Shown here one piece after another: positions 1 through 64,000 of a stretch of DNA of 64,000 bases; within the stretch, counting starts at the first letter, position 1; each line of letters starts with the position of its first letter. Origin of the DNA: Leisingera sp. ANG-Vp (GTDB taxonomy: Bacteria > Pseudomonadota > Alphaproteobacteria > Rhodobacterales > Rhodobacteraceae); NCBI RefSeq assembly GCF_000813725.1, contig NZ_JWLD01000063.1:1-64000 (forward strand), written 5' to 3'. The notes under the pieces were generated by a model, which was given only the letters and a program-made list of their open reading frames with translations, was not told where the DNA came from and did no database searches. A program made the position numbers and the translations under genes.

Positions 1-621
1 ATCGACGACATCGCCTTCCAGACCAACCTGCTGGCGCTCAACGCCGGGGTCGAGGCGGCCCGTGCCGGCGAAGCGGGCCGCGGCTTTGCGGTGGTGGCCT
101 CGGAAGTGCGGGCTCTGGCGCAGCGCTCCTCGGATGCGGCGATGGAGATCAAGACCCTGATCGGCGACAGTTCGCGGCAGGTCGAGCAGGGCGTCGACCT
201 GGTCGGCCGTGCCGGCGATGCGCTGCAGTCCATCGTTGGCCGGGTCAGCCATATCTCGCAGCTGGTGTCGGAGATTGCCGAAGGCGCCGCCGAACAGTCC
301 ACTGGCCTCGCCGAGATCAACACCGGCATGACGCAGCTTGATCAGGTGACACAGCAGAACGCAGCCATGGTGGAAGAGGCCACGGCAGCGGGCCATATGC
401 TGAACTCCGATGCGGGCAAGCTGTCGGAGCTTGTTGCCCGGTTCAAGGTTGAAGGAGGCGGCAAGGCGCATCCCGGTCCCGCCGCAGCAGCGGAGCCGGA
501 GGTCAATGCGCAGCCCACTGCCCATGGCGGAGATGACTGGGAAGTTGCGGCCAGCCCGGCGCCTGGCGCGGTGCCGGAGGCCGACGGCAACGCTGCCCGC
601 GAGCTGTGGCAGGACTTCTGA
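1..621 (+). CDS. Methyl-accepting chemotaxis protein, C-terminal part (5' truncated by window edge)
   Basis: The reading frame is open from base 1 and encodes the conserved cytoplasmic hairpin tip of a chemoreceptor ([16 protein letters not shown], then [17 protein letters not shown]), which contacts CheA and CheW. The helical bundle follows to about codon 145, then a Pro/Ala-rich flexible linker. The last residues, LWQDF, fit the xWxxF-type C-terminal pentapeptide that tethers CheR/CheB in many receptors. The usual tip sequence has [11 protein letters not shown]; here it is [11 protein letters not shown]. The sensor, membrane and HAMP parts lie outside the window, so ligand and topology are unknown. 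Confidence 0.95.
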
Positions 622-643
622 TCTGCTGGCAAAGGCGCAAAAC

Positions 644-672
644 GGCAGGCTCTCTCCGGCGGAGGGCCTGCC
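644..672 (+). terminator. GC-rich hairpin after the chemoreceptor gene
   Basis: A 7-bp stem (644-650 with 666-672) encloses a second 4-bp stem (654-657 with 661-664). It lies 22 bases after the stop codon. There is no T-run behind it, so intrinsic termination is possible but not shown. Confidence 0.35.
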
Positions 673-749
673 CAGTGCAATTCCGCTGAAACACAGCGGG
701 ATGATTTTCCGGGGTGACAGGCCTGGGAAACTCCGTTAGCGTCCGGCCC

Positions 750-827
750 ATGACCCGTATCGTTGCCGCATTCTGGTATTTCTTCTATCCGCGCCACACG
801 GCGGACGGAGGGGTCATCGCATTCTGA
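750..827 (+). CDS. Putative aromatic-rich leader peptide of the DAHP synthase gene
   Basis: This 25-codon frame (ATG to TGA) reads MTRIVAAFWYFFYPRH and then nine further residues. Codons 8-13 are Phe-Trp-Tyr-Phe-Phe-Tyr, the three end products of the pathway that starts with the DAHP synthase encoded 100 bases downstream. A GC-rich hairpin with a T-run (859-887) lies between the peptide and that gene. This is the classic layout of ribosome-mediated transcription attenuation: stalling at the aromatic codons would prevent the terminator from forming. Bases 800-804 (GGCGG), just after the stall site, can pair with 861-865 (CCGCC), the 5' arm of the terminator, as an antiterminator. No strong Shine-Dalgarno is visible, so the start codon is uncertain. 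Confidence 0.75.
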   Translation: MTRIVAAFWYFFYPRHTADGGVIAF

Positions 828-858
828 AAACCAGTCAGAAAGCACCAGGACACCAACC

Positions 859-887
859 AGCCGCCCGCACCCGCAGGCGGCTTTTTT
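859..887 (+). terminator. Attenuator-type intrinsic terminator before aroG
   Basis: The stem AGCCGCC (859-865) / GGCGGCT (876-882) has a 10-base loop and runs straight into six T residues (882-887). It ends 41 bases before the aroG start and directly follows the aromatic leader peptide, so it most likely terminates transcription when aromatic amino acids are plentiful. Confidence 0.75.
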
Positions 888-928
888 CATGCCTGCCGGC
901 GAAGGGCGCCCGCCAAGAAAGCAAGGAC

Positions 929-2020
929 ATGACACCGCAAACCGAAAATCTCCGCATCACCGGCATGCAGGAACTGATCTCTCCCGAAGACCTCGCCCTG
1001 CAGCTGCCGGCCAACGAGGCCGCGGCTGGCACAGTGCTGGCCAGCCGCGCCGCAATCCAGAGCGTCCTGCACGGGCGCGATGACCGGCTTGCCGCGGTTG
1101 TGGGGCCCTGTTCCATCCACGACCCCAAGTCGGCGATGGACTATGCAAAACGGCTGCAGCCGCTGCGCGAACGCCTGGCCGGGCAGCTGGAGATCGTGAT
1201 GCGGGTCTATTTCGAAAAGCCCCGCACCATCAGCGGCTGGAAAGGCCTGATCAACGATCCAGGGCTTGACGGTTCGTTCCGCATTAACGAGGGCCTGGGC
1301 CTGGCCCGCCGGCTGTGCCTGGACATCAACGCGCTGGGCCTGCCTGTGGGCACAGAGTTCCTGGATACAGCGGTGCCGCAGTACATCTCCGATCTGGTTG
1401 CCTGGGCCGCCATCGGCGCCCGCACCACCGAAAGCCAGATCCACCGCGAAATGGCCTCAGGGCTTTCCTGCCCGGTAGGGTTCAAGAACGGCACCCGCGG
1501 CAATGTGCAGATCGCGGTGGATGCAGTGCGCTCGGCAGCGCATCCGCATCATTTCATGGCACTGGCCAAATCGGGCCGCGCGGCGATTGCTGCCACCAGC
1601 GGCAACCCGGACTGCCACCTGATCCTGCGCGGCGGCGGCGGCACCAACTATGACGCGGCTTCGGTGGATGCGGCCTGCAAGCTGGCGGAGAAGGACGGCA
1701 TCCGCGGCCACGTGATGATCGATGCCAGCCATGCCAACAGCGGCAAGGACCCCCTGAAACAGCCGGCCGTTCTGACCGATGTGGCAGAGCAGATTGCAGG
1801 CGGTGACCAGCGTATCACAGGTGTGATGATTGAAAGCCATCTGGTGGCGGGCCGCCAGGATCTGGGCAAAGGAGAGCTGACCTACGGGCAATCGGTCACC
1901 GATGGCTGCCTGGGCTGGGAGGACACGGTGGCCGAGCTGGAAAGACTGGCAGATGCGGTAGAGGCCAGGCGTGCGAAAACGGCTGCTGGCAGCCCTGCTG
2001 ATGCATTGGCCGAAGTCTGA
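929..2020 (+). CDS. aroG: 3-deoxy-7-phosphoheptulonate (DAHP) synthase, class I
   Basis: It catalyses condensation of phosphoenolpyruvate and erythrose 4-phosphate, the first step of the shikimate pathway. At 363 residues it has the size of the E. coli AroF/G/H type and shows typical blocks: AVVGPCSIHD near residue 55, YFEKPRT, GWKGLINDP, GARTTESQ, GFKNGT, and HVMIDASHANSGKDP late in the barrel. The ATG is preceded by AAGGAC. The N-terminal extension typical of feedback-regulated enzymes is present, but the inhibitor specificity cannot be read from sequence. The leader peptide and terminator upstream predict regulation by the supply of aromatic aminoacyl-tRNAs. Confidence 0.95.
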   Translation: MTPQTENLRITGMQELISPEDLALQLPANEAAAGTVLASRAAIQSVLHGRDDRLAAVVGPCSIHDPKSAMDYAKRLQPLRERLAGQLEIVMRVYFEKPRTISGWKGLINDPGLDGSFRINEGLGLARRLCLDINALGLPVGTEFLDTAVPQYISDLVAWAAIGARTTESQIHREMASGLSCPVGFKNGTRGNVQIAVDAVRSAAHPHHFMALAKSGRAAIAATSGNPDCHLILRGGGGTNYDAASVDAACKLAEKDGIRGHVMIDASHANSGKDPLKQPAVLTDVAEQIAGGDQRITGVMIESHLVAGRQDLGKGELTYGQSVTDGCLGWEDTVAELERLADAVEARRAKTAAGSPADALAEV

Positions 2021-2348
2021 AATTTCGGAACAGGGCACGTACCCGGCGGGGCGTGCCTGCCGCAAGCGCTCTGCCATCACAGCTCTCTTACAGCGCCCGC
2101 CCTGCGGCCTTGGAGCTTGGCGGGCGTGTCTGCGGTTCAGAGAAATGGCGTTGCCGGGGCAAAAGATTCCGGCCGTGCCAGACCGGAGCAGTTCAGCCGC
2201 ACGCTGGCCAGTTTCTGTTCCTGCACCGTCAGCGGGCTGGATAGGCGCGGGCAAGAGGACGGCAAACAGCTGCTTTGCTGCGGGTCCGCTTCAGGCTTTG
2301 CGGTGCCTTTGATATACCGGACCGGCATGCGCGACAGAGGACACACCG
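2021..2348. other. Intergenic stretch with two inverted repeats, no convincing gene
   Basis: The 328 bases between aroG and the dioxygenase gene hold two hairpins: 2034-2039 with 2052-2057 (6 bp) and 2094-2101 with 2119-2126 (8 bp, CGCCCGCC/GGCGGGCG). Neither is followed by a T-run. The short frames here have no recognisable protein features. A GAGGA Shine-Dalgarno sits just before the dioxygenase ATG. Confidence 0.4.
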
Positions 2349-3401
2349 ATGCAGAACCGACAATTGCCGGAACGGATTGATGGCCCTGCCGCCTGGACCG
2401 GCAGAAACATGCAGGCGCATCCTGAGCGCTGGCTGGTGCAGCTGGCAGCGGAGGACATCGCCGATCTGGAGCAGGCGGCCCGGCATTTTCTGGGCTTGGG
2501 CCGGGATATCGGGGAAATCACCAAGGCGGATTTCCCGCTGACCCGTTTTGCCGGACACCTGGAAGCCTTGAAGGGCAAGCTGCTGAACGGCATCGGGTTC
2601 GAGGTGCTGCGCGGTCTGCCGGTGGCAGGCTACAGCCAGGAGATGGCAGCGGCCATCTTTTGCGGGGTGGGGGCGCATCTGGGCTCCGCCCGATCGCAGA
2701 ATGCAGCAGGCCATATCCTCGGCCATGTGCGCGACATTGGTGCTGATGCCAATGATCCGAACACCCGTATCTACCAGACCCATGAGCGCCAGACCTTCCA
2801 CACCGACAGCGCTGACGTGGTCGGGCTTTTGTGCCTGCAGGAGGCCAGGGAGGGCGGGGATTCCCTGCTGGTCAGCGCCGAGGCGATCTATAACCGGATG
2901 CGTGCAGAACGGCTGGACCTGCTGGAGCGCCTGTTTGACCCGCTGGCCACCGACCGGCGCGGCGAGGTGCCCGAGGGCATGCAGCCTTTTATGACCATTC
3001 CGCCGCTCAGCTGGCACCAGGGCAAGCTCACCGTGTTCTATCAGCGCCAGTACATCGGCAGCGCCCAGCGGTTTCCGGACGCGATGCGGCTGACGCCGGA
3101 GCATGTTGAGGCTCTGGACATGTTTGACGCCCTGGCCAATGACCCGGAGCTGCATTTGACCATGCGGCTGCAGCCGGGCGACATGCAGTTTGTCTATAAC
3201 CATTCGCAGCTGCACGACCGCACCGGCTTCACCGACTGGCCGGAGCCCGGCCGCCGCCGCCACCTGTTCCGCCTGTGGCTGTCTCCCGAAGGCGACCGGG
3301 AGCTGCCGGAATGCTTCAAGCAGCGCTATGGCAGCATCACCCCTGGCAGCCGCGGCGGAATTATTACCAAGGGCACCAGGCTGCACGCGCCGCTGGACTG
3401 A
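2349..3401 (+). CDS. TauD/TfdA-family Fe(II)/2-oxoglutarate dioxygenase
   Basis: A 350-residue protein of the TauD/TfdA fold. The metal-binding HxD is visible in HTDSADVVGLLCL. The distal His is probably in YNHSQLHDRTGF, and the 2-oxoglutarate-binding Arg in RRHLFRLWLSP near the C-terminus. Such enzymes hydroxylate small molecules such as taurine, gamma-butyrobetaine or aryloxyalkanoates; the substrate here cannot be named. No transporter or sulfonate gene is adjacent. The ATG has a GAGGA sequence at a suitable distance. Family assignment is firm, function is open. Confidence 0.88.
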   Translation: MQNRQLPERIDGPAAWTGRNMQAHPERWLVQLAAEDIADLEQAARHFLGLGRDIGEITKADFPLTRFAGHLEALKGKLLNGIGFEVLRGLPVAGYSQEMAAAIFCGVGAHLGSARSQNAAGHILGHVRDIGADANDPNTRIYQTHERQTFHTDSADVVGLLCLQEAREGGDSLLVSAEAIYNRMRAERLDLLERLFDPLATDRRGEVPEGMQPFMTIPPLSWHQGKLTVFYQRQYIGSAQRFPDAMRLTPEHVEALDMFDALANDPELHLTMRLQPGDMQFVYNHSQLHDRTGFTDWPEPGRRRHLFRLWLSPEGDRELPECFKQRYGSITPGSRGGIITKGTRLHAPLD

Positions 3402-3414
3402 TACTCTGTCTCAG

Positions 3415-3485
3415 CTTCTTTCTGGTTCTAAATATCCCGGGGTGAATTGGCCGCGAGGCCAAGAGGGGCAGGGCCCCCCCCCCCC
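3415..3485 (+). repeat. Interspersed hairpin repeat, copy A, ending in a C12 tract
   Basis: It begins with GCTTCTTTCTGGTT (from 3414), then AAATATCCCGGGGTGAATTGG, a stem TTGGCC/GGCCAA (3447-3452 with 3457-3462), and a second G/C stem starting GAGGGGC. The same layout recurs at 16703-16769, and the 5' core recurs inverted at 6426-6451. Here the 3' arm of the second stem has become an uninterrupted run of 12 C residues (3474-3485). It lies directly after the dioxygenase stop codon, as expected of an extragenic repeat that may end transcripts. Confidence 0.75.
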
Positions 3486-3567
3486 GCGCCGGCCCCGGCA
3501 GCCTCCTGCCTTGCAATCCGGGCGTTCTCTCCGCATATCCTTCGGGCAACATTTTGCTGGAGCCCGC

Positions 3568-4956
3568 ATGATCCGTCCCGCCCTGACCGCCCTCGCCATC
3601 ATCCTGGCCCTGCCTGCCGCCGCGGAAACCCAAGTGCCGCAGAGCCAGGCCGAAATCGCGCTGGGCTTTGCGCCGCTGGTCAAACAGGCCTCGCCTGCGG
3701 TGGTGAATATCTACGCCAAGGTGGTGCGCCAGGTGCAGCAGCGCCGCTCGCCTTTCATGAACGACCCGTTCTTCGATGATTTCTTCCGGGGCTTTGCCAA
3801 GCCGCAGCCGCGGGTGGAAAACTCGCTGGGGTCCGGTGTGATCCTGTCGGGGGACGGCATCGTGGTTTCAAATTACCACGTGGTTGGCATGGCCACCGAG
3901 ATCCGCGTGGTGACGGCGGACCGGCGGGAGTACAACGCGCAGGTGATCCTGGGCGACAAGGCCAGCGACCTGGCCATCCTGCAGCTGGAAGCTGCCGAAG
4001 ACCTGCCGCATCTGAACCTGCGCGACAGCGATCAGGTCGAGGTTGGCGAGCTGGCGCTGGCAATCGGCAACCCGTTCGGTGTCGGCCAGACCGTCAGCAG
4101 CGGCATCATTTCGGGCCTTGCGCGCACCGGCATGGGTGCAGGCGATGGCTTTGGCTATTACATCCAGACCGACGCGCCGATCAATCCGGGCAACTCCGGC
4201 GGTGCGCTGATCGACGTGAACGGCGATCTCATCGGCATCAACACCCGCATTCTGTCGCGCTCCGGCGGCTCCAACGGCATCGGCTTTGCGATTCCGGCCA
4301 ATCTGGTGAAGGAGTTTGTGAGCCAGGCCCGCCGCGGCTCGGAAGAGTTCCAGCGCCCCTGGGCCGGTATGGCCGGGCAGCCGGTGGACGCGGATCTTGC
4401 GGCCTCGCTGGGCATGGATTTGCCCGAAGGCATGGTGATCTCGGACCTGCACCGCGAAAGCCCCTTTGCCAAGGCGGGCTTCAAGGTGGGCGATGTGATC
4501 ACCCATGTGGACGGTGAAGTGGTGAATTCGCCCTCGGAAATGGTGTTCCGGATGTCGGTGGCGGGGCTGGACGGGCTCTCGGCCATCACCCGGCTGCGCG
4601 GCGATGCGCGGGAAGAGGTTGCGGTGCCGATGATTGCAGCCCCCGATCAGCCGCCTGCCAATCCGGTGCAGCTGGACGAGAAGACCGCGCTGCCCGGGCT
4701 GACCGTGGCACGGATCAATCCGCGGGTGATCGCGCGGCTTGGCCTGCCGCTTGCCTCCGAGGGGGTGGTGGTCACCAACCCGGGCCCTTATGCCGGGCGC
4801 GGAGGTGTGCAGCCGGGCGATCAGCTGCTGGCCGTCAATGGCCAGGCGGTCGCCAATCCGGATGACGTGTACGCGATCCTGTCGGACAGCGGGCGTTGGA
4901 TCCAGATCGACCTGCAGCGCCGCGGCAACCGGATGTCGCTGCGGTTCCGTCTCTGA
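3568..4956 (+). CDS. Do-like (DegP/DegQ family) periplasmic serine protease
   Basis: An HtrA-family protease of 462 residues with an N-terminal signal peptide (MIRPALTALAIILALPAAAE). The trypsin-like domain carries the triad His104 (NYHVVG), Asp134 (ASDLAIL) and Ser210 (NPGNSGGAL). Two PDZ domains follow, at about residues 265-350 and 375-460. It should degrade or hold misfolded periplasmic proteins. The frame is open further upstream, but the signal peptide and a GGAG box support the ATG at 3568; the upstream part would read through the repeat and the C-tract. Confidence 0.93.
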   Translation: MIRPALTALAIILALPAAAETQVPQSQAEIALGFAPLVKQASPAVVNIYAKVVRQVQQRRSPFMNDPFFDDFFRGFAKPQPRVENSLGSGVILSGDGIVVSNYHVVGMATEIRVVTADRREYNAQVILGDKASDLAILQLEAAEDLPHLNLRDSDQVEVGELALAIGNPFGVGQTVSSGIISGLARTGMGAGDGFGYYIQTDAPINPGNSGGALIDVNGDLIGINTRILSRSGGSNGIGFAIPANLVKEFVSQARRGSEEFQRPWAGMAGQPVDADLAASLGMDLPEGMVISDLHRESPFAKAGFKVGDVITHVDGEVVNSPSEMVFRMSVAGLDGLSAITRLRGDAREEVAVPMIAAPDQPPANPVQLDEKTALPGLTVARINPRVIARLGLPLASEGVVVTNPGPYAGRGGVQPGDQLLAVNGQAVANPDDVYAILSDSGRWIQIDLQRRGNRMSLRFRL

Positions 4957-5076
4957 CCGGCAGGCGCGAAGCCTGCAGGCGGATTCTGTGCGGCCTCCGG
5001 CAATTGAAACTTGACGCGCGGGGGGTGCGGGACCACCCATCTTGCACAGCAGATCACCGCGAAAGCGAGGTTAACA

Positions 5077-6381
5077 ATGGCGGATCTATTTGATGCAGGC
5101 GGCGGACATGGCAGCCAGCCGCTTGCCGCCGCGCTGCGGCCCCGGTCGCTGGATGATGTCATTGGCCAGAAGGCGCTGACCGCTGAAGGTTCGATCCTGC
5201 GGCGCCGGATTGCCGCGGGCCAGCTCGGCAGCATTGTGCTCTATGGTCCGCCGGGGATCGGCAAGACCTCGATTGCCCGGGCCACGGGCGAGATGCTCAG
5301 CAAGGAATTCCGCCAGCTGCATGCCACCCGCGCAGGCGTCAAGGACATCCGCCAGCTGGCCGATGAGGCGCGGATCCGGCCGCTGCTGATATTTGTGGAC
5401 GAGGTGCACCGGTTCTCGGCGACTCAGGCTGATGACCTCTTGGCGATCTGCGAGGACGGCACCGCCGATTTCATCGGCGCAACAACGCAGAACCCCTATA
5501 CCGCGCTGCCAAAGGCGCTTGTGTCGCGCTCCACGATCCTGAAGCTGGAGCCGATCTCGATCGAGGATATGGAAGAGGTGCTCGACCGCGGGCTGCGCCA
5601 ATTGGCTCAGGCCGGCATTGAGGTGGTTCTGAGTGCCGAGCAAAAGCGGGTGATCGCGGGCCGCTCAGGCGGCGATGCGCGCCGGGCGCTGACGACGCTG
5701 GAAAGCCTGGCCATCGGCCACACCGGCGGTGCGGCCAAGGTCACCGATGCTATGCTGGAGGAGGCCTACAGGGCGGCGCCGGTCAACCACGACCGCTCGG
5801 GCGATCAGCACTATGATGTGATATCGGCCTTTATCAAGTCGATGAGGGGCGGTGACCCGGATGCGGTGCTGTACTGGCTGGCGCGGCTGATCCATGGCGG
5901 CGAGGACCCGCGGTTCATCGCGCGGCGGATCATGATCCAGGCCTCGGAGGACGTGGGGCTCGCCGACAACACCGCACTGCAGACGGCGGTGGCGGCGGCG
6001 CAGGCGGTTGAGATGGTGGGGCTGCCAGAAGTGCAGATCATCCTGGCCCATGCGGCGCTGCATGTGGCCCGCGCGCCCAAATCCGGCTCTGCCAACCACG
6101 GGATTGCCGCGGCGCTGGCGGCGGTGGCCAAGGAGCCGCCGATGGCGGTGCCGTTGCATCTGCGCGATGCCCATTACCAGGGGGCCGCAGAGCTGGGCCA
6201 CGAAGGCTACCGCAGCCCGCACAAGGACCCGCGGGGCTGGGTTGACCAGCCTTATGCGCCGGAGGGTGCGCCAGGCCGCTTCTATGTGAGCGATGCGCGC
6301 CAGTCGCCGACCTTTGAAAAGCGGGCGGATGAGTACTGGGAGCGGCTGACCGGCAAACCGGTGCCCAAGCGTTTCGGCTGA
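5077..6381 (+). CDS. rarA: Replication-associated recombination protein A (MgsA/RarA AAA+ ATPase)
   Basis: A 434-residue clamp-loader-like AAA+ protein acting at stalled replication forks. Walker A is GPPGIGKT (residues 57-64), Walker B is LLIFVDEVHRF (Asp108-Glu109), and sensor 1 is in FIGATTQNP. The C-terminal tetramerisation region contains the typical RHGGEDPRFIARR-like block (here LIHGGEDPRFIARR) and the conserved end PEGAPGRFYVS. The ATG at 5077 has GCGAGG upstream; the longer open frame starts in noncoding sequence. Length is normal for the family. Confidence 0.95.
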   Translation: MADLFDAGGGHGSQPLAAALRPRSLDDVIGQKALTAEGSILRRRIAAGQLGSIVLYGPPGIGKTSIARATGEMLSKEFRQLHATRAGVKDIRQLADEARIRPLLIFVDEVHRFSATQADDLLAICEDGTADFIGATTQNPYTALPKALVSRSTILKLEPISIEDMEEVLDRGLRQLAQAGIEVVLSAEQKRVIAGRSGGDARRALTTLESLAIGHTGGAAKVTDAMLEEAYRAAPVNHDRSGDQHYDVISAFIKSMRGGDPDAVLYWLARLIHGGEDPRFIARRIMIQASEDVGLADNTALQTAVAAAQAVEMVGLPEVQIILAHAALHVARAPKSGSANHGIAAALAAVAKEPPMAVPLHLRDAHYQGAAELGHEGYRSPHKDPRGWVDQPYAPEGAPGRFYVSDARQSPTFEKRADEYWERLTGKPVPKRFG

Positions 6382-6425
6382 AGCGGGGCAGTCCGGCTTT
6401 CCTGCCGGAAAACCGGGGCCTCCGG

Positions 6426-6451
6426 CGGGGGTATTTTAGACCAGAAAGAAG
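6426..6451 (-). repeat. Interspersed repeat, copy B (core only, inverted)
   Basis: Read on the minus strand this is GCTTCTTTCTGGTCTAAAATACCCCC, matching the 5' core of copies A (3415) and C (16703). The conserved TTGGCC hairpin part is not present beyond the core. It lies in the 78-base gap between rarA and a convergent minus-strand gene. Confidence 0.65.
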
Positions 6452-6459
6452 CGCGCTGT

Positions 6460-6849
6460 TCAGCCCGTTTCTGGAAAAGAGTCCCAGTTAAGCTGAGCTG
6501 CCAGATAGGCCTTCAAGAGCTCTGCCGCCTCTGTGCCTCCCATGAGTGACGATGCGGTTAGCAATTGCAGAAACTTCAATTCATCTTGCGCCAGGCCGTC
6601 GTCTCCGTGGCGATAGAGCCAGGCCAGGTCAAAGATCGCACGTTTGTGGCCGTGCCGCGCCAGGTCTTGGAGGCCTTTGACACGCCTGGCATCAAACTCC
6701 TCTCCAGTTTCCGAGAGCGAAAACATGAGATTCAGGTACTGCGCGTCTGGATCTCCCGCTTGCAGAAGAGGGCGAAGGATTTCCTGCAGAGCTTCGAAGG
6801 CACCGTTCTGAAGCAGGGTGGTGCAGTGTTTGTAGGTGCCGTTGTCCAT
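6460..6849 (-). CDS. Hypothetical protein, Sel1/TPR-like helical repeat
   Basis: A 129-residue soluble, mostly helical protein. Segments such as LQDLARHGHKRAIFDLAWLY and LQLLTASSLMGGTEAAELLKAYL resemble degenerate Sel1-like repeats (alternating small and aromatic residues with a Gly turn). There is no signal peptide or catalytic motif. It is convergent with rarA and divergent from crcB. No function can be assigned; base use is slightly less GC-rich than its neighbours. Confidence 0.7.
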   Translation of the reverse strand: MDNGTYKHCTTLLQNGAFEALQEILRPLLQAGDPDAQYLNLMFSLSETGEEFDARRVKGLQDLARHGHKRAIFDLAWLYRHGDDGLAQDELKFLQLLTASSLMGGTEAAELLKAYLAAQLNWDSFPETG

Positions 6850-6971
6850 GTTTTTTCCAATGGCAGTGTTTTTAAAAAAGCGGCCAGGAAAGCCAGTACA
6901 TTAGCAGCCTTGATAGCAGCGCATAGCGGCGAAAACTTGACATCCCTGCGTCCCCGCGCGACAGGACAGGA

Positions 6972-7352
6972 ATGATGACTTCGGTTTCCATGGTCGCTTT
7001 TGGCGGCGCTGTTGGGGCGGTGTGCCGCTATCTGGCCGGGCTGGGGGTGATCCGGCTGCTGGGCCATCACGACTTCCCGGTGGCGGTGCTGATGGTGAAC
7101 ATCCTTGGCTCCTTCCTGATGGGGGTCTTTGTGGTGGCGGCGGCGATGCGGGACCTGACCTGGGCAAGCCCCCTGGTGATGACCGGGCTTATGGGCGGCT
7201 TCACCACGTTTTCGGCGTTTTCGCTGGAGACCGCCAATCTGATCGAGCGCGGTGCCTTCGGGCAGGCGGCGCTGTATGTAATTCTGTCCGTGGGCCTGTC
7301 GGTCGGCGGGCTGTTTCTGGGCCTGATGGCAGGCAGAGGAGTGTTCGCATGA
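6972..7352 (+). CDS. crcB: Fluoride efflux channel CrcB/Fluc
   Basis: A 126-residue membrane protein with four predicted helices. It shows the family blocks GGAVGAVCRYL at the N-terminus, NILGSFLMG (the conserved Asn of the pore) and GLMGGFTTFSAFSLE (the Phe-rich and central Na+ site region). It exports fluoride as a dual-topology dimer. The Shine-Dalgarno is AGGACAGGA. I saw no sequence resembling a fluoride riboswitch upstream. Its stop codon overlaps the next start (ATGA), so it is translationally coupled to rluC. Confidence 0.95.
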   Translation: MMTSVSMVAFGGAVGAVCRYLAGLGVIRLLGHHDFPVAVLMVNILGSFLMGVFVVAAAMRDLTWASPLVMTGLMGGFTTFSAFSLETANLIERGAFGQAALYVILSVGLSVGGLFLGLMAGRGVFA

Positions 7353-8395
7353 GCGGCGTGCAGATGATCACCGTGGGTGAGGACGATGGCGGCCAGCGCA
7401 TCGACCGCTGGCTGCGCGGGCTGTTTCCGCATCTGAGCCAGGGGCGGATCGAGAAGATGTGCCGCAAGGGCGAGCTGCGGCTGGATGGCGGCCGGGTGAA
7501 GGCGAATTCGCGCGTTGAGACCGGCCAGACCGTGCGGGTGCCGCCGCTGCCGGATGCGGATCACAAGCCGGCCGAGCCGCGCGCGGTGCGGATCTCGGCA
7601 GCGGATGCCAAGATGATCCAGTCCTGCGTGATTTACCGCGACGACGATGTGATTGTGCTGAACAAGCCTGCGGGGCTGGCGGTGCAGGGCGGCTCCGGCA
7701 CCACCAAACATGTGGATGGTTTGTCCGAGGCGCTGAAATTCGGGCTGGAGGAAAAGCCCAAGCTGGTGCACCGGCTCGACAAGGATACCTCGGGCGTGCT
7801 GGTGCTGGCGCGGAACCGCAAGGCGGCGCAGGCGCTGACCGCTGCCTTCCGCCATAAGAACACCCGCAAGATCTACTGGGCTTTGGTGGCCGGCGTGCCG
7901 ACGCCCTATCTGGGCGAGATCAAGAATGGCCTGGTGAAGGCGCCGGGCCATGGCAAGTCCGGCGAAGGCGAGAAGATGATCAACGTGCATCCGCGCGATG
8001 TCGATGACACGCCGGGCGCCAAGCGGGCGCATACGCTTTATGCTACTCTGTATCGTGTGGCGAGCCGCGCGGCCTGGGTGGCGATGGAGCCGGTCACCGG
8101 CCGGACCCACCAGCTGCGGGCGCATATGTCCGGAATGGGCCATCCGATTGCCGGCGACGGCAAATACGGCGGTTCGGGGCAGGAGAACCTGGGCGACGGC
8201 TGGGGCGCCTCGATCGGCGGGGTGATCTCGAAGAAGCTGCATCTGCACGCGCGCCGGATGGTGTTTGAACATCCCGTGACCCGCAAGGAGATCGCTGTGG
8301 TGGCGCCGCTGCCGGAGCATATGAAGGAAAGCTGGGACACCTTCGGCTGGACCGAGGACCTGGCGGCGGATGATCCGTTCGAGGATCTGAAGTGA
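7349..8395 (+). CDS. rluC: RluC/RluD-family 23S rRNA pseudouridine synthase
   Basis: A 348-residue protein with an N-terminal S4 RNA-binding domain (about residues 15-75) and an RsuA/RluA catalytic domain. The catalytic Asp144 lies in the signature HRLDKDTSGVL. It isomerises uridines in rRNA; RluC and RluD cannot be separated confidently from sequence alone. The open frame extends upstream in crcB, but the ATG at 7349 overlapping the crcB stop gives a complete S4 domain. Its own stop overlaps the GTG of the next gene. Confidence 0.92.
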   Translation: MSGVQMITVGEDDGGQRIDRWLRGLFPHLSQGRIEKMCRKGELRLDGGRVKANSRVETGQTVRVPPLPDADHKPAEPRAVRISAADAKMIQSCVIYRDDDVIVLNKPAGLAVQGGSGTTKHVDGLSEALKFGLEEKPKLVHRLDKDTSGVLVLARNRKAAQALTAAFRHKNTRKIYWALVAGVPTPYLGEIKNGLVKAPGHGKSGEGEKMINVHPRDVDDTPGAKRAHTLYATLYRVASRAAWVAMEPVTGRTHQLRAHMSGMGHPIAGDGKYGGSGQENLGDGWGASIGGVISKKLHLHARRMVFEHPVTRKEIAVVAPLPEHMKESWDTFGWTEDLAADDPFEDLK

Positions 8396-9060
8396 GCGCG
8401 CCCTTGCGGCTGATCCTGTTTGATGTGGATGGCACCCTGGCCGACAGTCAGGGCGCGATCACCGGCGCGATGACTGAGGCTTTTCAAGGTGTTGGACTGG
8501 AGGTTCCGGCGCGGGACGCGATCCTGGCGATTGTCGGCCTGTCGCTGCCCCTGGCAATGAAGGAGCTGGCACCGGGACAGGATGCCGCCACGCTGGACGC
8601 GCTGGTTGAAGGCTACAAATCCTCGTACATGCTGTCCCGCCAGGCTGCGGGAGCAGCGCATTCGCCGCTCTATCCCGGTGCGCGCGAAGCGCTTTTGGAG
8701 CTCAACGCGGTGCCGGAGTATCTGCTGGGCGTGGCAACCGGCAAGTCGCAGCGCGGGGTCGATGCTCTGATCGCAGCGCATGGGCTGGAGTGTTTCGTGA
8801 CCCGGCAGGTGGCGGACCATCATCCCTCGAAGCCGCATCCCTCGATGGTGCTGACGGCGATGGCGGAGACCGGGGTGGACCGGAGCAGCACCGTAATGAT
8901 CGGCGACACCCGGTTTGACATTGAGATGGGCAAGGCGGCAGGGGTCACCACCATTGCCGTGCCCTGGGGATACCATCCGGCAGAGACATTGGGCGCCGAT
9001 TACCTGATCCGCGACTTCGCGGAGCTGCGGCCGCTGCTGGCAGAGATTTGGAAGGCTTGA
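8392..9060 (+). CDS. HAD-superfamily hydrolase, phosphoglycolate phosphatase-like
   Basis: 222 residues with the HAD motifs: LFDVDGTLAD (nucleophile Asp11 and acid/base Asp13), VATGKSQRG (motif II Thr), Lys in HPSKPHPSM (motif III) and VMIGDTRFDIEMGKAAG (motif IV). The cap domain lies between motifs I and II. The substrate is probably a small phosphorylated metabolite. It starts with GTG overlapping the rluC stop (GTGA), and the ATP12 gene follows after three bases, so it is the third gene of a coupled run. Confidence 0.9.
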   Translation: MSAPLRLILFDVDGTLADSQGAITGAMTEAFQGVGLEVPARDAILAIVGLSLPLAMKELAPGQDAATLDALVEGYKSSYMLSRQAAGAAHSPLYPGAREALLELNAVPEYLLGVATGKSQRGVDALIAAHGLECFVTRQVADHHPSKPHPSMVLTAMAETGVDRSSTVMIGDTRFDIEMGKAAGVTTIAVPWGYHPAETLGADYLIRDFAELRPLLAEIWKA

Positions 9061-9063
9061 GAG

Positions 9064-9768
9064 ATGAGCAACTGGGCACAGAAACGGTTCTGGAAAGAGG
9101 TCTCGGTGGCGGAGGCCGAAGGCGGATTTGCAGTGGAGCTGGATGGCCGCCGGGTCAAGACGCCGGCCAAGGCACCGCTGGTGGTGCCCACCCGGGAGAT
9201 GGCCCAAGCCATCGCTGCGGAATGGGATGCGCAGACCGAATCAGTTGACCCTGGGAGCATGCCTTGCACCCGTTCTGCGAATGCGGCGATTGACAAGGTG
9301 ACACATCAGCACAGCGAAGTGGCCGCCATGCTGGCTGAATACGGCGATTCCGACCTCTTGTGCTACCGCGCCGACACGCCGGTGGAGTTGACGTTGCGTC
9401 AAGCAAGCGAATGGGACCCGGTGCTGGACTGGGCCGCCGATGCGCTGGGCGCCCGTCTGCAGCCCCGCACCGGTGTTTTGCATCAGCCGCAGGACGCGGG
9501 TGCCCTGGAGGAACTGTCCCGGCAAGTGCACGCGATGACCCCGTTTCAGCTGGCCGCGTTCCATGATTTGGTAGGGATTTCCGGGTCTTTGGTGCTGGGC
9601 TTTGCCGCCGCGCAGGGCTGGCGCGATGCGGAAGAGATCTGGCAGCTGTCGCGTCTGGACGAGCGCTGGCAGGAGGAGCAGTGGGGCGAAGATGAAGAGG
9701 CTCAGGCCGCCGCGGAAGTAAAGCGGCAGGAGTTTTTGCACGCCAAACGCTTCTACGATTTTTCCTGA
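9064..9768 (+). CDS. ATP12-family F1-ATPase assembly chaperone
   Basis: 234 residues of the ATP12 family, which binds free alpha subunit of F1 ATP synthase during assembly in mitochondria and alphaproteobacteria. Diagnostic blocks are KRFWKEVSV, LDGRRVKTPAKAPLVVPT, AIAAEWDAQ, the central region GDSDLLCYRAD, and the C-terminal SRLDERWQEEQWGEDEEA. It closes the crcB-rluC-HAD-ATP12 run. Location next to a HAD phosphatase and an RluC-type synthase is common in Rhodobacteraceae. Confidence 0.92.
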   Translation: MSNWAQKRFWKEVSVAEAEGGFAVELDGRRVKTPAKAPLVVPTREMAQAIAAEWDAQTESVDPGSMPCTRSANAAIDKVTHQHSEVAAMLAEYGDSDLLCYRADTPVELTLRQASEWDPVLDWAADALGARLQPRTGVLHQPQDAGALEELSRQVHAMTPFQLAAFHDLVGISGSLVLGFAAAQGWRDAEEIWQLSRLDERWQEEQWGEDEEAQAAAEVKRQEFLHAKRFYDFS

Positions 9769-9867
9769 GAGTTCAAAAAATTACCTTTTCGGCCCCTCGA
9801 ACGGCATAAAATTATACGCCGGAATAGTTTGTGCGCGCTGCGCACATCGAATTTCCTGATCGCGCCC

Positions 9868-9979
9868 TTGACGTTTGTTGATGAATGCGCCCAGAATTGG
9901 GCGCGAATTAGGGGTAAACCCTTCTTCGGTCTCATTTCCGGCGGGGGATCGCCGGAAAATAAGAACCGCCGAATGGCGG
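9868..9979 (+). promoter_or_regulatory. aapJ upstream region: promoter-like boxes and three hairpins
   Basis: TTGACG (9868-9873) and CAGAAT (9892-9897) are 18 bases apart and could be -35 and -10 boxes. They overlap a dyad GCGCCCA/TGGGCGC (9887-9893 with 9898-9904) that could be an operator. Downstream are an 8-bp hairpin TTCCGGCG/CGCCGGAA (9936-9943 with 9950-9957) and a 5-bp one (9966-9970 with 9975-9979), neither with a T-run. The second ends 20 bases before the aapJ ATG, so the leader RNA is structured. Confidence 0.4.
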
Positions 9980-9999
9980 GCTATCAGGAAGAGGTAAAA

Positions 10000-11016
10000 A
10001 TGAAAAAATCCGTATTTTTGGGCGCAATGGCCTTTGCCGGTCTTGCGGCTGGCGCAGCATCTGCCGGTACGCTGGACGACGTTAAGGCGCGCGGCAAGCT
10101 GAACTGCGGCGTGACCACCGGTCTGGTTGGCTTTGCGGCTCCGAATGCGAATGGGGAATGGGAAGGTTTTGACGTTGCCGTGTGCCGTGCTGTGGCTGCA
10201 GCCGTGCTGGGCGACTCGACCGCTGTGGAGTTCGTGCCGACCACCGGCAAGACCCGCTTTACCGCGCTGGCGTCGGGTGAAATCGACATGCTGGCCCGTA
10301 ACACCACCTGGACCTTCTCGCGCGATGTCGACCTGAAGTTTGAATTCGTGGGCGTCAACTACTACGACGGCCAGGGCTTCATGGTCCCGAAAGATCTGGG
10401 CGTCAGCTCGGCCAAGGAACTGGACGGCGCAACCGTCTGCATCCAGACCGGCACCACCACCGAGCTGAACCTGGCGGATTTCTTCCGTTCCAACAACATC
10501 AGCTATGAGCCGGTTCCGATCGAAACCAACGCTGAAGCCCAGCAGCAGTACCTGGCTGGCTCCTGCGACGTGTACACCACCGACGCCTCCGGCCTGGCAG
10601 CAACCCGCGCCACCTTCGACGATCCGTCGGGGCATGCGATTCTGCCGGAAATCATCTCCAAAGAGCCGCTGGGCCCGCTGGTCCGCCATGGCGACCACGA
10701 GTGGGGCGATGTTGTCCGCTGGACCCTGAACGCGATGATCGCAGCTGAAGAGCTGGGCGTGACCTCGGCCAACATCAGCGAAATGTCCGCAGGCACCGAC
10801 AACCCGGAAATCAACCGCCTGCTGGGCACCGAAGGCACCCTGGGCGAAATGCTGGGCCTGTCGGCTGACTGGGCGAAAAACGCAGTTGCCGCCAACGGCA
10901 ACTACGGCGAAGTGTTTGCCAAGACCATCGGTGAAGACACCCCGGTCGGCCTGGCGCGCGGCCTGAACGCTCAGTGGACCGAAGGCGGCCTGCTGTACGC
11001 ACCGCCGTTCCGCTAA
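10000..11016 (+). CDS. aapJ: General L-amino acid ABC transporter, periplasmic binding protein
   Basis: A 338-residue type 3 solute-binding protein. The signal peptide is MKKSVFLGAMAFAGLAAGAASA. The mature part starts GTLDDVKARGKLNCGV and has the typical GFDVAVCRAVAAAVLG and TSGEIDMLARNTTWT-like block (ALASGEIDMLARNTTWTFSR). Together with the next three genes it forms a broad-specificity amino-acid importer. The ATG has GAGG upstream. It is separated from aapQ by an intrinsic terminator, which would give an excess of binding protein over membrane subunits. Confidence 0.96.
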   Translation: MKKSVFLGAMAFAGLAAGAASAGTLDDVKARGKLNCGVTTGLVGFAAPNANGEWEGFDVAVCRAVAAAVLGDSTAVEFVPTTGKTRFTALASGEIDMLARNTTWTFSRDVDLKFEFVGVNYYDGQGFMVPKDLGVSSAKELDGATVCIQTGTTTELNLADFFRSNNISYEPVPIETNAEAQQQYLAGSCDVYTTDASGLAATRATFDDPSGHAILPEIISKEPLGPLVRHGDHEWGDVVRWTLNAMIAAEELGVTSANISEMSAGTDNPEINRLLGTEGTLGEMLGLSADWAKNAVAANGNYGEVFAKTIGEDTPVGLARGLNAQWTEGGLLYAPPFR

Positions 11017-11029
11017 ACACATCTTCGGA

Positions 11030-11058
11030 AAGGGCGCAGGACACTCCTGCGCCCTTTT
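11030..11058 (+). terminator. Intra-operon intrinsic terminator between aapJ and aapQ
   Basis: A perfect 11-bp stem AAGGGCGCAGG/CCTGCGCCCTT (11030-11040 with 11046-11056), loop ACACT, then TTTT. Its place after the binding-protein gene suggests partial termination or 3'-end protection of the aapJ message. Confidence 0.85.
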
Positions 11059-11141
11059 CCTATCTGCAAAAAGCTCCGGACCGCTGCGGAGCGGGGACAA
11101 CCCCGCCGGGACAGACCATCGGAGCCAGGGGATCACAATTC

Positions 11142-12374
11142 ATGTCAACGTTGACTGACCCGCCGAACGAAGGGTTTCGGCTGTCTATGCTCTTCAATGA
11201 CACCCGCTACCGGTCACTGACCTTTCAGGTAATCGCGGCTGTCGTTCTTGCCCTGTGCATTTGGTATCTTGGAAACAACCTGATCCAGAACCTCCGCGCA
11301 GCCGGGCTCAATATTTCCTATTCCTTCCTCGGCAATCCGTCCGGGTATGACATCAACCAGCGCCTGGTGGAGTACGACAACCAGTCCAGCCACGGCCGCG
11401 CCGCCCTTGTCGGCCTGCTGAACACGCTGCTGGTGGCCTTCCTGGCCTGTATCACCGCGACGGTGTTCGGCGTGATCGCCGGCGTTCTGCGGCTCTCCAA
11501 CAACTGGCTCGTCTCCAAGCTGATGGCGGTCTATGTCGAGATCTTCCGCAACATCCCGGTGCTGATCTGGATCATCATCATCTTCACCATCATGACGGCG
11601 GTGCTGCCGGGCCCGCGGGCGTTCCGCGGCGATGATGCCACCTCCAGCATGCTGTTTGACGCTTTTGCTTTCACCAACCGCGGCATCTACATCCCGATGC
11701 CCTGGTTCGAGAACGGCATCTTTGCCAGCGCCTCGATGAACTGGCTGCTGGTGCTTATCGGCTTCGCAGGTTCCTGGTTTGCGGCGCATCAGATCAATAT
11801 CTGGGCCAACAACAAGCAGGAAGCTACCGGTGTGCGGCCCAAGACCCTGTCGCTGATCCTCGCGGCATGGCTGGTGCCGTTCCTGGCGCTGATGCTGATC
11901 ATGGGGCTGACCTGGGAATACCCTGAGCTGAAGGGCTTCAACTTCAAGGGCGGCATCAAGATCGGCGGCCCGCTGATCGCGCTGTGGTTTGCCCTGTCGA
12001 TCTATACCGGCGCCTTCATTGCCGAGAACGTCCGTGCAGGCATTCAGGCGGTGTCCAAGGGCCAGACCGAGGCCGCGTCGGCCCTGGGCCTGCGTCCGCG
12101 CCGGGTGATGAACCTGGTGGTGCTGCCGCAGGCGCTGCGTGTGATCATCCCGCCGCTCATCTCCAACTTCCTCAACATTACCAAGAACTCCTCGCTGGCG
12201 ATTGCCGTGGGCTATGCGGATATCACCGCAACTCTGGGCGGGATCACCCTGAACCAGACCGGCCGCGCCATTGAATGTGTTCTCTTGCTGATGCTGTTCT
12301 ATCTGACCGCTTCACTGACGATTTCGATGGTCATGAACGTCTACAACGCATCCGTGAAGTTGAAGGAGCGCTGA
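11142..12374 (+). CDS. aapQ: General L-amino acid ABC transporter, permease AapQ
   Basis: A 410-residue HisMQ-type inner-membrane permease. The HisMQ block contains LLNTLLVAFLACITATVFG, and the ABC-contacting loop is NVRAGIQAVSKGQTEAASALG with a Pro-rich continuation (VLPQALRVIIPPL). The enlarged periplasmic insert between helices is typical of AapQ. The ATG at 11142 has AGGGGA upstream; the longer open frame runs back into the terminator. aapM follows after three bases. Confidence 0.95.
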   Translation: MSTLTDPPNEGFRLSMLFNDTRYRSLTFQVIAAVVLALCIWYLGNNLIQNLRAAGLNISYSFLGNPSGYDINQRLVEYDNQSSHGRAALVGLLNTLLVAFLACITATVFGVIAGVLRLSNNWLVSKLMAVYVEIFRNIPVLIWIIIIFTIMTAVLPGPRAFRGDDATSSMLFDAFAFTNRGIYIPMPWFENGIFASASMNWLLVLIGFAGSWFAAHQINIWANNKQEATGVRPKTLSLILAAWLVPFLALMLIMGLTWEYPELKGFNFKGGIKIGGPLIALWFALSIYTGAFIAENVRAGIQAVSKGQTEAASALGLRPRRVMNLVVLPQALRVIIPPLISNFLNITKNSSLAIAVGYADITATLGGITLNQTGRAIECVLLLMLFYLTASLTISMVMNVYNASVKLKER

Positions 12375-12377
12375 GCC

Positions 12378-13676
12378 ATGAGCGATCAGACAACCAATTC
12401 CATCGCTTTTGTCGCGGATGGAACCATTCCGCCCTCGCCGCCGCCGGCTGGTGAGACCGGTCCAATCAAATGGCTGCGCGAGAACCTGTTCTCCAATGCC
12501 GTCAACTCTGTCCTGACGATCCTGGCGCTGCTGGCGATCTATATGATCCTTGCAAAGACACTGCCTTGGATTCTGAACGGCGTCTGGACCACCAGCTCGC
12601 TGGCGGAATGCCGTGAAGTTCTGAACGGTAAAGTGGGCGCCTGTTTCTCGGTTCTGACCGAGCGCTGGAACCAGCTGCTTTACGGCTTCAAGTATCCGGT
12701 GGATCAGTACTGGCGTCCGAACCTGGCCCTGGTGCTGCTGCTGGTTGCGATTGCGCCGGTGCTGTTCTTTGACCTGCCGCGCAAGCTGCTGGCCTTTACC
12801 GCTGTCTACCCCTTCCTGGCCTTCTGGCTGATCTGGGGCGGCACCATCCTGGCGCCGATCGTGGCGCTGCTGGGCTTTGCCGCGGGCGCCTTTGTGTTCC
12901 AGACCTACGGCAAGAGCAGCTTTGCCATCGGCTTCTTCGGGGCGATTGCCGCAGCCTTTGCTGTGTGGCTCATTGGCGGGGCGCTGATCCCGGACGGGGC
13001 GTCGGACAACGCCATGCTGCAGGCAGTGCCGTCGCGCGATCTGGGCGGCTTCATGCTGAACCTGATGCTGGGTGTGACCTGTGTGTCGCTGTCGCTGCCG
13101 CTGGGCATTGCACTGGCTCTGGGCCGTCAGTCGGATATGCCGCTGATCAAGTGGATCTGTGTGGTCTTCATTGAATTTGTGCGCGGCGTGCCGCTGATCA
13201 CCCTGCTGTTCGTGGCATCGGTGATGCTGGCCTACTTCTTCCCGCCGGAAAGCACCGTCGACCTGTTCCTGCGCGTGGTGATCATGATCACCATGTTCTC
13301 GGCAGCCTATATCGCCGAGGTGATCCGCGGCGGCCTGGCCGCGCTTCCCAAGGGGCAGTACGAAGCGGCTGACAGCCTTGGCCTGGACTACCCCCAGGCG
13401 ATGCGGCTGATCATCCTGCCGCAGGCGCTGAAGATCTCCATCCCGGGCATCGTGAACGTGGCCGTCGGCCTGTTCAAGGACACCACCTTGGTTTCGGTCA
13501 TTTCGATGTTCGACCTGGTGGGCATGATCCGCGGCCCGATCCTCGCCTCCACTGAGTGGAACGGGGTCTACTGGGAGCTTCTGGGCTTTGCGGCCGCGCT
13601 GTTCTTCGTCGTCTGCTACGGCATTTCTCAATACTCACAGTGGCTCGAGCGCCGTCTCGCCACCGACCACCGTTAA
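12378..13676 (+). CDS. aapM: General L-amino acid ABC transporter, permease AapM
   Basis: A 432-residue permease pairing with AapQ. It shows the central helices of the HisM fold and the EAA loop IRGGLAALPKGQYEAADSLG followed by LIILPQALKISIPG. A long N-terminal extension with several membrane segments (about residues 40-210) precedes the HisMQ domain, as usual for AapM. The Shine-Dalgarno is GGAG at the end of aapQ. Tight spacing with aapQ and aapP supports one transcript. Confidence 0.95.
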   Translation: MSDQTTNSIAFVADGTIPPSPPPAGETGPIKWLRENLFSNAVNSVLTILALLAIYMILAKTLPWILNGVWTTSSLAECREVLNGKVGACFSVLTERWNQLLYGFKYPVDQYWRPNLALVLLLVAIAPVLFFDLPRKLLAFTAVYPFLAFWLIWGGTILAPIVALLGFAAGAFVFQTYGKSSFAIGFFGAIAAAFAVWLIGGALIPDGASDNAMLQAVPSRDLGGFMLNLMLGVTCVSLSLPLGIALALGRQSDMPLIKWICVVFIEFVRGVPLITLLFVASVMLAYFFPPESTVDLFLRVVIMITMFSAAYIAEVIRGGLAALPKGQYEAADSLGLDYPQAMRLIILPQALKISIPGIVNVAVGLFKDTTLVSVISMFDLVGMIRGPILASTEWNGVYWELLGFAAALFFVVCYGISQYSQWLERRLATDHR

Positions 13677-13688
13677 GGAGTTCAACAT

Positions 13689-14480
13689 ATGTCTGAACTT
13701 ATGTCCGACCGCCAAATCGACCGCTCCAAGATGCAGGTGAGCGACGAGGTCGCTATCGAAATCAATGGCATGAACAAGTGGTACGGCTCGTTCCACGTGC
13801 TGCGCGACATCAATCTGACCGTCAATCAGGGCGAGCGGATCGTCATCGCGGGCCCCTCGGGCTCCGGCAAGTCGACCCTGATCCGCTGCCTCAACGCGCT
13901 GGAAGAGCACCAGCAGGGCAAGATCGTCGTCGACGGCACCGAACTGTCCAACGACTTGAAAAACATCGACAAGATCCGCTCGGAAGTGGGCATGGTGTTC
14001 CAGCACTTCAACCTGTTCCCGCATCTGACGATCCTGGAGAACTGCACCCTGGCGCCGATCTGGGTCCGCAAGACGCCCAAGAAAGAGGCCGAGGAGCGGG
14101 CGATGCATTTCCTGGAGAAGGTGAAGATCCCGGAGCAGGCCAACAAGTACCCCGGCATGCTGTCGGGCGGCCAGCAGCAGCGGGTGGCGATTGCGCGCTC
14201 GCTTTGCATGATGCCGCGGATCATGCTGTTCGACGAACCCACATCGGCGCTGGACCCGGAGATGATCAAGGAGGTCTTGGACACCATGATCGAGCTGGCG
14301 GAAGAGGGCATGACCATGCTCTGCGTGACCCACGAGATGGGCTTTGCCCGCCAGGTGGCGAACCGGGTGATCTTCATGGATGCCGGCCAGATCGTCGAGC
14401 AGAACGAGCCGGAAGAGTTCTTCAACAACCCCAAGAGCGACCGCACCAAGCTGTTCCTCAGCCAGATCCTGGGGCACTGA
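13689..14480 (+). CDS. aapP: General L-amino acid ABC transporter, ATP-binding protein AapP
   Basis: A 263-residue ABC ATPase of the polar amino-acid family. Walker A is GPSGSGKS (residues 55-62), the signature is [15 protein letters not shown], Walker B is [14 protein letters not shown], and the switch His is in VTHEMGF. It energises import through AapQM. The Shine-Dalgarno AAGGAG precedes the ATG. A strong terminator 28 bases after the stop ends the operon. Confidence 0.97.
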
Positions 14481-14508
14481 AAGCAGGGTGCTCTTGCTTG
14501 CCAAAAGA

Positions 14509-14535
14509 AAGGCCGGGCAGTTGCCCGGCCTTTTT
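14509..14535 (+). terminator. Intrinsic terminator ending the aap operon
   Basis: Perfect 10-bp stem AAGGCCGGGC/GCCCGGCCTT (14509-14518 with 14523-14532) followed by TTTTT. The upstream side is A-rich (AAAAGAAA), so it may also serve the convergent minus-strand gene ending at 14549. Confidence 0.9.
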
Positions 14536-14548
14536 CGTTGAGGTGCCG

Positions 14549-15046
14549 TTACTCTCCCAGCAGCTCCCGCGGGACGGTAAAGTCGATCACCCTGCCGCTG
14601 CTCCAGGTCAGATCGCGCCAGCTGGAAATGGCAAATTCCGCCACCAGGGTTGCGCCCGTGGGGTAATCGTCAAAACGTGAGTGCTCCGGCGGGGTGGCCA
14701 CGATGGAATGGGCAAAAGCAGCGATGCCGGGATTATGCCCGATCAGCATGACCCGCGGCTGCTCGGCCTCCTGCAGCACCTTGAGCATGATATCCGAGTT
14801 GGCGTGATAGAGCCGTTCAGTAAAAGCTGCCGGGGCATCCATCCCCATCAGCTCCCAGGTCTCTCGGGTGCGCTGGGAAGAAGAGGAAATCACCTGATCC
14901 GGCAGATAGCCGTTTTCGCGCAGCCAGGCGGAAATTGCCGGGGCCGAGCGCCGGCCCCGTTTGTTCAGCGGGCGGGCGTGGTCGCTGGGCACATTGGTGT
15001 CCCAGGCGGATTTTGCGTGGCGGGTCAGGATAAGGGTGCAAGTCAT
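14549..15046 (-). CDS. SixA-like histidine phosphatase
   Basis: A 165-residue single-domain member of the histidine phosphatase (phosphoglycerate mutase-like) superfamily. The catalytic His10 is in LTRHAKSAW (the RHG motif is RHA here, as in SixA), and the second His104 is in LIGHNPG. SixA proteins dephosphorylate histidine-phosphotransfer domains or act on small phosphates; the target here is unknown. Its start overlaps the stop of the upstream Fe-S protein gene (ATGA), so the two are coupled. Confidence 0.88.
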   Translation of the reverse strand: MTCTLILTRHAKSAWDTNVPSDHARPLNKRGRRSAPAISAWLRENGYLPDQVISSSSQRTRETWELMGMDAPAAFTERLYHANSDIMLKVLQEAEQPRVMLIGHNPGIAAFAHSIVATPPEHSRFDDYPTGATLVAEFAISSWRDLTWSSGRVIDFTVPRELLGE

Positions 15047-15744
15047 CGCGAGTGAAAATGCCTCATGTGGTGTGCAGTTTGGTCAGGGTCCCGGCCGGCG
15101 GAGCGGCTCAGCGGGCAGGCCCGCCGGGCAAGGCAGCCGCCGGACATGCAGCCGGCGCCTGCGCTGGTATCAAGATAATCATGGCAGGCCGCCAGATCGT
15201 AAGGGCCTCCGTCTGCCAGCGCCGACACTGGGCAGCTGCTGAGGCAGGGACGGGAGGGGCAGCTTTCGCAGGGGGACTCTGCCAAAGGCGGAGGGGGAAT
15301 GTCAAATTCCTGTTTGAAATGAAGGGCCCCCCGCAAGGATATCAGCATTCCAACGCGATCATGCACCATCATCTGTGACGGTGATGTGAAAAACCGGCCC
15401 GAGGCCAGCGCCCAGTTGATGAATGGCGTGTAGGGCGGGCCGCCAAAGGGAAAATAGGGGTTGGCGCCGGTCTCTTCCGCCAGGGCGCCAATCACCCTCT
15501 GGGACCAGCGGTCCACGGGATGCGGCGCGCCGTCCCGGTGCTCGGGACTGCTGGTGAAGATGTTCCAGAACTCTGAGGTGGTGCCCAGCAGGATCAGAGT
15601 GCCGCCCTCCAGCGCCTTCACCGGCTTTTGCTGCGGGTGCAGCGCGGCATGGACCGCTAGCCCGGTCTGAGCGGCGGCTGCTTCGATTTCGGCGTAGGTG
15701 TTCCTGTCCCGGGCCGGGGAGGCGGGCAGATCGGTCAGAGTCAT
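15043..15744 (-). CDS. Ferredoxin-like cysteine-rich (4Fe-4S) protein
   Basis: A 233-residue protein with a Cys cluster near its C-terminus: CESCPSRPCLSSCPV, then CHDYL, then CMSGGCLARRACP. This spacing suggests one or two 4Fe-4S clusters, similar to the QueG/ferredoxin-domain type. The middle segment GANPYFPFGGPPYTPF is typical of a small conserved family in Rhodobacteraceae. The electron partner is unknown. I chose the ATG at 15744 over a TTG 22 codons upstream because the upstream part is low-complexity and near a terminator. It is coupled to the SixA-like gene. Confidence 0.75.
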   Translation of the reverse strand: MTLTDLPASPARDRNTYAEIEAAAAQTGLAVHAALHPQQKPVKALEGGTLILLGTTSEFWNIFTSSPEHRDGAPHPVDRWSQRVIGALAEETGANPYFPFGGPPYTPFINWALASGRFFTSPSQMMVHDRVGMLISLRGALHFKQEFDIPPPPLAESPCESCPSRPCLSSCPVSALADGGPYDLAACHDYLDTSAGAGCMSGGCLARRACPLSRSAGRDPDQTAHHMRHFHSR

Positions 15745-15808
15745 GGCTGGCGTCCGGTAAGGTGGCTTTGGGGCGAGCCTAGCAGCGCGGTTCTCTGCCG
15801 CAGAGTGC

Positions 15809-15837
15809 AAAAACGCCCCGCCGGGGTCTGCCGGCGT
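15809..15837 (-). terminator. Probable intrinsic terminator after the sterol-desaturase-like gene
   Basis: On the minus strand ACGCCGG pairs with CCGG and GGCGT across a short bulge and is followed by TTTTT (15813-15809). It lies 15 bases after the stop of the gene ending at 15853. Confidence 0.5.
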
Positions 15838-15852
15838 CTTCCTGCCGGCCCC

Positions 15853-16647
15853 TCAGCGGCGGCGGAACGGCAGCAGCAGGCTCCAGCCCAGTCTGGCGGG
15901 CCGGTTGTCCTGCCATTGCAAGCCAATGGTCATTTCGGCATGGCCTTGACCGGGCTGCGCTGTGTAAGTGCCGAACAGCCGGTCCCAGATGGAAAGCGCG
16001 AACCCAAAATTGCTGTCGTGCTCCTCGCGCCGGGCCGAGTGGTGCACCCGGTGCATATCCGGCGTCACCAGGAGCAGCCTCAGTGCGGCATCAGCGGCGC
16101 GCGGCAGCCGCAGATTGGCATGGTTGAACAGCGCTGTGCCATTCAGCAGTACTTCAAAGACCACCACAGCCGCAGCTGAAGGCCCCAGCAGATAAACCAG
16201 CCCGATCTTCAGCAGCATCGACAGGGCGATCTCGATGGGGTGGAACCGCACCGCTGTGGTCACATCCATATCGCGGTCGGCGTGATGCACCCGGTGCAGC
16301 CGCCACAAGAGCGGCACCTTATGGGTGATCAGATGCTGCAGCCAGATGGCAAAATCCAGCACCAGCACTGCCAGCAGGACTTCCGCCCAGGCAGGCCAGG
16401 ACAATGCGTTCAGCAGCCCCCAGCCGTTCTCCGCCGCATCCAGTGCCGCGCCAGCTGCCAGCAGCGGCAGGCCCAGGGCCATGGCACGCAATGTCACAGC
16501 GTTCAGCAGCGTGATCGACAAATTGGTGACCCAGCGCTGTCCCTGCGGCAGCCGCCGCGCCCGCTTTGGCGCCCTGGCCTCGGCCACAGCAAACAATGCA
16601 AACAGGCCCAGGAAAACACCCAGGCGGATCAGGCTTTCATGCTCCAT
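15853..16647 (-). CDS. Sterol desaturase/fatty acid hydroxylase-family membrane protein
   Basis: A 264-residue membrane protein with the three His boxes of the diiron family: HLITHK, HRVHHADRDMD and HRVHHSARREEHDSNFG. Four or five membrane helices surround them. Members hydroxylate or desaturate lipids (sterols, fatty acids, carotenoids, alkylglycerols); the lipid here cannot be told. Starts at 16647 or 16665 are both possible; the longer open frame runs into repeat copy C and is not coding. Confidence 0.88.
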   Translation of the reverse strand: MEHESLIRLGVFLGLFALFAVAEARAPKRARRLPQGQRWVTNLSITLLNAVTLRAMALGLPLLAAGAALDAAENGWGLLNALSWPAWAEVLLAVLVLDFAIWLQHLITHKVPLLWRLHRVHHADRDMDVTTAVRFHPIEIALSMLLKIGLVYLLGPSAAAVVVFEVLLNGTALFNHANLRLPRAADAALRLLLVTPDMHRVHHSARREEHDSNFGFALSIWDRLFGTYTAQPGQGHAEMTIGLQWQDNRPARLGWSLLLPFRRR

Positions 16648-16702
16648 GGAAGCAGCGATGCGCATAGCCAGGCAAAAAGCAAGCCCCGCCACGCCACTGC
16701 TG

Positions 16703-16769
16703 CTTCTTTCTGGTTGAAAATACCCCGGGGTGAATTGGCCCGAATGGGCCAAGAGGGGCAGCGCCCCTC
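16703..16769 (+). repeat. Interspersed hairpin repeat, copy C
   Basis: It has the same layout as copy A: CTTCTTTCTGGTT, AAAATACCCCGGGGTGAATTGG, then stem TTGGCCC/GGGCCAA (16735-16741 with 16746-16752) and stem GAGGGGC/GCCCCTC (16753-16759 with 16763-16769). Compared with copy A the first stem is one pair longer and the loop differs (GAAT versus GCGA) while pairing is kept. It lies between the desaturase-like gene and argB. Confidence 0.8.
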
Positions 16770-16778
16770 CCGCAGGCT

Positions 16779-17639
16779 TCAGGCGCGGATCATCGAGCCG
16801 GCGCCGTGATCGGTGAACAGTTCCAGCAGCACCGAATTCTGCACCCGCCCGTCAACAATGGTGCAGGCGCGCACGCCGTTGCGGACCGCATCCAGCGCGG
16901 TTTCGGTTTTGGGAATCATGCCGCCGGCAATCACGCCGCTGGCAGTCATCGCCTCGACATCGGCGGCACTCAGCTCGGTTACCACCTCGCCTTCGCCGTT
17001 CTTGACGCCGGCCACATCGGTGAGCAGCAGCAGCCGGTCGGCCTCCAGCGCTTTGGCGATGGCACCCGCGGCGGTGTCGCCGTTGATGTTGAAGGTTTCG
17101 CCAGCGCGGCCTGCGCCGATCGGGGCAATCACCGGGATCATGTCTTTCTCGAACAGGCCGTAGAGCACTTTGGGGTCCATCGCGGCCGGCGCGCCGACAA
17201 AGCCCAGGTCCGGGTTGGCCTGATCGCAGGTGATGAGATTCGCATCCTTGCCCGACAGCCCCACCGCGCGGCCGCCCTGGCGGTTGATCGCCTGCACGAT
17301 GCGCTTGTTGACGACGCCGGACAGAACCATCTCCACCACTTCCATGGTGGCAGCATCAGTCACCCGCTTGCCGTTCACGAATTCGGACTGGATCTGCAGC
17401 TTTTCCAGCATTGCATTGATCATCGGCCCGCCGCCGTGCACGATCACCGGGTTGACCCCGACCTGGCGCATCAGAACGATGTCGCGCGCGAAAGTATCCA
17501 TCGCCTCGTCGCTGCCCATGGCGTGGCCGCCGAGCTTGATGACGACAATGGCCCCGTCATAGCGCTGCAGGTACGGCAGGGCGCTGGAGAGGGTCTCGGC
17601 AGTGGCAATCCAATCGCGGTTCATGTTCTGTGTCTTCAT
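16779..17639 (-). CDS. argB: Acetylglutamate kinase
   Basis: A 286-residue amino-acid kinase that phosphorylates N-acetylglutamate in arginine synthesis. Visible blocks are [11 protein letters not shown] (phosphate-binding Lys and Gly-Gly), [11 protein letters not shown] (substrate site), NINGDTAAG and the C-terminal [11 protein letters not shown]. Length is typical. Several in-frame ATG codons exist (17651, 17648, 17639); 17639 gives the normal N-terminus [10 protein letters not shown]. The N-terminal helix associated with arginine-sensitive hexameric enzymes appears present ([16 protein letters not shown]). It is divergent from the SDR gene. Confidence 0.95.
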
Positions 17640-17775
17640 CGCTGTCATCATCCCTTTGGGCGACTGGTTTAGGCGGTTCTTGGGCTGGTGCCAAGACTTG
17701 TGTGCCCTTGCCCATTGCAGGCGGCGATGCGGGTGATAGGCTTTGCCGGGAAACCCAAAGCGAGGATCCTTGCCC

Positions 17776-18504
17776 ATGCGCCGTAAAACCCTGCTCCTGA
17801 CCGGCGCCAGCCGCGGTATCGGCCATGCCACCGTGCGCCGCTTCAACGCCGAGGGCTGGCGGGTGATCACCTGCTCGCGCCAGCCCTTCCCCGAAGAATG
17901 CCCCTGGGGCGGCGGCGAGGAGAACCATGTGCAGCTGGACCTGTCGGACCCGTCCGACACCATCAACGCGGTGGGACAGATTCAGGAGCGGCTGGACGGG
18001 CAATTGGATGCATTGGTCAACAACGCAGGCATTTCTCCCAAGGGGCCCAATGGTGAGCGGCTGAGCACGCTGGACACCGATCTGATGGATTGGGGCAAAG
18101 TGTTCCACGTGAACTTCTTTGCCTCCGTGGTCTTGGCGCGGGGCCTGAAGGATGAGCTGGCAGCGGCCAAGGGCTCGGTGGTCAATGTGACCTCGATTGC
18201 CGGCAGCCGGGTGCATCCCTTTGCGGGCGCCGCCTATGCCACCTCCAAGGCGGCGCTGGCAGCGCTGACGCGGGAGATGGCGCATGATTTCGGCCCGCTC
18301 GGGGTGCGGGTCAATGCGATTGCTCCGGGCGAGGTGGAGACTTCGATCCTGTCGCCCGGCACAGAGAAGATTGTCGAGAAACTGCCGATGCAGCGGCTGG
18401 GGCAGCCTGAGGAGGTGGCCTCGGCGATCTATTTCCTGTGCTCGGAGGGCAGTTCCTACATCTCCGGCGCCGAGATCGAGGTGAACGGGGCGCAGCACGT
18501 TTGA
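17776..18504 (+). CDS. Short-chain dehydrogenase/reductase
   Basis: A 242-residue classical SDR. The NAD(P)-binding motif is [14 protein letters not shown], the NNAG motif is [11 protein letters not shown], the catalytic Ser is in NVTSIAGSR, and YATSK holds the Tyr and Lys. The C-terminus [13 protein letters not shown] is typical. Arg after the Gly motif and CSR at the end of beta-2 suggest NADP preference. The substrate is unknown. The ATG at 17776 has GCGAGGA upstream; the longer open frame would begin at a TTG. Confidence 0.9.
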
Positions 18505-18517
18505 ATTGAACCGTCCT

Positions 18518-18704
18518 GCCCGGCTGATAGGCCGGGCCGCGCCCGACCCTCTCCGTCAAACTGAAGGTTTGCTTCCAGCAAAACGGGAGGGCGCTTGTGC
18601 GCCCACCTAGGCTCGGGCGCGGCCCTCAACTCCATTGATGCGCGGCGCCCTGGGGACGCAATGGCGCCGCGCATCCTGTCCCTGCCGGTGAGGGTTTGGC
18701 AGGG
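18518..18704. other. Hairpin-rich convergent intergenic region
   Basis: Between the convergent SDR and PepSY genes are four inverted repeats: 18518-18524 with 18531-18537 (7 bp), 18589-18594 with 18599-18604 (6 bp), 18637-18649 with 18663-18675 (13 bp, perfect) and 18680-18686 with 18698-18704 (7 bp). None has a T-run. They may stabilise or separate the two convergent transcripts. No gene is seen. Confidence 0.6.
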
Positions 18705-18715
18705 GCAAACCGCAA

Positions 18716-20116
18716 TCAGGTCAATGCGCGTTTCATCGCAGGGATGTTGCTGACCAGCAGCACGTCGAAGGCCAGCACAGCCAGCAGCGTGATGCCGACC
18801 AGCGGGAAGGCCAGCGAGGTGAAGAGGCCAATCAGCAGTGCGCCTTTCCAGAACGGCAGATCTGCGGGCACCGGCGGCGCAGCCAGACGGGCGGCACCGG
18901 CCGGGCGGCGTTTTAGCCACATCACCACACCGGAGACCGACACAAAGATCACCGCGAGGCAGAACACCACGTTCAGCACAAAGTTCCAGGTGCCCATCAG
19001 TCCCATGTGGAAGGGAATTCCGACTGCCATGGATTTGCCGGCCCAGGAATAGTCCTCGAACTTCACGTCGGCGAGGATCTTGCCGCTGTGCTGGTCGATA
19101 TGGATGGTGCGGTCGATGAAGGGATCATCCGAGTCGCTGCTCATGCTGTCGCGGTTGATGGTCCAGACGCCGTTCTCTCCGCCGGGGTAGGCGAGGCGGA
19201 AGCGGCCTTCCATGCCCAGCATCCGGCCCAGGATGACCAGGCTGCCGCTGTTCACTGCGGTGCCTGCCGGGATGCCATCGATGCCGGCATCAGAGCCGGA
19301 GGCGGGCATCGGGGTCTGCTCCAGCGCCCAGGGCACATCGTTGGTGTGGCCGTGGTTCATATGCTCGGCGTGGGTGGTGTCCGACAGGGGCACGTTGTCC
19401 CATTTCTCGGCCGGGAAGGTGGACCAGGCCTGCACGAACTTGCCGCCCCAGATTCCGGTCCACGACAGGCCCGAGATCAGGAAGACGATCAGCAGCGCCG
19501 ACATCCAGAAGCCGGTGACCGCGTGCAGCGACTTCCACAGGGCGCGGCCGCGGGCGCGGAAATTGGGGATGAAGGCCGCGGCGGCATTGCCGCGCGGCCA
19601 CCAGATGTAGAGGCCGGTGAAGACCAGCAAGAGGCCCAGGCCCGCAGCGATCTCAATCAGCCGGTCGCCGGTGTCGCCGATCAGCAGGGAGCCATGCATA
19701 TTGTCGGCCCAGTCGTACCAGCCCGCGCGGCGGTCCCAGCTGGAGAGCACCTCGCCGGTGTATTGGTCGATGGCGACCAGGCGCTGGCCTGCTTCGGTTT
19801 TCACCCGGAACACGGTGGCCAGGTCCGGCGCCTTGGGGCCGATCCACTCGGCGATGGTGCCGGGCTGAGCAGTTAGGACGCTTTTTTCAAGCTGGGCGAG
19901 GGGCAGGGCGGCCTCGCCCTGGGTGATCTGGATGGTTTCGCCGTCGCGGCCGTCGAATTGGGTGATGAACATCATCATCAGGCCGGTCACCGCCAGCATG
20001 ATCATGAACGGCACCACATAGAGGCCGGCATAGAAGTGCCAGCGCCAGGCAGCGAAGTAGAATTTTTCAGAAAGCGGGCGCGATTGGCCCGCGGATTGCG
20101 GTTGGCTGGTCGCCAT
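18716..20116 (-). CDS. PepSY-associated transmembrane protein (possible iron/copper-linked reductase)
   Basis: A 466-residue membrane protein of the PepSY_TM family. A first helix follows WRWHFYAGLYVVPFMIMLAV, with a His typical of these proteins; further helices are near residues 170, 210, 375 and 430. Two periplasmic PepSY-like regions contain IDQYTGEVL and IDQHSGKIL. Relatives often accompany TonB receptors and are thought to reduce metal-siderophore complexes. The ATG at 20116 is chosen because GGAGAG lies at the right distance; an upstream in-frame ATG at 20128 contains that box. The partner gene for a small secreted protein lies just upstream. Confidence 0.85.
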   Translation of the reverse strand: MATSQPQSAGQSRPLSEKFYFAAWRWHFYAGLYVVPFMIMLAVTGLMMMFITQFDGRDGETIQITQGEAALPLAQLEKSVLTAQPGTIAEWIGPKAPDLATVFRVKTEAGQRLVAIDQYTGEVLSSWDRRAGWYDWADNMHGSLLIGDTGDRLIEIAAGLGLLLVFTGLYIWWPRGNAAAAFIPNFRARGRALWKSLHAVTGFWMSALLIVFLISGLSWTGIWGGKFVQAWSTFPAEKWDNVPLSDTTHAEHMNHGHTNDVPWALEQTPMPASGSDAGIDGIPAGTAVNSGSLVILGRMLGMEGRFRLAYPGGENGVWTINRDSMSSDSDDPFIDRTIHIDQHSGKILADVKFEDYSWAGKSMAVGIPFHMGLMGTWNFVLNVVFCLAVIFVSVSGVVMWLKRRPAGAARLAAPPVPADLPFWKGALLIGLFTSLAFPLVGITLLAVLAFDVLLVSNIPAMKRALT

Positions 20117-20200
20117 TGTTCTCTCCATGTCAGAACAGGGCCGGGCACAGGAGGTGCCGACGGATAAGTCAAAGATTGTTCAGGGACAGGCCGTCAGGCC

Positions 20201-20572
20201 TTAGGAGAGCGCGGGCGGGCCGCGGGCGTCATAGCGCCAGTGGAAGCCGGCGGTATGGTGGGTGAAGGCCTCGCGCGACCAGCGGTCTGAGAGAAGCGCT
20301 TCGAGGTTCAGGTCAATCAGGTTGTCCGGCAGCAGGGCCACGGTGCCAAGGGCGGCAAAGGGGCAGCTGCGGTCTTCCATCTGTTCGGTGGGGGCATGGC
20401 CGCCGCTGTCGCCGCCATCCAGGTCGACCCAGGTTTCGACAGCGCCCTCGGTGGTGCAGATCACCAGAAGCACTTTGCCGTCCGACCCGGTGCCCGGCAT
20501 CCAGCCGGCAGGGATCAGCCCGGCCACGGCCAGGGCGATCACAACCAGATAAGAGGCGAGCCGGCTAAACAT
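20201..20572 (-). CDS. Small secreted protein, DUF2946-like
   Basis: A 123-residue protein with an N-terminal hydrophobic signal (LVVIALAVAGLIPAGWMPG), a Cys pair (VICTTEG and DRSCPFA), and the C-terminal pattern RYDARGPPALS. These features resemble DUF2946-type proteins found beside PepSY and metal-uptake genes. Function is unknown; a role in periplasmic metal handling is an inference from context. It lies three bases from the engB stop and may share the engB transcript. Confidence 0.65.
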   Translation of the reverse strand: MFSRLASYLVVIALAVAGLIPAGWMPGTGSDGKVLLVICTTEGAVETWVDLDGGDSGGHAPTEQMEDRSCPFAALGTVALLPDNLIDLNLEALLSDRWSREAFTHHTAGFHWRYDARGPPALS

Positions 20573-20575
20573 CGG

Positions 20576-21223
20576 TCAGAGACTAGCGATAATCGATCTA
20601 AGCGTCGAGATTCCATCGCCTTTTTCTGACGAGGTCAGGACGATTTCCGGATAGGCGGCAGGGTGTTTTGCCAAGGCGCCGCGGACCTGGTCCAGCACCT
20701 TGGCGCGGTCCTTTTCCTTGACCTTGTCGGCCTTGGTCATCACGCATTGGAAGGTCACCGCAGAGCTGTCCAAGAGCTTCATGATGTCGTCATCGACCTT
20801 CTTGACGCCATGGCGGCTGTCGATCAGCACAAAGGCGCGGCGCAGGGAAACACGGCCGGAGAGATACTGCTTCAAGAGCTTCTGCCATTTCTCCACCACC
20901 GCCAGCGGCGCGTTGGCATAGCCATAGCCGGGCAGGTCGACGAGATAGAGCTCGGGACCTTGGGTGAAGAAGTTGATTTCCTGCGTGCGGCCCGGGGTGT
21001 TGGAGGCGCGGGCAATGCCCTTGGTGCCGGTCAGCGCGTTGATCAGGCTCGACTTGCCGACGTTGGAGCGGCCGGCAAAGCAGACCTCTACCCGGTCGGC
21101 AGGGGGCAGGCCGTTCATTGCCACGACGCCCTTCAAGAAGCCGGTTTCGCCCGCAAACAGCTTGCGGCCCTTTTCGGCGGAAATATCGTCCGGCGCTTCG
21201 GCCAGGGAAAATTGCATTTGCAT
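20576..21223 (-). CDS. yihA: Ribosome biogenesis GTPase YihA/YsxC/EngB
   Basis: A 215-residue TRAFAC GTPase needed for large-subunit assembly. G1 is GRSNVGKS (residues 51-58), the switch region contains NTPGRTQEINFF, G3 is DLPGYGYA, and G4 is TKAD in VMTKADKVK. Its start overlaps the stop of the upstream MOSC gene by one base (TAATG), so it is translated from the yidC-MOSC-MOSC-engB message. Confidence 0.95.
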   Translation of the reverse strand: MQMQFSLAEAPDDISAEKGRKLFAGETGFLKGVVAMNGLPPADRVEVCFAGRSNVGKSSLINALTGTKGIARASNTPGRTQEINFFTQGPELYLVDLPGYGYANAPLAVVEKWQKLLKQYLSGRVSLRRAFVLIDSRHGVKKVDDDIMKLLDSSAVTFQCVMTKADKVKEKDRAKVLDQVRGALAKHPAAYPEIVLTSSEKGDGISTLRSIIASL

Positions 21224-21966
21224 TACAGCACCTCAAGCCTGTCGCCGCGTTTCAGTTCACCGGTATCCAGCACTTCAGCCAGGATGCCGAAATCGGTGTG
21301 GCCCCACTGGCTGCGCAGCGCTTTCAGCGTGTCTGCGTCGCGCTCGCCGGTGTCCGGGTTGGCCTCGGTCGCGCGGCAGCGGGCGATCCGGTCCAGCACC
21401 TTCAGGCGCAGCGCACCGAGTTTCAGTGTTTGCCCGATCCAGCTGAATTCCTCGAACGGGGTGCCGCCGTCCAGCCACAGGTTGCCGCGGAAGCGGCGCA
21501 CGTCCAGCGGCTGCCCCAGTTCTTCGGACAGCGCCTGGAGAGAGCTGAGCGACATGATGGAGACAGCAGGCGTCTCAGCATCTGCCATGCCGCCCGCCGG
21601 AGCTTGGATCAGGCTGTGAGGCTGGGGGCGTTCAGCCGGATAAAGCGGGCTAAGCCAATCGATCAGCCGGGCGCCGTCCTGGCGGGGATCGATGGTCAGG
21701 TCCTCGCGTTTCGGATGGCGGAGCGTCAGGGTTTCCCCTTGGGTTTCCGCAGTGACCGCCATCAGCTCCGGGCCAAAGCAGCCGCGGGCGAAGTTGCGGC
21801 AGTGCTGCCAGGCGCCGGTGTCCTGCGAGGTGCCGGTCAGCACCGCCCAGGCCCGGTCCAGCGGCATCGGCGCGCCGGCAGTCAGGCCCACCTGCTCCAG
21901 CGGCTCGGCCCCGATGCCCTTGATCGGGTGGCGCCAGATTTCTGCCAGGCTGACGGGTGATTGCAT
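21223..21966 (-). CDS. MOSC domain protein, second of a tandem pair
   Basis: A 247-residue protein with an N-terminal beta-barrel MOSC_N part (LAEIWRHPIKGIG) and a C-terminal MOSC core. The conserved Cys expected to bind sulfur or molybdenum cofactor is in RIARCRATEANPDTGERD. It is clearly paralogous to the next upstream gene; both share the C-terminal layout RC-AT-P-TGERDADTLK-L-WGH-DF. Functions proposed for the family involve sulfur carriage and Moco enzymes. Overlaps with neighbours show a coupled operon. Confidence 0.88.
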   Translation of the reverse strand: MQSPVSLAEIWRHPIKGIGAEPLEQVGLTAGAPMPLDRAWAVLTGTSQDTGAWQHCRNFARGCFGPELMAVTAETQGETLTLRHPKREDLTIDPRQDGARLIDWLSPLYPAERPQPHSLIQAPAGGMADAETPAVSIMSLSSLQALSEELGQPLDVRRFRGNLWLDGGTPFEEFSWIGQTLKLGALRLKVLDRIARCRATEANPDTGERDADTLKALRSQWGHTDFGILAEVLDTGELKRGDRLEVL

Positions 21967-22718
21967 CAGAGCACCTGAACCTTATCGCCGAGGCGGATCC
22001 GGCCGCCGCGGACAACTTCGGCATAGACCGAAAAATCCTGGTGGCCCCAGTTGTCATTCAAGGTTTTCAGGGTGTCAGCATCGCGTTCGCCGGTTTCCGG
22101 GCTGGCGGCGGTTGCCAGGCAGCGCACGGCGCGCTCACGCACCGCTAGCACGGTTTCACCGATCTGCACTTCGCGGCCCAGCCAGGTGTTTTCAACCCAG
22201 GCCTCGCCCAGATCAAACCAGATGTTGCTGCGCCAGCGCTTGGCCGACAGCTCATGGCCGATGGCGTGTTCCACCGCCCGGTGCGAGGCCCAGTTGGCCA
22301 GCGAAATGGACGGGAATTCAGTATCGGTCATGCCGCGGCCGGGGACACGCACGATATGGGAAGACCCGGCCCGGTTTTCCGGCAAAAGCGGTTTTTCCCA
22401 CTCGAGGAAACGGGGGTGATCCGCAGGATCGTCCGGGTTGAAAGTCAGATCCGGCCTGTCAGGGTGGGTCAGTGTCAAAAGGCCTGCGGCCTCATCATAA
22501 GCCGAGTTGATGGCCATCAGCCGGGGCGCCTTGGCGCCCCGGGTGAAATTGGCCCAGGACACCCATTGGCTGCCGTCGGCGCTTGATGCCTCATGCGCAA
22601 CCGCCCAAACGCGGTCGCCGGGCATGGTCTGCCCGGCGCTCACACTCACGTCTTCCAGTGCCTCCCGCCCATGGGATTTGAGCGGGTGGCGCCAGATTTG
22701 GGTGACCTCAGCGGTCAT
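21966..22718 (-). CDS. MOSC domain protein, first of a tandem pair
   Basis: 250 residues, same architecture as its downstream paralogue: MOSC_N (TQIWRHPLKSHGREALEDV) and MOSC with Cys in AVRCLATAASPETGERD. Identity between the two is concentrated in the last 90 residues. It follows yidC with an ATGA overlap. Whether the pair forms a heterodimer or has diverged in substrate cannot be seen from sequence. Confidence 0.88.
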   Translation of the reverse strand: MTAEVTQIWRHPLKSHGREALEDVSVSAGQTMPGDRVWAVAHEASSADGSQWVSWANFTRGAKAPRLMAINSAYDEAAGLLTLTHPDRPDLTFNPDDPADHPRFLEWEKPLLPENRAGSSHIVRVPGRGMTDTEFPSISLANWASHRAVEHAIGHELSAKRWRSNIWFDLGEAWVENTWLGREVQIGETVLAVRERAVRCLATAASPETGERDADTLKTLNDNWGHQDFSVYAEVVRGGRIRLGDKVQVL

Positions 22719-24520
22719 CAGCTGTCAGCCTTGGGCTTCTTCTTGAAGCCCGACTTGATGTTGCCGAACACGTCCGGCGTATAGCCGTGGCTGCGCATGA
22801 TCAGATACTGCTGGGTGAAGGTGATCGTGTTGTTGGCAATCCAGTAGACCACCAGGCCGGAGGCAAAGCCGCCGAGCATGAACATGAACACCCAGGGCAT
22901 CCAGGCAAAGATCATCTGCTGGGTCGGGTCGGTGGGCGCCGGGTTCAGTTTCTGCTGCAGCCACATCGAGACGCCCAGCAGGATCGGCAGGATGCCGATG
23001 AAGACCAGGGCCAGGATGCTCTCGGGCGCCGGAGCCGCAAAGGGCAGCAGGCCGAAGAGGTTCATGATCGAGGTCGGGTCCGGCGCGCTGAGATCCTGGA
23101 AGGGGCCGAAGAACGGTGCGTGGCGCAGTTCCAGGGTGACGAAGATCACCTTGTAGAGCGAGAAGAAGATCGGGATCTGGATCAGGATCGGCAGGCAGCC
23201 CGCGGCGGGGTTCACCTTCTCCTTCTTGTAGAGCTCCATCATCTCCTTTTGCATCTTCTGGCGGTCGTCGCCGGCGCGCTCCTTGAGCTTTTCCATCTCC
23301 GGCTGCAGTTCCTTCATCTTCGCCATCGACGCATAGGACTTATACGCCAGCGGGAAGACCAGGATCTTGATCAGCACGGTGAGGCCGATGATCGCCCAGC
23401 CCATGTTGCCGATCATCACGTTCAGCCAGTGCAGAACCGCGAACATCGGTTTGGTCAGGAAGAAGAACCAGCCCCAGTCGATCGAGTCGAGGAAGCCCTG
23501 GATGCCGTCTTTCTGGTAGCCGCGGATGGTGGCCCATTCCTTGGCGCCGGCGAACAGCTCAGTGGTGACCTCGGACGACTGGCCGTCCGCCAGGGTCACG
23601 GTCGGCAGCACGATGTCGGTCTGGTAGATCTCGCGGCGCTCGTCGTATTTGGCAATCGAGCGGAAGGACTGGCCAGGGGCGGGCACCAGGGTCGACATCC
23701 AGTAGTGATCGGTGAAGCCGGTCCAGCCATTGGCCTCGATCTGCTTGACCTCGGACTTGGAGCCGTCACGGGGGTCGGGCTCGAAATCGGCCATGTCGTC
23801 ATAATCGATCTCGGCCAGCTCACCGTCGGCCATCGCCACCAGGCCCTCATGCAGAATGAAGAAGTTCTTCAGGTCCTGAGGCTCGCCATGGCGGGCCAGG
23901 GTGCCGTAGGGAGCGAGCGACACGGTTCCGCCGGAGGCGTTGGCAACGGATTGGGTGACCGAGAACATGTAGTTCTCATCCACAGAAATAGTGCGGGAGA
24001 AGGTCAGGCCTTTGCCGTTGTCCCAGGTGAGGGTCACCGGGCTGTCTTCGGACAGGGCGGCATCTGCGGGGGCGGTCCAGAGGGTGTTGGCGCCAGGCAC
24101 GTCGCTGGGGCCGAGGCCGGAGCCCGGGGCCCAGCCGTAAAGCGCATAGTAGGCCTGGGCTTCGCCGACGGGCTTCAGCAATTTGACGATCGGAGAATCT
24201 TCGTCCAGCGTCTCGCGGTAGTCTTTCAGCGACAGGTCGTCGATCCGGCCGCCCTGCAGCGAGATGCTGCCGGTGACCCGCGGCGTGTTGATGGCCACGC
24301 GCGGCGCCTCGGCGGCCTCGGCGTCTTCCGCGGCTGTCTCTGCCACTGCATCGGCAGAAGCGCTGGGAGCCCCGGCAGTGTCGCCTGCCGGAGCGGTTTC
24401 GCTGATCGCGGTTTCAGGGGCCTGCTCCGGTTCCGGCGGCGGGAAAAGGGTGTACCACCCGAGGATCACCAGAAAGCTGAGTACGGTTGCGAGAATTAGA
24501 TTTTTGTTCTGATCGTCCAT
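22718..24520 (-). CDS. yidC: Membrane protein insertase YidC
   Basis: A 600-residue Oxa1-family insertase. The N-terminal anchor helix is LATVLSFLVILGWYTLFPP, followed by an Ala/Glu-rich linker and a large periplasmic beta domain (about residues 75-345). The five-helix core (about 350-570) contains MGWAIIGLTVLIKILVFPLA and the charged cytoplasmic hairpin KMKELQPEMEKLKERAGDDR. The C-terminus is basic (FKKKPKADS). In this operon it comes after rpmH-rnpA-yidD in order and is coupled to two MOSC genes and engB. Confidence 0.97.
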   Translation of the reverse strand: MDDQNKNLILATVLSFLVILGWYTLFPPPEPEQAPETAISETAPAGDTAGAPSASADAVAETAAEDAEAAEAPRVAINTPRVTGSISLQGGRIDDLSLKDYRETLDEDSPIVKLLKPVGEAQAYYALYGWAPGSGLGPSDVPGANTLWTAPADAALSEDSPVTLTWDNGKGLTFSRTISVDENYMFSVTQSVANASGGTVSLAPYGTLARHGEPQDLKNFFILHEGLVAMADGELAEIDYDDMADFEPDPRDGSKSEVKQIEANGWTGFTDHYWMSTLVPAPGQSFRSIAKYDERREIYQTDIVLPTVTLADGQSSEVTTELFAGAKEWATIRGYQKDGIQGFLDSIDWGWFFFLTKPMFAVLHWLNVMIGNMGWAIIGLTVLIKILVFPLAYKSYASMAKMKELQPEMEKLKERAGDDRQKMQKEMMELYKKEKVNPAAGCLPILIQIPIFFSLYKVIFVTLELRHAPFFGPFQDLSAPDPTSIMNLFGLLPFAAPAPESILALVFIGILPILLGVSMWLQQKLNPAPTDPTQQMIFAWMPWVFMFMLGGFASGLVVYWIANNTITFTQQYLIMRSHGYTPDVFGNIKSGFKKKPKADS

Positions 24521-24663
24521 TGGGGACAGGCGCCTCGTGCATGGAATGACAGGAGGGGTTCAACAGAGGTGGACCGCAAAGGTCAAGCAGAATCGCGGCG
24601 CGCCGGGGCGGCATAGGGCCCCGGCGCGGCATAAAATCTAAGGAATTGGGAGGATTCGGGCGG

Positions 24664-26208
24664 TCAGGGCGTCTGACGGCCGATTACCGGTGTATCCTGC
24701 AGCTTGGCCTCGTGGGCGGTGATCCAGTCCAGAGTCTGGTCAAAGGGCATCGGGCGGCCGATGCCGAACCCCTGCACGTGGCCGCAGCCCAGCTGCGCCA
24801 GCAATGCGTGTTCGCCTGCGGTCTCGACGCCCTCGGCCAGGGTTTCCAGCTCCAGCCGCTCGGCCATCGTCAGGATGGCAGAGATCAGCTTTTGCTGGTC
24901 CGGGTCCTGATCGGCCTTCATCACAAAGGACCGGTCGATCTTGATGCGGGAGATGCTGAAGCGGCGCACCGCGGCAATCGAGGCATGACCGGTTCCGAAA
25001 TCATCCAGATCAATCTGGCAGCCCAGATCACTGAGAGCCAGGATGTTGCGGGTGACCACATCGTCGGGCTGATCGGTCATCACGGTTTCCAGAATCTCCA
25101 CGCAAAGGCGGCTGGGATCCAGTTCGAACCGTTCAAGCTCCCACTTCACCCGGTTGGCGAGCCCGGGGTTGCGCAGCTCCTGGGTGGCGAAATTCACGCC
25201 GACCGCGGGCACTTGCACGCCCGCTGCGTCCCAGGCCTTGATGGCCACCAAAGCATTGTAGAGCATCACCTGGCTGAGGCGGTCCATCAGCCCGGCCTCT
25301 TCCAGCGCGGGCAGGAAGGTAGAGGGCGGAATCAGCCCCTGTACCGGATGCGACCAGCGGGCCAGCGCCTCAAACCCCGATACCCGGCCGGTGTCGGTGC
25401 AGATCTGCGGCTGGAACCAGGCCTGGATCTGGCCTGTTTCCAGGGCCGTTGCAGCTTCTTCGCGCAGATTGGTGCGGGTGCCGCCGCGGCCGGACATGTC
25501 GGTTGAATATGCCCGGATGCCGCCAGGCCCGTTGCTTTGCGCCTCGGACAAGGCGGCGGTTGCGGCGGTTATCCATTCCGCATCGGTTGTCCCCGGCGCC
25601 CGGTTGCGCTGGCAGAAGCCGATGGAGGAGGTCATGTAAACGGTGGTGCCGTCCAGCGGCACCGGTTCTTCGGCGGCTGTCTGCATCCGGCCGGCCAGCT
25701 GAATGCAAAGCTCCAGGTCAAGCTGCAGGGTCGGAGCAAGGCAGATGGCAAAACGGCTGTCCCCGATCCGGGCCACCGTGTCGCTTTGGCGCAGGATCGA
25801 GGCGATCTGCGCCCCGCATTGCTGCATGATCCGGTCGCCGGCTTCCTGGCCATGGCGGTCCGCCAGTTCCCGGTAATCGTCGAGTTCGAGGACAAACACC
25901 GCCGAGCGCAAGTCGGATTCGGCGCACTCGCTGTAGATGCGGGCTGTCTCCTGCTCGAAGCCTTCGCGCAGCATCATGCCAGTCACGCTGTCGCGCGGCA
26001 GGCTGGTGCCGCCGATCTTGCCGAAACCGCCGGCGGCTGCGATCAGCACGGGCAAACCCAGCGCCACCGACAGCAGCGCCGCTTCGCCGCCGAGCCAGTA
26101 GGTGGCCAGGGTCAAGGCAGGCAGGAAGGCCAGAACAGGCGGCCCGAACAGAGCCGGGGCAAGCGTTTGCCGGAGGCGCGCCAGGAGACCTGAACCCGTG
26201 TTTGTCAT
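24664..26208 (-). CDS. Membrane GGDEF-EAL protein, probable c-di-GMP phosphodiesterase
   Basis: A 514-residue protein with an N-terminal membrane region (about residues 15-60), a GGDEF domain (about 70-235) and an EAL domain (about 250-500). The GGDEF signature is degenerate (ARIGDSRFAI), so cyclase activity is unlikely. The EAL domain keeps its catalytic residues: FEALARW, the Asn in GVNFA, VEILETV, DLDDFGTGHAS, IKIDRSF and LAEGVET. It should therefore hydrolyse c-di-GMP, with the GGDEF part possibly sensing GTP. It stands alone between yidC and ttcA. Confidence 0.9.
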   Translation of the reverse strand: MTNTGSGLLARLRQTLAPALFGPPVLAFLPALTLATYWLGGEAALLSVALGLPVLIAAAGGFGKIGGTSLPRDSVTGMMLREGFEQETARIYSECAESDLRSAVFVLELDDYRELADRHGQEAGDRIMQQCGAQIASILRQSDTVARIGDSRFAICLAPTLQLDLELCIQLAGRMQTAAEEPVPLDGTTVYMTSSIGFCQRNRAPGTTDAEWITAATAALSEAQSNGPGGIRAYSTDMSGRGGTRTNLREEAATALETGQIQAWFQPQICTDTGRVSGFEALARWSHPVQGLIPPSTFLPALEEAGLMDRLSQVMLYNALVAIKAWDAAGVQVPAVGVNFATQELRNPGLANRVKWELERFELDPSRLCVEILETVMTDQPDDVVTRNILALSDLGCQIDLDDFGTGHASIAAVRRFSISRIKIDRSFVMKADQDPDQQKLISAILTMAERLELETLAEGVETAGEHALLAQLGCGHVQGFGIGRPMPFDQTLDWITAHEAKLQDTPVIGRQTP

Positions 26209-26274
26209 TCTCAGACCTTTCGTCTGCAGCCAGTCGTTCCGGCATCAGACTAAGGCGCTGTTCTAACCCGGGAG

Positions 26275-27162
26275 TTAACGCAGCTTGGGAATTCCATCTA
26301 TTTCCGGCTCGGAAACGGGATTCTTCAGTTCCAGACCGGCGAAATCGAACAGTTTCGGGTCCAGAAGATGCGACGGGCGGGCATTCATCAGCGCCCGGAA
26401 CATAACCTGGCGGCGGCCCGGGCTGTTTGATTCCCACTGATCGAGGATCTGTTTCACCTGCTGGCGCTGCAGCCCGTCCTGGCTGCCGCAAAGGTCGCAG
26501 GGGATGATCGGGTAGTTCATCGACCGTGCGAACTTCTCGCAGTCGGCCTCGGCCACATGGGCCAGCGGGCGGAATACAAAGAGGTCGCCTTCCTCGTTGA
26601 CCAGTTTGGGCGGCATGGTTGCCAGGCGCCCGCCGTGGAACAGGTTCATGAAGAAGGTTTCCAGGATGTCGTCGCGGTGGTGGCCAAGGACCACTGCCGA
26701 GCAGCCTTCCTCGCGGGCGATCCGGTAGAGGTTGCCGCGGCGCAGGCGAGAGCAGAGCGCGCAGTAGGTCCGCCCCTGCGGCACCTTGTCGACGACGATG
26801 CTGTAGGTGTCCTGATATTCAATCCGGTGCGGCACACCCATCCTTTCCAGGAACTCCGGCAGGACTGTGGCCGGAAAGCCCGGCTGGCCCTGGTCGAGGT
26901 TGCAGGCCAGGAGATCCACCGGCAAGAGGCCGCGCCACTTCAGCTCGTAAAGAACCGCCAGCAGGGTGTAACTATCCTTGCCGCCGGAAAGGCAAACCAG
27001 CCATTTGGGCGTGCTGCCGTCCTCGCGGCGCTCCACCATGCCGTATTGCTCGATCGCTTCACGCGCGTAGCGCACGATGCGTTTCCTGAGCTTCTTAAAC
27101 TCAGTCGTCGAGGGTGCGCCTGCAAACAGCGGGTGGATTTCGTCCAGATCATCATCAAGCAT
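26275..27162 (-). CDS. ttcA: tRNA 2-thiocytidine biosynthesis protein TtcA
   Basis: A 295-residue PP-loop ATPase that thiolates C32 of tRNAs. The P-loop is LSGGKDSYT (residues 58-66). Two CxxC motifs, CALC (134, 137) and CDLC (222, 225), would hold the iron-sulfur cluster. C-terminal residues [15 protein letters not shown] are typical. The start at 27162 gives a normal length. Confidence 0.95.
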
Positions 27163-27258
27163 GGGCGCGCCCTAGCCGAGGCTGGCGCTTTTGCCAAGGA
27201 AAAAAGGCCCAATCCGCAAGGGCCGGACGGTTTCCGGCCCTTGCGGCTGCGCTTGCGG

Positions 27259-27492
27259 TTACAGGTAGCCGCGCGAAGAGGGCAGCTCCTCCGGCAGCGG
27301 GGGAAGGCCGATGTCCCGGCGCATGTGATTGTTGAGCGGGGACGTCCGCCCGGCATCCCGCGGGGGGCTGTGTGCGGCAATGATCTGGCGCAGGATCGCC
27401 ATCAGCGTGCGGCGGAGGCCGAGGCTGGCGAGGATCTGGGCCAAAGCGGCATGAGGGTCCCGGATGGGGGCGTGCAAGTCAGTGCGTGTCAT
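27259..27492 (-). CDS. Small DUF1127-type protein
   Basis: A 77-residue protein ending NNHMRRDIGLPPLPEELP, which matches the DUF1127 C-terminal pattern (R-DIGL). Small Arg-rich DUF1127 proteins affect RNA turnover and metabolism in some alphaproteobacteria. GGAAA precedes the ATG at 27492; the frame is open a further 24 codons upstream without support. It lies between ttcA and the yidD-rnpA-rpmH group. Confidence 0.65.
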   Translation of the reverse strand: MTRTDLHAPIRDPHAALAQILASLGLRRTLMAILRQIIAAHSPPRDAGRTSPLNNHMRRDIGLPPLPEELPSSRGYL

Positions 27493-27624
27493 GGTTTCCG
27501 CCGGCTGCGTGCAGCCGGTTCCTAAAAGGTTGAGGGTGAAAGGTGATGCCAAGGCCGGCCGCATAAAAAGCGCGGGTTCAGGTCTTTAGCAGTCTGGGGA
27601 AGTAACGATCAGGCCGGAAGTGGA

Positions 27625-27720
27625 TCAGCCGCGAGTGCCGGAGCCTTGTGCGCCGGAACCTCGGAGTGCAGTTCCTGCCCAGGCTGACGGAGCGCGCATG
27701 ACTTGAAACATGGTGTTCAT
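27625..27720 (-). CDS. Candidate 31-residue small protein with a perfect Shine-Dalgarno
   Basis: On the minus strand AGGAGG (27732-27727) is followed after six bases by ATG and 31 codons (MNTMFQVMRAPSAWAGTALR, then a Gly/Ser-rich tail) to TGA. The product has no known domain. Codon use is less GC3-rich than in neighbouring genes, so it might instead be a leader peptide or a chance frame. The longer overlapping frame 27578-27781 lacks a ribosome binding site. Confidence 0.35.
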   Translation of the reverse strand: MNTMFQVMRAPSAWAGTALRGSGAQGSGTRG

Positions 27721-27835
27721 TTCCTGCCTCCTGCAGCTGGGGGTTGATCGTTCCGGGTGCGTAGCACGCCGGATGCGGCATGCTTATGCCGGGTTTCCCT
27801 ACTGTGTCAGAAAGGGCACAGCGCGCGGAGGCGGG

Positions 27836-28081
27836 TCACTTGCAGCATGTGCTGTCTTTGCGCTCCGGCACCGGGTCATAGCCGTCACCGCCCAAGGGGT
27901 GGCAGCGGCCGATCCGCTTGGCCGTCAGCCAGGCGCCTTTGACGGCCCCGTGTTTCTCCAGCGCTTCCAGCGCATAGGCCGAGCAGGTGGGCTGGTAGCG
28001 GCAGTTGAAGCCGACCCAGGGGCTGAACAGCAGCCGGTAGGCACGCACGGGCAGGGCTAAGAGATGGGCCAGCGGGGTCAT
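27836..28081 (-). CDS. yidD: Membrane protein insertion efficiency factor YidD
   Basis: An 81-residue YidD protein with the hallmarks [35 protein letters not shown] and GGDGYDPVP. It is thought to assist YidC. It follows rnpA on the same strand at 56 bases. The C-terminal Cys pair (STCCK) is unusual but within the variable tail. The ATG at 28081 is preferred; upstream codons are not conserved. Confidence 0.93.
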
Positions 28082-28137
28082 GGCAGTTAGATAGGGGCAG
28101 GGCGGCCGGGTGGCAATGAGGCCGATGGCCCGGCAGC

Positions 28138-28566
28138 TTACAGGCCGTGGATCCTTTTCAGCGCGTAGATCAGGTCGCGCTTTAGCTCCTCGAAGGGGCG
28201 CTGGGCGGTTTCCGCGGCGCGGCCGATCAGCACGTAATCCCATCCCGGGCGGCCATGGAGGGGCAGAATCATCCGCGCGGCCTCGCGCAGGCGGCGCTTG
28301 GCACGGTTGCGGGCAACGGCGTTGCCGACTTTCTTGGAGCAGGTGAAACCGACCCGGATACCGCCATCATCGGTGCGGTTGCGGCCCTGCACCATCATGC
28401 CCTTGGTGCCCTGCTTGCTTGCGGGCGGGCGGGCGCAGGCGAGGAAATCACGGCGCTTGGCCATGATCTCTGGCTTGGGCGCAGCAGCATCTGCGCAAAC
28501 GGACACCGCCGGAGGCGTATCCCCTCGGGCAGCGTTGCCGTCCTTGGGGGCCTCCGGCGGTGTCAT
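28138..28566 (-). CDS. rnpA: Ribonuclease P protein component
   Basis: A 142-residue RnpA. The RNA-binding signature is [14 protein letters not shown], preceded by [14 protein letters not shown]. The N-terminal 35 residues are a nonconserved extension common in Rhodobacteraceae, so an internal start (MAKRRDF) is possible. It processes the 5' ends of tRNA precursors with the RNA subunit. It lies 23 bases downstream of rpmH, the universal arrangement. Confidence 0.93.
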
Positions 28567-28589
28567 GTCCGTCAGAACGGGAACTGAGC

Positions 28590-28724
28590 TTATGCGCTCA
28601 GTTCTTTGCGGCCGCGTGCACGGCGAGCGTTCAGGATCTTGCGGCCTGCCTTGGTGGCCATGCGCGCACGGAAGCCGTGGCGGCGTTTGCGAACCAGGTT
28701 CGAAGGCTGATAGGTGCGTTTCAT
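28590..28724 (-). CDS. rpmH: 50S ribosomal protein L34
   Basis: A 44-residue L34: [18 protein letters not shown], then [20 protein letters not shown] and RKELSA. It is the first gene of rpmH-rnpA-yidD. GGAG precedes the ATG on the minus strand. Confidence 0.98.
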
Positions 28725-28794
28725 CGCTCCGGTCTCCACATTGTCTCTTCGGGCACAGCGGAATCGCCCGCCCGGGGTCTATCTCGAAGCCCGG

Positions 28795-28823
28795 TCTTTA
28801 GGAGGGAATGGCGGGTAAGTCAA
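28795..28823 (-). promoter_or_regulatory. Putative rpmH promoter
   Basis: On the minus strand TTGACT (28823-28818) and TAAAGA (28800-28795) are separated by 17 bases, about 70 bases upstream of the rpmH start. The -35 box is close to consensus, the -10 is weak. Confidence 0.45.
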
Positions 28824-29045
28824 ACCCTGCCAGGCGCCTTTTCCGGGCAATATGCAACATTTCTGCCGAAAACTGCGCTGTGGCGGCTTGCCGGGCAGGG
28901 CGGATGTAACATGCGCCCGCCGATTCTGCCACAAAGCTCACGAATCCGGGGGCAGGCGATCAAGCGGCCGTGAGCCGGGCTGCCGTGCTCTCGCATGCGG
29001 GCCATTTAACACGTAGCAACAAAGGGCACCTATAGAGACGGACCT

Positions 29046-29801
29046 ATGACCGATATGAGCGAAGCACCGAAAACCGAATCCCAGCCAAAGCCTGGACTGG
29101 CCCGCCATTTGCCGCTGATTGCCGTGGTGGCGGTGGCGCTGATCGGGGCGGTGACGCTGAAGGACTACCTGACCTTTGACACGCTGCGTGACAACCGCGA
29201 GGCGCTGATGGCCTTCCGCGACCAGAACTACCTGGGTCTCGCGGCGCTGTTCATTGGCATCTACATTGTGATCGTGGTGTTCTCGCTGCCCGGTGCGGCA
29301 GTGGCCTCGGTCACCGGCGGCTTCCTGTTTGGCCTCGTCACCGGGACTGCGTTCAACGTGATTTCGGCGACCATTGGTGCTGCGGGGATCTTCCTGGCGG
29401 CACGCTGGGGCCTGGGTGCCACGCTGACTGCCAAGATGGAATCGGCTGAGGGCCGGGTGCAGATGCTGAAACAGGCGCTGCGTCAGAATGAGATCGAGGT
29501 GCTGCTGCTGCTGCGGCTGGTGCCGGCGGTGCCGTTCTTTGTCGCCAACCTGCTGCCCGCGCTGGTGGGGGTGAAGTTCCGCAACTTCCTGTGGACCACT
29601 GCCGTGGGAATCATTCCCGGCGGCATCGTCTTCACGTGGATCGGTGTTGGCCTGGGTGAAGTATTCGACCGCGGCGAAAGCCCGGACCTGAGCCTGTTGT
29701 GGGAGCCGCATGTGATCGGGCCGATCCTGGGTCTCTGCGTGCTGGCCGCCATGCCGATCATCGTGAAATCCATCCGCGGCAAGAAAAACAAGGACGTCTG
29801 A
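29046..29801 (+). CDS. TVP38/TMEM64-family (DedA/SNARE-associated) membrane protein
   Basis: A 251-residue inner-membrane protein. The SNARE-associated core contains FSLPGAAVASVTGGFLFGL, a Gly-rich re-entrant segment, and LRLVPAVPFFVANLLPALVG later on. Family members are linked to lipid scrambling or transport. It is immediately followed (2 bases) by a MerA-like flavoprotein, a pairing seen in many bacteria, which suggests a joint function. AGAGACGG precedes the ATG. Confidence 0.88.
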   Translation: MTDMSEAPKTESQPKPGLARHLPLIAVVAVALIGAVTLKDYLTFDTLRDNREALMAFRDQNYLGLAALFIGIYIVIVVFSLPGAAVASVTGGFLFGLVTGTAFNVISATIGAAGIFLAARWGLGATLTAKMESAEGRVQMLKQALRQNEIEVLLLLRLVPAVPFFVANLLPALVGVKFRNFLWTTAVGIIPGGIVFTWIGVGLGEVFDRGESPDLSLLWEPHVIGPILGLCVLAAMPIIVKSIRGKKNKDV

Positions 29802-29803
29802 AC

Positions 29804-31222
29804 ATGAGCAGCATTGAATGCGATCTCCTGGTCATTGGAGCCGGGTCGGGCGGGCTGTCGGTGGCGGCCGGGGCCAGCCAGATGGGCGCGTCGGTGGTCC
29901 TGCTGGAAGGCCACAAGATGGGCGGCGACTGCCTGAACTATGGCTGTGTGCCCTCCAAGGCGCTGCTGGCCAGCGGCAAGGCGGCGCATGCCCAGGCGCA
30001 TGCCGGGGCCTTTGGCGTGGCGGATCAGGTGCCGCATGCGGATTATGCGGCGGCCAAGGACCATGTGCAGGCGGTGATTGATACGATCGCGCCGGTGGAC
30101 AGCCAGGAGCGGTTCGAAGGCTTCGGCGTGCGGGTGATCCGCGAGTTCGGGCATTTTGTGTCGCCCGCCGAGGTTGAGGCCGGCCCGCACCGCATCACCG
30201 CGCGGCGGGTGGTGATTGCCACTGGTTCCTCGCCGCTGGTGCCGCCGATCCCGGGGCTGGACACAGTGCCGTATGAAACCAACGAAACTCTGTTCGAGCT
30301 GCGCGAGAAACCGGAGCATCTGCTGATCATCGGCGGCGGACCGATCGGCATGGAGATGGCGCAGGCGCATGTGCGCCTTGGCAGCAAAGTCACTGTGATC
30401 GAGGGCTTCAAGGCGCTGGGCAAGGATGATCCCGAAGCGGCGGCACTGGTGCTGGACAGTCTGCGCGAAGAAGGCGTGGACATCGTTGAGGGCGCCATGG
30501 TCTCCCGCATCGGCGGGCAGGCCGGGGCAATCGAGGTCGAAACCAGGGACGGCAGCACGTTCCGGGGCACCCATCTGCTGATGGCGGTGGGGCGCAAGGC
30601 CAATATGGAGCGCTTGAACCTGGCGGCCGCCGGGATTGAAACCCAGGGCAACGGCATCAAGGTGGATGAGAGCCTGCTGACCACCAACAAGAAAGTATAC
30701 GCCATCGGCGACGTGGCAGGCGGGCTGCAGTTCACCCATGTGGCGGGCTACCACGCGGGCATCATTATCCGCTCCGCCCTGTTCGGCCTGCCCTCCAAAA
30801 CCAGGACCAGCCATATCCCTTGGGCCACTTATACCGATCCGGAGCTGGCCCAGGTGGGGCTGACCGAACGCCAGGCGCGCGATATCTACGGCGCAAAGCT
30901 GGAGGTGGCCCGGTTTGATTACCACCATAACGACCGCGCCATTGCCGAACGCAGGACCAAGGGCTTCATCAAGGTGATGGTGTTCAAGGGCCGTCCCGTC
31001 GGCGTCACCATCGCCGGCCATCAGGCGGGCGAGCTGATCACCTTGTGGTCGATGGCCATCGCCAATAATCTGAAAATGAGCCAGGTGGCGGCAATGGTTG
31101 CGCCGTATCCCAGTATCGGCGAGATTAACAAACGGGCGGCGGGAGCCTATTTTTCCCCGAGACTGTTTGAGAGTGGCTTTGTTAAACGCGCAGTGCGCTT
31201 TGTTCAGCGCTGGATTCCTTGA
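29804..31222 (+). CDS. FAD-dependent pyridine nucleotide-disulfide oxidoreductase (MerA/LPD-like)
   Basis: A 472-residue flavoprotein with FAD motif VIGAGSGGLSVA, redox disulfide CLNYGC in GGDCLNYGCVPSKALL, NAD(P) motif IIGGGPIGMEMA and the second FAD motif YAIGDVAG. The C-terminal interface domain reads VAPYPSIGEI where lipoamide dehydrogenase has the catalytic His-Pro; the His is missing, as in MerA-type enzymes. There is no N-terminal metal-binding domain and no mer genes nearby, so mercury reduction is unlikely. Its physiological substrate is unknown. Confidence 0.88.
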   Translation: MSSIECDLLVIGAGSGGLSVAAGASQMGASVVLLEGHKMGGDCLNYGCVPSKALLASGKAAHAQAHAGAFGVADQVPHADYAAAKDHVQAVIDTIAPVDSQERFEGFGVRVIREFGHFVSPAEVEAGPHRITARRVVIATGSSPLVPPIPGLDTVPYETNETLFELREKPEHLLIIGGGPIGMEMAQAHVRLGSKVTVIEGFKALGKDDPEAAALVLDSLREEGVDIVEGAMVSRIGGQAGAIEVETRDGSTFRGTHLLMAVGRKANMERLNLAAAGIETQGNGIKVDESLLTTNKKVYAIGDVAGGLQFTHVAGYHAGIIIRSALFGLPSKTRTSHIPWATYTDPELAQVGLTERQARDIYGAKLEVARFDYHHNDRAIAERRTKGFIKVMVFKGRPVGVTIAGHQAGELITLWSMAIANNLKMSQVAAMVAPYPSIGEINKRAAGAYFSPRLFESGFVKRAVRFVQRWIP

Positions 31223-31237
31223 GGCAAAGGCGGCGGA

Positions 31238-32623
31238 ATGCTCAACACGCTTTCGGGCAGATTCCTGATCCTGACAACGGTCTTCGTGATGCTGGCCGAA
31301 GTCCTGATCTTTGTGCCTTCGATTGCGCGGTTCCGGGAGGACTACCTGTCGGACCGGCTGCAGCGGGCGCAGATCGCCTCATTGGCGCTTTTGGCCGACG
31401 ACATGCTGGAGACCGAGCTGGAAGCGGAGCTTCTGGAAAACGCAGGCGTCTACAACGTGGTGCTGCGGCGCGATGAGATCCGCCAGCTGATGCTGGCCTC
31501 GCCGATCCCGAAAGAGATCACCGGTACATACGATCTGCGCATGGCGGGCGCCATGACGCTGATCATGGATGCCATGAACCGGCTGCTGCGCCCGGAGAAT
31601 GAGATCATCCGGGTGATCGGGGCGCCGGTGCGGGATGCAGGGCTGCTGATCGAGGTCACCATGGAAACCGCGCCCTTGCGTGCGGCGATGGTGGACTACG
31701 GGGTGCGGATCCTGATCCTGTCGGCGGTGATCTCGGTCTTTACCGCGCTGCTTTTGTTTGTTGCGGTGCGGATCGTGCTGGTGAAGCCGATCAAGGGGGT
31801 GATCGGCTACATGCAGCGCTATGCGGCGGCCCCGGAAGACGGGCGCGGCATCATCAACCCGAGTTCCGGCGTGGTGGAGCTGCGCGAAGCGGAAGAGGCG
31901 CTGATGCAGCTGCAGACTGAGCTGACCCATGCGCTGAAACAGCGCGAACGGCTGGCGCAGCTGGGCGGCGCGGTGGCCAAGGTGAGCCACGATCTGCGCA
32001 ACATCCTGACTTCGGCGCAGCTGTTCACCGACCGTATCGAGATGAGCGAGGACCCCCTGGTGCGCCGCCTGGCGCCAAAACTGGTGAATTCGATCACCCG
32101 GGCGGTGTCCTTATGCGAGGGCACCTTGGCCTTTGGACGGGCAGAGGAACCGGCGCCTGCCTTTGCGCATGTGGCGCTGGGCGAGCTGGCTGCGGACATC
32201 GCCGAAAGCGAGACCCTGGCTGCGGGCGAGGCCGGGGTTGAGATTGCCAGCGAGGTGCCGCCGGGGCTGATGCTGCGCGCGGATCCCGAGCAGCTGTTCC
32301 GCATCATCATGAATCTGGTGCGCAACGCCCGCCAGGCGATTGCCGCCACCGGCAAACAGGGCCGGGTGTCCATTTCGGCCCGCGAGGAAGATGAGGCCTG
32401 GCTGGTCACCGTGGCCGACACTGGCCCGGGCCTGCCCAAAAAGGCGCAGGACAATCTGTTCACCCCCTTCCAGGGCGGCGCCCGCAAGGGCGGCACAGGC
32501 CTGGGCCTGGCGATTGCCGGCGAGCTGGCCCGCGGCCACGGCGGCTCGGTGATGCTGAAAGAGACCGGGCCGGAGGGCACGGTGTTCGAGATCTGCCTGC
32601 CCAAAGGCGACGGTGCGCTGTAA
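31238..32623 (+). CDS. Sensor histidine kinase
   Basis: A 461-residue kinase with two membrane helices (about residues 7-30 and 157-180) around a 125-residue periplasmic region, then a HAMP-like linker and a short coiled coil. His251 lies in KVSHDLRN. The ATPase part has N box MNLVRNARQAI, G1 DTGPGLP and G2 GGTGLGLAIA. No cognate response regulator is next to it. It follows the TVP38-flavoprotein pair by 15 bases and is probably cotranscribed, so its signal may relate to membrane or redox stress. Confidence 0.9.
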   Translation: MLNTLSGRFLILTTVFVMLAEVLIFVPSIARFREDYLSDRLQRAQIASLALLADDMLETELEAELLENAGVYNVVLRRDEIRQLMLASPIPKEITGTYDLRMAGAMTLIMDAMNRLLRPENEIIRVIGAPVRDAGLLIEVTMETAPLRAAMVDYGVRILILSAVISVFTALLLFVAVRIVLVKPIKGVIGYMQRYAAAPEDGRGIINPSSGVVELREAEEALMQLQTELTHALKQRERLAQLGGAVAKVSHDLRNILTSAQLFTDRIEMSEDPLVRRLAPKLVNSITRAVSLCEGTLAFGRAEEPAPAFAHVALGELAADIAESETLAAGEAGVEIASEVPPGLMLRADPEQLFRIIMNLVRNARQAIAATGKQGRVSISAREEDEAWLVTVADTGPGLPKKAQDNLFTPFQGGARKGGTGLGLAIAGELARGHGGSVMLKETGPEGTVFEICLPKGDGAL

Positions 32624-32689
32624 TTTGCAGGTCTGCCGGCAGCCCGGAGCGGGTGGAACCACGACAGACGGATGAAACTATTTTTGTTT

Positions 32690-32718
32690 TTGGGGTTGCG
32701 ACTCTGCAGTGCTATGAT
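32690..32718 (+). promoter_or_regulatory. Putative tRNA-Arg promoter
   Basis: TTGGGG (32690-32695) and TATGAT (32713-32718) are 17 bases apart and end 16 bases before the tRNA. The -10 box matches consensus at five of six positions. Confidence 0.45.
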
Positions 32719-32734
32719 TAAACCCCGCCGCAGT

Positions 32735-32811
32735 GGACCGATAGCTCAGCTGGATAGAGTACTTGACTACGAATCAAGGGGTCGGGGGTTCGAATCCTCC
32801 TCGGTCCGCCA
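32735..32811 (+). tRNA. tRNA-Arg (anticodon ACG), CCA encoded
   Basis: The acceptor arms GGACCGA and TCGGTCC pair perfectly, the D arm has AGCTCAGCTGGATAGAGT, the anticodon stem CTTGA/TCAAG encloses loop CTACGAA with ACG at 32769-32771, and the T arm contains GGTTCGAATCC. The discriminator is G and CCA is encoded. A34 would be edited to inosine to read CGN codons. Confidence 0.97.
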
Positions 32812-32874
32812 CTTCCAAATTGCCGGATGCTAAGAAAAACTGACCTTATTGCCAGTTTTCTGACCCAATCTCAG

Positions 32875-32910
32875 AAAAACGGACGTTCATGCGGCAGGCA
32901 GCGAAGGTGC
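32875..32910 (+). repeat. Degenerate direct repeat, left copy
   Basis: AAAAACGGACGTTCA, seven variable bases, then GCAGCGAA. The same two blocks at the same spacing occur at 34695-34730. By my ungapped count 22 of 36 positions agree, almost all within the two blocks. The copies bracket the cyclase-hydrolase gene. The rest of 32812-33084 holds no recognisable gene. Confidence 0.4.
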
Positions 32911-33084
32911 CCAAAAGAGCCCTTTGCGGTCATCAACCACCGCGCGGCCCTTTGCGCGTGCAGCAGGCCGCGAACGACGCTTAGCGGTCATTGCAAGGTC
33001 TGGCAGGGAAAGACGGACAAGCCGAACGTTGCCGCCATTTGCGTTTCAAACTCGGTGTCTGAATCAAGGCAAGTCCACCGGCCA

Positions 33085-34485
33085 TTAATCAGTGGCGCAC
33101 TGCCCCAAAAAACGCTCAATCTCTGACTTCATAAGAGGCCAGCACGGATCGTTCACAGAAGGTATGTGGCTGGAACTCTCGTATGTCACAAACCGAGCGT
33201 CGGGCAGGAGAGACGCCATCAGCCTCCCCTGTTCAGCGGGATGCATTCGATCGCCATCGCAATGCAAAACAAGGCACGGGATTTTAATACCGGGGAGAAT
33301 ATCGGTAACATCGATTTCATCCAGAGCTTTGCGATAACTGCCGATCATTTCGGGCGTAATCATGTCGCGCATAGCTTCCGCGAAATCACGACGGTCTTCG
33401 ACGCTCGCCAGCGGCACGATCATGTCCGCCATCATGTCTCGAAGCGAAGGGTACTCGTCATCCCAACCTACTTTCAACATCGTCTGCATGGCGCTTGCTT
33501 TCTCCTGATCCTTTTTCACAGGACGTTTGGATCGGCCAAGCGGAAAACCTCCGACCATCACAATGCCCGAGACCCTCTCCGGATACCGGGCTGCGAAAGC
33601 GGCCGCCACCGCGCACCCTTGAGACATACCGAGGATGGTCGCTCTCTCAACTTCAGCAGCGTCAAAGACAGCCCGTAAATCCTCAATCATTGCTTCGAAG
33701 CTGATTTCAGGTACTTCGCGATCAGACAGACCGTTCCCGCGCGCGTCGAAATGAATGAACTTATTTGAGCGGGAAAAAGCCCTGATAAAGTGACCCAAGA
33801 GCGGAAGACGCCAGTCCATGTCGAGACGGCTGATCCACGCTGGCGCCCGGACTAACGGCGGACCGTCGCCAACGGCGGTCCAAGCTAACCTGACACCATC
33901 GGCGCTCTTGGCGAAACGAATGTCCTGCCCCTTTTCAAGGCCCGCCGCTTCCGGAGCGGTGTCATCTCCGCTTACATCTACAGACATGACCTGCAGCGGT
34001 TCCTCGATATTCTTGAAACGATGGGTTCCCTCATTCCGAAAGCGAACTGGAAGACAGCCCCCTGCCAGGTCAGTCACAAGCTTCGAAACGAAAATCCCGC
34101 CCTCTGGCGCAGCTGCTTCTAGTCTTGCCGCAACATTGACGGCTTCGCCAAAGATATCACCCTCCGAAACGGTGACGTCACCGGCATGAACACCCATCCG
34201 AAGCGACAACCGCTCCGGATAATCATACGGAGCAGGCGCCGAACACATGCGTTCCTGGATTTCTGCGGCACAGAGAACAGCATCCCTTGCTGACCCAAAC
34301 TCAACGATGGCGCCATCCCCCATCAGTTTGACGACGCGCCCGCTGTACGCCTTGACTTTGGGTCTGACTGTCGAACGGAATACCTCGTCAAGTGCGTGTA
34401 GCAGCTCGTCTCTTCCGGTATGCATCATGCGGCTGTAACCGGCCACGTCCATTGCCAAAACGCTGGAAAGTCTGCGCTGCGCCAT
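33085..34485 (-). CDS. Class III adenylate cyclase fused to an alpha/beta hydrolase
   Basis: A 466-residue two-domain protein. The cyclase domain (residues 1-165) has the metal-binding Asp13 (AMDVAGYS) and Asp57 (KLMGDGAIVEF), the adenine-selective Lys53 and Asp110, and the transition-state pair Asn117 and Arg121 (NVAARLE). The alpha/beta hydrolase domain (about 190-465) has nucleophile Ser288 in GMSQG, acid Asp410/412 (HCDGDRMHP) and His440 (SSSHIP). AGGAGG lies six bases before the ATG at 34485, which makes this start firm although the frame is open upstream. There is no membrane segment. The gene looks less GC-rich than its neighbours and follows a tRNA, suggesting transfer. A hydrolase ligand or product may control cAMP synthesis. 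Confidence 0.9.
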   Translation of the reverse strand: MAQRRLSSVLAMDVAGYSRMMHTGRDELLHALDEVFRSTVRPKVKAYSGRVVKLMGDGAIVEFGSARDAVLCAAEIQERMCSAPAPYDYPERLSLRMGVHAGDVTVSEGDIFGEAVNVAARLEAAAPEGGIFVSKLVTDLAGGCLPVRFRNEGTHRFKNIEEPLQVMSVDVSGDDTAPEAAGLEKGQDIRFAKSADGVRLAWTAVGDGPPLVRAPAWISRLDMDWRLPLLGHFIRAFSRSNKFIHFDARGNGLSDREVPEISFEAMIEDLRAVFDAAEVERATILGMSQGCAVAAAFAARYPERVSGIVMVGGFPLGRSKRPVKKDQEKASAMQTMLKVGWDDEYPSLRDMMADMIVPLASVEDRRDFAEAMRDMITPEMIGSYRKALDEIDVTDILPGIKIPCLVLHCDGDRMHPAEQGRLMASLLPDARFVTYESSSHIPSVNDPCWPLMKSEIERFLGQCATD

Positions 34486-35301
34486 TGGTCGCCTCCTGGA
34501 ACGATCCCCAAGAGCGTATGATCTTTTCTGCTGACTGTGCAAACGGCTTGTATGGGTCCCGATCCCGCCATCCTCCGCAGTAGGCATCTGCGGCTGGTTC
34601 GAGTCCGACCTGTACCTTTTGTTTTTTCGCTGCGCGCGCCCGCAGCAGCTAAATCGCCGCGACTGCATCTTTTTCGGCGCGGCTGCACGGCGTGAAAACC
34701 GGCCGTTCAAGAATGCTGCAGCGAAATCTGTCATCCGAATTCACAAGGCCTCAGGAGGAAGTGTATCCAGGGGCAGGAGATTTCGCTTCAGCCTGTGTCC
34801 GCTTACTCTTCAAGCATTCGCGATAAGTACCGCTGAAATTCCCAAACTGTCATTTCCTTTGGTGACAGCCGTCCTGGCTCTGCCGCCAACACCACCGCTA
34901 AGTCCAAAGAGACAGTTGCACGGGTCGTGACTGCAAATGAGGCGGCAGGCATCTACAAGTGCCGCATGTTTGGTGCCTTCACGCAATCTGGCTTTAACGA
35001 AAGCTCGGTCGTCCTGTATTCAGCGTCCGCTTTGTTTCTACTCAACCGGCCTTGAACGACCGCTTAACGCCTTTCACACCCTGCCGCACAACGCCTCACT
35101 GGGCGGGCCCGGCTTTAGCCACAATGAAACTTTGGCGGCTTTGCTCAACCAAATATTCTTTGCGTAAAACCAAAATGATGAAAGAATGCACCAACCAAAA
35201 AGGTTTCCACGGCCCGGCAACGGTGGGGCGCCTGGAACAATAGCCCCGATCCGGTCTGAACCATTCAGCGGCCAAAACGCGCGGAGGGGCAAGGGGGGAT
35301 C
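34486..35301. other. 816-base stretch without a convincing gene
   Basis: It separates the divergent cyclase-hydrolase and CheY-like genes. The short frames in it lack ribosome sites and known features. It contains the right copy of the degenerate direct repeat (34695-34730). A related-looking segment near 35040-35080 (CCTTGAACGACCGCTTAACGC) resembles wording at 32970-32990 (CCGCGAACGACGCTTAGCGG). It may be decayed mobile or repeat DNA. AAGGGG at 35291-35296 is the ribosome site of the next gene. Confidence 0.45.
34695..34730 (+). repeat. Degenerate direct repeat, right copy
   Basis: AAAACCGGCCGTTCA, seven variable bases, then GCAGCGAA, in the same orientation as 32875-32910. Confidence 0.4.
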
Positions 35302-35670
35302 TTGACTAAAGTTCTGTTGGTAGAAGACAACGAAATGAACCGCGATATGCTTTCGCGCAGATTGGCGCGCAAAGGGTTCCATGTCATTGCCGCGACGGAC
35401 GGGTTGGAAGGCGTCTCTATGGCAGGCAGCGAAACCCCGGACATCATTCTGATGGATATGAGCTTGCCGGAGATCGATGGCTGGGAGGCTACGCGGCGTA
35501 TTAAGGCAGAGCCCGGGACCGCTTCGATCCCAGTGATTGCCTTGACTGCGCATGCGATGGCCAGTGACCGGGAGAAGGCGCTGGAAGCAGGCTGTGATGA
35601 CTTCGACACCAAGCCTGTCGAGTTTAGCCGTTTGCTGGAGAAAATGGGAAAACTGCTATCTGAGTCCTGA
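35302..35670 (+). CDS. Single-domain CheY-like response regulator
   Basis: A 122-residue stand-alone receiver. The acidic pocket is Glu8-Asp9 (LLVEDNEMN), the phosphoryl acceptor Asp52 (ILMDMSLPEIDGW), the switch Thr82 and Lys104 (DTKPVE). It begins at TTG with AAGGGG upstream. The sequence (EDNEMNRDMLSRRL) resembles receivers that pair with hybrid kinases. It is convergent with the HisKA-REC-cyclase gene 11 bases away and probably belongs to that phosphorelay. Confidence 0.92.
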   Translation: MTKVLLVEDNEMNRDMLSRRLARKGFHVIAATDGLEGVSMAGSETPDIILMDMSLPEIDGWEATRRIKAEPGTASIPVIALTAHAMASDREKALEAGCDDFDTKPVEFSRLLEKMGKLLSES

Positions 35671-35681
35671 CCTGGAAACGC

Positions 35682-37295
35682 TTAGCCGGCAGCAGTTTTG
35701 CGTTGGGTGACATAGTAGGTTCTGACCTGGCCTTTGCCTTTCACCCTTGTGTCGATGGGGGCAGAAATTTCGAATTGGTGCTCGACGAGCATGGCGGTGG
35801 CCTCTGATATCTGTACCCCTCCCGGGGCACCGGTTGTTTCAAGGCGGCTGGCAAGATTTACGGTGTCCCCCCAGACGTCATACAGAAAACGGTGCGACCC
35901 GATTATCCCAGCGACCACCGGCCCGCTGTGCACCCCAATCCTTATCTGCATCGGATGATCCATTTCGAGGGTCAGTTCCTCGATCAGAGCAAGCATACGA
36001 AGCGCCATCTCGACGGTCACTTGGGCGTGGTCATCACGGCTGTCCGGTACTCCGGCGGCAACCATGTATGCGTCACCGATCGTCTTTATTTTTTCCACGC
36101 CGAGTTCTGCCGCGATCTCATCGAAACCTGAAAAAATCCGGTTGAGGTAGTAAACCACCTGTGCCGGGGGCAGTTTGGCAGACATCTCTGTGAAGCCGAC
36201 AATATCCGAGAACAGGACGCTGACATCGCTGTGGCGGTCGGCAATTGTAGTCTCGCCTCCGTTCAAACGGGTTACGATCTGCTGCGGCAGAATGCTGTGC
36301 AGAAGGTCTTTGTACTTTTGCTTTTCCAACTGCACCTGCGCCAGGTAATGGCGTTCGCGCTCCCGCCAGCGGTTTTTCTCCAGCGCTGCGCTGATCCTAG
36401 CTTGCAGCAGGATAGGATTGAAGGGTTTGGGCAGGTAATCGTCTGCACCAGCCTCGATGCAGCGTGCGACGCTTTCGATCTCATCCAGGGCAGAAATCAT
36501 GATGACGGGGATGTCGTGAAGGAGGATGTCCTCCTTCAAACGTGCTAAAACGTCAAAACCATTGATATCGGGCATCATGAGATCAAGCAGGATCAGGTCG
36601 AACGATTGGCGGGACAACACGTCCAAGGCGGAGAGCCCTCCGTCCGCGGTCCAGACTTGGTGCCCATCGCGTTTCAACCGGCGGGCCAGCAGTCTTCGAT
36701 TGGCTTCTACATCGTCGACGACAAGGATGTTTCCGGATAACGGATGGGAGTCGGAGAATTGGCCGTCCGGCCGCATGCTCTGCGCCAGGTTTGCAAACAT
36801 TGCTGCAGTGTGCTGCGGAGTTTCGAAAACCTTGAGATCATTGTCTGCCGGTGCGTCGGTCAAAGCCGCAAGCTTGTCGATGTGTTGCAGAAGGGTGCCG
36901 GTATGTTCCAGAATCCCAAGCAAATCCGCCTCCAGACTGCCCGCATTCAGATCATCCAAGTCCTCCAGCAGCATCTCGCTGTAGCCTTTGATCGCATTCA
37001 TTGGCGTACGCAGATCGTGCCGCAGCCGCCGCACGCCTTCGTCACCGCTGGTTGTCAGCTTCAGGGCCATATCCGGGTGCAAAAGCTGATCGACCAACGC
37101 GCTCAATTCGGATGCGGCCTGGCAAATGCGATCCAGATCCGAAGCTGCTTCATACAGTGCCGTTTCCCCGACTTCGCCCCGAAGCAACTCGCAAAAGTCC
37201 ACGATGGCACTGACCGGAGAAATCAGGTCTTGGCGCAGATTTGCCAGCCACACGGCCTTTGCACGTTGTGATTCATTGTCTGCGCCGTCATCCAC
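35682..37295 (-). CDS. HisKA-like/HisKA-REC-adenylate cyclase signalling protein
   Basis: A 537-residue soluble protein. Residues 10-75 look like a dimerisation/phosphoacceptor domain whose His is replaced (LRQDLISPVSAI, Gln22). Residues 85-150 are a second one with His93 (LRHDLRTPMNAI). There is no kinase ATPase domain. A receiver follows (about 188-305, Asp238 in LLLDLMMPDI) and then a class III cyclase (about 350-530) with metal Asp364 and Asp408, adenine-selective Lys404 and Asp473, and catalytic Asn480 and Arg484. It is encoded three bases after a hybrid kinase, which likely phosphorylates it to set cAMP output. Confidence 0.9.
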   Translation of the reverse strand: MDDGADNESQRAKAVWLANLRQDLISPVSAIVDFCELLRGEVGETALYEAASDLDRICQAASELSALVDQLLHPDMALKLTTSGDEGVRRLRHDLRTPMNAIKGYSEMLLEDLDDLNAGSLEADLLGILEHTGTLLQHIDKLAALTDAPADNDLKVFETPQHTAAMFANLAQSMRPDGQFSDSHPLSGNILVVDDVEANRRLLARRLKRDGHQVWTADGGLSALDVLSRQSFDLILLDLMMPDINGFDVLARLKEDILLHDIPVIMISALDEIESVARCIEAGADDYLPKPFNPILLQARISAALEKNRWRERERHYLAQVQLEKQKYKDLLHSILPQQIVTRLNGGETTIADRHSDVSVLFSDIVGFTEMSAKLPPAQVVYYLNRIFSGFDEIAAELGVEKIKTIGDAYMVAAGVPDSRDDHAQVTVEMALRMLALIEELTLEMDHPMQIRIGVHSGPVVAGIIGSHRFLYDVWGDTVNLASRLETTGAPGGVQISEATAMLVEHQFEISAPIDTRVKGKGQVRTYYVTQRKTAAG

Positions 37296-37298
37296 AGC

Positions 37299-40200
37299 TT
37301 ACGTCTCCAATGCAGACGCAGGCCGGGACGCGGTCAGGACTTCGTTCAATTGCTTGAGGATCGTTTCGATTTCATCCCCGTCCTTGCTGATCAGCGTCTC
37401 GGCCAAGCCATTCAATCGCGTGCGGTCATCGTTTGACAGTGTTTTCGCGGTTACTACGATGACAGCTATGTCCTTCCAGTCCGGATTCTTCCTCATCCCG
37501 GCCAGAAACTCAAAACCGTCCATCTCAGGCATCATGAGATCCAGCAGAATGACATCCGGCACAGATTTAGAAAGGTGCTGGAGCGCGTCCAGTCCGTTGA
37601 CGGCCTGTTCAATCTGCCAGCCTTCTTTGCGAAGCACACGGCAGATCATTTCGCGGGTTGCGGCCTCGTCCTCTACGACCAGGGCCTTAGGGGTCGGCAA
37701 GGCCGGGCAATGCTCCTTCAGCGCGTTCAGGAGCTCGGCCGTGTCGATGGGTTTTCCCAGGTATTCGCTGGCGCCCAGCGACAGGCCCCGGGTGCGGTCT
37801 TCTGCGAATGTCAGCATGATTACCGGCGTGTCGGCCAGGTCCGGGTCTTCTTTCAACTTGGACAGCACAGCCCAGCCATCAATTTCTGGCATGAAAACAT
37901 CCAGCGTGATGGCGTCAGGCTTGGTTCTTCGGGCCAGCTCCAATGCTTCTTCCCCCTTGGTCGAAGAAAGAATCCGGTAACCCTCTTTGCGCAGCCGCCG
38001 TCCCAAAAGGTCATGCACCGTTGGGTCGTCATCGATCAGCAGTACAAGCGGCGCGTTTGGATCACTTTGCAGATTTCCCTCAGAATTCTCCACGTTCCGC
38101 TGCAGGTCATTTGACGGGTCGCGACAAACCGCCGGAAGACGAATGGTGAAGGTCGACCCTTCGCCAGGTGTACTGGAACAGCGAATGCCGCCGCCCAGCT
38201 GCTCACAGAACACTTTGGTGATTGAGAGCCCCAGGCCGGTCCCGCCATAATTACGTGTGGTGGAGGAGTCCGCCTGAGTGAATGCGTCAAAAACCTTGGC
38301 GACCTGTTCAGGCGTCATGCCGATGCCTTGATCGGCGACTGAAAACTCCAGATGATCCGGGTCATTCGACCGTAGAACTGACAGTGTGATTGAAGCGTCT
38401 TCGGTGAATTTGCAGGCATTGGATAACAGGTTGAGCAATGCCTGGCGCACTTTGGTCAGATCGCAGACCATTTCGCCAATGTCCGCCGGGCACAGAACCT
38501 CGAGCGTATTGCCGTTCTTCTCGGCCAGTGGCTGTACCGTGGCACAGGCGTCTTCGATCATCCGGTAAACGTCAAAGGACTCCAGGGTGAACTCCATTTT
38601 ACCGGCTTCGATTTTGGAGAGGTCCAGAATGTCGTTTATCAGTGCAAGCAAGTGCTTCCCGGCAGATTGAATCTTCCGCAGATCGCTCAGATTTGCTTCA
38701 TCGTTCTGGTCGATGGCTTCTTCCAGCATCAGCTCGCTGTATCCGATAATCGCATTCAACGGGGTGCGAAGCTCGTGACTCATATTGGCGAGGAAGGTGC
38801 TTTTGGTTTTGTTGGCAGCTTCAGCGATCTCCTTTGCAACACGCAACTCGCTTTCCACCTGTTTTTGGGTGGTAATATCCCGGCCGTAGATATTTGCATA
38901 ACCGCCTTCCGGAACCGGCCACAGCAAAAGGGCATAAATCAGGCCGCCGGCCTCATACTCGAAGTCTTGCCTTTGATCCTCTTGCAAACCTTTGGCAACG
39001 CGTTTGCACCAGCCGCTTCCTACTTGACCGCCGACTTTCAGCTGCAGAGCTTCGATTAATGGAGTGCTGGCCTTATTGGCGAAAATCAGTTTGCCCTGAT
39101 CCGTGATGCGCAAGACCGGATTGGGGTTTTCTTCCGGAATACGTGCCAGCTCACGCATCCGCTTCTCTGCCTGCTTCAGTTGCGTGACATCCCGCCCGTA
39201 TAAATTGACGTGCTTGGCGTCCGGCACCGGCCAGAGCAGCAAGGCGTAGACCATACCGCCCGCGTGACACTCGAAATCCAGCCGTTTCTTTTCCTGCAGC
39301 CCTTTCTTGACACGAGCCAGCCATTCCCCGGTGACGCCCTTGCCAACCTTGAACCCCAATGCGTCGAGCATTGGATCGCTGGCTTTGTTCGCAAAAAGCA
39401 GCTTGCCGTCGCAGCCGATACACATCACCGGGTTCGGGTTTTCTTCCGGGATCTGGGCAAGCTCGGCATTGCGTGCTTCAACCTTTTTCAGGTCAGTGAC
39501 ATCGCTGTAGACCGCGACAGTTCCGCTGTCGCGGGTCTTGCGCTCGCTGATCTTGATCCACCCGCCAGATGCCCGGCTTTGCATCTGAGTGCCTTCCGGA
39601 TTGCCATGGCGTTTCAGCCGTTGCGCCAGCCATTCTTCCTCACGCCCGATTGCATCTGAAATCACATTGAGCGACAGCGCCTTTCGAACAACCTGCTCGA
39701 ATGTCATTCCCGGTTTGACGAGGTCTTCATGGCCCGGGTACAGCATTTTTCGATATGTTTCGTTTGCCAAAACCAAACGATCATCGGAATCGTATAAAGC
39801 AAAGCCCTCCGGGATTGTGTTTATTGCATCAACGATCCGGTCCAGCGCCCGTTCCGGCGGTGCATGCTGCATCTGCATTTCACGTACGGCGACAGCACAA
39901 TAGCCCATTGCGTGTTGCGCGAAGTCTATGTCGTTCTGAGTGAAACCCGCAGTGTGGCTGGTACGGAAGCTAACAGCGCCCAATACCTGTCCGAGGGCTT
40001 TTATGGGCAGCGCAAACGATGCGGCTGGAGAACAGGTTTCACCGGTAACTTCATCAATCGGCGCGTCAGGAAACAGCCTCGGGTTTCCGCTCTGCAAGAC
40101 CTCGCCAACATGGCCGTGCGGCATCTGGCTTTGTGCATCACTCCAAACAATCCGGTCGTTGCGCCCGTCCGAAACGATGCCTTCTCGGTAGAAGCTCCCG

Positions 40201-40382
40201 TCCGGGCTGAGCAGTGCCAAAGTGCATTCATCGAACTTCAGCACAGCCTTTATTCTTTTCATGATTTCGAAAAGCAGGCTGTCCCAGTCCGTGGCATCAG
40301 CCGTTAATGAGGCCATCTCATCAAGCAGGGTCCATTTAACACTATCCGGGTTTGACCCGCTTTGACTGCCGGATTGGTTCAT
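37299..40382 (-). CDS. GAF/PAS hybrid histidine kinase with two C-terminal receivers
   Basis: A 1027-residue soluble kinase. Approximate order: GAF (15-170), PAS (180-300), two near-duplicate PAS domains (310-405 and 412-520), HisKA with NMSHELRTPLNAI (about 540-610), HATPase with NLLSNACKF and GGTGLGLSI (about 650-765), then receivers with Asp in ITLDVFMPEIDGW (795-905) and ILLDLMMPEMDGF (913-1020). The two middle PAS domains share long stretches such as IPEENPNPV and YALLLWPVP. It senses a cytoplasmic signal and is encoded directly before the HisKA-REC-cyclase gene, its likely partner. Confidence 0.93.
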   Translation of the reverse strand: MNQSGSQSGSNPDSVKWTLLDEMASLTADATDWDSLLFEIMKRIKAVLKFDECTLALLSPDGSFYREGIVSDGRNDRIVWSDAQSQMPHGHVGEVLQSGNPRLFPDAPIDEVTGETCSPAASFALPIKALGQVLGAVSFRTSHTAGFTQNDIDFAQHAMGYCAVAVREMQMQHAPPERALDRIVDAINTIPEGFALYDSDDRLVLANETYRKMLYPGHEDLVKPGMTFEQVVRKALSLNVISDAIGREEEWLAQRLKRHGNPEGTQMQSRASGGWIKISERKTRDSGTVAVYSDVTDLKKVEARNAELAQIPEENPNPVMCIGCDGKLLFANKASDPMLDALGFKVGKGVTGEWLARVKKGLQEKKRLDFECHAGGMVYALLLWPVPDAKHVNLYGRDVTQLKQAEKRMRELARIPEENPNPVLRITDQGKLIFANKASTPLIEALQLKVGGQVGSGWCKRVAKGLQEDQRQDFEYEAGGLIYALLLWPVPEGGYANIYGRDITTQKQVESELRVAKEIAEAANKTKSTFLANMSHELRTPLNAIIGYSELMLEEAIDQNDEANLSDLRKIQSAGKHLLALINDILDLSKIEAGKMEFTLESFDVYRMIEDACATVQPLAEKNGNTLEVLCPADIGEMVCDLTKVRQALLNLLSNACKFTEDASITLSVLRSNDPDHLEFSVADQGIGMTPEQVAKVFDAFTQADSSTTRNYGGTGLGLSITKVFCEQLGGGIRCSSTPGEGSTFTIRLPAVCRDPSNDLQRNVENSEGNLQSDPNAPLVLLIDDDPTVHDLLGRRLRKEGYRILSSTKGEEALELARRTKPDAITLDVFMPEIDGWAVLSKLKEDPDLADTPVIMLTFAEDRTRGLSLGASEYLGKPIDTAELLNALKEHCPALPTPKALVVEDEAATREMICRVLRKEGWQIEQAVNGLDALQHLSKSVPDVILLDLMMPEMDGFEFLAGMRKNPDWKDIAVIVVTAKTLSNDDRTRLNGLAETLISKDGDEIETILKQLNEVLTASRPASALET

Positions 40383-40644
40383 TTATGCGCTCTCCAGTTT
40401 GTGAGATCAGCACATCAGCGAAACACCGTTGAAAGGTGTCCTGACCTTTAAGCAGTTGAAAGGAAATGCAGGAGCAAAACAAGGTTGTTTCAGCCCGTCT
40501 GCCTGTAGCAATGGATTGATGCCGACGCTGCCCCGCTGCCCCGAACACCCGGCTCTTGCGCAGGCCAAGGGTTCAAACTGGCGCCAGGCTGAGGACAGCG
40601 GGTCCCGAGCCTAAGGGCAGCACACAGCCAAAAGTTCTGCCATG

Positions 40645-41166
40645 CTATTCACGGAGCCGCAGTTCCGAAATGCCAAGGGTTGCCAGCAATGCAGCGTATC
40701 TTTCAGCAACAGAATTGCCGCTGCTCAGGCTTGTGCCGGAGAACGGAAACCAAGGACCTGCCATCCTTTCGGTTGTAGACCACAGCTCGCCGGCCCCGTC
40801 CCGGCGGTAGAAGGAGCAGCTGCGGGCGCGGCGGGTCTCAACTCCGAAATCCTGGCGCCAGGCCCAGGTGCCTTCGTAGCACATGCGGCTTTGCGTGGTG
40901 ACATGCCAGTGGCCGCGGCCAACGCTTTGGTCCGCTTCATTTACCGCCCAAAAGGTGCCGTCCGGGGCCCAATAGGCATAAGAGCCGCCGCCCCAGTTCT
41001 CGGTCCGCCCTGCAAACATCCGGTACAGATCCGCCGGGTGCGGCGTCGTCGCATCTTTGGGGACGTGTGAGCCGAAAAGGGTATCTGCCTTGGCCGGATC
41101 CGTGCCAGCAGGAAGAAAAAACACAGCTGCTGCCAGCACAGGTGCTATACCAAACCGAAACCTCAT
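40645..41166 (-). CDS. Secreted DUF995-like protein
   Basis: A 173-residue protein with a signal peptide (FGIAPVLAAAVFFLPAG). The body has NWGGGSYAYWAPDGTFWAV and two Cys (SRMCYEG and RSCSFYRR) about 23 residues apart, a pattern that recalls DUF995 proteins of alphaproteobacteria. Function is unknown. It starts a group of secreted or envelope proteins encoded beside the polysaccharide operon. A GTG three codons upstream is an alternative start. Confidence 0.65.
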   Translation of the reverse strand: MRFRFGIAPVLAAAVFFLPAGTDPAKADTLFGSHVPKDATTPHPADLYRMFAGRTENWGGGSYAYWAPDGTFWAVNEADQSVGRGHWHVTTQSRMCYEGTWAWRQDFGVETRRARSCSFYRRDGAGELWSTTERMAGPWFPFSGTSLSSGNSVAERYAALLATLGISELRLRE

Positions 41167-41323
41167 ATCCTTCACCTCGCCTCTGTTTACTCCGGTTTGA
41201 AATAGGGCGAAGTCTTCGTGGTTCCACGATTTTTTCCTCCTCAGCCTGGCGGGCTTCGGAACGGGGGAATTGCAGGCCGCTTCTGACGGTTTCCAGCTTG
41301 CCAGTCAGTGGGAGCGCGGCAGC

Positions 41324-42169
41324 CTACCGGTCGAGATCCGCAGAGCGATAGGATGCAGCTTCTGCTACTGCGCGGCTGAAAGCTGTGCCTGCGGGCGTCT
41401 GCTTCAGCCGGTCCGTAACCAGGTTGATCCGCGGTGCGCGGCCATTCCAGGGGTAGGGGTTTGCGGAAAACCAGGCATAGCGTTCGACAAATGGAAGCTG
41501 CTCCAGCATCGGGATGGCTGATTTGATGAAACGGGCATTGTCCCGGTGAGTGGCACGTCCAGGGCGGCCCCAGTCAATATACGCGAACTCGGTTACCCAG
41601 ATGGGGCGCTGATACTCACGATGCACCGCGATCAGCCAGTCTCGGAACGCCGCTGTATCCCCGTCAGTTGTATAATAATGCACCGCCATGAAATCGACGC
41701 GCAGGCCGCGCCGCTCTGCTTCGGTCATGAACCGGCGCTGCCAGGAGCCGGCGCCCAAAGTGTTTTCCCGCGTGACTGCCGGGCTGCCCAAGCGAAGCCC
41801 GCGTGCCTCAAGCTTGGGCCACAGGGCAATGGCCTCTGCCACGCTCATGCCGGCCTGGTGGCTGCCGCCGGCACCGTCAGGCTCATTGAAGCCAAGCAGG
41901 GCACGCACTGGGCGGCTGGAGACAATCGGGTCATCGACATTGCGGGCGCTGTGGATCATCGGGACAAATTCCACCGAACGGCGCAGCTGTCCCTTGTGCT
42001 CGATCTGGTCGGTTCGCCAGTCGTAGTACCAGCCCAGCCCGGGCAGATCTTCGATCCAGCCAAGCATCGTGTAGCTGGGGTTTTCCCAAGCGCCGACACC
42101 AGCGCGCTGGGCCTGTCCCATTTGCGCAAATACCATCAGGGCGCAAAGCGCCAATACCAGCCGGGCCAT
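41324..42169 (-). CDS. Secreted glycoside hydrolase, GH128/Asl1-like
   Basis: A 281-residue protein with signal peptide MARLVLALCALMVFAQMGQA. The (beta/alpha)8 core shows LLGFNEPDGAGGSHQ (acid/base Glu) and PIWVTEFAYIDWG (nucleophile Glu), as in glycosyl hydrolase catalytic-core proteins of the GH128 type, which cut beta-1,3-glucan. Both catalytic Glu residues are present. It may trim the glucan-like polymer presumably made by the nearby GT2 operon, but substrate is an inference. Confidence 0.78.
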   Translation of the reverse strand: MARLVLALCALMVFAQMGQAQRAGVGAWENPSYTMLGWIEDLPGLGWYYDWRTDQIEHKGQLRRSVEFVPMIHSARNVDDPIVSSRPVRALLGFNEPDGAGGSHQAGMSVAEAIALWPKLEARGLRLGSPAVTRENTLGAGSWQRRFMTEAERRGLRVDFMAVHYYTTDGDTAAFRDWLIAVHREYQRPIWVTEFAYIDWGRPGRATHRDNARFIKSAIPMLEQLPFVERYAWFSANPYPWNGRAPRINLVTDRLKQTPAGTAFSRAVAEAASYRSADLDR

Positions 42170-42232
42170 GTCTGCTCTGCCTCAGTCCGCCAGAGACACC
42201 TGCGGCCTGTACGGCAGCAGGCGCCGTGTGTT

Positions 42233-42484
42233 TCAGTTCTTGTAGCAGCGCGAGCGCTTGCCAAAACCTGCGGGCGAGCAGATATAGCTGCCGCTGCCAA
42301 CGGCAGCGGCGCGGCCCAGCCTGACCGGGCGGCGGGTTTCCGCGCCGCGCAAAAGGTTCAGTTTTCCGGAGGTTTGCGCCACGGCGGTTGCCGAAGGGGA
42401 CGCACTGGCCTCAGCGGCAAACAATCCAATTGCCGCAAATGCCAGAGCCGGCACGCAAACTGCGCGTGCAAATTGACACAACAT
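42233..42484 (-). CDS. Small secreted protein
   Basis: An 83-residue protein with a signal peptide (CVPALAFAAIGLFAAEASA) and a C-terminal Gly/Cys/Lys-rich tail (YICSPAGFGKRSRCYKN). I do not recognise a family. It lies 63 bases upstream of the GH128-like gene on the same strand and could be cotranscribed with it. Confidence 0.6.
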   Translation of the reverse strand: MLCQFARAVCVPALAFAAIGLFAAEASASPSATAVAQTSGKLNLLRGAETRRPVRLGRAAAVGSGSYICSPAGFGKRSRCYKN

Positions 42485-42652
42485 TCACTGTCTCCTGCCT
42501 GTATATCCAGCATGATCCGGCGGCAGTTGTCTCACTCCGTTCCGGTATCATGATGCCGGTATTTAGCAAGATCCGCCGCCACATTCCAAGATTTTGCGCA
42601 GAAAGATGTTGAGATTTGGAAAACTGCGGCGGATTGGCCAGTGCCCGCCGCG

Positions 42653-42677
42653 AAAAAGCCGCCTCCCTGCGGGAGGC
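42653..42677 (-). terminator. Intrinsic terminator of the polysaccharide operon
   Basis: On the minus strand GCCTCCC/GGGAGGC (42677-42671 with 42667-42661) with a 3-base loop is followed by GGCTTTTTCG. It lies about 100 bases after the stop of the GH26-like gene. Confidence 0.7.
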
Positions 42678-42777
42678 AGCTTGGCTTTAAGGTGTTGAGA
42701 ACAAACGGCCGCAGGGCAGCGGATTCCGGCTGCCGCGACCAGCGGCCCAGGCGGCGGAATTCCGCCGTTCTGCCGGT

Positions 42778-43707
42778 TCAGCGATTCAGTTCGGCGGCTT
42801 GCGATCCAAGAGCATTGTTGGGGAAACGCCAGTCCGGAAGCCCGTAGCCGTCCGGCCAGGGGTGAACTTCCTGCTGATTGAAATAGACCACCGCCTGAAG
42901 TTCCGGAAAGTCTTCAAGATCCTGACGGACATCCTGGTTCCAGCGTTCGACATATTCATCAGTGCCGACATAACCGAGTTCAGCCACCACAATCGGCCGC
43001 TCGAACTGCAGGGCCCGCTGGTAGCGCGGAGTGAGTATGTCGCGGAAAGTCTGCTCTTGCCCGAGCACCTCCCGCTCCCATTGCTGCAGGCCGAAGACCG
43101 ACAGGCCGATCACGTCGGCATAGTCATCCCCGGGGTAATAATCGGCTAAGTCTTCATGGCCCAGCGGCGACCACATGTAGTCGAAGTCATCTGACACCTG
43201 GCGGCAGACATCGACCACGCGCCGGTAGGCCTTGATATAGGTGTCGGGGTTCCAGTTGGCCCAGATGAACTGGCCGCTTTCGTCCTCCATCTCCTGCGCC
43301 CAGCGAATGGTGACCGGGCTTTGGAACTGGCCGAGCGCTGAGCAGATGGCCCGCATATTGCCGTCATACTGGCCATTTGCGATCCCCTCGATCAGGTGAG
43401 CGGGAGTGTTGCGTTCATCCCGGGTCCAGGTCCAGGGCTCGATGGTGACCAGGATCGCCCGATTTCTTTCCGCAGCATAAGTGTCGGCGTCCTGCAGCGA
43501 AGGCAGATAGACATCCTCCCAGGGCAGAAACAGGTGTTCGATCTGGACATCCGGATCTTCGGAAAACCGGCCGTCCGGATCGTAAACACCAAACGGCAAT
43601 TCACCCGGCGGGGCGGCGGAGACCATGGAAAAAGTCCCGGCTACAACCATGGCCAGCGCTGCTGTGGATAATGTTTTGTGCAAGCTAATTCCGTGCTGCC
43701 GTGTCAT
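42778..43707 (-). CDS. Secreted glycoside hydrolase, GH26-like
   Basis: A 309-residue protein with a signal peptide (TLSTAALAMVVAGTFSMVSA). The core resembles GH26 (beta-mannanase/beta-1,3-xylanase type): acid/base Glu in IRWAQEMEDESG and nucleophile Glu in IVVAELGYVG. Its start overlaps the GT2 synthase stop by four bases (ATGA). Synthase operons often include such a hydrolase for polymer trimming or release. Actual substrate is unknown. Confidence 0.8.
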   Translation of the reverse strand: MTRQHGISLHKTLSTAALAMVVAGTFSMVSAAPPGELPFGVYDPDGRFSEDPDVQIEHLFLPWEDVYLPSLQDADTYAAERNRAILVTIEPWTWTRDERNTPAHLIEGIANGQYDGNMRAICSALGQFQSPVTIRWAQEMEDESGQFIWANWNPDTYIKAYRRVVDVCRQVSDDFDYMWSPLGHEDLADYYPGDDYADVIGLSVFGLQQWEREVLGQEQTFRDILTPRYQRALQFERPIVVAELGYVGTDEYVERWNQDVRQDLEDFPELQAVVYFNQQEVHPWPDGYGLPDWRFPNNALGSQAAELNR

Positions 43708-45569
43708 TGTTCATACTCCCGGTCTTGCCCGGGGCCGGTGTCAATCCGGCCCGGGTCGTAAATGAGAATGACTGTCCCTGGTCCGCCCAGCCCGGCGCCT
43801 GCTACGGCATATTCCTCGCGAATGATCCGGTAGGGTTCGAGCCCTTTAGATAAGGCGTAAAGGCTTTCAAGCCCGCGCTCGCTGATAGAAACGGCTGCGG
43901 TGCAGAAAAGCAGGGGCGGCACCGCCAGCTTTGCCAGCTCTGGAAGCCGCAGCGCCTGCCGTATCCCGCCAGCCGTCCGGTAGTGCTGACCCACGATAAC
44001 GGCGGCGATAACCGCGTAATAGATACCATTGATCGACGCCAAAAGATAGAAGCCGTGCGCTTCGCGGACGCCTTCTACCAGCAGAACCGGCAGGAAGCAG
44101 CCAAGCGCCAGCGCCGCATAGACCGCAACGATGCGGCCCGGCAGGGTAGCCTTTGCCGCATCGCCTTTGGGGGTGATACGGAAGTCAACGAACCCCCCCG
44201 CGATCCGGTCCCGCACCGCCATGACGCAGCCCCAGAATACCCAAGGCCATTGAATGCCAAGGAACAGGGTTTTCTCCCAGCTGATCACCTTGCAATCGGC
44301 GGGCCGGAAGAAGCCGTCCGCCTTTAGCCGGTATGCCAGCAGGGTCAGGATCAAAACCTGCGGTGCCGCGTGCAGGATAAAGGCAGGATAGGTGACCTCG
44401 GCAAAACGGAAGTCAAACAGCAGTGCCAGAACCGGCAGGGCATATAGCAACGCCATGAAACCCGCGAACATCGGATAGAACAGCTGGCAGAACAGAAACA
44501 GGAACTTAAGCCTTGGCGTCAGCCGGGCGAAATAGCCGGAGGTGAACTGCAGAAAGATGGTCAGCAGGCTGCGCGACCATTGGAACTCCTGGGTGCAGAG
44601 ATCGGCAATATTGGCGGGTCCATCGCCCTCGGCAATGGCATTGAAGGCATGCACGCCGCGCCAGCCGCCCGCATTCATCAGCATCGTGGTGGAATGGTCC
44701 TCGGCCAGCTCCGGTCCGAGGCCTCCCACGCTGCGCAGCGCTTTGGTGCGCACTGCGTAGTGCGAGCCGATGCACATCGGTGCAAGCAGCGCTGAGTAAC
44801 CCGCCTGAAATACCCCGTGAAAGGCAGCTTCGGTATGCAGCCGGGTCCGGGCGGCCCAGCTTTGCCCAGCGTTGCGGGCGCAGATGCTTGGCGCGCTGAC
44901 GTAACCGACCTTCGGGTTGGAAAAGCCGCGCATGATCTCAACAAGATAATTTGGCGACGGCACATGGTCGGCATCCAGCTGCGACACGAAATCATAGTTT
45001 TCATAGCCGTAGGTGTCGTAAAAATACGCAAGGTTGCCTTCCTTGCAGCGGGTGCGCCGCGGCCACTCCTTGCGATGATAATCCGCCTGCCCGCGGCGGG
45101 TGGATATCCGCACCCCATTGGCCTTGCACCAGGCGATCGTTTCAGGTTCCGGGTCCTCATCTGCCAGCCATGTGTCGTGCGGGTAACTTTGCGCCAGCAT
45201 CGCCGAAAGCGTGGTTTTCAAGACGGACAGCGGTTCCGAAGGGGTTTTTGTTACGATCATCGCGACACGCGTGGAAGCGGGGTCCGGCGGCTCTCCGGCA
45301 GGCACCATGGCCCGGCGGAAAATGGTCACGAACAGCACCTGCAAAAAGAACAGCCAGCCCAGGCCAATGGAGGCGACCCAGTATTGTATACCGCTGATGC
45401 GGTGTTCCGGCAGAAACCACCACCCCCAGAACCAAAGGGCAGCAACCACCCAGGCTGCAATCAGAACATGGTACCTCCAGGCCGTCCCTGCATGCAGCAA
45501 CGGCACAAGCGGTGCCTGCTGCGGCTCAGGGCGGGGCCGATCCGGGACAAGATCAGAGGCAGGCGTCAT
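43704..45569 (-). CDS. Membrane GT2 polysaccharide synthase (cellulose synthase-like)
   Basis: A 621-residue processive-type glycosyltransferase. Two N-terminal helices are followed by the GT-A domain with DEDPEPE, the DxD in QLDADHVPSP, LAEDHSTTM (TED-like catalytic base) and QEFQWSRS at the place of the QxxRW motif. Several membrane helices follow (about residues 330-570). The Arg of QxxRW is Gln-Trp-Ser-Arg here, a variant that may mark a product other than cellulose, such as a mixed-linkage or beta-1,3-glucan. No PilZ domain is seen. Confidence 0.85.
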   Translation of the reverse strand: MTPASDLVPDRPRPEPQQAPLVPLLHAGTAWRYHVLIAAWVVAALWFWGWWFLPEHRISGIQYWVASIGLGWLFFLQVLFVTIFRRAMVPAGEPPDPASTRVAMIVTKTPSEPLSVLKTTLSAMLAQSYPHDTWLADEDPEPETIAWCKANGVRISTRRGQADYHRKEWPRRTRCKEGNLAYFYDTYGYENYDFVSQLDADHVPSPNYLVEIMRGFSNPKVGYVSAPSICARNAGQSWAARTRLHTEAAFHGVFQAGYSALLAPMCIGSHYAVRTKALRSVGGLGPELAEDHSTTMLMNAGGWRGVHAFNAIAEGDGPANIADLCTQEFQWSRSLLTIFLQFTSGYFARLTPRLKFLFLFCQLFYPMFAGFMALLYALPVLALLFDFRFAEVTYPAFILHAAPQVLILTLLAYRLKADGFFRPADCKVISWEKTLFLGIQWPWVFWGCVMAVRDRIAGGFVDFRITPKGDAAKATLPGRIVAVYAALALGCFLPVLLVEGVREAHGFYLLASINGIYYAVIAAVIVGQHYRTAGGIRQALRLPELAKLAVPPLLFCTAAVSISERGLESLYALSKGLEPYRIIREEYAVAGAGLGGPGTVILIYDPGRIDTGPGQDREYEQ

Positions 45570-46551
45570 AACGCACCTCCAGTCCGAATCCGGGTGCGGC
45601 GTGGCGGATGATGTCCGGCAGCGCCGAATGCCGGGGGCGGAACCCCAAAAGCCTGGCCGCCAGCGCCGTATCCGCGACCAGTTCGGGCGGATCTCCTGGG
45701 CGGCGCGCCCTGGCTTTCCAGGGCACCTGCCGCCCGGTCACGGTCTCGGCAGCCTGGATAATCTGCCGGATCGAATGGCCGGTTCCGGTACCCAGGTTGA
45801 CGGCAAAGCCGTCGCTGCCGTCAATCAGGCGGCGCAGCGCCAGCACATGCGCCCGCGCCAGATCCGACACGTGGATGTAGTCGCGGATACAGGTGCCGTC
45901 GGGCGTATTGTAATCGGTGCCAAACACTTGCAGCGGCGGCGCTATCCCGGCTGCGGCCATCAAAACCAGCGGGATCAGGTGGGTTTCCGGCTCATGGCGC
46001 TCGAACAGGCGTCCTTCCGGGTCCGCGCCGCAGGCGTTGAAGTAACGCAGCATGGCAAATTGCAGGCCTGCGGCGGCGGCCTGATCGCGGATCATCTGTT
46101 CGCACATCAGCTTGCTGCGGCCGTAGGGGTTTACCGGGCTTTGGCAGCTGGTCTCGGTGATCGGCAGCCTGTCTGGTACCCCGTAGGTGGCGCAGCTGGA
46201 GGAAAACACCAGCGTGGAAACGCCGGTCTCCTGCATCGCCTTAAGCAGTGAGATCATGCCGCCGCAATTGAGGTCGTAATACAGGCCGGGTTCTGCAACA
46301 GATTCCCCGACATAGGCGGCAGCGGCAAAATGCATCACCGCTATGCAGCGGTGTTTGCGTATCACGGCTGCCACCGCTTCGGGCGCGCGGACATCAAGCT
46401 GTTCGAAAGGCCCCCATTTCACCGCGTCCCGGTTGCCGGTGCGCAGATTGTCGAGCACAACCGGCTGATAGCCCGCTTCAGCCAGCTGCAGGCAGGCGTG
46501 GCTGCCTATGAAGCCGGCACCGCCGGTCACCAGCACCGCGGGGCGGGTCAT
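45553..46551 (-). CDS. galE: UDP-glucose 4-epimerase
   Basis: A 332-residue extended SDR. NAD motif is VTGGAGFIGSH, catalytic Ser/Thr region VFSSSCATYG, and the active YGRSK is in NPYGRSKLMCEQ. It interconverts UDP-glucose and UDP-galactose. Its ATG overlaps the UXS stop (TGATG) and its end overlaps the GT2 start by 17 bases, so it supplies sugar nucleotides for the same polymer. Confidence 0.92.
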   Translation of the reverse strand: MTRPAVLVTGGAGFIGSHACLQLAEAGYQPVVLDNLRTGNRDAVKWGPFEQLDVRAPEAVAAVIRKHRCIAVMHFAAAAYVGESVAEPGLYYDLNCGGMISLLKAMQETGVSTLVFSSSCATYGVPDRLPITETSCQSPVNPYGRSKLMCEQMIRDQAAAAGLQFAMLRYFNACGADPEGRLFERHEPETHLIPLVLMAAAGIAPPLQVFGTDYNTPDGTCIRDYIHVSDLARAHVLALRRLIDGSDGFAVNLGTGTGHSIRQIIQAAETVTGRQVPWKARARRPGDPPELVADTALAARLLGFRPRHSALPDIIRHAAPGFGLEVRYDACL

Positions 46552-47600
46552 CACATGGCCCCCGGAACAATCTTGCCGGAAGCGGCAAGCTCGTTCCTGA
46601 AATACCCGATGGTGCGGTCCAGCCCGTCGCTCAGATTGACCCTGGGCTCCCAGCCCAGCCGCGTTCTGGCCCGGGTGATGTCAGGGCGCCGCCGTTTCGG
46701 GTCATCTTGCGGCAGGTCGAGATAAGATACCCGGGAGGTGCTGCTGATCTTCTCCAGCACCAGCTCAGCCAGTTTCCCAACCGGCGTCTCTTTTGGGTTG
46801 CCGATATTGACAGGCTCAAACTCGCTTGGCGGGCTGTGCATCAGGGCAATGAGCCCGTCGACGGTATCATCCAGATAGCAGAACGAGCGGGTTTGCGAAC
46901 CATCGCCGAACACTGTGATCCTTTCACCCTGCAGCGCCTGGGTGATGAAGTTGGACACCACCCGGCCATCCTGCGGGTCCATGCCCGGTCCGTAGGAATT
47001 GAAGATCCGTGCCACCCGCAGATCGACGCCATGGCATTCGTGATAGTCGTGAAAGATGGTCTCCGCCGCCCGCTTGCCTTCGTCATAGCAGGACCGGGGA
47101 CCGTAAGTATTCACATTGCCCGCATAGCTTTCCTTCTGCGGGCTTACATGCGGGTCGCCGTAGACTTCAGAAGTGGAGGCTTGCAGGATCCGTGCGCCCG
47201 TCGCCCGGGCCAGATCAAGCAGGTTGAAGGCCCCGAACAGGCAGGTTTTCATCGTTTGCAGCGGATCCGCCTGGTACTTCGGCGGCGAAGCCGGACAGGC
47301 CAGGTTGAAGATGTACTCGAAAGAACCTTCCAGATTTAGAGGCTTGGAGACATCCTGCCGGAGAAAGGTGAACTTCGGATGGTTCAGATGACCCTCGAGA
47401 TTGACGAGGCGGCCGCTGGACAAGTCGTCCAGACAGGTCACGTCATAGCCTTTCTGCAAATAGCGCTTGCACAGTTCAGATCCGAGAAATCCAGCGCCGC
47501 CGGCCACTAGAACGGATCTGGCGCCGCCCCTCCCGGCCACGGATGAAATGTTTTTGCATGAACCAAGCCGCTTGGTTCCCCGACGTTCCCAGCGATTCAT
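46551..47600 (-). CDS. uxs: UDP-glucuronate decarboxylase (UDP-xylose synthase)
   Basis: A 349-residue extended SDR. NAD motif is VAGGAGFLGSELC, the typical UXS blocks are LACPASPPKYQADP, STSEVYGDP and catalytic YGPRSCYDEGKR, then ARIFNSYGPGMDPQDGRVVSNF. It converts UDP-glucuronate to UDP-xylose. AAGGGGA lies seven bases before the ATG at 47600, which I prefer over in-frame starts upstream. It opens the UXS-galE-GT2-GH26 operon, suggesting a xylose- or galactose-containing polymer or side groups. Confidence 0.92.
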   Translation of the reverse strand: MNRWERRGTKRLGSCKNISSVAGRGGARSVLVAGGAGFLGSELCKRYLQKGYDVTCLDDLSSGRLVNLEGHLNHPKFTFLRQDVSKPLNLEGSFEYIFNLACPASPPKYQADPLQTMKTCLFGAFNLLDLARATGARILQASTSEVYGDPHVSPQKESYAGNVNTYGPRSCYDEGKRAAETIFHDYHECHGVDLRVARIFNSYGPGMDPQDGRVVSNFITQALQGERITVFGDGSQTRSFCYLDDTVDGLIALMHSPPSEFEPVNIGNPKETPVGKLAELVLEKISSTSRVSYLDLPQDDPKRRRPDITRARTRLGWEPRVNLSDGLDRTIGYFRNELAASGKIVPGAM

Positions 47601-48387
47601 TCGCAGTCCCCTTGCAGAGGCGCGACCCGTCATACTGTGCTCGATCTTTGGCGGACTATCCCTAATTCTTACCCGTCCGCTATGGCCTCTCCGTATGCCG
47701 TGGAGTCTTAGTATAACTCTTTTGTAACGCGCATTCCTGCGGACCCCCCATAGGTCCGCCCCCATCCCGCATTAATCTTGGTTGGCCGGAGCAAATGTCA
47801 AATTTCCTTGCTGTTAGCCGGCTGGCAGGGGAGCAAAACTTCTACTTAGAGGCGTTCATTTGGCCGATTGCCATGAGGCTGCCCTGCCTGCAGCCCGCTT
47901 TATCTTGAGACCGGCTGGGCATAGCCGCCGCAGCTGTCAGGCGTGTTGCCGCGCCATGGCTTCAGTCAACAGCCCGAAGCCGTTTTCAGCCACAGGCTGC
48001 GGCGCCGTGGTGGCCGCCAGAGAACTGAGTTTTGCAGGGCCGCCGGAATTTTGACAGCGGTGACTGCATGCTGAGCGGGCATGCCGACTGAACGCTGCCC
48101 TTTTATTCTGAGCTTTCAGGCAACTGCACTGCGGCATTGGCCAGCACCGCCGGCACCGCGGATCCAGGGGCGGCAGCGCCGTTTCTATCCACCCGCGTTT
48201 CACTTCCGGCCGTTGTTTTGAAGCAAGCGCTGTGACCTTCTTCCTGTGAAGTGCCAAACCAATAAATACAATCCTGAGGTGATTTTTTGACTGCTTGAGA
48301 TGATGCAGGACGGTTTTCAAACCGCATAACCTGATGAAAGGCCAGGTCCTTAGCATATGGCCCTGCCTATTGGAGCGTAGCGGATTG
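47601..48387. other. 787-base divergent intergenic region with possible promoter
   Basis: It separates the polysaccharide operon from the TadG operon. On the minus strand TATACT (47715-47710) could be a -10 box for uxs; no good -35 is seen. A dyad CGGACC/GGTCCG (47740-47745 with 47753-47758) lies just upstream and could be an operator. The rest has no convincing gene or repeat. Confidence 0.4.
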
Positions 48388-49848
48388 ATGAAGCTGACTA
48401 ATAAAGCCGGGCAGTTTTCTGCCGAAGACAGCGGCACCATGCTGGTAACCTGGGGGCTGAGTTTTGTGGTGCTGCTCGGGATTGCGGCCCTGTCTTTTGA
48501 CCTTGGGCGCGCCGGTATCACCCGCAGCGAACTGCAAGCTTTCACGGATAATGTGGCGCTGGCGGCTGCCGGGGAATTGGACGGGAAACAGGATTCAATA
48601 ACACGTGCCCGTTCGGCAGCCAGGAACCTGATCAGCGACAGCAAGACCTTTGGCAGCGGCGGCAGCCTGCTGAGCGGGGATGCCGACTACACCCTGACAT
48701 TCTTTTCCGAGCTGCCGGAAGACGACACCGCCGCGGCAACCGCAGTCACAACCGATCCGGAGGAGGCCATTTTCGTGCAGGCGCAAGCAACGCCTAGCAC
48801 CGTGGAGGCAACCTTCGGAGCGGCCTTTTCCGCGCTCACCGGCAATGCCGGCCCGAACGGGCTGGCGCGCGCGTCTTCCGTGGCGGGATTTACGCAATAT
48901 GCCTGCGATATCACCCCGCTGATGTTCTGCGTCCCGCCGGGGTTTTCCGCGGATGCCAGTGTTGGGGACATGATCCTTCTGCGCTCCGGCGGCAATGGGG
49001 CGGCCTGGGGGCCGGGCGATTTCGGCTTTCTCGATCCGAACAAGATCCGGGTGGATGAGGACGGCCCCTGCGCCGGTCTGAACGGGGCGCAGCTGGATGC
49101 CTGCCTGCTGGGAGCCGAGGGCAGCATCACCCAGTGCTTCAGCCAGCGCGGCGTGGACATCGAGCCGGGCCAGAAGGTCGGGATCCGGGATGCCGTCTTC
49201 AATGTCCGTTTCGACATCTACACGGCAATCATGAACGGCAAGCGCAACAACCCGGATTACCCGCCAGCGCCAAACGTCATCAAGGGGATAGTCCCTAAGG
49301 GTAAGAACGGCAGCTGCATCGGCAACCAGGATGTACAATCGCCGGATACCTTGGGCCTGCCGCGCGACGATTGCTTTGAAAGCGGCGCATGCGCGCGAAT
49401 TGGCGATGGCAACTGGTCTGCGGGGCGGACCGCTTATGTCGATGCCAACTACGGCGGTGTGGATCCGCACCCCGGCGCGGTCACCCGTTACGACTATTAT
49501 CTGGCCGAGATAAATGCCGCAGGCGGCCCAGGGGGCAATGGCAGCATCCTGTCGGGCCTGTCCGAAACCGGCCGCCCGGTCTGTTCACCCCACCAGAGCC
49601 TGGATGTGAACCGGCGCGTGGTGATCGCCGCCGGAATCGACTGCTCAGCCAACCCGGTGAGCGGCTCCGCCACAGGCGTCCCGGTGGAGGAATTTGTGCG
49701 CGTGTTCCTGACCGAGCCCGTGGGAGATGACGGCGCATCGCCGCCGACGCTGGACATCTGGGGCGAGGTGCTTGGCAGTGCGGGCGGTGGCGTGGGCGGT
49801 ACGGGCGATGCGGGCATTTTCCGCGACGTCGTCCAGCTGTACCGGTGA
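48388..49848 (+). CDS. TadG-like pilus assembly/secreted protein
   Basis: A 486-residue protein with one N-terminal helix (VTWGLSFVVLLGIAALSFDLG) of the TadE/TadG type after the short leader FSAEDSGTM. The rest is extracytoplasmic and Cys-containing, with no von Willebrand MIDAS motif apparent. It may be a minor pilin or surface protein. The ATG at 48388 gives the usual short leader. It overlaps the next gene (GTGA), so three Tad-type genes are coupled. Confidence 0.78.
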   Translation: MKLTNKAGQFSAEDSGTMLVTWGLSFVVLLGIAALSFDLGRAGITRSELQAFTDNVALAAAGELDGKQDSITRARSAARNLISDSKTFGSGGSLLSGDADYTLTFFSELPEDDTAAATAVTTDPEEAIFVQAQATPSTVEATFGAAFSALTGNAGPNGLARASSVAGFTQYACDITPLMFCVPPGFSADASVGDMILLRSGGNGAAWGPGDFGFLDPNKIRVDEDGPCAGLNGAQLDACLLGAEGSITQCFSQRGVDIEPGQKVGIRDAVFNVRFDIYTAIMNGKRNNPDYPPAPNVIKGIVPKGKNGSCIGNQDVQSPDTLGLPRDDCFESGACARIGDGNWSAGRTAYVDANYGGVDPHPGAVTRYDYYLAEINAAGGPGGNGSILSGLSETGRPVCSPHQSLDVNRRVVIAAGIDCSANPVSGSATGVPVEEFVRVFLTEPVGDDGASPPTLDIWGEVLGSAGGGVGGTGDAGIFRDVVQLYR

Positions 49849-50357
49849 ACTGGATGCGCGGCCTGCAGGATACCCTAGCCAGACTGGCAGCTTTTCGACG
49901 GCAGGAGAACGGGGCTGTGCTCGTTGAATTTGCGCTGATGCTTCCGGTGATGCTGCTGGTTTTTGCAGTTATCATAGAGGGCGGCCGGATGATGTGGTCT
50001 TATCAGGCAGCCATCTCGGGGGTACGGGATGCGGCCCGCTACCTGGCCCGGGTTGCACCTCAGGATATTTGCACGTCCGGCGGATCGGTCGCCGGCTACA
50101 CGCCGCAGCTGACTGCGATTGTGCGGGAAAGCATTCAGGGAGATACGCTGTTTCCCTCGAATTTGACCGTTACCTCCGTGGCGCCCAGCCTGACCTGCCA
50201 AGCCGGCACCTACCGGGTGTCGCCTTCACCTGTTGTGGAAGTCCGGGCCGGTTTAACGATGACCTTCCCGTTTGCCGGCGTCTTTACCCTCAACGGCGGA
50301 AGCCGGCCTGCAATTAATACAGTCATCGCAGATCAAAGCAGGGTGTTCGGCACATGA
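49845..50357 (+). CDS. TadE-family pseudopilin-like protein
   Basis: A 170-residue TadE-like protein. The conserved segment is ENGAVLVEFALMLPVMLLVF, with the Glu five residues into the helix that marks prepilin-type processing. GTG start overlaps the tadG stop; an ATG three codons later is possible. The extracellular part has a Cys pair. Confidence 0.88.
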   Translation: MNWMRGLQDTLARLAAFRRQENGAVLVEFALMLPVMLLVFAVIIEGGRMMWSYQAAISGVRDAARYLARVAPQDICTSGGSVAGYTPQLTAIVRESIQGDTLFPSNLTVTSVAPSLTCQAGTYRVSPSPVVEVRAGLTMTFPFAGVFTLNGGSRPAINTVIADQSRVFGT

Positions 50358-50998
50358 GGATGCGGGATGGAATACTTGCAATTCTCGACCGGTACCGCAG
50401 AGATCAAAGCGGGGCTGCGCTGGTGGAACTGGCCATTGCTCTGCCACTCTTTCTTCTGCTGTTTATGTCGATAATCGATTACGGGCGCATGGCTTTCCAC
50501 TACGTGGTGGCTGAGCGCGCAATGAATGTCGCTGCCCGCGTGGCCGCCGTGCGCCCGCCTGCCTGCGAAGGAGTCCCGGAGTTTCACGAACGTGACCCAA
50601 ACAGCAGCGGCACGCTGGCCGGTTTCGGGACGTCCTGCCGGGCAGGCCCGGGTATCTGCCTGGATGCCGGCACCGTGACATGCAGCGGTTCGCCCGAAAA
50701 CGCGACAGCAAATGAAATCTGGGCATTGATCAGGGGATCAATGCCCAGGGATGCATCAGTCGCAACACTTGCCTTCAGCTACAGCTATGATCAGAACCTT
50801 GGGTTCCTAGGGGGGCCGTACACGCCTGTGGTCACAGTCGAACTGCAGAACCAGTCGTTTCAATTCGTGTCGCCGCTGGGAAGGCTCGCAACACTCGCAG
50901 GCGCTGCCGGAAATCCGGATCTTGGCGCTGCTGTGCCATTCCCATCCATGAGTGTATCACTGCCGGCTGAAGACCTGGCACTGGGCCAAAACGGCTGA
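50354..50998 (+). CDS. TadE-family pseudopilin-like protein, second
   Basis: A 214-residue TadE-like protein with SGAALVELAIALPLFLLLF and a longer extracellular part with several Cys (PPACEG, TSCRAG, GICLD, VTCSG). Start overlaps the previous stop (ATGA). The secretion ATPase and secretin genes of the Tad system are not in this window. Confidence 0.88.
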   Translation: MRMRDGILAILDRYRRDQSGAALVELAIALPLFLLLFMSIIDYGRMAFHYVVAERAMNVAARVAAVRPPACEGVPEFHERDPNSSGTLAGFGTSCRAGPGICLDAGTVTCSGSPENATANEIWALIRGSMPRDASVATLAFSYSYDQNLGFLGGPYTPVVTVELQNQSFQFVSPLGRLATLAGAAGNPDLGAAVPFPSMSVSLPAEDLALGQNG

Positions 50999-51157
50999 CG
51001 GGACTGAGATCTTGCGCTTGATTAAGAGCTCCACCCGGCTGGATCCTGGCGGCCTCTTACGCTCCAAAACCATTTGACCCCTCTTTTTGCATGCACAGCG
51101 AAAGGCAGCCTAGCTCCGAAGCGCCGCCGCCTTCCGGAAGCCAAGGGGCAGCACATC

Positions 51158-51934
51158 TCAGAAGCGGAAGAAAACACCGGTTGATATCGAGGTCTGCGTG
51201 TCGTCGAAAGCGACCGGGCTGTCCTTTGCGTCGCCCATCAGCTGGGCGTGAGACACACCGAGGTAGAGGCCGGTTCTGTCAGTAAGCGCATAGGCTGCCT
51301 GGAGTTCGATGCCGACCCGTTCAAGGCCGGATCCTGTGTCATACTGCGAGAAGCCTGAAGCAGCCGCCTCAGATACTGAAATGCCGTAGAAGGCTTCTGT
51401 GTAGGAGCCGTCTGCCCAAGTCATGAAGGGGCGGGCTGACAGCTGCAGGCGCGGGCCGGCCATGGTGGAAAATTCGGCGCCTAAGGTTGCGCGGGTCCCT
51501 TCGTGGCCGCCGCTGCTCAGGCCGCGGCTCACTTCGAACTGGAGATCGGCAACCCCAAGCTCGTATTCGGCGAAGGCTGTGAACATGGCGCCGGCCTCGA
51601 TGTCGTTCAGACCGGTCAGGCGCGTATCATCCGCCGCAATGCGTTCGTCGAAATCGTAGCCCAGTGCGAAGCCAAGGGAGAGGCCGCCGGTATCCTGGCC
51701 GCGCAGCGCGTAGACGCCGAGCCCGCGCTGATTGAGGAAGAAGCGGTCCCGCCAGGTCAGGTCGACAATTGGCATGGGAGTCGCGGATGAATTGTCGGAG
51801 CCCGGGTAGTCGGGGCTGAAAACGGCGCCGATGCCGACCATGCCTGTGAGGTTCTTATCTTGTGCTGCTGCCTGGCAGGGAGCCAGGAAAATTGCGCCTG
51901 CGGCGGCCAGGGTAGGGCCGGAAATCTTGATCAT
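51158..51934 (-). CDS. MipA/OmpV-family outer membrane protein
   Basis: A 258-residue beta-barrel protein with signal peptide (TLAAAGAIFLAPCQAAAQ) and the family start VGIGAVFSPDYPGSDN, alternating strands, and a C-terminal Phe (GVFFRF). AAGAGG lies eight bases before the ATG. Such proteins act as porins or scaffold proteins. It is divergent from a membrane LytTR regulator that may control it. Confidence 0.85.
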   Translation of the reverse strand: MIKISGPTLAAAGAIFLAPCQAAAQDKNLTGMVGIGAVFSPDYPGSDNSSATPMPIVDLTWRDRFFLNQRGLGVYALRGQDTGGLSLGFALGYDFDERIAADDTRLTGLNDIEAGAMFTAFAEYELGVADLQFEVSRGLSSGGHEGTRATLGAEFSTMAGPRLQLSARPFMTWADGSYTEAFYGISVSEAAASGFSQYDTGSGLERVGIELQAAYALTDRTGLYLGVSHAQLMGDAKDSPVAFDDTQTSISTGVFFRF

Positions 51935-52198
51935 CTGCAATGCCTCTTTGCTCAGCGTCCGTTCGGAGGGAAAGACTGCAGTGCTGCTGCGTCTTTGCCG
52001 GTCAGCGCCCCGATAGAGCGCACAACCTGGCCCGCGCAGCCTTAAGTTCGCGGAAGATAAGGAAAAGTACGTGAGTGGTTCGAAGTGATCGCCAGTGGTA
52101 GGACCGCGACCGTTCGCGACTTCTCCTGTTTGCCTTCGTTGGCAGTGGCAAGTACGCTCGGGGAACTCGGCAGGCGCTTTTAAACTGAGGCAGAATCT

Positions 52199-53047
52199 AT
52201 GTTCCGACCCAATTCGTCACTGTCTGGGCTGGATGACATCATTCGACTGGTGACTGGTTTGGAGAACTTTACCTGGCGGCAGCTGCTGAACTACTGCCTG
52301 TGGATATCTGTCGGCATCAGCCTGATGATGGCTCAGTTCGAGCCGGCGGCAACCGCAGGTTTGCCGGTTGGGAGCGTTTTCGCAAACTGGTTTGTTACTT
52401 TCTTTTCGGCCAGTTTGTTTATGGCGGCCTGCATTGGCGCAGCGGTTTACCTTGGCCTGCGTCAGCCGTGGCCAGTTGTTGTTGCCATACTGCTGTTGCC
52501 GTTTCTGCTGGCTCCGGTTTCCCTGTTTGTTGACATTTCGCAAGGGGTCGATCCGCCTCTGGGCACCTCGGGTTTGGGGTTGGGCGAACGCTTGCTGCAG
52601 GAAACCTATGAGCTTGCCCTGCCGTCGGTATCCCTTGCCGCTGCGATTTGTTTGCTTAGCTGGCAAGTGATCAGGGGGCTGCGCCAGAAAGCGGTCACAA
52701 CAGCGGAACCTGAACCGGAAATTGAGACCTCGGGTCCAATGCTTATGAAGGCCATTTCCGGGGTGCCGCACACGCTTGGCAATGATCTCGTGCGGGTAGA
52801 AGCTCAGGATCACTATGTCCGGGTCGTGACCGCCAAAGGCAGTGTGACCCTGAAAATGTCGTTTGCGGATTGCCTTGAAGCTCTTGAGGAGTTTGAAGGA
52901 GCCCAGTGCCACCGTTCTCATTGGGTAAGCTTCAGGCACGTAACTTCCATTCAGCGTTCCGGGAGTGCGTATATCTGTGTTCTGGATGACGGTGCGGAAA
53001 TCCCGCTCAGCCGGCGGCGTCAATCCGAATTCAGGCAGTTTCTTTGA
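52199..53047 (+). CDS. Membrane-bound LytTR transcriptional regulator
   Basis: A 282-residue protein with four predicted membrane helices in the first 170 residues and a LytTR DNA-binding domain (about residues 185-280; VEAQDHYVRVVTAKGSV, then CHRSHWVSF and PLSRRRQSEF). This is a one-component membrane sensor-regulator design. Target is probably the divergent MipA gene or itself; no clear pair of LytTR sites was found. TGAGG precedes the ATG. Confidence 0.88.
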   Translation: MFRPNSSLSGLDDIIRLVTGLENFTWRQLLNYCLWISVGISLMMAQFEPAATAGLPVGSVFANWFVTFFSASLFMAACIGAAVYLGLRQPWPVVVAILLLPFLLAPVSLFVDISQGVDPPLGTSGLGLGERLLQETYELALPSVSLAAAICLLSWQVIRGLRQKAVTTAEPEPEIETSGPMLMKAISGVPHTLGNDLVRVEAQDHYVRVVTAKGSVTLKMSFADCLEALEEFEGAQCHRSHWVSFRHVTSIQRSGSAYICVLDDGAEIPLSRRRQSEFRQFL

Positions 53048-53146
53048 GCCCGCGGCAACAGCAGCGCAGCAGCGCTAGCCGTTTGAAACACCTGGCCGGC
53101 CCGTGTTGGACCGGCTCAGGTTGCGGCACCGGCAAGCAGATACAGA

Positions 53147-54373
53147 TCACAGCTTCTGGGCTGCTGCCCATTTCTGTGTCACCCGTTCGATTGCGGCCAA
53201 GTATTGCTCATGGCCTTCCACGACAGGCAGAGCAAGGTCGGCTTGTCCTTTCCTGCCGACACGCGCGATCTGAGTGCAGAACCAGCTAAGCACGGCGCCG
53301 CGGGGCAGTTCATCTGCCGGCGGAAAGGTTTCTTCGACTGCCGGCGCCCTGCCGATCTCGCCGGAAAGCAGCTTCGCAGCAAAGCCTGGCTCGGTGATGA
53401 ACGGCCTCCCCATGCCGATCAGGTCGGTCTTGCCGTTTTCAAGTGCGGCGTTCATGACGCTGGCAGAGCGGAAGCCGCCGGTGACCATCAGGGGAATGCT
53501 GAGTGCGTCCTTGATTGCGGCCGCATATTCCAGAAAATATGCTTCCCGCATCTGGGTGGAACCGCTTTTCTTTGCGTGGGAATAGGCTTTGGGCTCTTCA
53601 AAATTGCCGCCGGATATTTCGATGAAGTCCACACCTTCTGCTTCCAGCATCACTGCCACCTGAACAGATTCTTCGTGATCAAAACCGCCTTTCTGGAAGT
53701 CGGACGAGTTCAGCTTGACCGCGACGATGAAGCCCGGCTCAACGGCCGCACGGACTGCCCGCACAACCTCCAGCAGCAGTCGCGCGCGGTTTTCCAGCGC
53801 CGCGCCGCCCCAGCGGTCAGTGCGGGTATTGATCCGCGGCGACAAAGAGGAGCTGAGCAGGTAGCCATGCGCCGCGTGGATTTCGACCCCGTCAAACCCG
53901 GCATCCTGCGCGATCTTTGCAGAAGCAGCATACTTGCGGAGAAGCTCCGGGATTTGCTCTTCGGTCAGCGGCGCCGGTTTGCCGTAGCCGGGCAGATCAA
54001 GGCGGACATCTGAAATCGAGGTTGGATGCGGGTTGACGATTTCCGGTGTTTGCCGTCCTGCATGGGCAAGCTGGACCAGAAAGGCCGCGCCGCCGCTTTT
54101 GCCAGCGGCTACAAGCGCGTCAACTTTCCGCATGTCTGTATGTTCATCCAGCACGAAGTTTCCAGCGTGTTCCAGATGCTTCCGGTCGACCGGAGTGTTG
54201 CCAGTGATGATGACGCCCGCACCGCCGGCCCCCCATTGCGCAAAGAGGCTGATAAGCGCCTGAGACGGATTGTTGTACGCGTCAGCCAGCGCCTCTGACA
54301 TGGCGGACTTTACGATGCGGTTCCGGAGCGTGACGCCGTTGGGCAGCGTGAGCGGGTCATTGATGCTGGTCAT
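53147..54373 (-). CDS. NADH:flavin oxidoreductase (Old Yellow Enzyme family)
   Basis: A 408-residue FMN TIM-barrel. Substrate-binding His pair is in IHAAHGYLLSSSLSP, then NTRTDRWGG, VAVKLNSSDF and VTGGFRS/GMGRPFI for FMN phosphate. Such enzymes reduce activated C=C bonds in enones and electrophiles. No Fe-S domain is present. AAGGAGG precedes the ATG. It follows a paralogue and an ArsR gene. Confidence 0.92.
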   Translation of the reverse strand: MTSINDPLTLPNGVTLRNRIVKSAMSEALADAYNNPSQALISLFAQWGAGGAGVIITGNTPVDRKHLEHAGNFVLDEHTDMRKVDALVAAGKSGGAAFLVQLAHAGRQTPEIVNPHPTSISDVRLDLPGYGKPAPLTEEQIPELLRKYAASAKIAQDAGFDGVEIHAAHGYLLSSSLSPRINTRTDRWGGAALENRARLLLEVVRAVRAAVEPGFIVAVKLNSSDFQKGGFDHEESVQVAVMLEAEGVDFIEISGGNFEEPKAYSHAKKSGSTQMREAYFLEYAAAIKDALSIPLMVTGGFRSASVMNAALENGKTDLIGMGRPFITEPGFAAKLLSGEIGRAPAVEETFPPADELPRGAVLSWFCTQIARVGRKGQADLALPVVEGHEQYLAAIERVTQKWAAAQKL

Positions 54374-54445
54374 TTCAGATCCTCCTTGAGGTCAATTAGG
54401 AAATTCAGGGCTGCGCCGTAGGCGGCTGGCCTGGCCGGTTACGGG

Positions 54446-55681
54446 TTACAGGGGAGGGGAAAGCGGGAACTTCTTGCGCCATCTGATGGCGCGCTCATCG
54501 TCGCGCGCGTTGTAGAGGCGCATGGCTTCATGCGCGTCCATCGAGAACGCCTTGTCGGTGTCGGTTCCCAGTGCATTGATCCGCATCGTGTACCAGGCCG
54601 TGACCCCGCCGTGCGGCGGTGCCTCGAAGCGCGGAAACTGCGGATTGCTGCCGTCGCCATACAGCCAGGTGTTCGCCAGATCCGGCATCAGCACATTGGC
54701 ACGGGCCAGCCCGCACATGTCCGCCGCGCCGCTGGCCACTGCCTCTGCCGCGTGGTCGCGGGTTTCAAATCCGCCGGTCAGCTGCAGCGGCTTTTTCGTT
54801 GCCCCGCGGGCGCGGCGCGCGAACTCGATGAAATAGGGGCCTCCGGAGGAGGGGGCGTCCGAGCTTGCCTTGGCACCCGGGAAATAGGTGCCGCCACTGA
54901 TGTCGATCAGATCGATCGAGGTGTCATCAAGCATGCGCACAACTTCATAGGCGTCATCTTCGGTCAGGCCGCCCTCCAGTTTGTCGGTCGAGTTGAATTT
55001 GATGCTGACCGGATACGCGGGTCCGACGGCCGCGCGGATCGCATCGATAATCATCACGAAGATCTGCGCGCGCGCTTCGATAGAGCCGCCAAACCTGTCG
55101 GTGCGCTTGTTGAACAGCGGCGAGATGAACTGGCTTAGCAGGAAGCCGTGGCCGGCATGGATCTGAACGCCGGGGAAGCCGGTTTCCTTGGCAAAGACCG
55201 CCGCCTGCGCATAGATCGCAGGCAATGCCTCGATTTCCTCAACCGAAAGCCCGCCGCAGGAAAAACCGGGCAGTTCAAGCGCCGACGGGCCTTTGGGGCG
55301 GCTGATCGGCGGATGGGCAAGGGCACCGCAATGGCTGAGCTGCGGCCACAGTTGCGCCCCATGCGCAAGGGTGCGGTCTATCAGGGACTTCAGTGCGTTG
55401 CGGTTGCTTTGGGGGCCAAACACCAGATTGCCGGGCTTTTCCGGGTAGTCCGGAAAAATCTGCACTTCGCCAATGATCGCCAAGGCCACGCCGCCTTCAG
55501 CCCATCTTTCGTAAAGGCGGGCCTGTGCTCCGGTGGAGTCGCCTTCGCCATCCGCAAGCGAATCCGACATGGCAGTCTTTGTGATGCGGTTTTTCAGCAC
55601 GATTCCGCAGGGCAGTTCCAGCGGGCTTCTCAAAACGTGGTGACGCGGGGGCGCTTCAGTTGCGGACGTGTGAGTTCCCAT
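54446..55681 (-). CDS. NADH:flavin oxidoreductase (Old Yellow Enzyme family), paralogue
   Basis: A 411-residue OYE-like protein. His pair in IHAGHGFLLSQFISPLFN, then NKRTDRFGG, SIKFNSTDKLEGG, LTGGFETRD and CGLARANVLMPD. It is related to the next gene but distinctly diverged. GGAGAG lies before ATG 55681. A dyad matching the arsR operator lies just upstream at 55698-55719. Confidence 0.92.
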   Translation of the reverse strand: MGTHTSATEAPPRHHVLRSPLELPCGIVLKNRITKTAMSDSLADGEGDSTGAQARLYERWAEGGVALAIIGEVQIFPDYPEKPGNLVFGPQSNRNALKSLIDRTLAHGAQLWPQLSHCGALAHPPISRPKGPSALELPGFSCGGLSVEEIEALPAIYAQAAVFAKETGFPGVQIHAGHGFLLSQFISPLFNKRTDRFGGSIEARAQIFVMIIDAIRAAVGPAYPVSIKFNSTDKLEGGLTEDDAYEVVRMLDDTSIDLIDISGGTYFPGAKASSDAPSSGGPYFIEFARRARGATKKPLQLTGGFETRDHAAEAVASGAADMCGLARANVLMPDLANTWLYGDGSNPQFPRFEAPPHGGVTAWYTMRINALGTDTDKAFSMDAHEAMRLYNARDDERAIRWRKKFPLSPPL

Positions 55682-55697
55682 TTCTCTCTCCATTCTG

Positions 55698-55719
55698 AAT
55701 ATCTCGAATTCTCGATATT
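55698..55719. promoter_or_regulatory. Operator-like dyad upstream of the first OYE gene
   Basis: AATATC (55698-55703) and GATATT (55714-55719) form a 6-bp dyad. It contains TCTCGATAT (55710-55718), the reverse complement of ATATCGAGA at the arsR start. This points to control by the adjacent ArsR protein. Confidence 0.6.
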
Positions 55720-55754
55720 GAAGCCCGGATGCGGGCCGCTGCTATGCCGGCTGC

Positions 55755-56069
55755 TCAGTTGCCGGCCTGGGACAGCTCGCTGCCCATCAGAGCCAGGAAT
55801 TGCTGGATAGCCTCTTCGTCGCGGCGGTAGAATGTCCACTGCCCATGCCGCTCGGACTTTACCAGGCCGGCCGCCTTCAGGTGCCCCATGTAGGTTGAGA
55901 TCGTCGACTGCGACAGGTTCGCCTTCTCCTGGATGTAGCCTACGCAAACGCCGTCCAGATCCGCATGTTCCGGCAGGGCGGGCGGGAAGTTGGAACGATC
56001 CTTGAGCCAGGCCAGAATCTGGCGCCGCACAGGGTTGTTCAGGGCTGCTATCGCTTTTTCAATCTCCAT
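55755..56069 (-). CDS. ArsR-family transcriptional regulator
   Basis: A 104-residue winged-helix protein (ALNNPVRRQILAWLKD, then LSQSTISTYMGHLKAAGLVKSERHGQWTFYRR). It has one Cys in DGVCVGYIQ and no metal-binding CVC motif in the recognition helix, so it may sense electrophiles or redox state rather than metal. ATG 56069 lies inside an ATATCGAGA/TATCGCGATA operator-like sequence. It probably represses itself and the two OYE genes. Confidence 0.9.
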   Translation of the reverse strand: MEIEKAIAALNNPVRRQILAWLKDRSNFPPALPEHADLDGVCVGYIQEKANLSQSTISTYMGHLKAAGLVKSERHGQWTFYRRDEEAIQQFLALMGSELSQAGN

Positions 56070-56088
56070 ATATCGAGATATCGCGATA
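56070..56088. promoter_or_regulatory. Operator-like sequence upstream of arsR
   Basis: ATATCGAGATATCGCGATA contains ATATCGAGA (56070-56078), matching the OYE dyad, and the perfect palindrome TATCGCGATA (56079-56088). Confidence 0.6.
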
Positions 56089-56299
56089 AACGTTAGATTC
56101 GTCAACCCTGTCTTTTGCGGCTGCAGTAAAAATCTCAGGCGGGGAAGCTATGGGTTCGAAATGCCCGTTCAGGTCATCACAGCGGATGCTTGGATCTCAG
56201 GACCCATTGACCTGCGTGTGACTGAACAAGTTGATGACAGGTCCAAGTAGACACTCATCTCGAATAGCCGAGTTTCCCGTTCTCTTGCGGCAAGCAGAG

Positions 56300-57688
56300 C
56301 TATTGGGCAGCACTCATCAGTTCGCGCAGTATCGTTACATGAGTGTTTTCGGTCATCTGGCTGACGTTGAACCGTAGAAATGAGTTCTTGGATTGAGTGG
56401 GGCTGAAGACATTCCCGGGAGCGAAGACAACGTTATGCTGGAGGCCTGCCCGAGCGACCTTTGCAGCATCCTTTCCGTCGGGAAGCTCACACCAAAGATA
56501 AAACCCGCCTCTAGGCATCACAAAAGGCCTTATGCCCAAAGTGGCCAGCTCAGTCATGGAGTTTGCGCGGGCTCGATCCAGCTTATCCCTGAGCGCCTCC
56601 ATATGTTTGCGATAGCTGCCATCGGTGAGTGCCGAGTACAGCAACTCTGAAACCGTCGGGCTGGGGCCGCCGAAGCTGGTTGCGACCTGAAGGTCGGTCA
56701 GGGCCGCAATCCAATCCGGACGCGCGGCTATGTAACCGCAGCGCAGCGATGCTGACAGAGTCTTCGAGAAGCTCCCTATCGTGAGAACCCGGTTCAGCCC
56801 ATCCAGTGAGGCGAGGCGCGGCGACAGATTGGGTTCAAACTCAGAGAAGATGGCATCCTCTACAATGCGCAAATCATAGGCTTCGGCCAACGACAGCACA
56901 CGGTGCGCAGTTGCTGCAGCGATTGTCGCGCCTGTTGGATTATGCAGCGCCGAGTTGGTCAGATAGAGCCGTGGGCGCTCTTTTCTAAGCACGCTTTCGA
57001 ATACGGCAAGGTCGGGGCCGCTGGGGGTGTAGGGGACACTGACAATGGTGATCTGATGCGCTCTCAGCAGAGCCTGAAAGTTAAAATAGCACGGATCGTC
57101 CACCAAAACCGTATCACCTGGCTTGAGCAGCAGTCTGCAAATCAAGTCCAGCGCCTGCGATCCCGAGTTCGTAAGCAAAACAGTGTCGGGGCCAAGTTCA
57201 ATACCTTGGCCGCATAGCATCCGTGCCACATGCCCGCGAAGGCCGGAATGTCCCTGTGCGCTGCAGTAATCCGTGAGCAAACTTCCTTCACTGCGTGCCA
57301 CACGGCGCATGGCGCGCCGAAGCGACTCGACAGGCATCCAATCAGCCGGCATCCAGCCGCATCCGGGCTTTGCCATGTTATCTCCGGCATCAATAGATTG
57401 CCGGGCCACCCACAGCGGATCAATTTCCCGCTCAAGCTGCGGCCCGGTCTGCGACACGACGAATGGCTGAACACGGTCCGCTACAAAAAAACCAGAGCCG
57501 CGCCGGGCAAAAATTACCCCTTCAGCAGCTAGGACATCATAGGCCTCTACTACTGTCGATGGTGATACTCCCAGCCGGGAAGCAAGGCCCCGCACCGAAG
57601 GCAGTTTGTCGCCTGAACCAAGCACACGGGACCGGATACGGCGCCTGATATGCTCCATCACAAGGGTGCGGCGGGTTGCTAAGGCCAT
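56300..57688 (-). CDS. MocR-type regulator (GntR helix-turn-helix plus aminotransferase domain)
   Basis: A 462-residue protein. Residues 5-75 are a GntR wHTH (GDKLPSVRGLASRLGVSPSTV). The rest is a fold-type I aminotransferase-like domain with PLP Lys in GSFSKTLSASL, and YLTNSALHNPTG and NSGSQALDL typical of the family. MocR proteins bind PLP and an amine effector to regulate a neighbouring gene, here likely the divergent DMT transporter. Confidence 0.92.
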   Translation of the reverse strand: MALATRRTLVMEHIRRRIRSRVLGSGDKLPSVRGLASRLGVSPSTVVEAYDVLAAEGVIFARRGSGFFVADRVQPFVVSQTGPQLEREIDPLWVARQSIDAGDNMAKPGCGWMPADWMPVESLRRAMRRVARSEGSLLTDYCSAQGHSGLRGHVARMLCGQGIELGPDTVLLTNSGSQALDLICRLLLKPGDTVLVDDPCYFNFQALLRAHQITIVSVPYTPSGPDLAVFESVLRKERPRLYLTNSALHNPTGATIAAATAHRVLSLAEAYDLRIVEDAIFSEFEPNLSPRLASLDGLNRVLTIGSFSKTLSASLRCGYIAARPDWIAALTDLQVATSFGGPSPTVSELLYSALTDGSYRKHMEALRDKLDRARANSMTELATLGIRPFVMPRGGFYLWCELPDGKDAAKVARAGLQHNVVFAPGNVFSPTQSKNSFLRFNVSQMTENTHVTILRELMSAAQ

Positions 57689-57721
57689 GTGCGAATTTCT
57701 CTGTGCGGGTCAATTGAGTAA

Positions 57722-57756
57722 TACAGTTTGATGAAATTGTACTGTTCTGTAACTGC
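57722..57756. promoter_or_regulatory. Repeat cluster in the MocR/EamA divergent region
   Basis: TACAGTT (57722-57728), TACTGTT (57740-57746) and TGTAACT (57749-57755) form inverted and direct ACAGT/ACTGT half sites, plausible MocR operators. Confidence 0.4.
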
Positions 57757-57804
57757 ATTTGCCACTTCGTAATAGCTACAAGGTCCAAAAAGGATGTTTC
57801 AGTG

Positions 57805-58665
57805 ATGACCTCTTCATTCTCCGGCTGGGGCAGCGGATTGCTCGGTGTGTTGATCTTCAGTGGATCGCTCCCCGCCACACGGGTGGCCGTTGGCGGTCTG
57901 GATCCGCTCTTTCTGACATCCGCCCGTGCGGTACTGGCTGCCGCACTTGCACTTTTGCTGCTGGCTTTGTTCAAAGAAAAGCAACCATCGCGAGCGGATT
58001 TGAATTCCCTTGTGATTGTGGCTTTCGGCGTGGTGATCGGTTTTCCGCTATTTACAGCCTTGGCCTTGCAGCACATCACAGCCGCGCATTCGATCGTTTT
58101 TATCGGCCTCTTGCCGTTGGCCACCGCTGCCTTTGGTGTGCTGAGGGGCGGAGAGCGCCCGGCCGGATTGTTCTGGGTGTTCTCCGTCTTGGGCAGTGCG
58201 GCAGTTGTTGGCTTTGCGCTAAGCCAAAGCGCTGATGCGTCGCTTATCGGTGACGGCCTGATGGTCGCAGCTATCCTCGCATGCGGGTTGGGCTACGCGG
58301 AAGGAGCACAGCTGTCGCGGCAACTGGGCGGGTGGCAGGTAATCTCCTGGGCGCTTGTCCTTTCCCTGCCGTTTATGGCTGTTTTAGCGGCTTTGTCATG
58401 GCCAGCCACATTGAGCGGGCTGAGCTTCCAGGTCTGGCTCAGTCTCGGCTATGTCTCGGTCTTTTCGATGCTGGTGGGGTTTGTCTTCTGGTATCGCGGT
58501 CTAGCACTGGGGGGCACAGCAGGTGTCGGGCAGCTGCAGCTCCTTCAGCCGTTCTTTGGCCTGATCCTCGCAGCGGTCTTGCTGGCAGAGCCGATTGCTT
58601 CATCCATGATCAGGGTCACGATCTTTGTGGTGATATGCGTGGCAGGGGCTAAACGCTTCTCCTGA
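57805..58665 (+). CDS. EamA-family (DMT) transporter
   Basis: A 286-residue inner-membrane protein with ten helices from two EamA repeats (ILVFSG..., then LGYAEGAQLSRQLGG and QPFFGLILAAVLLAEPI). Such proteins export metabolites or amino acids. AAGGA lies before the ATG. It is divergent from the MocR regulator, which probably controls it. Confidence 0.9.
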   Translation: MTSSFSGWGSGLLGVLIFSGSLPATRVAVGGLDPLFLTSARAVLAAALALLLLALFKEKQPSRADLNSLVIVAFGVVIGFPLFTALALQHITAAHSIVFIGLLPLATAAFGVLRGGERPAGLFWVFSVLGSAAVVGFALSQSADASLIGDGLMVAAILACGLGYAEGAQLSRQLGGWQVISWALVLSLPFMAVLAALSWPATLSGLSFQVWLSLGYVSVFSMLVGFVFWYRGLALGGTAGVGQLQLLQPFFGLILAAVLLAEPIASSMIRVTIFVVICVAGAKRFS

Positions 58666-58790
58666 TGGCCTACAGGCGGAAAACAGTCGGTTCGCAGGTT
58701 TTTAAAGAGTTGCTGTTCCGTGCCGTCAGCCCCGGAGGAGGCGTTCGGTTTGCGGCCGTTCGATGGTCCGGCCGGCTCTGGCTGAGTAAG

Positions 58791-58831
58791 CTCGCCATTG
58801 AAACTCCCCGGTAGGCTGCTTCAATGGCGAG
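58791..58831. repeat. 12-bp perfect inverted repeat
   Basis: CTCGCCATTGAA (58791-58802) pairs with TTCAATGGCGAG (58820-58831). It lies 126 bases after the EamA stop. No T-run follows in either direction. Confidence 0.6.
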
Positions 58832-58965
58832 GAGCCGCATCTTTTGCCTGTGAGGCCTGCTGCAAAGGTGCCGGGTTTGCATTCTATTGAAGCATGCTCT
58901 TGGCACTTCGTGCCCCTATTGGCCGCTTTTTCATCAGCCAAAAGCAAGCGGTGCTGTGCTCTATA

Positions 58966-59021
58966 CCAAAGGTTTATGCGCTCCATGCCAATGGTTTATT
59001 CGCTTCAGTACTTGGTTTATT
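58966..59021. repeat. Three helically phased direct repeats upstream of the RTX gene
   Basis: GGTTTAT occurs at 58971, 58993 and 59014. The first two share GGTTTATnCGCTnCA and a preceding CCAA. Spacings of 22 and 21 bases place the sites on one face of the helix. Confidence 0.7.
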
Positions 59022-59231
59022 GCGGCCGCGCCGGGCCCTGTGGCAGGTGTGTTGACGACGGTGCAGAAGCACCGCGGGTGCAGTGCTGAGGCAGGGCGCT
59101 AGGCAGAGAACAAGCCAAGCTGAATATTATGACAAGGCGCTTTTGGGGCGCCTTATTTTGTCTGCGGTGCAAGCGTTCTCTGATCACAACGGATGATGTC
59201 CCGCAACGCCGGGCAGCGCAGGAGAGAACGG

Positions 59232-62200
59232 GTGGTCAAAACTGTCACGACGGATGCCGGAGCCTTTGCGGTTTACGAAGCCTATCTGCGGGCAGCCGAA
59301 GGCGGCAGCGAGCCTCTGCTGGATCTGAGCGATGCAGGTTTTTACGGCAGCAGCGGCAAGGGAATGACCGCGGCCCAGATGCAGCAGGAAAACATCGATA
59401 TCTCAGCGGCGCTGCTGGCTGGCGAGCAAGGGTACGGCGGTGCCAACCCGCTGTCGGTGGAGGCCGTCAGCCAGATCGCGGACTCGCTGCTGGCGCAGGT
59501 CAACCAGGTTTCCGGCCTGACGGCAGAGCCCAATGCCAATTTCACCGATGCCGAACTGCAGGCGCGGGCGGACCAGCTGTCCGCCGACATGCTGGCGGAG
59601 TTCCAGGCGCAGATTGCGGCCAATCCCGCCGTCGAAGTGGTGTTGCCCAGTACGCCGGAGCAGGAAGCCCAATTCAACCAGGGCGTGGCCAACGCAATTA
59701 AGGATCTCGCCGATGCGCGGAGCTTCTTTCAAAAGCTCGCGGCAGGCGATACCAGCCCCGAAGTGATCGGGCTGACGGTTGCGGCGGCAGTAAAAACGGC
59801 GACCAGCATTCTGGCGGTTCTGCCGCTGCCTCCGGCAGCCAAGGCGGCGGTAAACATCGTCAACTTTGCCACCTACCTGGCACCAGGCATTGCTGCAGCG
59901 GTGAAAGGCGATGGCGATCCTGCCACATTGCTGACCATTGGCCTGCAGATGGCGGCCTCGGTTTTGAGCTGGGGGGTGTCCGACTATTTCTTCGACTATA
60001 TTGCCCCGATCATTGTTTCGGCGGCTGCCAACGCCGAAATGGGAGCCGACGGCCTGATCGACCTGTCGCCGACAGCGATTACTCAGGGGCTGGTCGAAGC
60101 GGCGGTGCATGACAACGGCGGCACCCTGCCGGACTGGTGGTACACAGCAACCGGCGGCAACAGCGGAAGTTTCGATCAAACCTATCAAAAAGCGCAGGCA
60201 ATTGCGGATGCATATGGCGGATTTGACAGCGGCAGCTTCATGGCCGGGCTGTCGGCGCAGATCCGGGCGCAATACGGCAGCTATGGGAAGTATTATCAGG
60301 AACTGACGCTGGACTTAAATTCCAACCTGGGCGCGACACGGTATTACTTTGCGTACAACGGGGTTTGGGAAACCCGGCCGATTTTCTCTGCATCAAACGT
60401 CATTTTTCCGGGCGTAGACCCCAACACCACCAATCCTTGGGACCTGATCCGCGTCATCAATGGGCCCACCGCGATCAACGGCGGATTGTACATTCTGGAA
60501 AAGGACACCGCTGTTTTCACCACCAGCGATAATGTGGACATCGTGTACGCGCCGGCCGGGCGGCCGGTCAATCTGCTGGCGGGCGATGACACGTTCAACT
60601 TTGCCCAGGATGCCGCGGGCGGAACCGGCGTCAGCCCCTATTACCAGACTGTCACCGCCGGGCTGATTGACGGCGGCGGCGGTTTTGACACCATGAGCCT
60701 CACCGGGCTGACCGAAGGCAATGCCAAGGGCTACACCGGTGACATGGCGATCACCCATAACACTGTGGGGTATGTCAGAGGCCCGTTTTACGGGCTGGAC
60801 GCATCAAACTTCCGCACAATTGCCACCCATCAGAATTTCGAGGAATTCCACACCAGCAACCTGCGCCTGTTCGACATGCGCCAGTCCGCCCATGCGGTGA
60901 AACTGGTCACAGAGAACGCGTTTGACGGCGTTTCACACGCTGATGTTTTCGGGTCGGCGTTTGGCGACACGCTGATCATCGACACCGGCCGCAGCGTAAC
61001 AGCGCGGGTGACGCTTTGGCAGGGGGAGGTCACTTCGGTCAGCTATGGCGACAACAGCAACCAGCTGGTTTCGGTCGATGCAGGCGCCGGCCACGACTAT
61101 GTGGCGGGCGAGCTGGTCAACGGCGCGGCCTATCAGGGCGGAGCGGGCGTGGATACGTTTGAGATCTTGACGCCGGACGTCAACCGCGCGCCAGAACCCG
61201 GTGTCATTGCCAACACCTATTTTGTGACCTCTCTGGACCTGGAAACCGGGGCCACATGGATGCGGGCCCACGCGGTGGGGAACTCAATCCACACCTGGAT
61301 CACCACGCCGCATTATGACGTTTTGGTGCATACCGACACCACGGCGACCGTTCAGGGGTTCGAATGGGCCGTTGGCAGCCAGTACAGCGATATCATTTAT
61401 GCGCAGAACGCCGGTTCCCGCATCCGCGGCCAGGCGGGTAATGATACACTGCACGGGCGCGATGGCCGGGATCAGCTCTATGGCGGCGACGGCCATGACT
61501 CGCTGCTTGGCGGCGGCGGCAGCGACCGGCTGCAGGGCGGCACCGGCAACGACACGCTGGACGGCGGCGCAGGCCGCGACGTCATCCTTGGCGGCGGCGG
61601 CAATGACGTCATCACCGACCTGCAGGGCGCCAACCTGATTTCCGGCGGAGCAAGCAATGACAGCATCACGACGGGGGATGCGGCGAACGAGATCTTTGGC
61701 GGTGACGGGTATGATACCATCACTGCCGGCAACGGCGGCAACACGATCTCTGGCGGCGCAGGCAATGACCGCATCACCACCGGCAGCGGCAACGACAGTG
61801 TCGATCTCGGCGCGGGAGTGGATGAAGTCTTTGCCGGAGCAGGTGACGACACTGTCACTGACAGCTGGGGTCCTGGCGCTCTGGTTTCGTATTACGACCG
61901 TCTAACATTTCAGCCTGTGTACCGCAGTGCCACCGTGGATGGCGGCGAAGGGTACGATGTTCTGACCCTGGACATGACAGGCTCTTCGATGGTTTTTGCC
62001 GACATCGGCACTTTCCAGTCCGCCAGCTTTTCCTACGATTTTGTCACTGGCGTCAGCCAAGGCACTCTGCCCACCAGCTATGTCAATTTCGAGGAAATCC
62101 ATCTGACCGGCGGCAATATCACCGTCGATATGGTGGACTGGCTGGATTATGAGCCGGATTTCCGGCCGTCGATCGCAGGCCATGCGCTCGACAACGCCAT

Positions 62201-64000
62201 CGGCACCGGCAGCGGCCATGACAACGTGGCGCTGGGGGCGGGCAATGACACCTATTACGCAGGCCTTGGCAATGACACCCTTGCCGGGGAAAGCGATTAC
62301 GACACGCTCGACTACAGCCGTCTGGACGCAGGTTACACCGTCGATTTCTCCGGTCTGGACGCCAATGGCGACGGCACTATCCGCATCCTGAACGGCGACG
62401 GAACGCTGGCTGCCACCGACAGGGTTTCCGGCTTTGAGGCAATCATCGGAACCGGGCACGGCGAGGCGATCTCGCTGGATACGGGCGACAACGAGCTGCG
62501 CGGCGGCGGCGGCAATGACACCCTGCGCGGCGGTGCGGGCAATGACCGTTTCCTGTTTGGCCTGAACGACGGCGCCGATGTGCTGGCGGATGCGGCGATT
62601 GGCGACGTGCTGGTGTTCGAGGGTCCCGACGGCAGCACCGCGCCCGTTCTGGCACGCAGCGGCAGCGCTGGCAACTACACCTATACCGTCACCTTCGGCA
62701 GCACTACGGCCACCTTCACGTCGCCGGATCTGCTGGACCTCAATTCAGCCGCCGCCAGCGCAGGCGGCACCACCACCTGGCAGATGACCGTAGTGGACGG
62801 CACGCTGGTTGCGCGCGATGACAGCGGCACGGGCTTCAGCACCGATGAGGACACGGTGCTGACCACCGGTGATGTGCTGGCCAATGACACTGATCCGGGC
62901 ATTGCCAATGTGCAGATCGTGTCCTTTGACGCGGTCTCGGCACATGGCGCCACGGTCACGCGGGTGCCGGGCACCGGCCAGTTCACTTATGATCCGGCCG
63001 ATCTCTTTGACGGGCTGATCGACGGGCAGTCGGCCACCGATACCTTTACCTACACCATCACGGACGGCACCACGACGACCACCGCCACCGTCACCATCGA
63101 TATCGCAGGCTTCACCGATAACCCGGTGGCCTATGCCGACGCTGTCACCACCAACGAGGACACGGCGCTGACGTTTGATGCGCTGGCCAATGACCTGGAC
63201 CCGGGCGCGCAGGATGCGGTGGTCACCCAGTATGACAGCACCGGCACTGGCGGCGGCACGGTGGCCTATAACGGCGACGGCACTTTCACCTATACGCCGG
63301 GCGCGGCCTATAACAGCCTGAAGGCCGGCGAAACCGGCACCGATACCTTTACCTACACGCTGGACGACGGACGCTATGCCTCCACCACCACCGTCACGGT
63401 GACGGTAACCGGGGTCGATGACCTCTTTACCGCGCAGGACGACAGCCGGGTGGTGCTGGAGGACCAGGTCCTGACGCTCGATGTGCTGGCCAATGACACC
63501 GACCCCGACGGCGATCCCGTCAGCCTGGTCAGCGTCGGCACCCCCAACGCGGGCACCGCCGAGATCGTTGGCGGCCAGATAGTCTATACCCCGCCTCTGA
63601 ACTACAACGGACCGGTCTCCTTCACCTATGACGCCACCGACGGGGTGAGCACCCAGACAGCCACAGTGTCGCTGAACTATGTGGCGGTGGATGATGCGCC
63701 GACCATCGTGAATGACGCTGTCACCGCAACCATCGGCCGCGGGCCGGTGGTGATTGATGCGCTGGCCAATGATTTCGACCCGGAAGGCGGCGCGCTGACA
63801 ATATGGGGGGCACACGCCTGGTCCTCGTCCGCCGGGGCAGTTCAGATCATCGACAACCAGATCGTCTGGAACCCGGCATCGCACATCGGGCCGGGAACCT
63901 ACCAGCTGTACTACGGTATCCGGGATGACGCGGGCCATATTGGCTATGGCGGGCAAATCGACGTCACACTGATAGACGAGCAAGCCCCCTATGCAGTTAA
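59232..64000 (+). CDS. Giant RTX/cadherin-like tandem-repeat protein (3' end outside window)
   Basis: The frame is open from a GTG at 59232 (AGGAGAG upstream) to the end, 1589 codons so far. There is no N-terminal signal peptide. Residues about 150-275 hold a hydrophobic Ala-rich region. Two blocks of RTX nonapeptides (GGxGxDxxx) lie at about residues 735-880 and 990-1120, for example GGTGNDTLDGGAGRDVIL. Four cadherin-like (tandem-95 type) repeats follow, starting near residues 1193, 1300, 1402 and 1494, each with a LANDxDP motif. These features fit a Ca2+-stabilised, type I-secreted adhesin or surface protein. Confidence 0.9.
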   Translation, partial: MVKTVTTDAGAFAVYEAYLRAAEGGSEPLLDLSDAGFYGSSGKGMTAAQMQQENIDISAALLAGEQGYGGANPLSVEAVSQIADSLLAQVNQVSGLTAEPNANFTDAELQARADQLSADMLAEFQAQIAANPAVEVVLPSTPEQEAQFNQGVANAIKDLADARSFFQKLAAGDTSPEVIGLTVAAAVKTATSILAVLPLPPAAKAAVNIVNFATYLAPGIAAAVKGDGDPATLLTIGLQMAASVLSWGVSDYFFDYIAPIIVSAAANAEMGADGLIDLSPTAITQGLVEAAVHDNGGTLPDWWYTATGGNSGSFDQTYQKAQAIADAYGGFDSGSFMAGLSAQIRAQYGSYGKYYQELTLDLNSNLGATRYYFAYNGVWETRPIFSASNVIFPGVDPNTTNPWDLIRVINGPTAINGGLYILEKDTAVFTTSDNVDIVYAPAGRPVNLLAGDDTFNFAQDAAGGTGVSPYYQTVTAGLIDGGGGFDTMSLTGLTEGNAKGYTGDMAITHNTVGYVRGPFYGLDASNFRTIATHQNFEEFHTSNLRLFDMRQSAHAVKLVTENAFDGVSHADVFGSAFGDTLIIDTGRSVTARVTLWQGEVTSVSYGDNSNQLVSVDAGAGHDYVAGELVNGAAYQGGAGVDTFEILTPDVNRAPEPGVIANTYFVTSLDLETGATWMRAHAVGNSIHTWITTPHYDVLVHTDTTATVQGFEWAVGSQYSDIIYAQNAGSRIRGQAGNDTLHGRDGRDQLYGGDGHDSLLGGGGSDRLQGGTGNDTLDGGAGRDVILGGGGNDVITDLQGANLISGGASNDSITTGDAANEIFGGDGYDTITAGNGGNTISGGAGNDRITTGSGNDSVDLGAGVDEVFAGAGDDTVTDSWGPGALVSYYDRLTFQPVYRSATVDGGEGYDVLTLDMTGSSMVFADIGTFQSASFSYDFVTGVSQGTLPTSYVNFEEIHLTGGNITVDMVDWLDYEPDFRPSIAGHALDNAIGTGSGHDNVALGAGNDTYYAGLGNDTLAGESDYDTLDYSRLDAGYTVDFSGLDANGDGTIRILNGDGTLAATDRVSGFEAIIGTGHGEAISLDTGDNELRGGGGNDTLRGGAGNDRFLFGLNDGADVLADAAIGDVLVFEGPDGSTAPVLARSGSAGNYTYTVTFGSTTATFTSPDLLDLNSAAASAGGTTTWQMTVVDGTLVARDDSGTGFSTDEDTVLTTGDVLANDTDPGIANVQIVSFDAVSAHGATVTRVPGTGQFTYDPADLFDGLIDGQSATDTFTYTITDGTTTTTATVTIDIAGFTDNPVAYADAVTTNEDTALTFDALANDLDPGAQDAVVTQYDSTGTGGGTVAYNGDGTFTYTPGAAYNSLKAGETGTDTFTYTLDDGRYASTTTVTVTVTGVDDLFTAQDDSRVVLEDQVLTLDVLANDTDPDGDPVSLVSVGTPNAGTAEIVGGQIVYTPPLNYNGPVSFTYDATDGVSTQTATVSLNYVAVDDAPTIVNDAVTATIGRGPVVIDALANDFDPEGGALTIWGAHAWSSSAGAVQIIDNQIVWNPASHIGPGTYQLYYGIRDDAGHIGYGGQIDVTLIDEQAPYAV

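Follow-up and report, generated by a model that had tools for sequence, protein, structure and literature searches.

What is a short reading frame with a row of aromatic codons doing just in front of a gene for the first step of the shikimate pathway? The question is raised by the beginning of a stretch of 64,000 nucleotides from Leisingera sp. ANG-Vp (the window, by which we mean the whole stretch that was analysed), where a 25-codon ORF, a T-tailed hairpin and aroG follow each other on the same strand (Table 1). An initial annotation had taken the arrangement for an attenuator of the trp/phe type, and the comparison with relatives presented below supports it. Very probably the region is a ribosome-mediated transcription attenuator of aroG, which would answer to the supply of Phe, Trp and Tyr; this is a reading of the leader and its relatives at the level of sequence.

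The product of the gene is a DAHP synthase (3-deoxy-7-phosphoheptulonate synthase) of class I, the AroFGH type, with 504 bits to TIGR00034 (cut-off 173.2). NF006723, the model that NCBIfam has for AroG proper, gives 497.7 bits where 568 are required, and the gene letter G is therefore used as a convention here. The gene upstream, with a product that looks chemoreceptor-like by eye, is co-directional with aroG and has its stop at 621. The whole genome holds one class II DAHP synthase besides the class I aroG, and since an aromatic-rich uORF is lacking from the 600 nt before the class II gene, the leader would govern one of two DAHP synthase isozymes. The first view, that the aromatic amino acids could feed back on the first shikimate step, is supported and has to be narrowed to one isozyme. 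Nor is there a Trp-rich uORF in the 400 nt upstream of trpE in the same genome. In the sample of the family a class I gene was obtained from only 9 of 149 genomes, this one included. The leader-controlled aroG is likely an extra synthase that is made once any of the aromatic amino acids becomes short.

Table 1. Coordinates in the window of aroG and of the predicted elements of its leader
Feature	Start	End	Strand	Basis
Predicted -35 box GTGACA, 17 nt before the -10 box	714	719	+	sequence; TGAC(A) conserved upstream of 69 uORFs
Predicted -10 box TAGCGT	737	742	+	TA conserved upstream of uORFs
Leader peptide uORF, 25 codons, MTRIVAAFWYFFYPRHTADGGVIAF	750	827	+	translation; R1 model match 750-887
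Control codons Phe-Trp-Tyr-Phe-Phe-Tyr	771	788	+	chance test by shuffling; uORFs of relatives
Strand 1, last control codons and CCGC; pairs with 801-809 if ribosome-free	784	792	+	folding
Strand 2, antiterminator 5' strand; core GGCGG 800-804	800	815	+	core kept in three frames; folding
Antiterminator 3' strand; core CCGCC 861-865 is strand 3	849	865	+	folding
Intrinsic terminator (strands 3 and 4), T tract 882-887	859	887	+	folding; stem kept in relatives
aroG, class I DAHP synthase	929	2020	+	TIGR00034, 504 bits

The peptide with its six consecutive aromatic codons is as first described, and it is hardly a product of chance. The block, in which Phe is encoded three times, Tyr twice and Trp once, is the sole stretch of at least five aromatic codons in the six frames of the window, and an ORF with such a run arose in none of 5000 dinucleotide shuffles of positions 622-928 (a run of four arose in 6). 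Clustered codons for the amino acids of a pathway in a short ORF are what is looked for in an attenuator, and they are found here in a uORF that is predicted to be translated. From the composition of the block one would expect a response to Phe, to Tyr and to Trp, and the last may be the weakest.

Relatives of AroG were collected in two ways. A protein scan of named genomes gave 80 loci, the best 80 of 587 relatives, to which the class I genes of the family sample were joined; with the own locus added and four duplicates dropped, 85 distinct AroG loci were obtained. Leaders were recognised at 69 loci by a script with two requirements, a uORF of 8-45 codons in which four or more of eight residues are aromatic and a T-tailed stem after it, and the covariance model described below added L047 (71.7 bits) and L088 (36.8 bits). 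With L024 left out, where the sequence ends 46 nt before the gene, a leader with its terminator is present at 71 of the 84 readable loci in this set (best 80 of 587 relatives and family sample), in alpha-proteobacteria and Xanthomonadales. It is absent at the other 13 of these 84, namely five titled beta-proteobacteria or kin (L044, L045, L050, L051, L058), four Methylococcaceae (L064, L067, L074, L077), and L063, L078, L080 and L081, which are Anaeromyxobacter, Coxiella, Thiogranum and Cedecea records. In the genus, leader and aroG occur in 21 of 21 genomes, 40-46 nt apart, and in the family the leader is found in all nine genomes that yielded a class I gene; a peptide or terminator missing from close relatives, which the initial annotation had named as the result that would speak against it, is thus not what we see. 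A quick tree of 103 AroG proteins places the alpha-proteobacterial and Xanthomonadales rows in one group of 78 (support 97), within which L024 alone has no visible leader, and the leader label requires five changes on the tree as a whole. The tree is no census, because 22 of its 103 rows were picked for having a leader.

Some of these records deserve a remark of their own. L005 and L031, with the record titles Nocardioides marinus and Mycobacterium sp. KBS0706, have an aroG and a leader very close to those of Leisingera and Inquilinus, respectively, and the two assemblies are probably mislabelled or contaminated. At L078 (Coxiella sp. NVSS01000092.1) an aromatic-rich uORF with a GTG start, SFYAYRFSNFFYFS, lies before aroG at 837-884; the leader script recognised no T-tailed hairpin after it, and it is possibly a different form of control. 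At L154, from a genome of the same class as Leisingera, a divergent cobalamin riboswitch (RF00174, 116 bits, positions 1101-1286, minus strand) adjoins the aroG leader.

Upstream of the ATG, the most conserved positions among the 69 leaders include a TGAC(A) near -35 to -31 and a TA at -13/-12. By loose patterns, TA lies at -16 to -12 in 63 of the 69 and at -13 in 39, and a Shine-Dalgarno-like 4-mer is present at -16 to -5 in 3. The positions of the boxes put the transcript start at about 749-750, at the ATG itself, and the uORF is therefore predicted to be leaderless, like trpL of S. meliloti. A simple consensus scanner (with a generic sigma-70 scan) found neither a terminator nor a promoter in 600-1000, so the calls of hairpin and promoter rest on comparison.

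A T-tailed terminator just before the gene was part of the first description and is confirmed, 41 nt upstream of aroG. Its arms, 859-868 and 873-882, have one mismatch and run into six T at 882-887, and it is the sole structure when 838-887 is folded (-16.8 kcal/mol). For the leader as a whole (745-890), none of 200 shuffles folds as well, and z is -3.24. The proposed antiterminator at 800-804 also stands, as GGCGG there is exactly complementary to CCGCC at 861-865 in the 5' arm of the terminator; what had to be revised is its extent, as the helix is longer and interrupted, the predicted pairs being 800-804 with 861-865, 807-808 with 857-858, and 811-815 with 849-851 and 853-854. For the full leader without a ribosome, the predicted fold consists of the 1:2 structure and the terminator, and the pairs of 784-792 with 801-809 have probabilities of 0.34-0.56 in the 750-830 fragment. 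Stalling was modelled with the A site on each of codons 8 to 13 in turn and the 3' edge of the ribosome assumed to lie 14 nt past the first A-site base. With the RNA made up to 872, the probability that 800-804 pairs with 861-865 is 0.83-1.00 at each of the six stall positions. When strand 4 is included, the terminator is favoured at equilibrium, with a 3:4 probability of at least 0.89 in every state folded. Since the terminator wins once strand 4 is present, the switch must be kinetic, and decided before strand 4 (876-882) is made.

From these elements we infer the start site, the stalling, the switch and the response to each amino acid as follows. RNA polymerase would start at the ATG at 750 or one or two bases away from it, closely followed by a ribosome that translates the leaderless uORF. 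A shortage of charged tRNA-Phe, tRNA-Trp or tRNA-Tyr would make the ribosome stall in codons 8-13 and cover strand 1, and 800-815 would pair with 849-865 before strand 4 exists; with the 5' arm of the terminator occupied in this way, transcription would continue into aroG. If all three tRNAs are charged, the ribosome would reach the stop codon at 825-827, strand 2 would be either covered or refolded with strand 1, and with strand 2 not free the hairpin at 859-882 would form and transcription would end in the T tract.

The alignment of leaders and the covariance analysis that had been proposed as a check were both carried out. Phe, Trp and Tyr codons are all present in 69 of 69 aligned uORFs, which were selected on aromatic density and not on Trp. 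The core of strand 2, [G/A]GCG in alignment columns 67-70, is kept in all 69 as well, although it is read in three frames: as NNG.GCG in 62, as GGC.GGA in 4 (Phenylobacterium, with one extra base) and as CGG.CGG or CAG.CGG in 3. In the leaders with NNG.GCG, Ala is preceded by one of L, M, Q, T, K, A and P, always with a codon that ends in G. Selection at the core therefore acts on the RNA, which the pairing of strands explains and a constraint on the peptide does not.

For comparison of the strands themselves, 111 leaders were reduced to 81 distinct strand triplets. The terminator stem has 99.8% of its cells paired over 67 distinct rows, with an outer pair that is G-C in 38, A-U in 28 and G-U in 1; the covariation of the stem is carried by this outer pair alone, and a slide of +3 equals its score of 0.150. 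In the 2:3 antiterminator 83.9% of cells are paired, against at most 55.3% when slid, and its covariation is modest (0.050 against 0.062 at a slide of +1 and 0.056 at +3). The first pair of the 2:3 core is G-C in 74 of the 81 rows, A-U in 4, G-U in 1 and A/C in 2, where both A/C rows are due to Inquilinus-type leaders, which allow two registers and were entered with the first. In the A-U rows (L076, L088, L154, L158) strand 3 reads CCGCT and strand 2 AGCGG, which makes an A-U pair in 2:3 and only a U.G pair in 3:4. As these rows retain the G in strand 4, the exchange fits pairing of 2:3 and not of 3:4, and it may represent one or two events. Caulobacter-type leaders (7 of the 81 rows) have lost the last core pair, and their helix can be extended by C-G and U-A at the opposite end.

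Folding against randomised leaders says less. When codons were resampled synonymously, the 2:3 pairing was no better than the null (median p 0.54), although it was better than the null mean in 42 of 69 leaders, and reached p of 0.05 or less in 4%, and the 1:2 region folded better than the null in just 21 of 69; against letter shuffles a weak signal is seen for 2:3 (median p 0.27, p of 0.05 or less in 20%). The synonymous null failed to separate observed from resampled leaders, probably because tails rich in Ala and Gly pair with CCGCC whatever codons are used, and we have used the conservation in three frames instead. Together with the modest covariation these outcomes put a real limit on the case for the alternative helices.

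To see how far the leader reaches, a covariance model, R1, was built from 69 leaders (138 positions, 7 pairs). In the own genome it matches the leader at 110 bits, this leader being in its training set, and the second match has 19.3 bits. The samples searched with R1 comprised 385 genomes from the class, 299 from the phylum and 31 from around genome G768, with at most 30 loci fetched per search. Counts refer to fetched loci, outside which are five matches at 32-34 bits (G728, G777, G617, G784) and many below 31 bits. At 33.4 bits or more in the own, class and phylum scans, AroG is directly downstream at 41 of 42 fetched loci, among which are the own leader and L141, both members of the training set; at the 42nd, L111, the contig ends 52 nt past the hairpin. 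Around G768, AroG is downstream of 21 of 21 fetched full-length matches at 28.7 to 54.6 bits, including the lowest of them (L190). In total AroG is next at 62 of 63 fetched full-length matches with at least 31 bits or confirmed by the gene. At weak matches, below 31 bits or below 20 in the own genome (L098-L104, L118-L133, L191-L197), there is no AroG at 29 of 30 fetched, and the remaining one, L193, is a match to the opposite strand of a genuine aroG leader.

R1 thus finds copies inside and outside the class, and the element is not local. The peptides differ strongly, from FWYFFYP in this genus to FWYFSYPTPL in Caulobacter, YFWYFSYDSS in Bradyrhizobium, FYFWYYFP in Pseudoxanthomonas and FYFYFFWHL in family f212, which we take to be Burkholderiaceae-like, that is, beta-proteobacteria in the older sense. 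A Trp codon is absent from 12 of 42 further leaders (L047, L107, L109, L110, L111, L112, L114, L116, L117, L152, L153, L161). We hypothesize, with about as much doubt as belief, that these are one homologous and hitherto undescribed family of leader RNA which travels with aroG in alpha-, gamma- and, if f212 is rightly placed, beta-proteobacteria, where a single leaderless uORF senses three aromatic amino acids at the entry of the shikimate pathway and turnover of codons tunes the set that is sensed.

Other functions can be imagined for a leader of this kind. Its main task could lie in trans, in which case the terminated RNA of about 138 nt would be a leaderless mRNA or a small RNA, its peptide or the RNA itself would regulate other genes, and attenuation would be a by-product or second role. 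The predicted leaderless uORF is the arrangement of trpL, for which roles in trans are described in the passages of PMC7298713, but here the peptide is unconserved past the aromatic block, where strand 2 is read in its three frames, and every fetched copy above 31 bits with downstream DNA lies in cis before aroG. We consider a mainly trans-acting leader improbable; a second role in trans is compatible with these findings, and the terminated leader RNA may have one. Still less probable, to a degree that leaves it little room, is that the hairpin simply terminates the upstream gene and that the aromatic ORF is accidental: it does sit between two co-directional genes, but about 240 nt past the stop of the first and beyond the conserved promoter-like boxes, the codon run is not reproduced by shuffling, and aromatic codons, strand 2 and hairpin stand together before aroG even in distant genomes. 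A riboswitch that binds an aromatic compound, with no control by the ribosome, would likewise be a conserved leader RNA with a terminator upstream of a biosynthetic gene, but it is scarcely credible here, where what is conserved can be translated as a row of aromatic codons and varies among relatives by synonymous change and by swaps of Phe and Tyr, where RNAalifold shows no conserved fold apart from the terminator, and where no family of Rfam 15 is above its gathering threshold at the leader or at the leaders of 20 related loci.

Two Rfam families below threshold were looked at. RF02552 (RcsR1) gives 22.2 of 60 bits at the leader, which we take as a resemblance of terminators. RF02884 (BcKCsr7) gives a weak full-length match of 16.6 of 59 bits and was rejected as a prior description of the leader, as it matches sites other than those of R1 in the same genomes and precedes an acetylornithine transaminase gene. 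RF02884 is of some interest in itself. At L164 and L168 this family, named 'Burkholderia sRNA 7' in Rfam, contains a T-tailed hairpin and a uORF in which four Arg codons stand in a row (MIRILNALRRRRSPLP; MLSLQTNLRRRRSLLP), and the gene directly downstream at L164 is that for acetylornithine transaminase (NF002985, 755 bits where 568 are required). By its looks the element is a leader for attenuation by arginine and not a small RNA acting in trans. A table row in PMC10987360 equates BcKCsr7 with nc5U30.

Full-text searches, which covered neither most subscription papers nor the attenuator surveys of 2004 and 2010, did not return an aroG leader in proteobacteria, and none is mentioned in passages of PMC4117421, PMC1173090, PMC8632094, PMC1273637, PMC5343134, PMC2965389, PMC7298713, PMC10117765, PMC4833913, PMC5688073 and PMC10987360. 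Ribosome profiling of Caulobacter has recorded leader CDSs, e.g. one before trpS, according to the passages of PMC4117421. A widespread element that has no model in Rfam 15 is missed by annotation based on Rfam. If the attenuator reading is right, the common entry step would be under control at the level of RNA, with one uORF reading the charging of three tRNAs as an OR gate, and the natural variants with different aromatic sets would allow lineages to be compared for the amino acids that each of them may sense.

The trpL, pheL and hisL leaders of E. coli are amino-acid leader attenuators in which antitermination is decided before strand 4 is available. The aroG leader is like those of trp, phe and his in having a uORF with codons for the product, strands that can pair as 1:2, 2:3 and 3:4, and a T-tailed terminator before the structural gene; unlike them, it precedes the first common step and has codons for three end products. 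In the textbook case of E. coli itself the DAHP synthase genes are controlled by the repressors TyrR and TrpR, and attenuation is found at the branches, trp and pheA (in part after passages of PMC5343134). Closer in lineage is trpLE(G) of S. meliloti (rnTrpL/peTrpL), where the RNA begins at the ATG of the uORF and control by attenuation is stated in the passages of PMC7298713 and PMC10117765. As far as those passages go, the leaderless uORF of this alpha-proteobacterial attenuator is matched by a predicted one in the aroG leader, but the S. meliloti leader has Trp only and lies before trpE(G), whereas the target in Leisingera is aroG. Closer in target is uORFC-13-1 (PMC8632094), a uORF with Phe codon(s) and a terminator before aroF of Acholeplasma, for which attenuation was proposed from 24 sequences of Acholeplasma and unassigned environmental DNA; compared by its description, it shares the uORF and terminator before a DAHP synthase gene and differs in reading Phe only. 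Attenuators were also predicted upstream of aroF-tyrA operons in Vibrio, taken from a prediction database in the passages of PMC1173090, and there too the gene that follows encodes a class I DAHP synthase. The mechanism that we propose is thus of a known kind, and what appears to be new, judged from the papers searched and from Rfam 15, is aroG as its target, a putative sensor for three amino acids and an RNA family that has not been catalogued.
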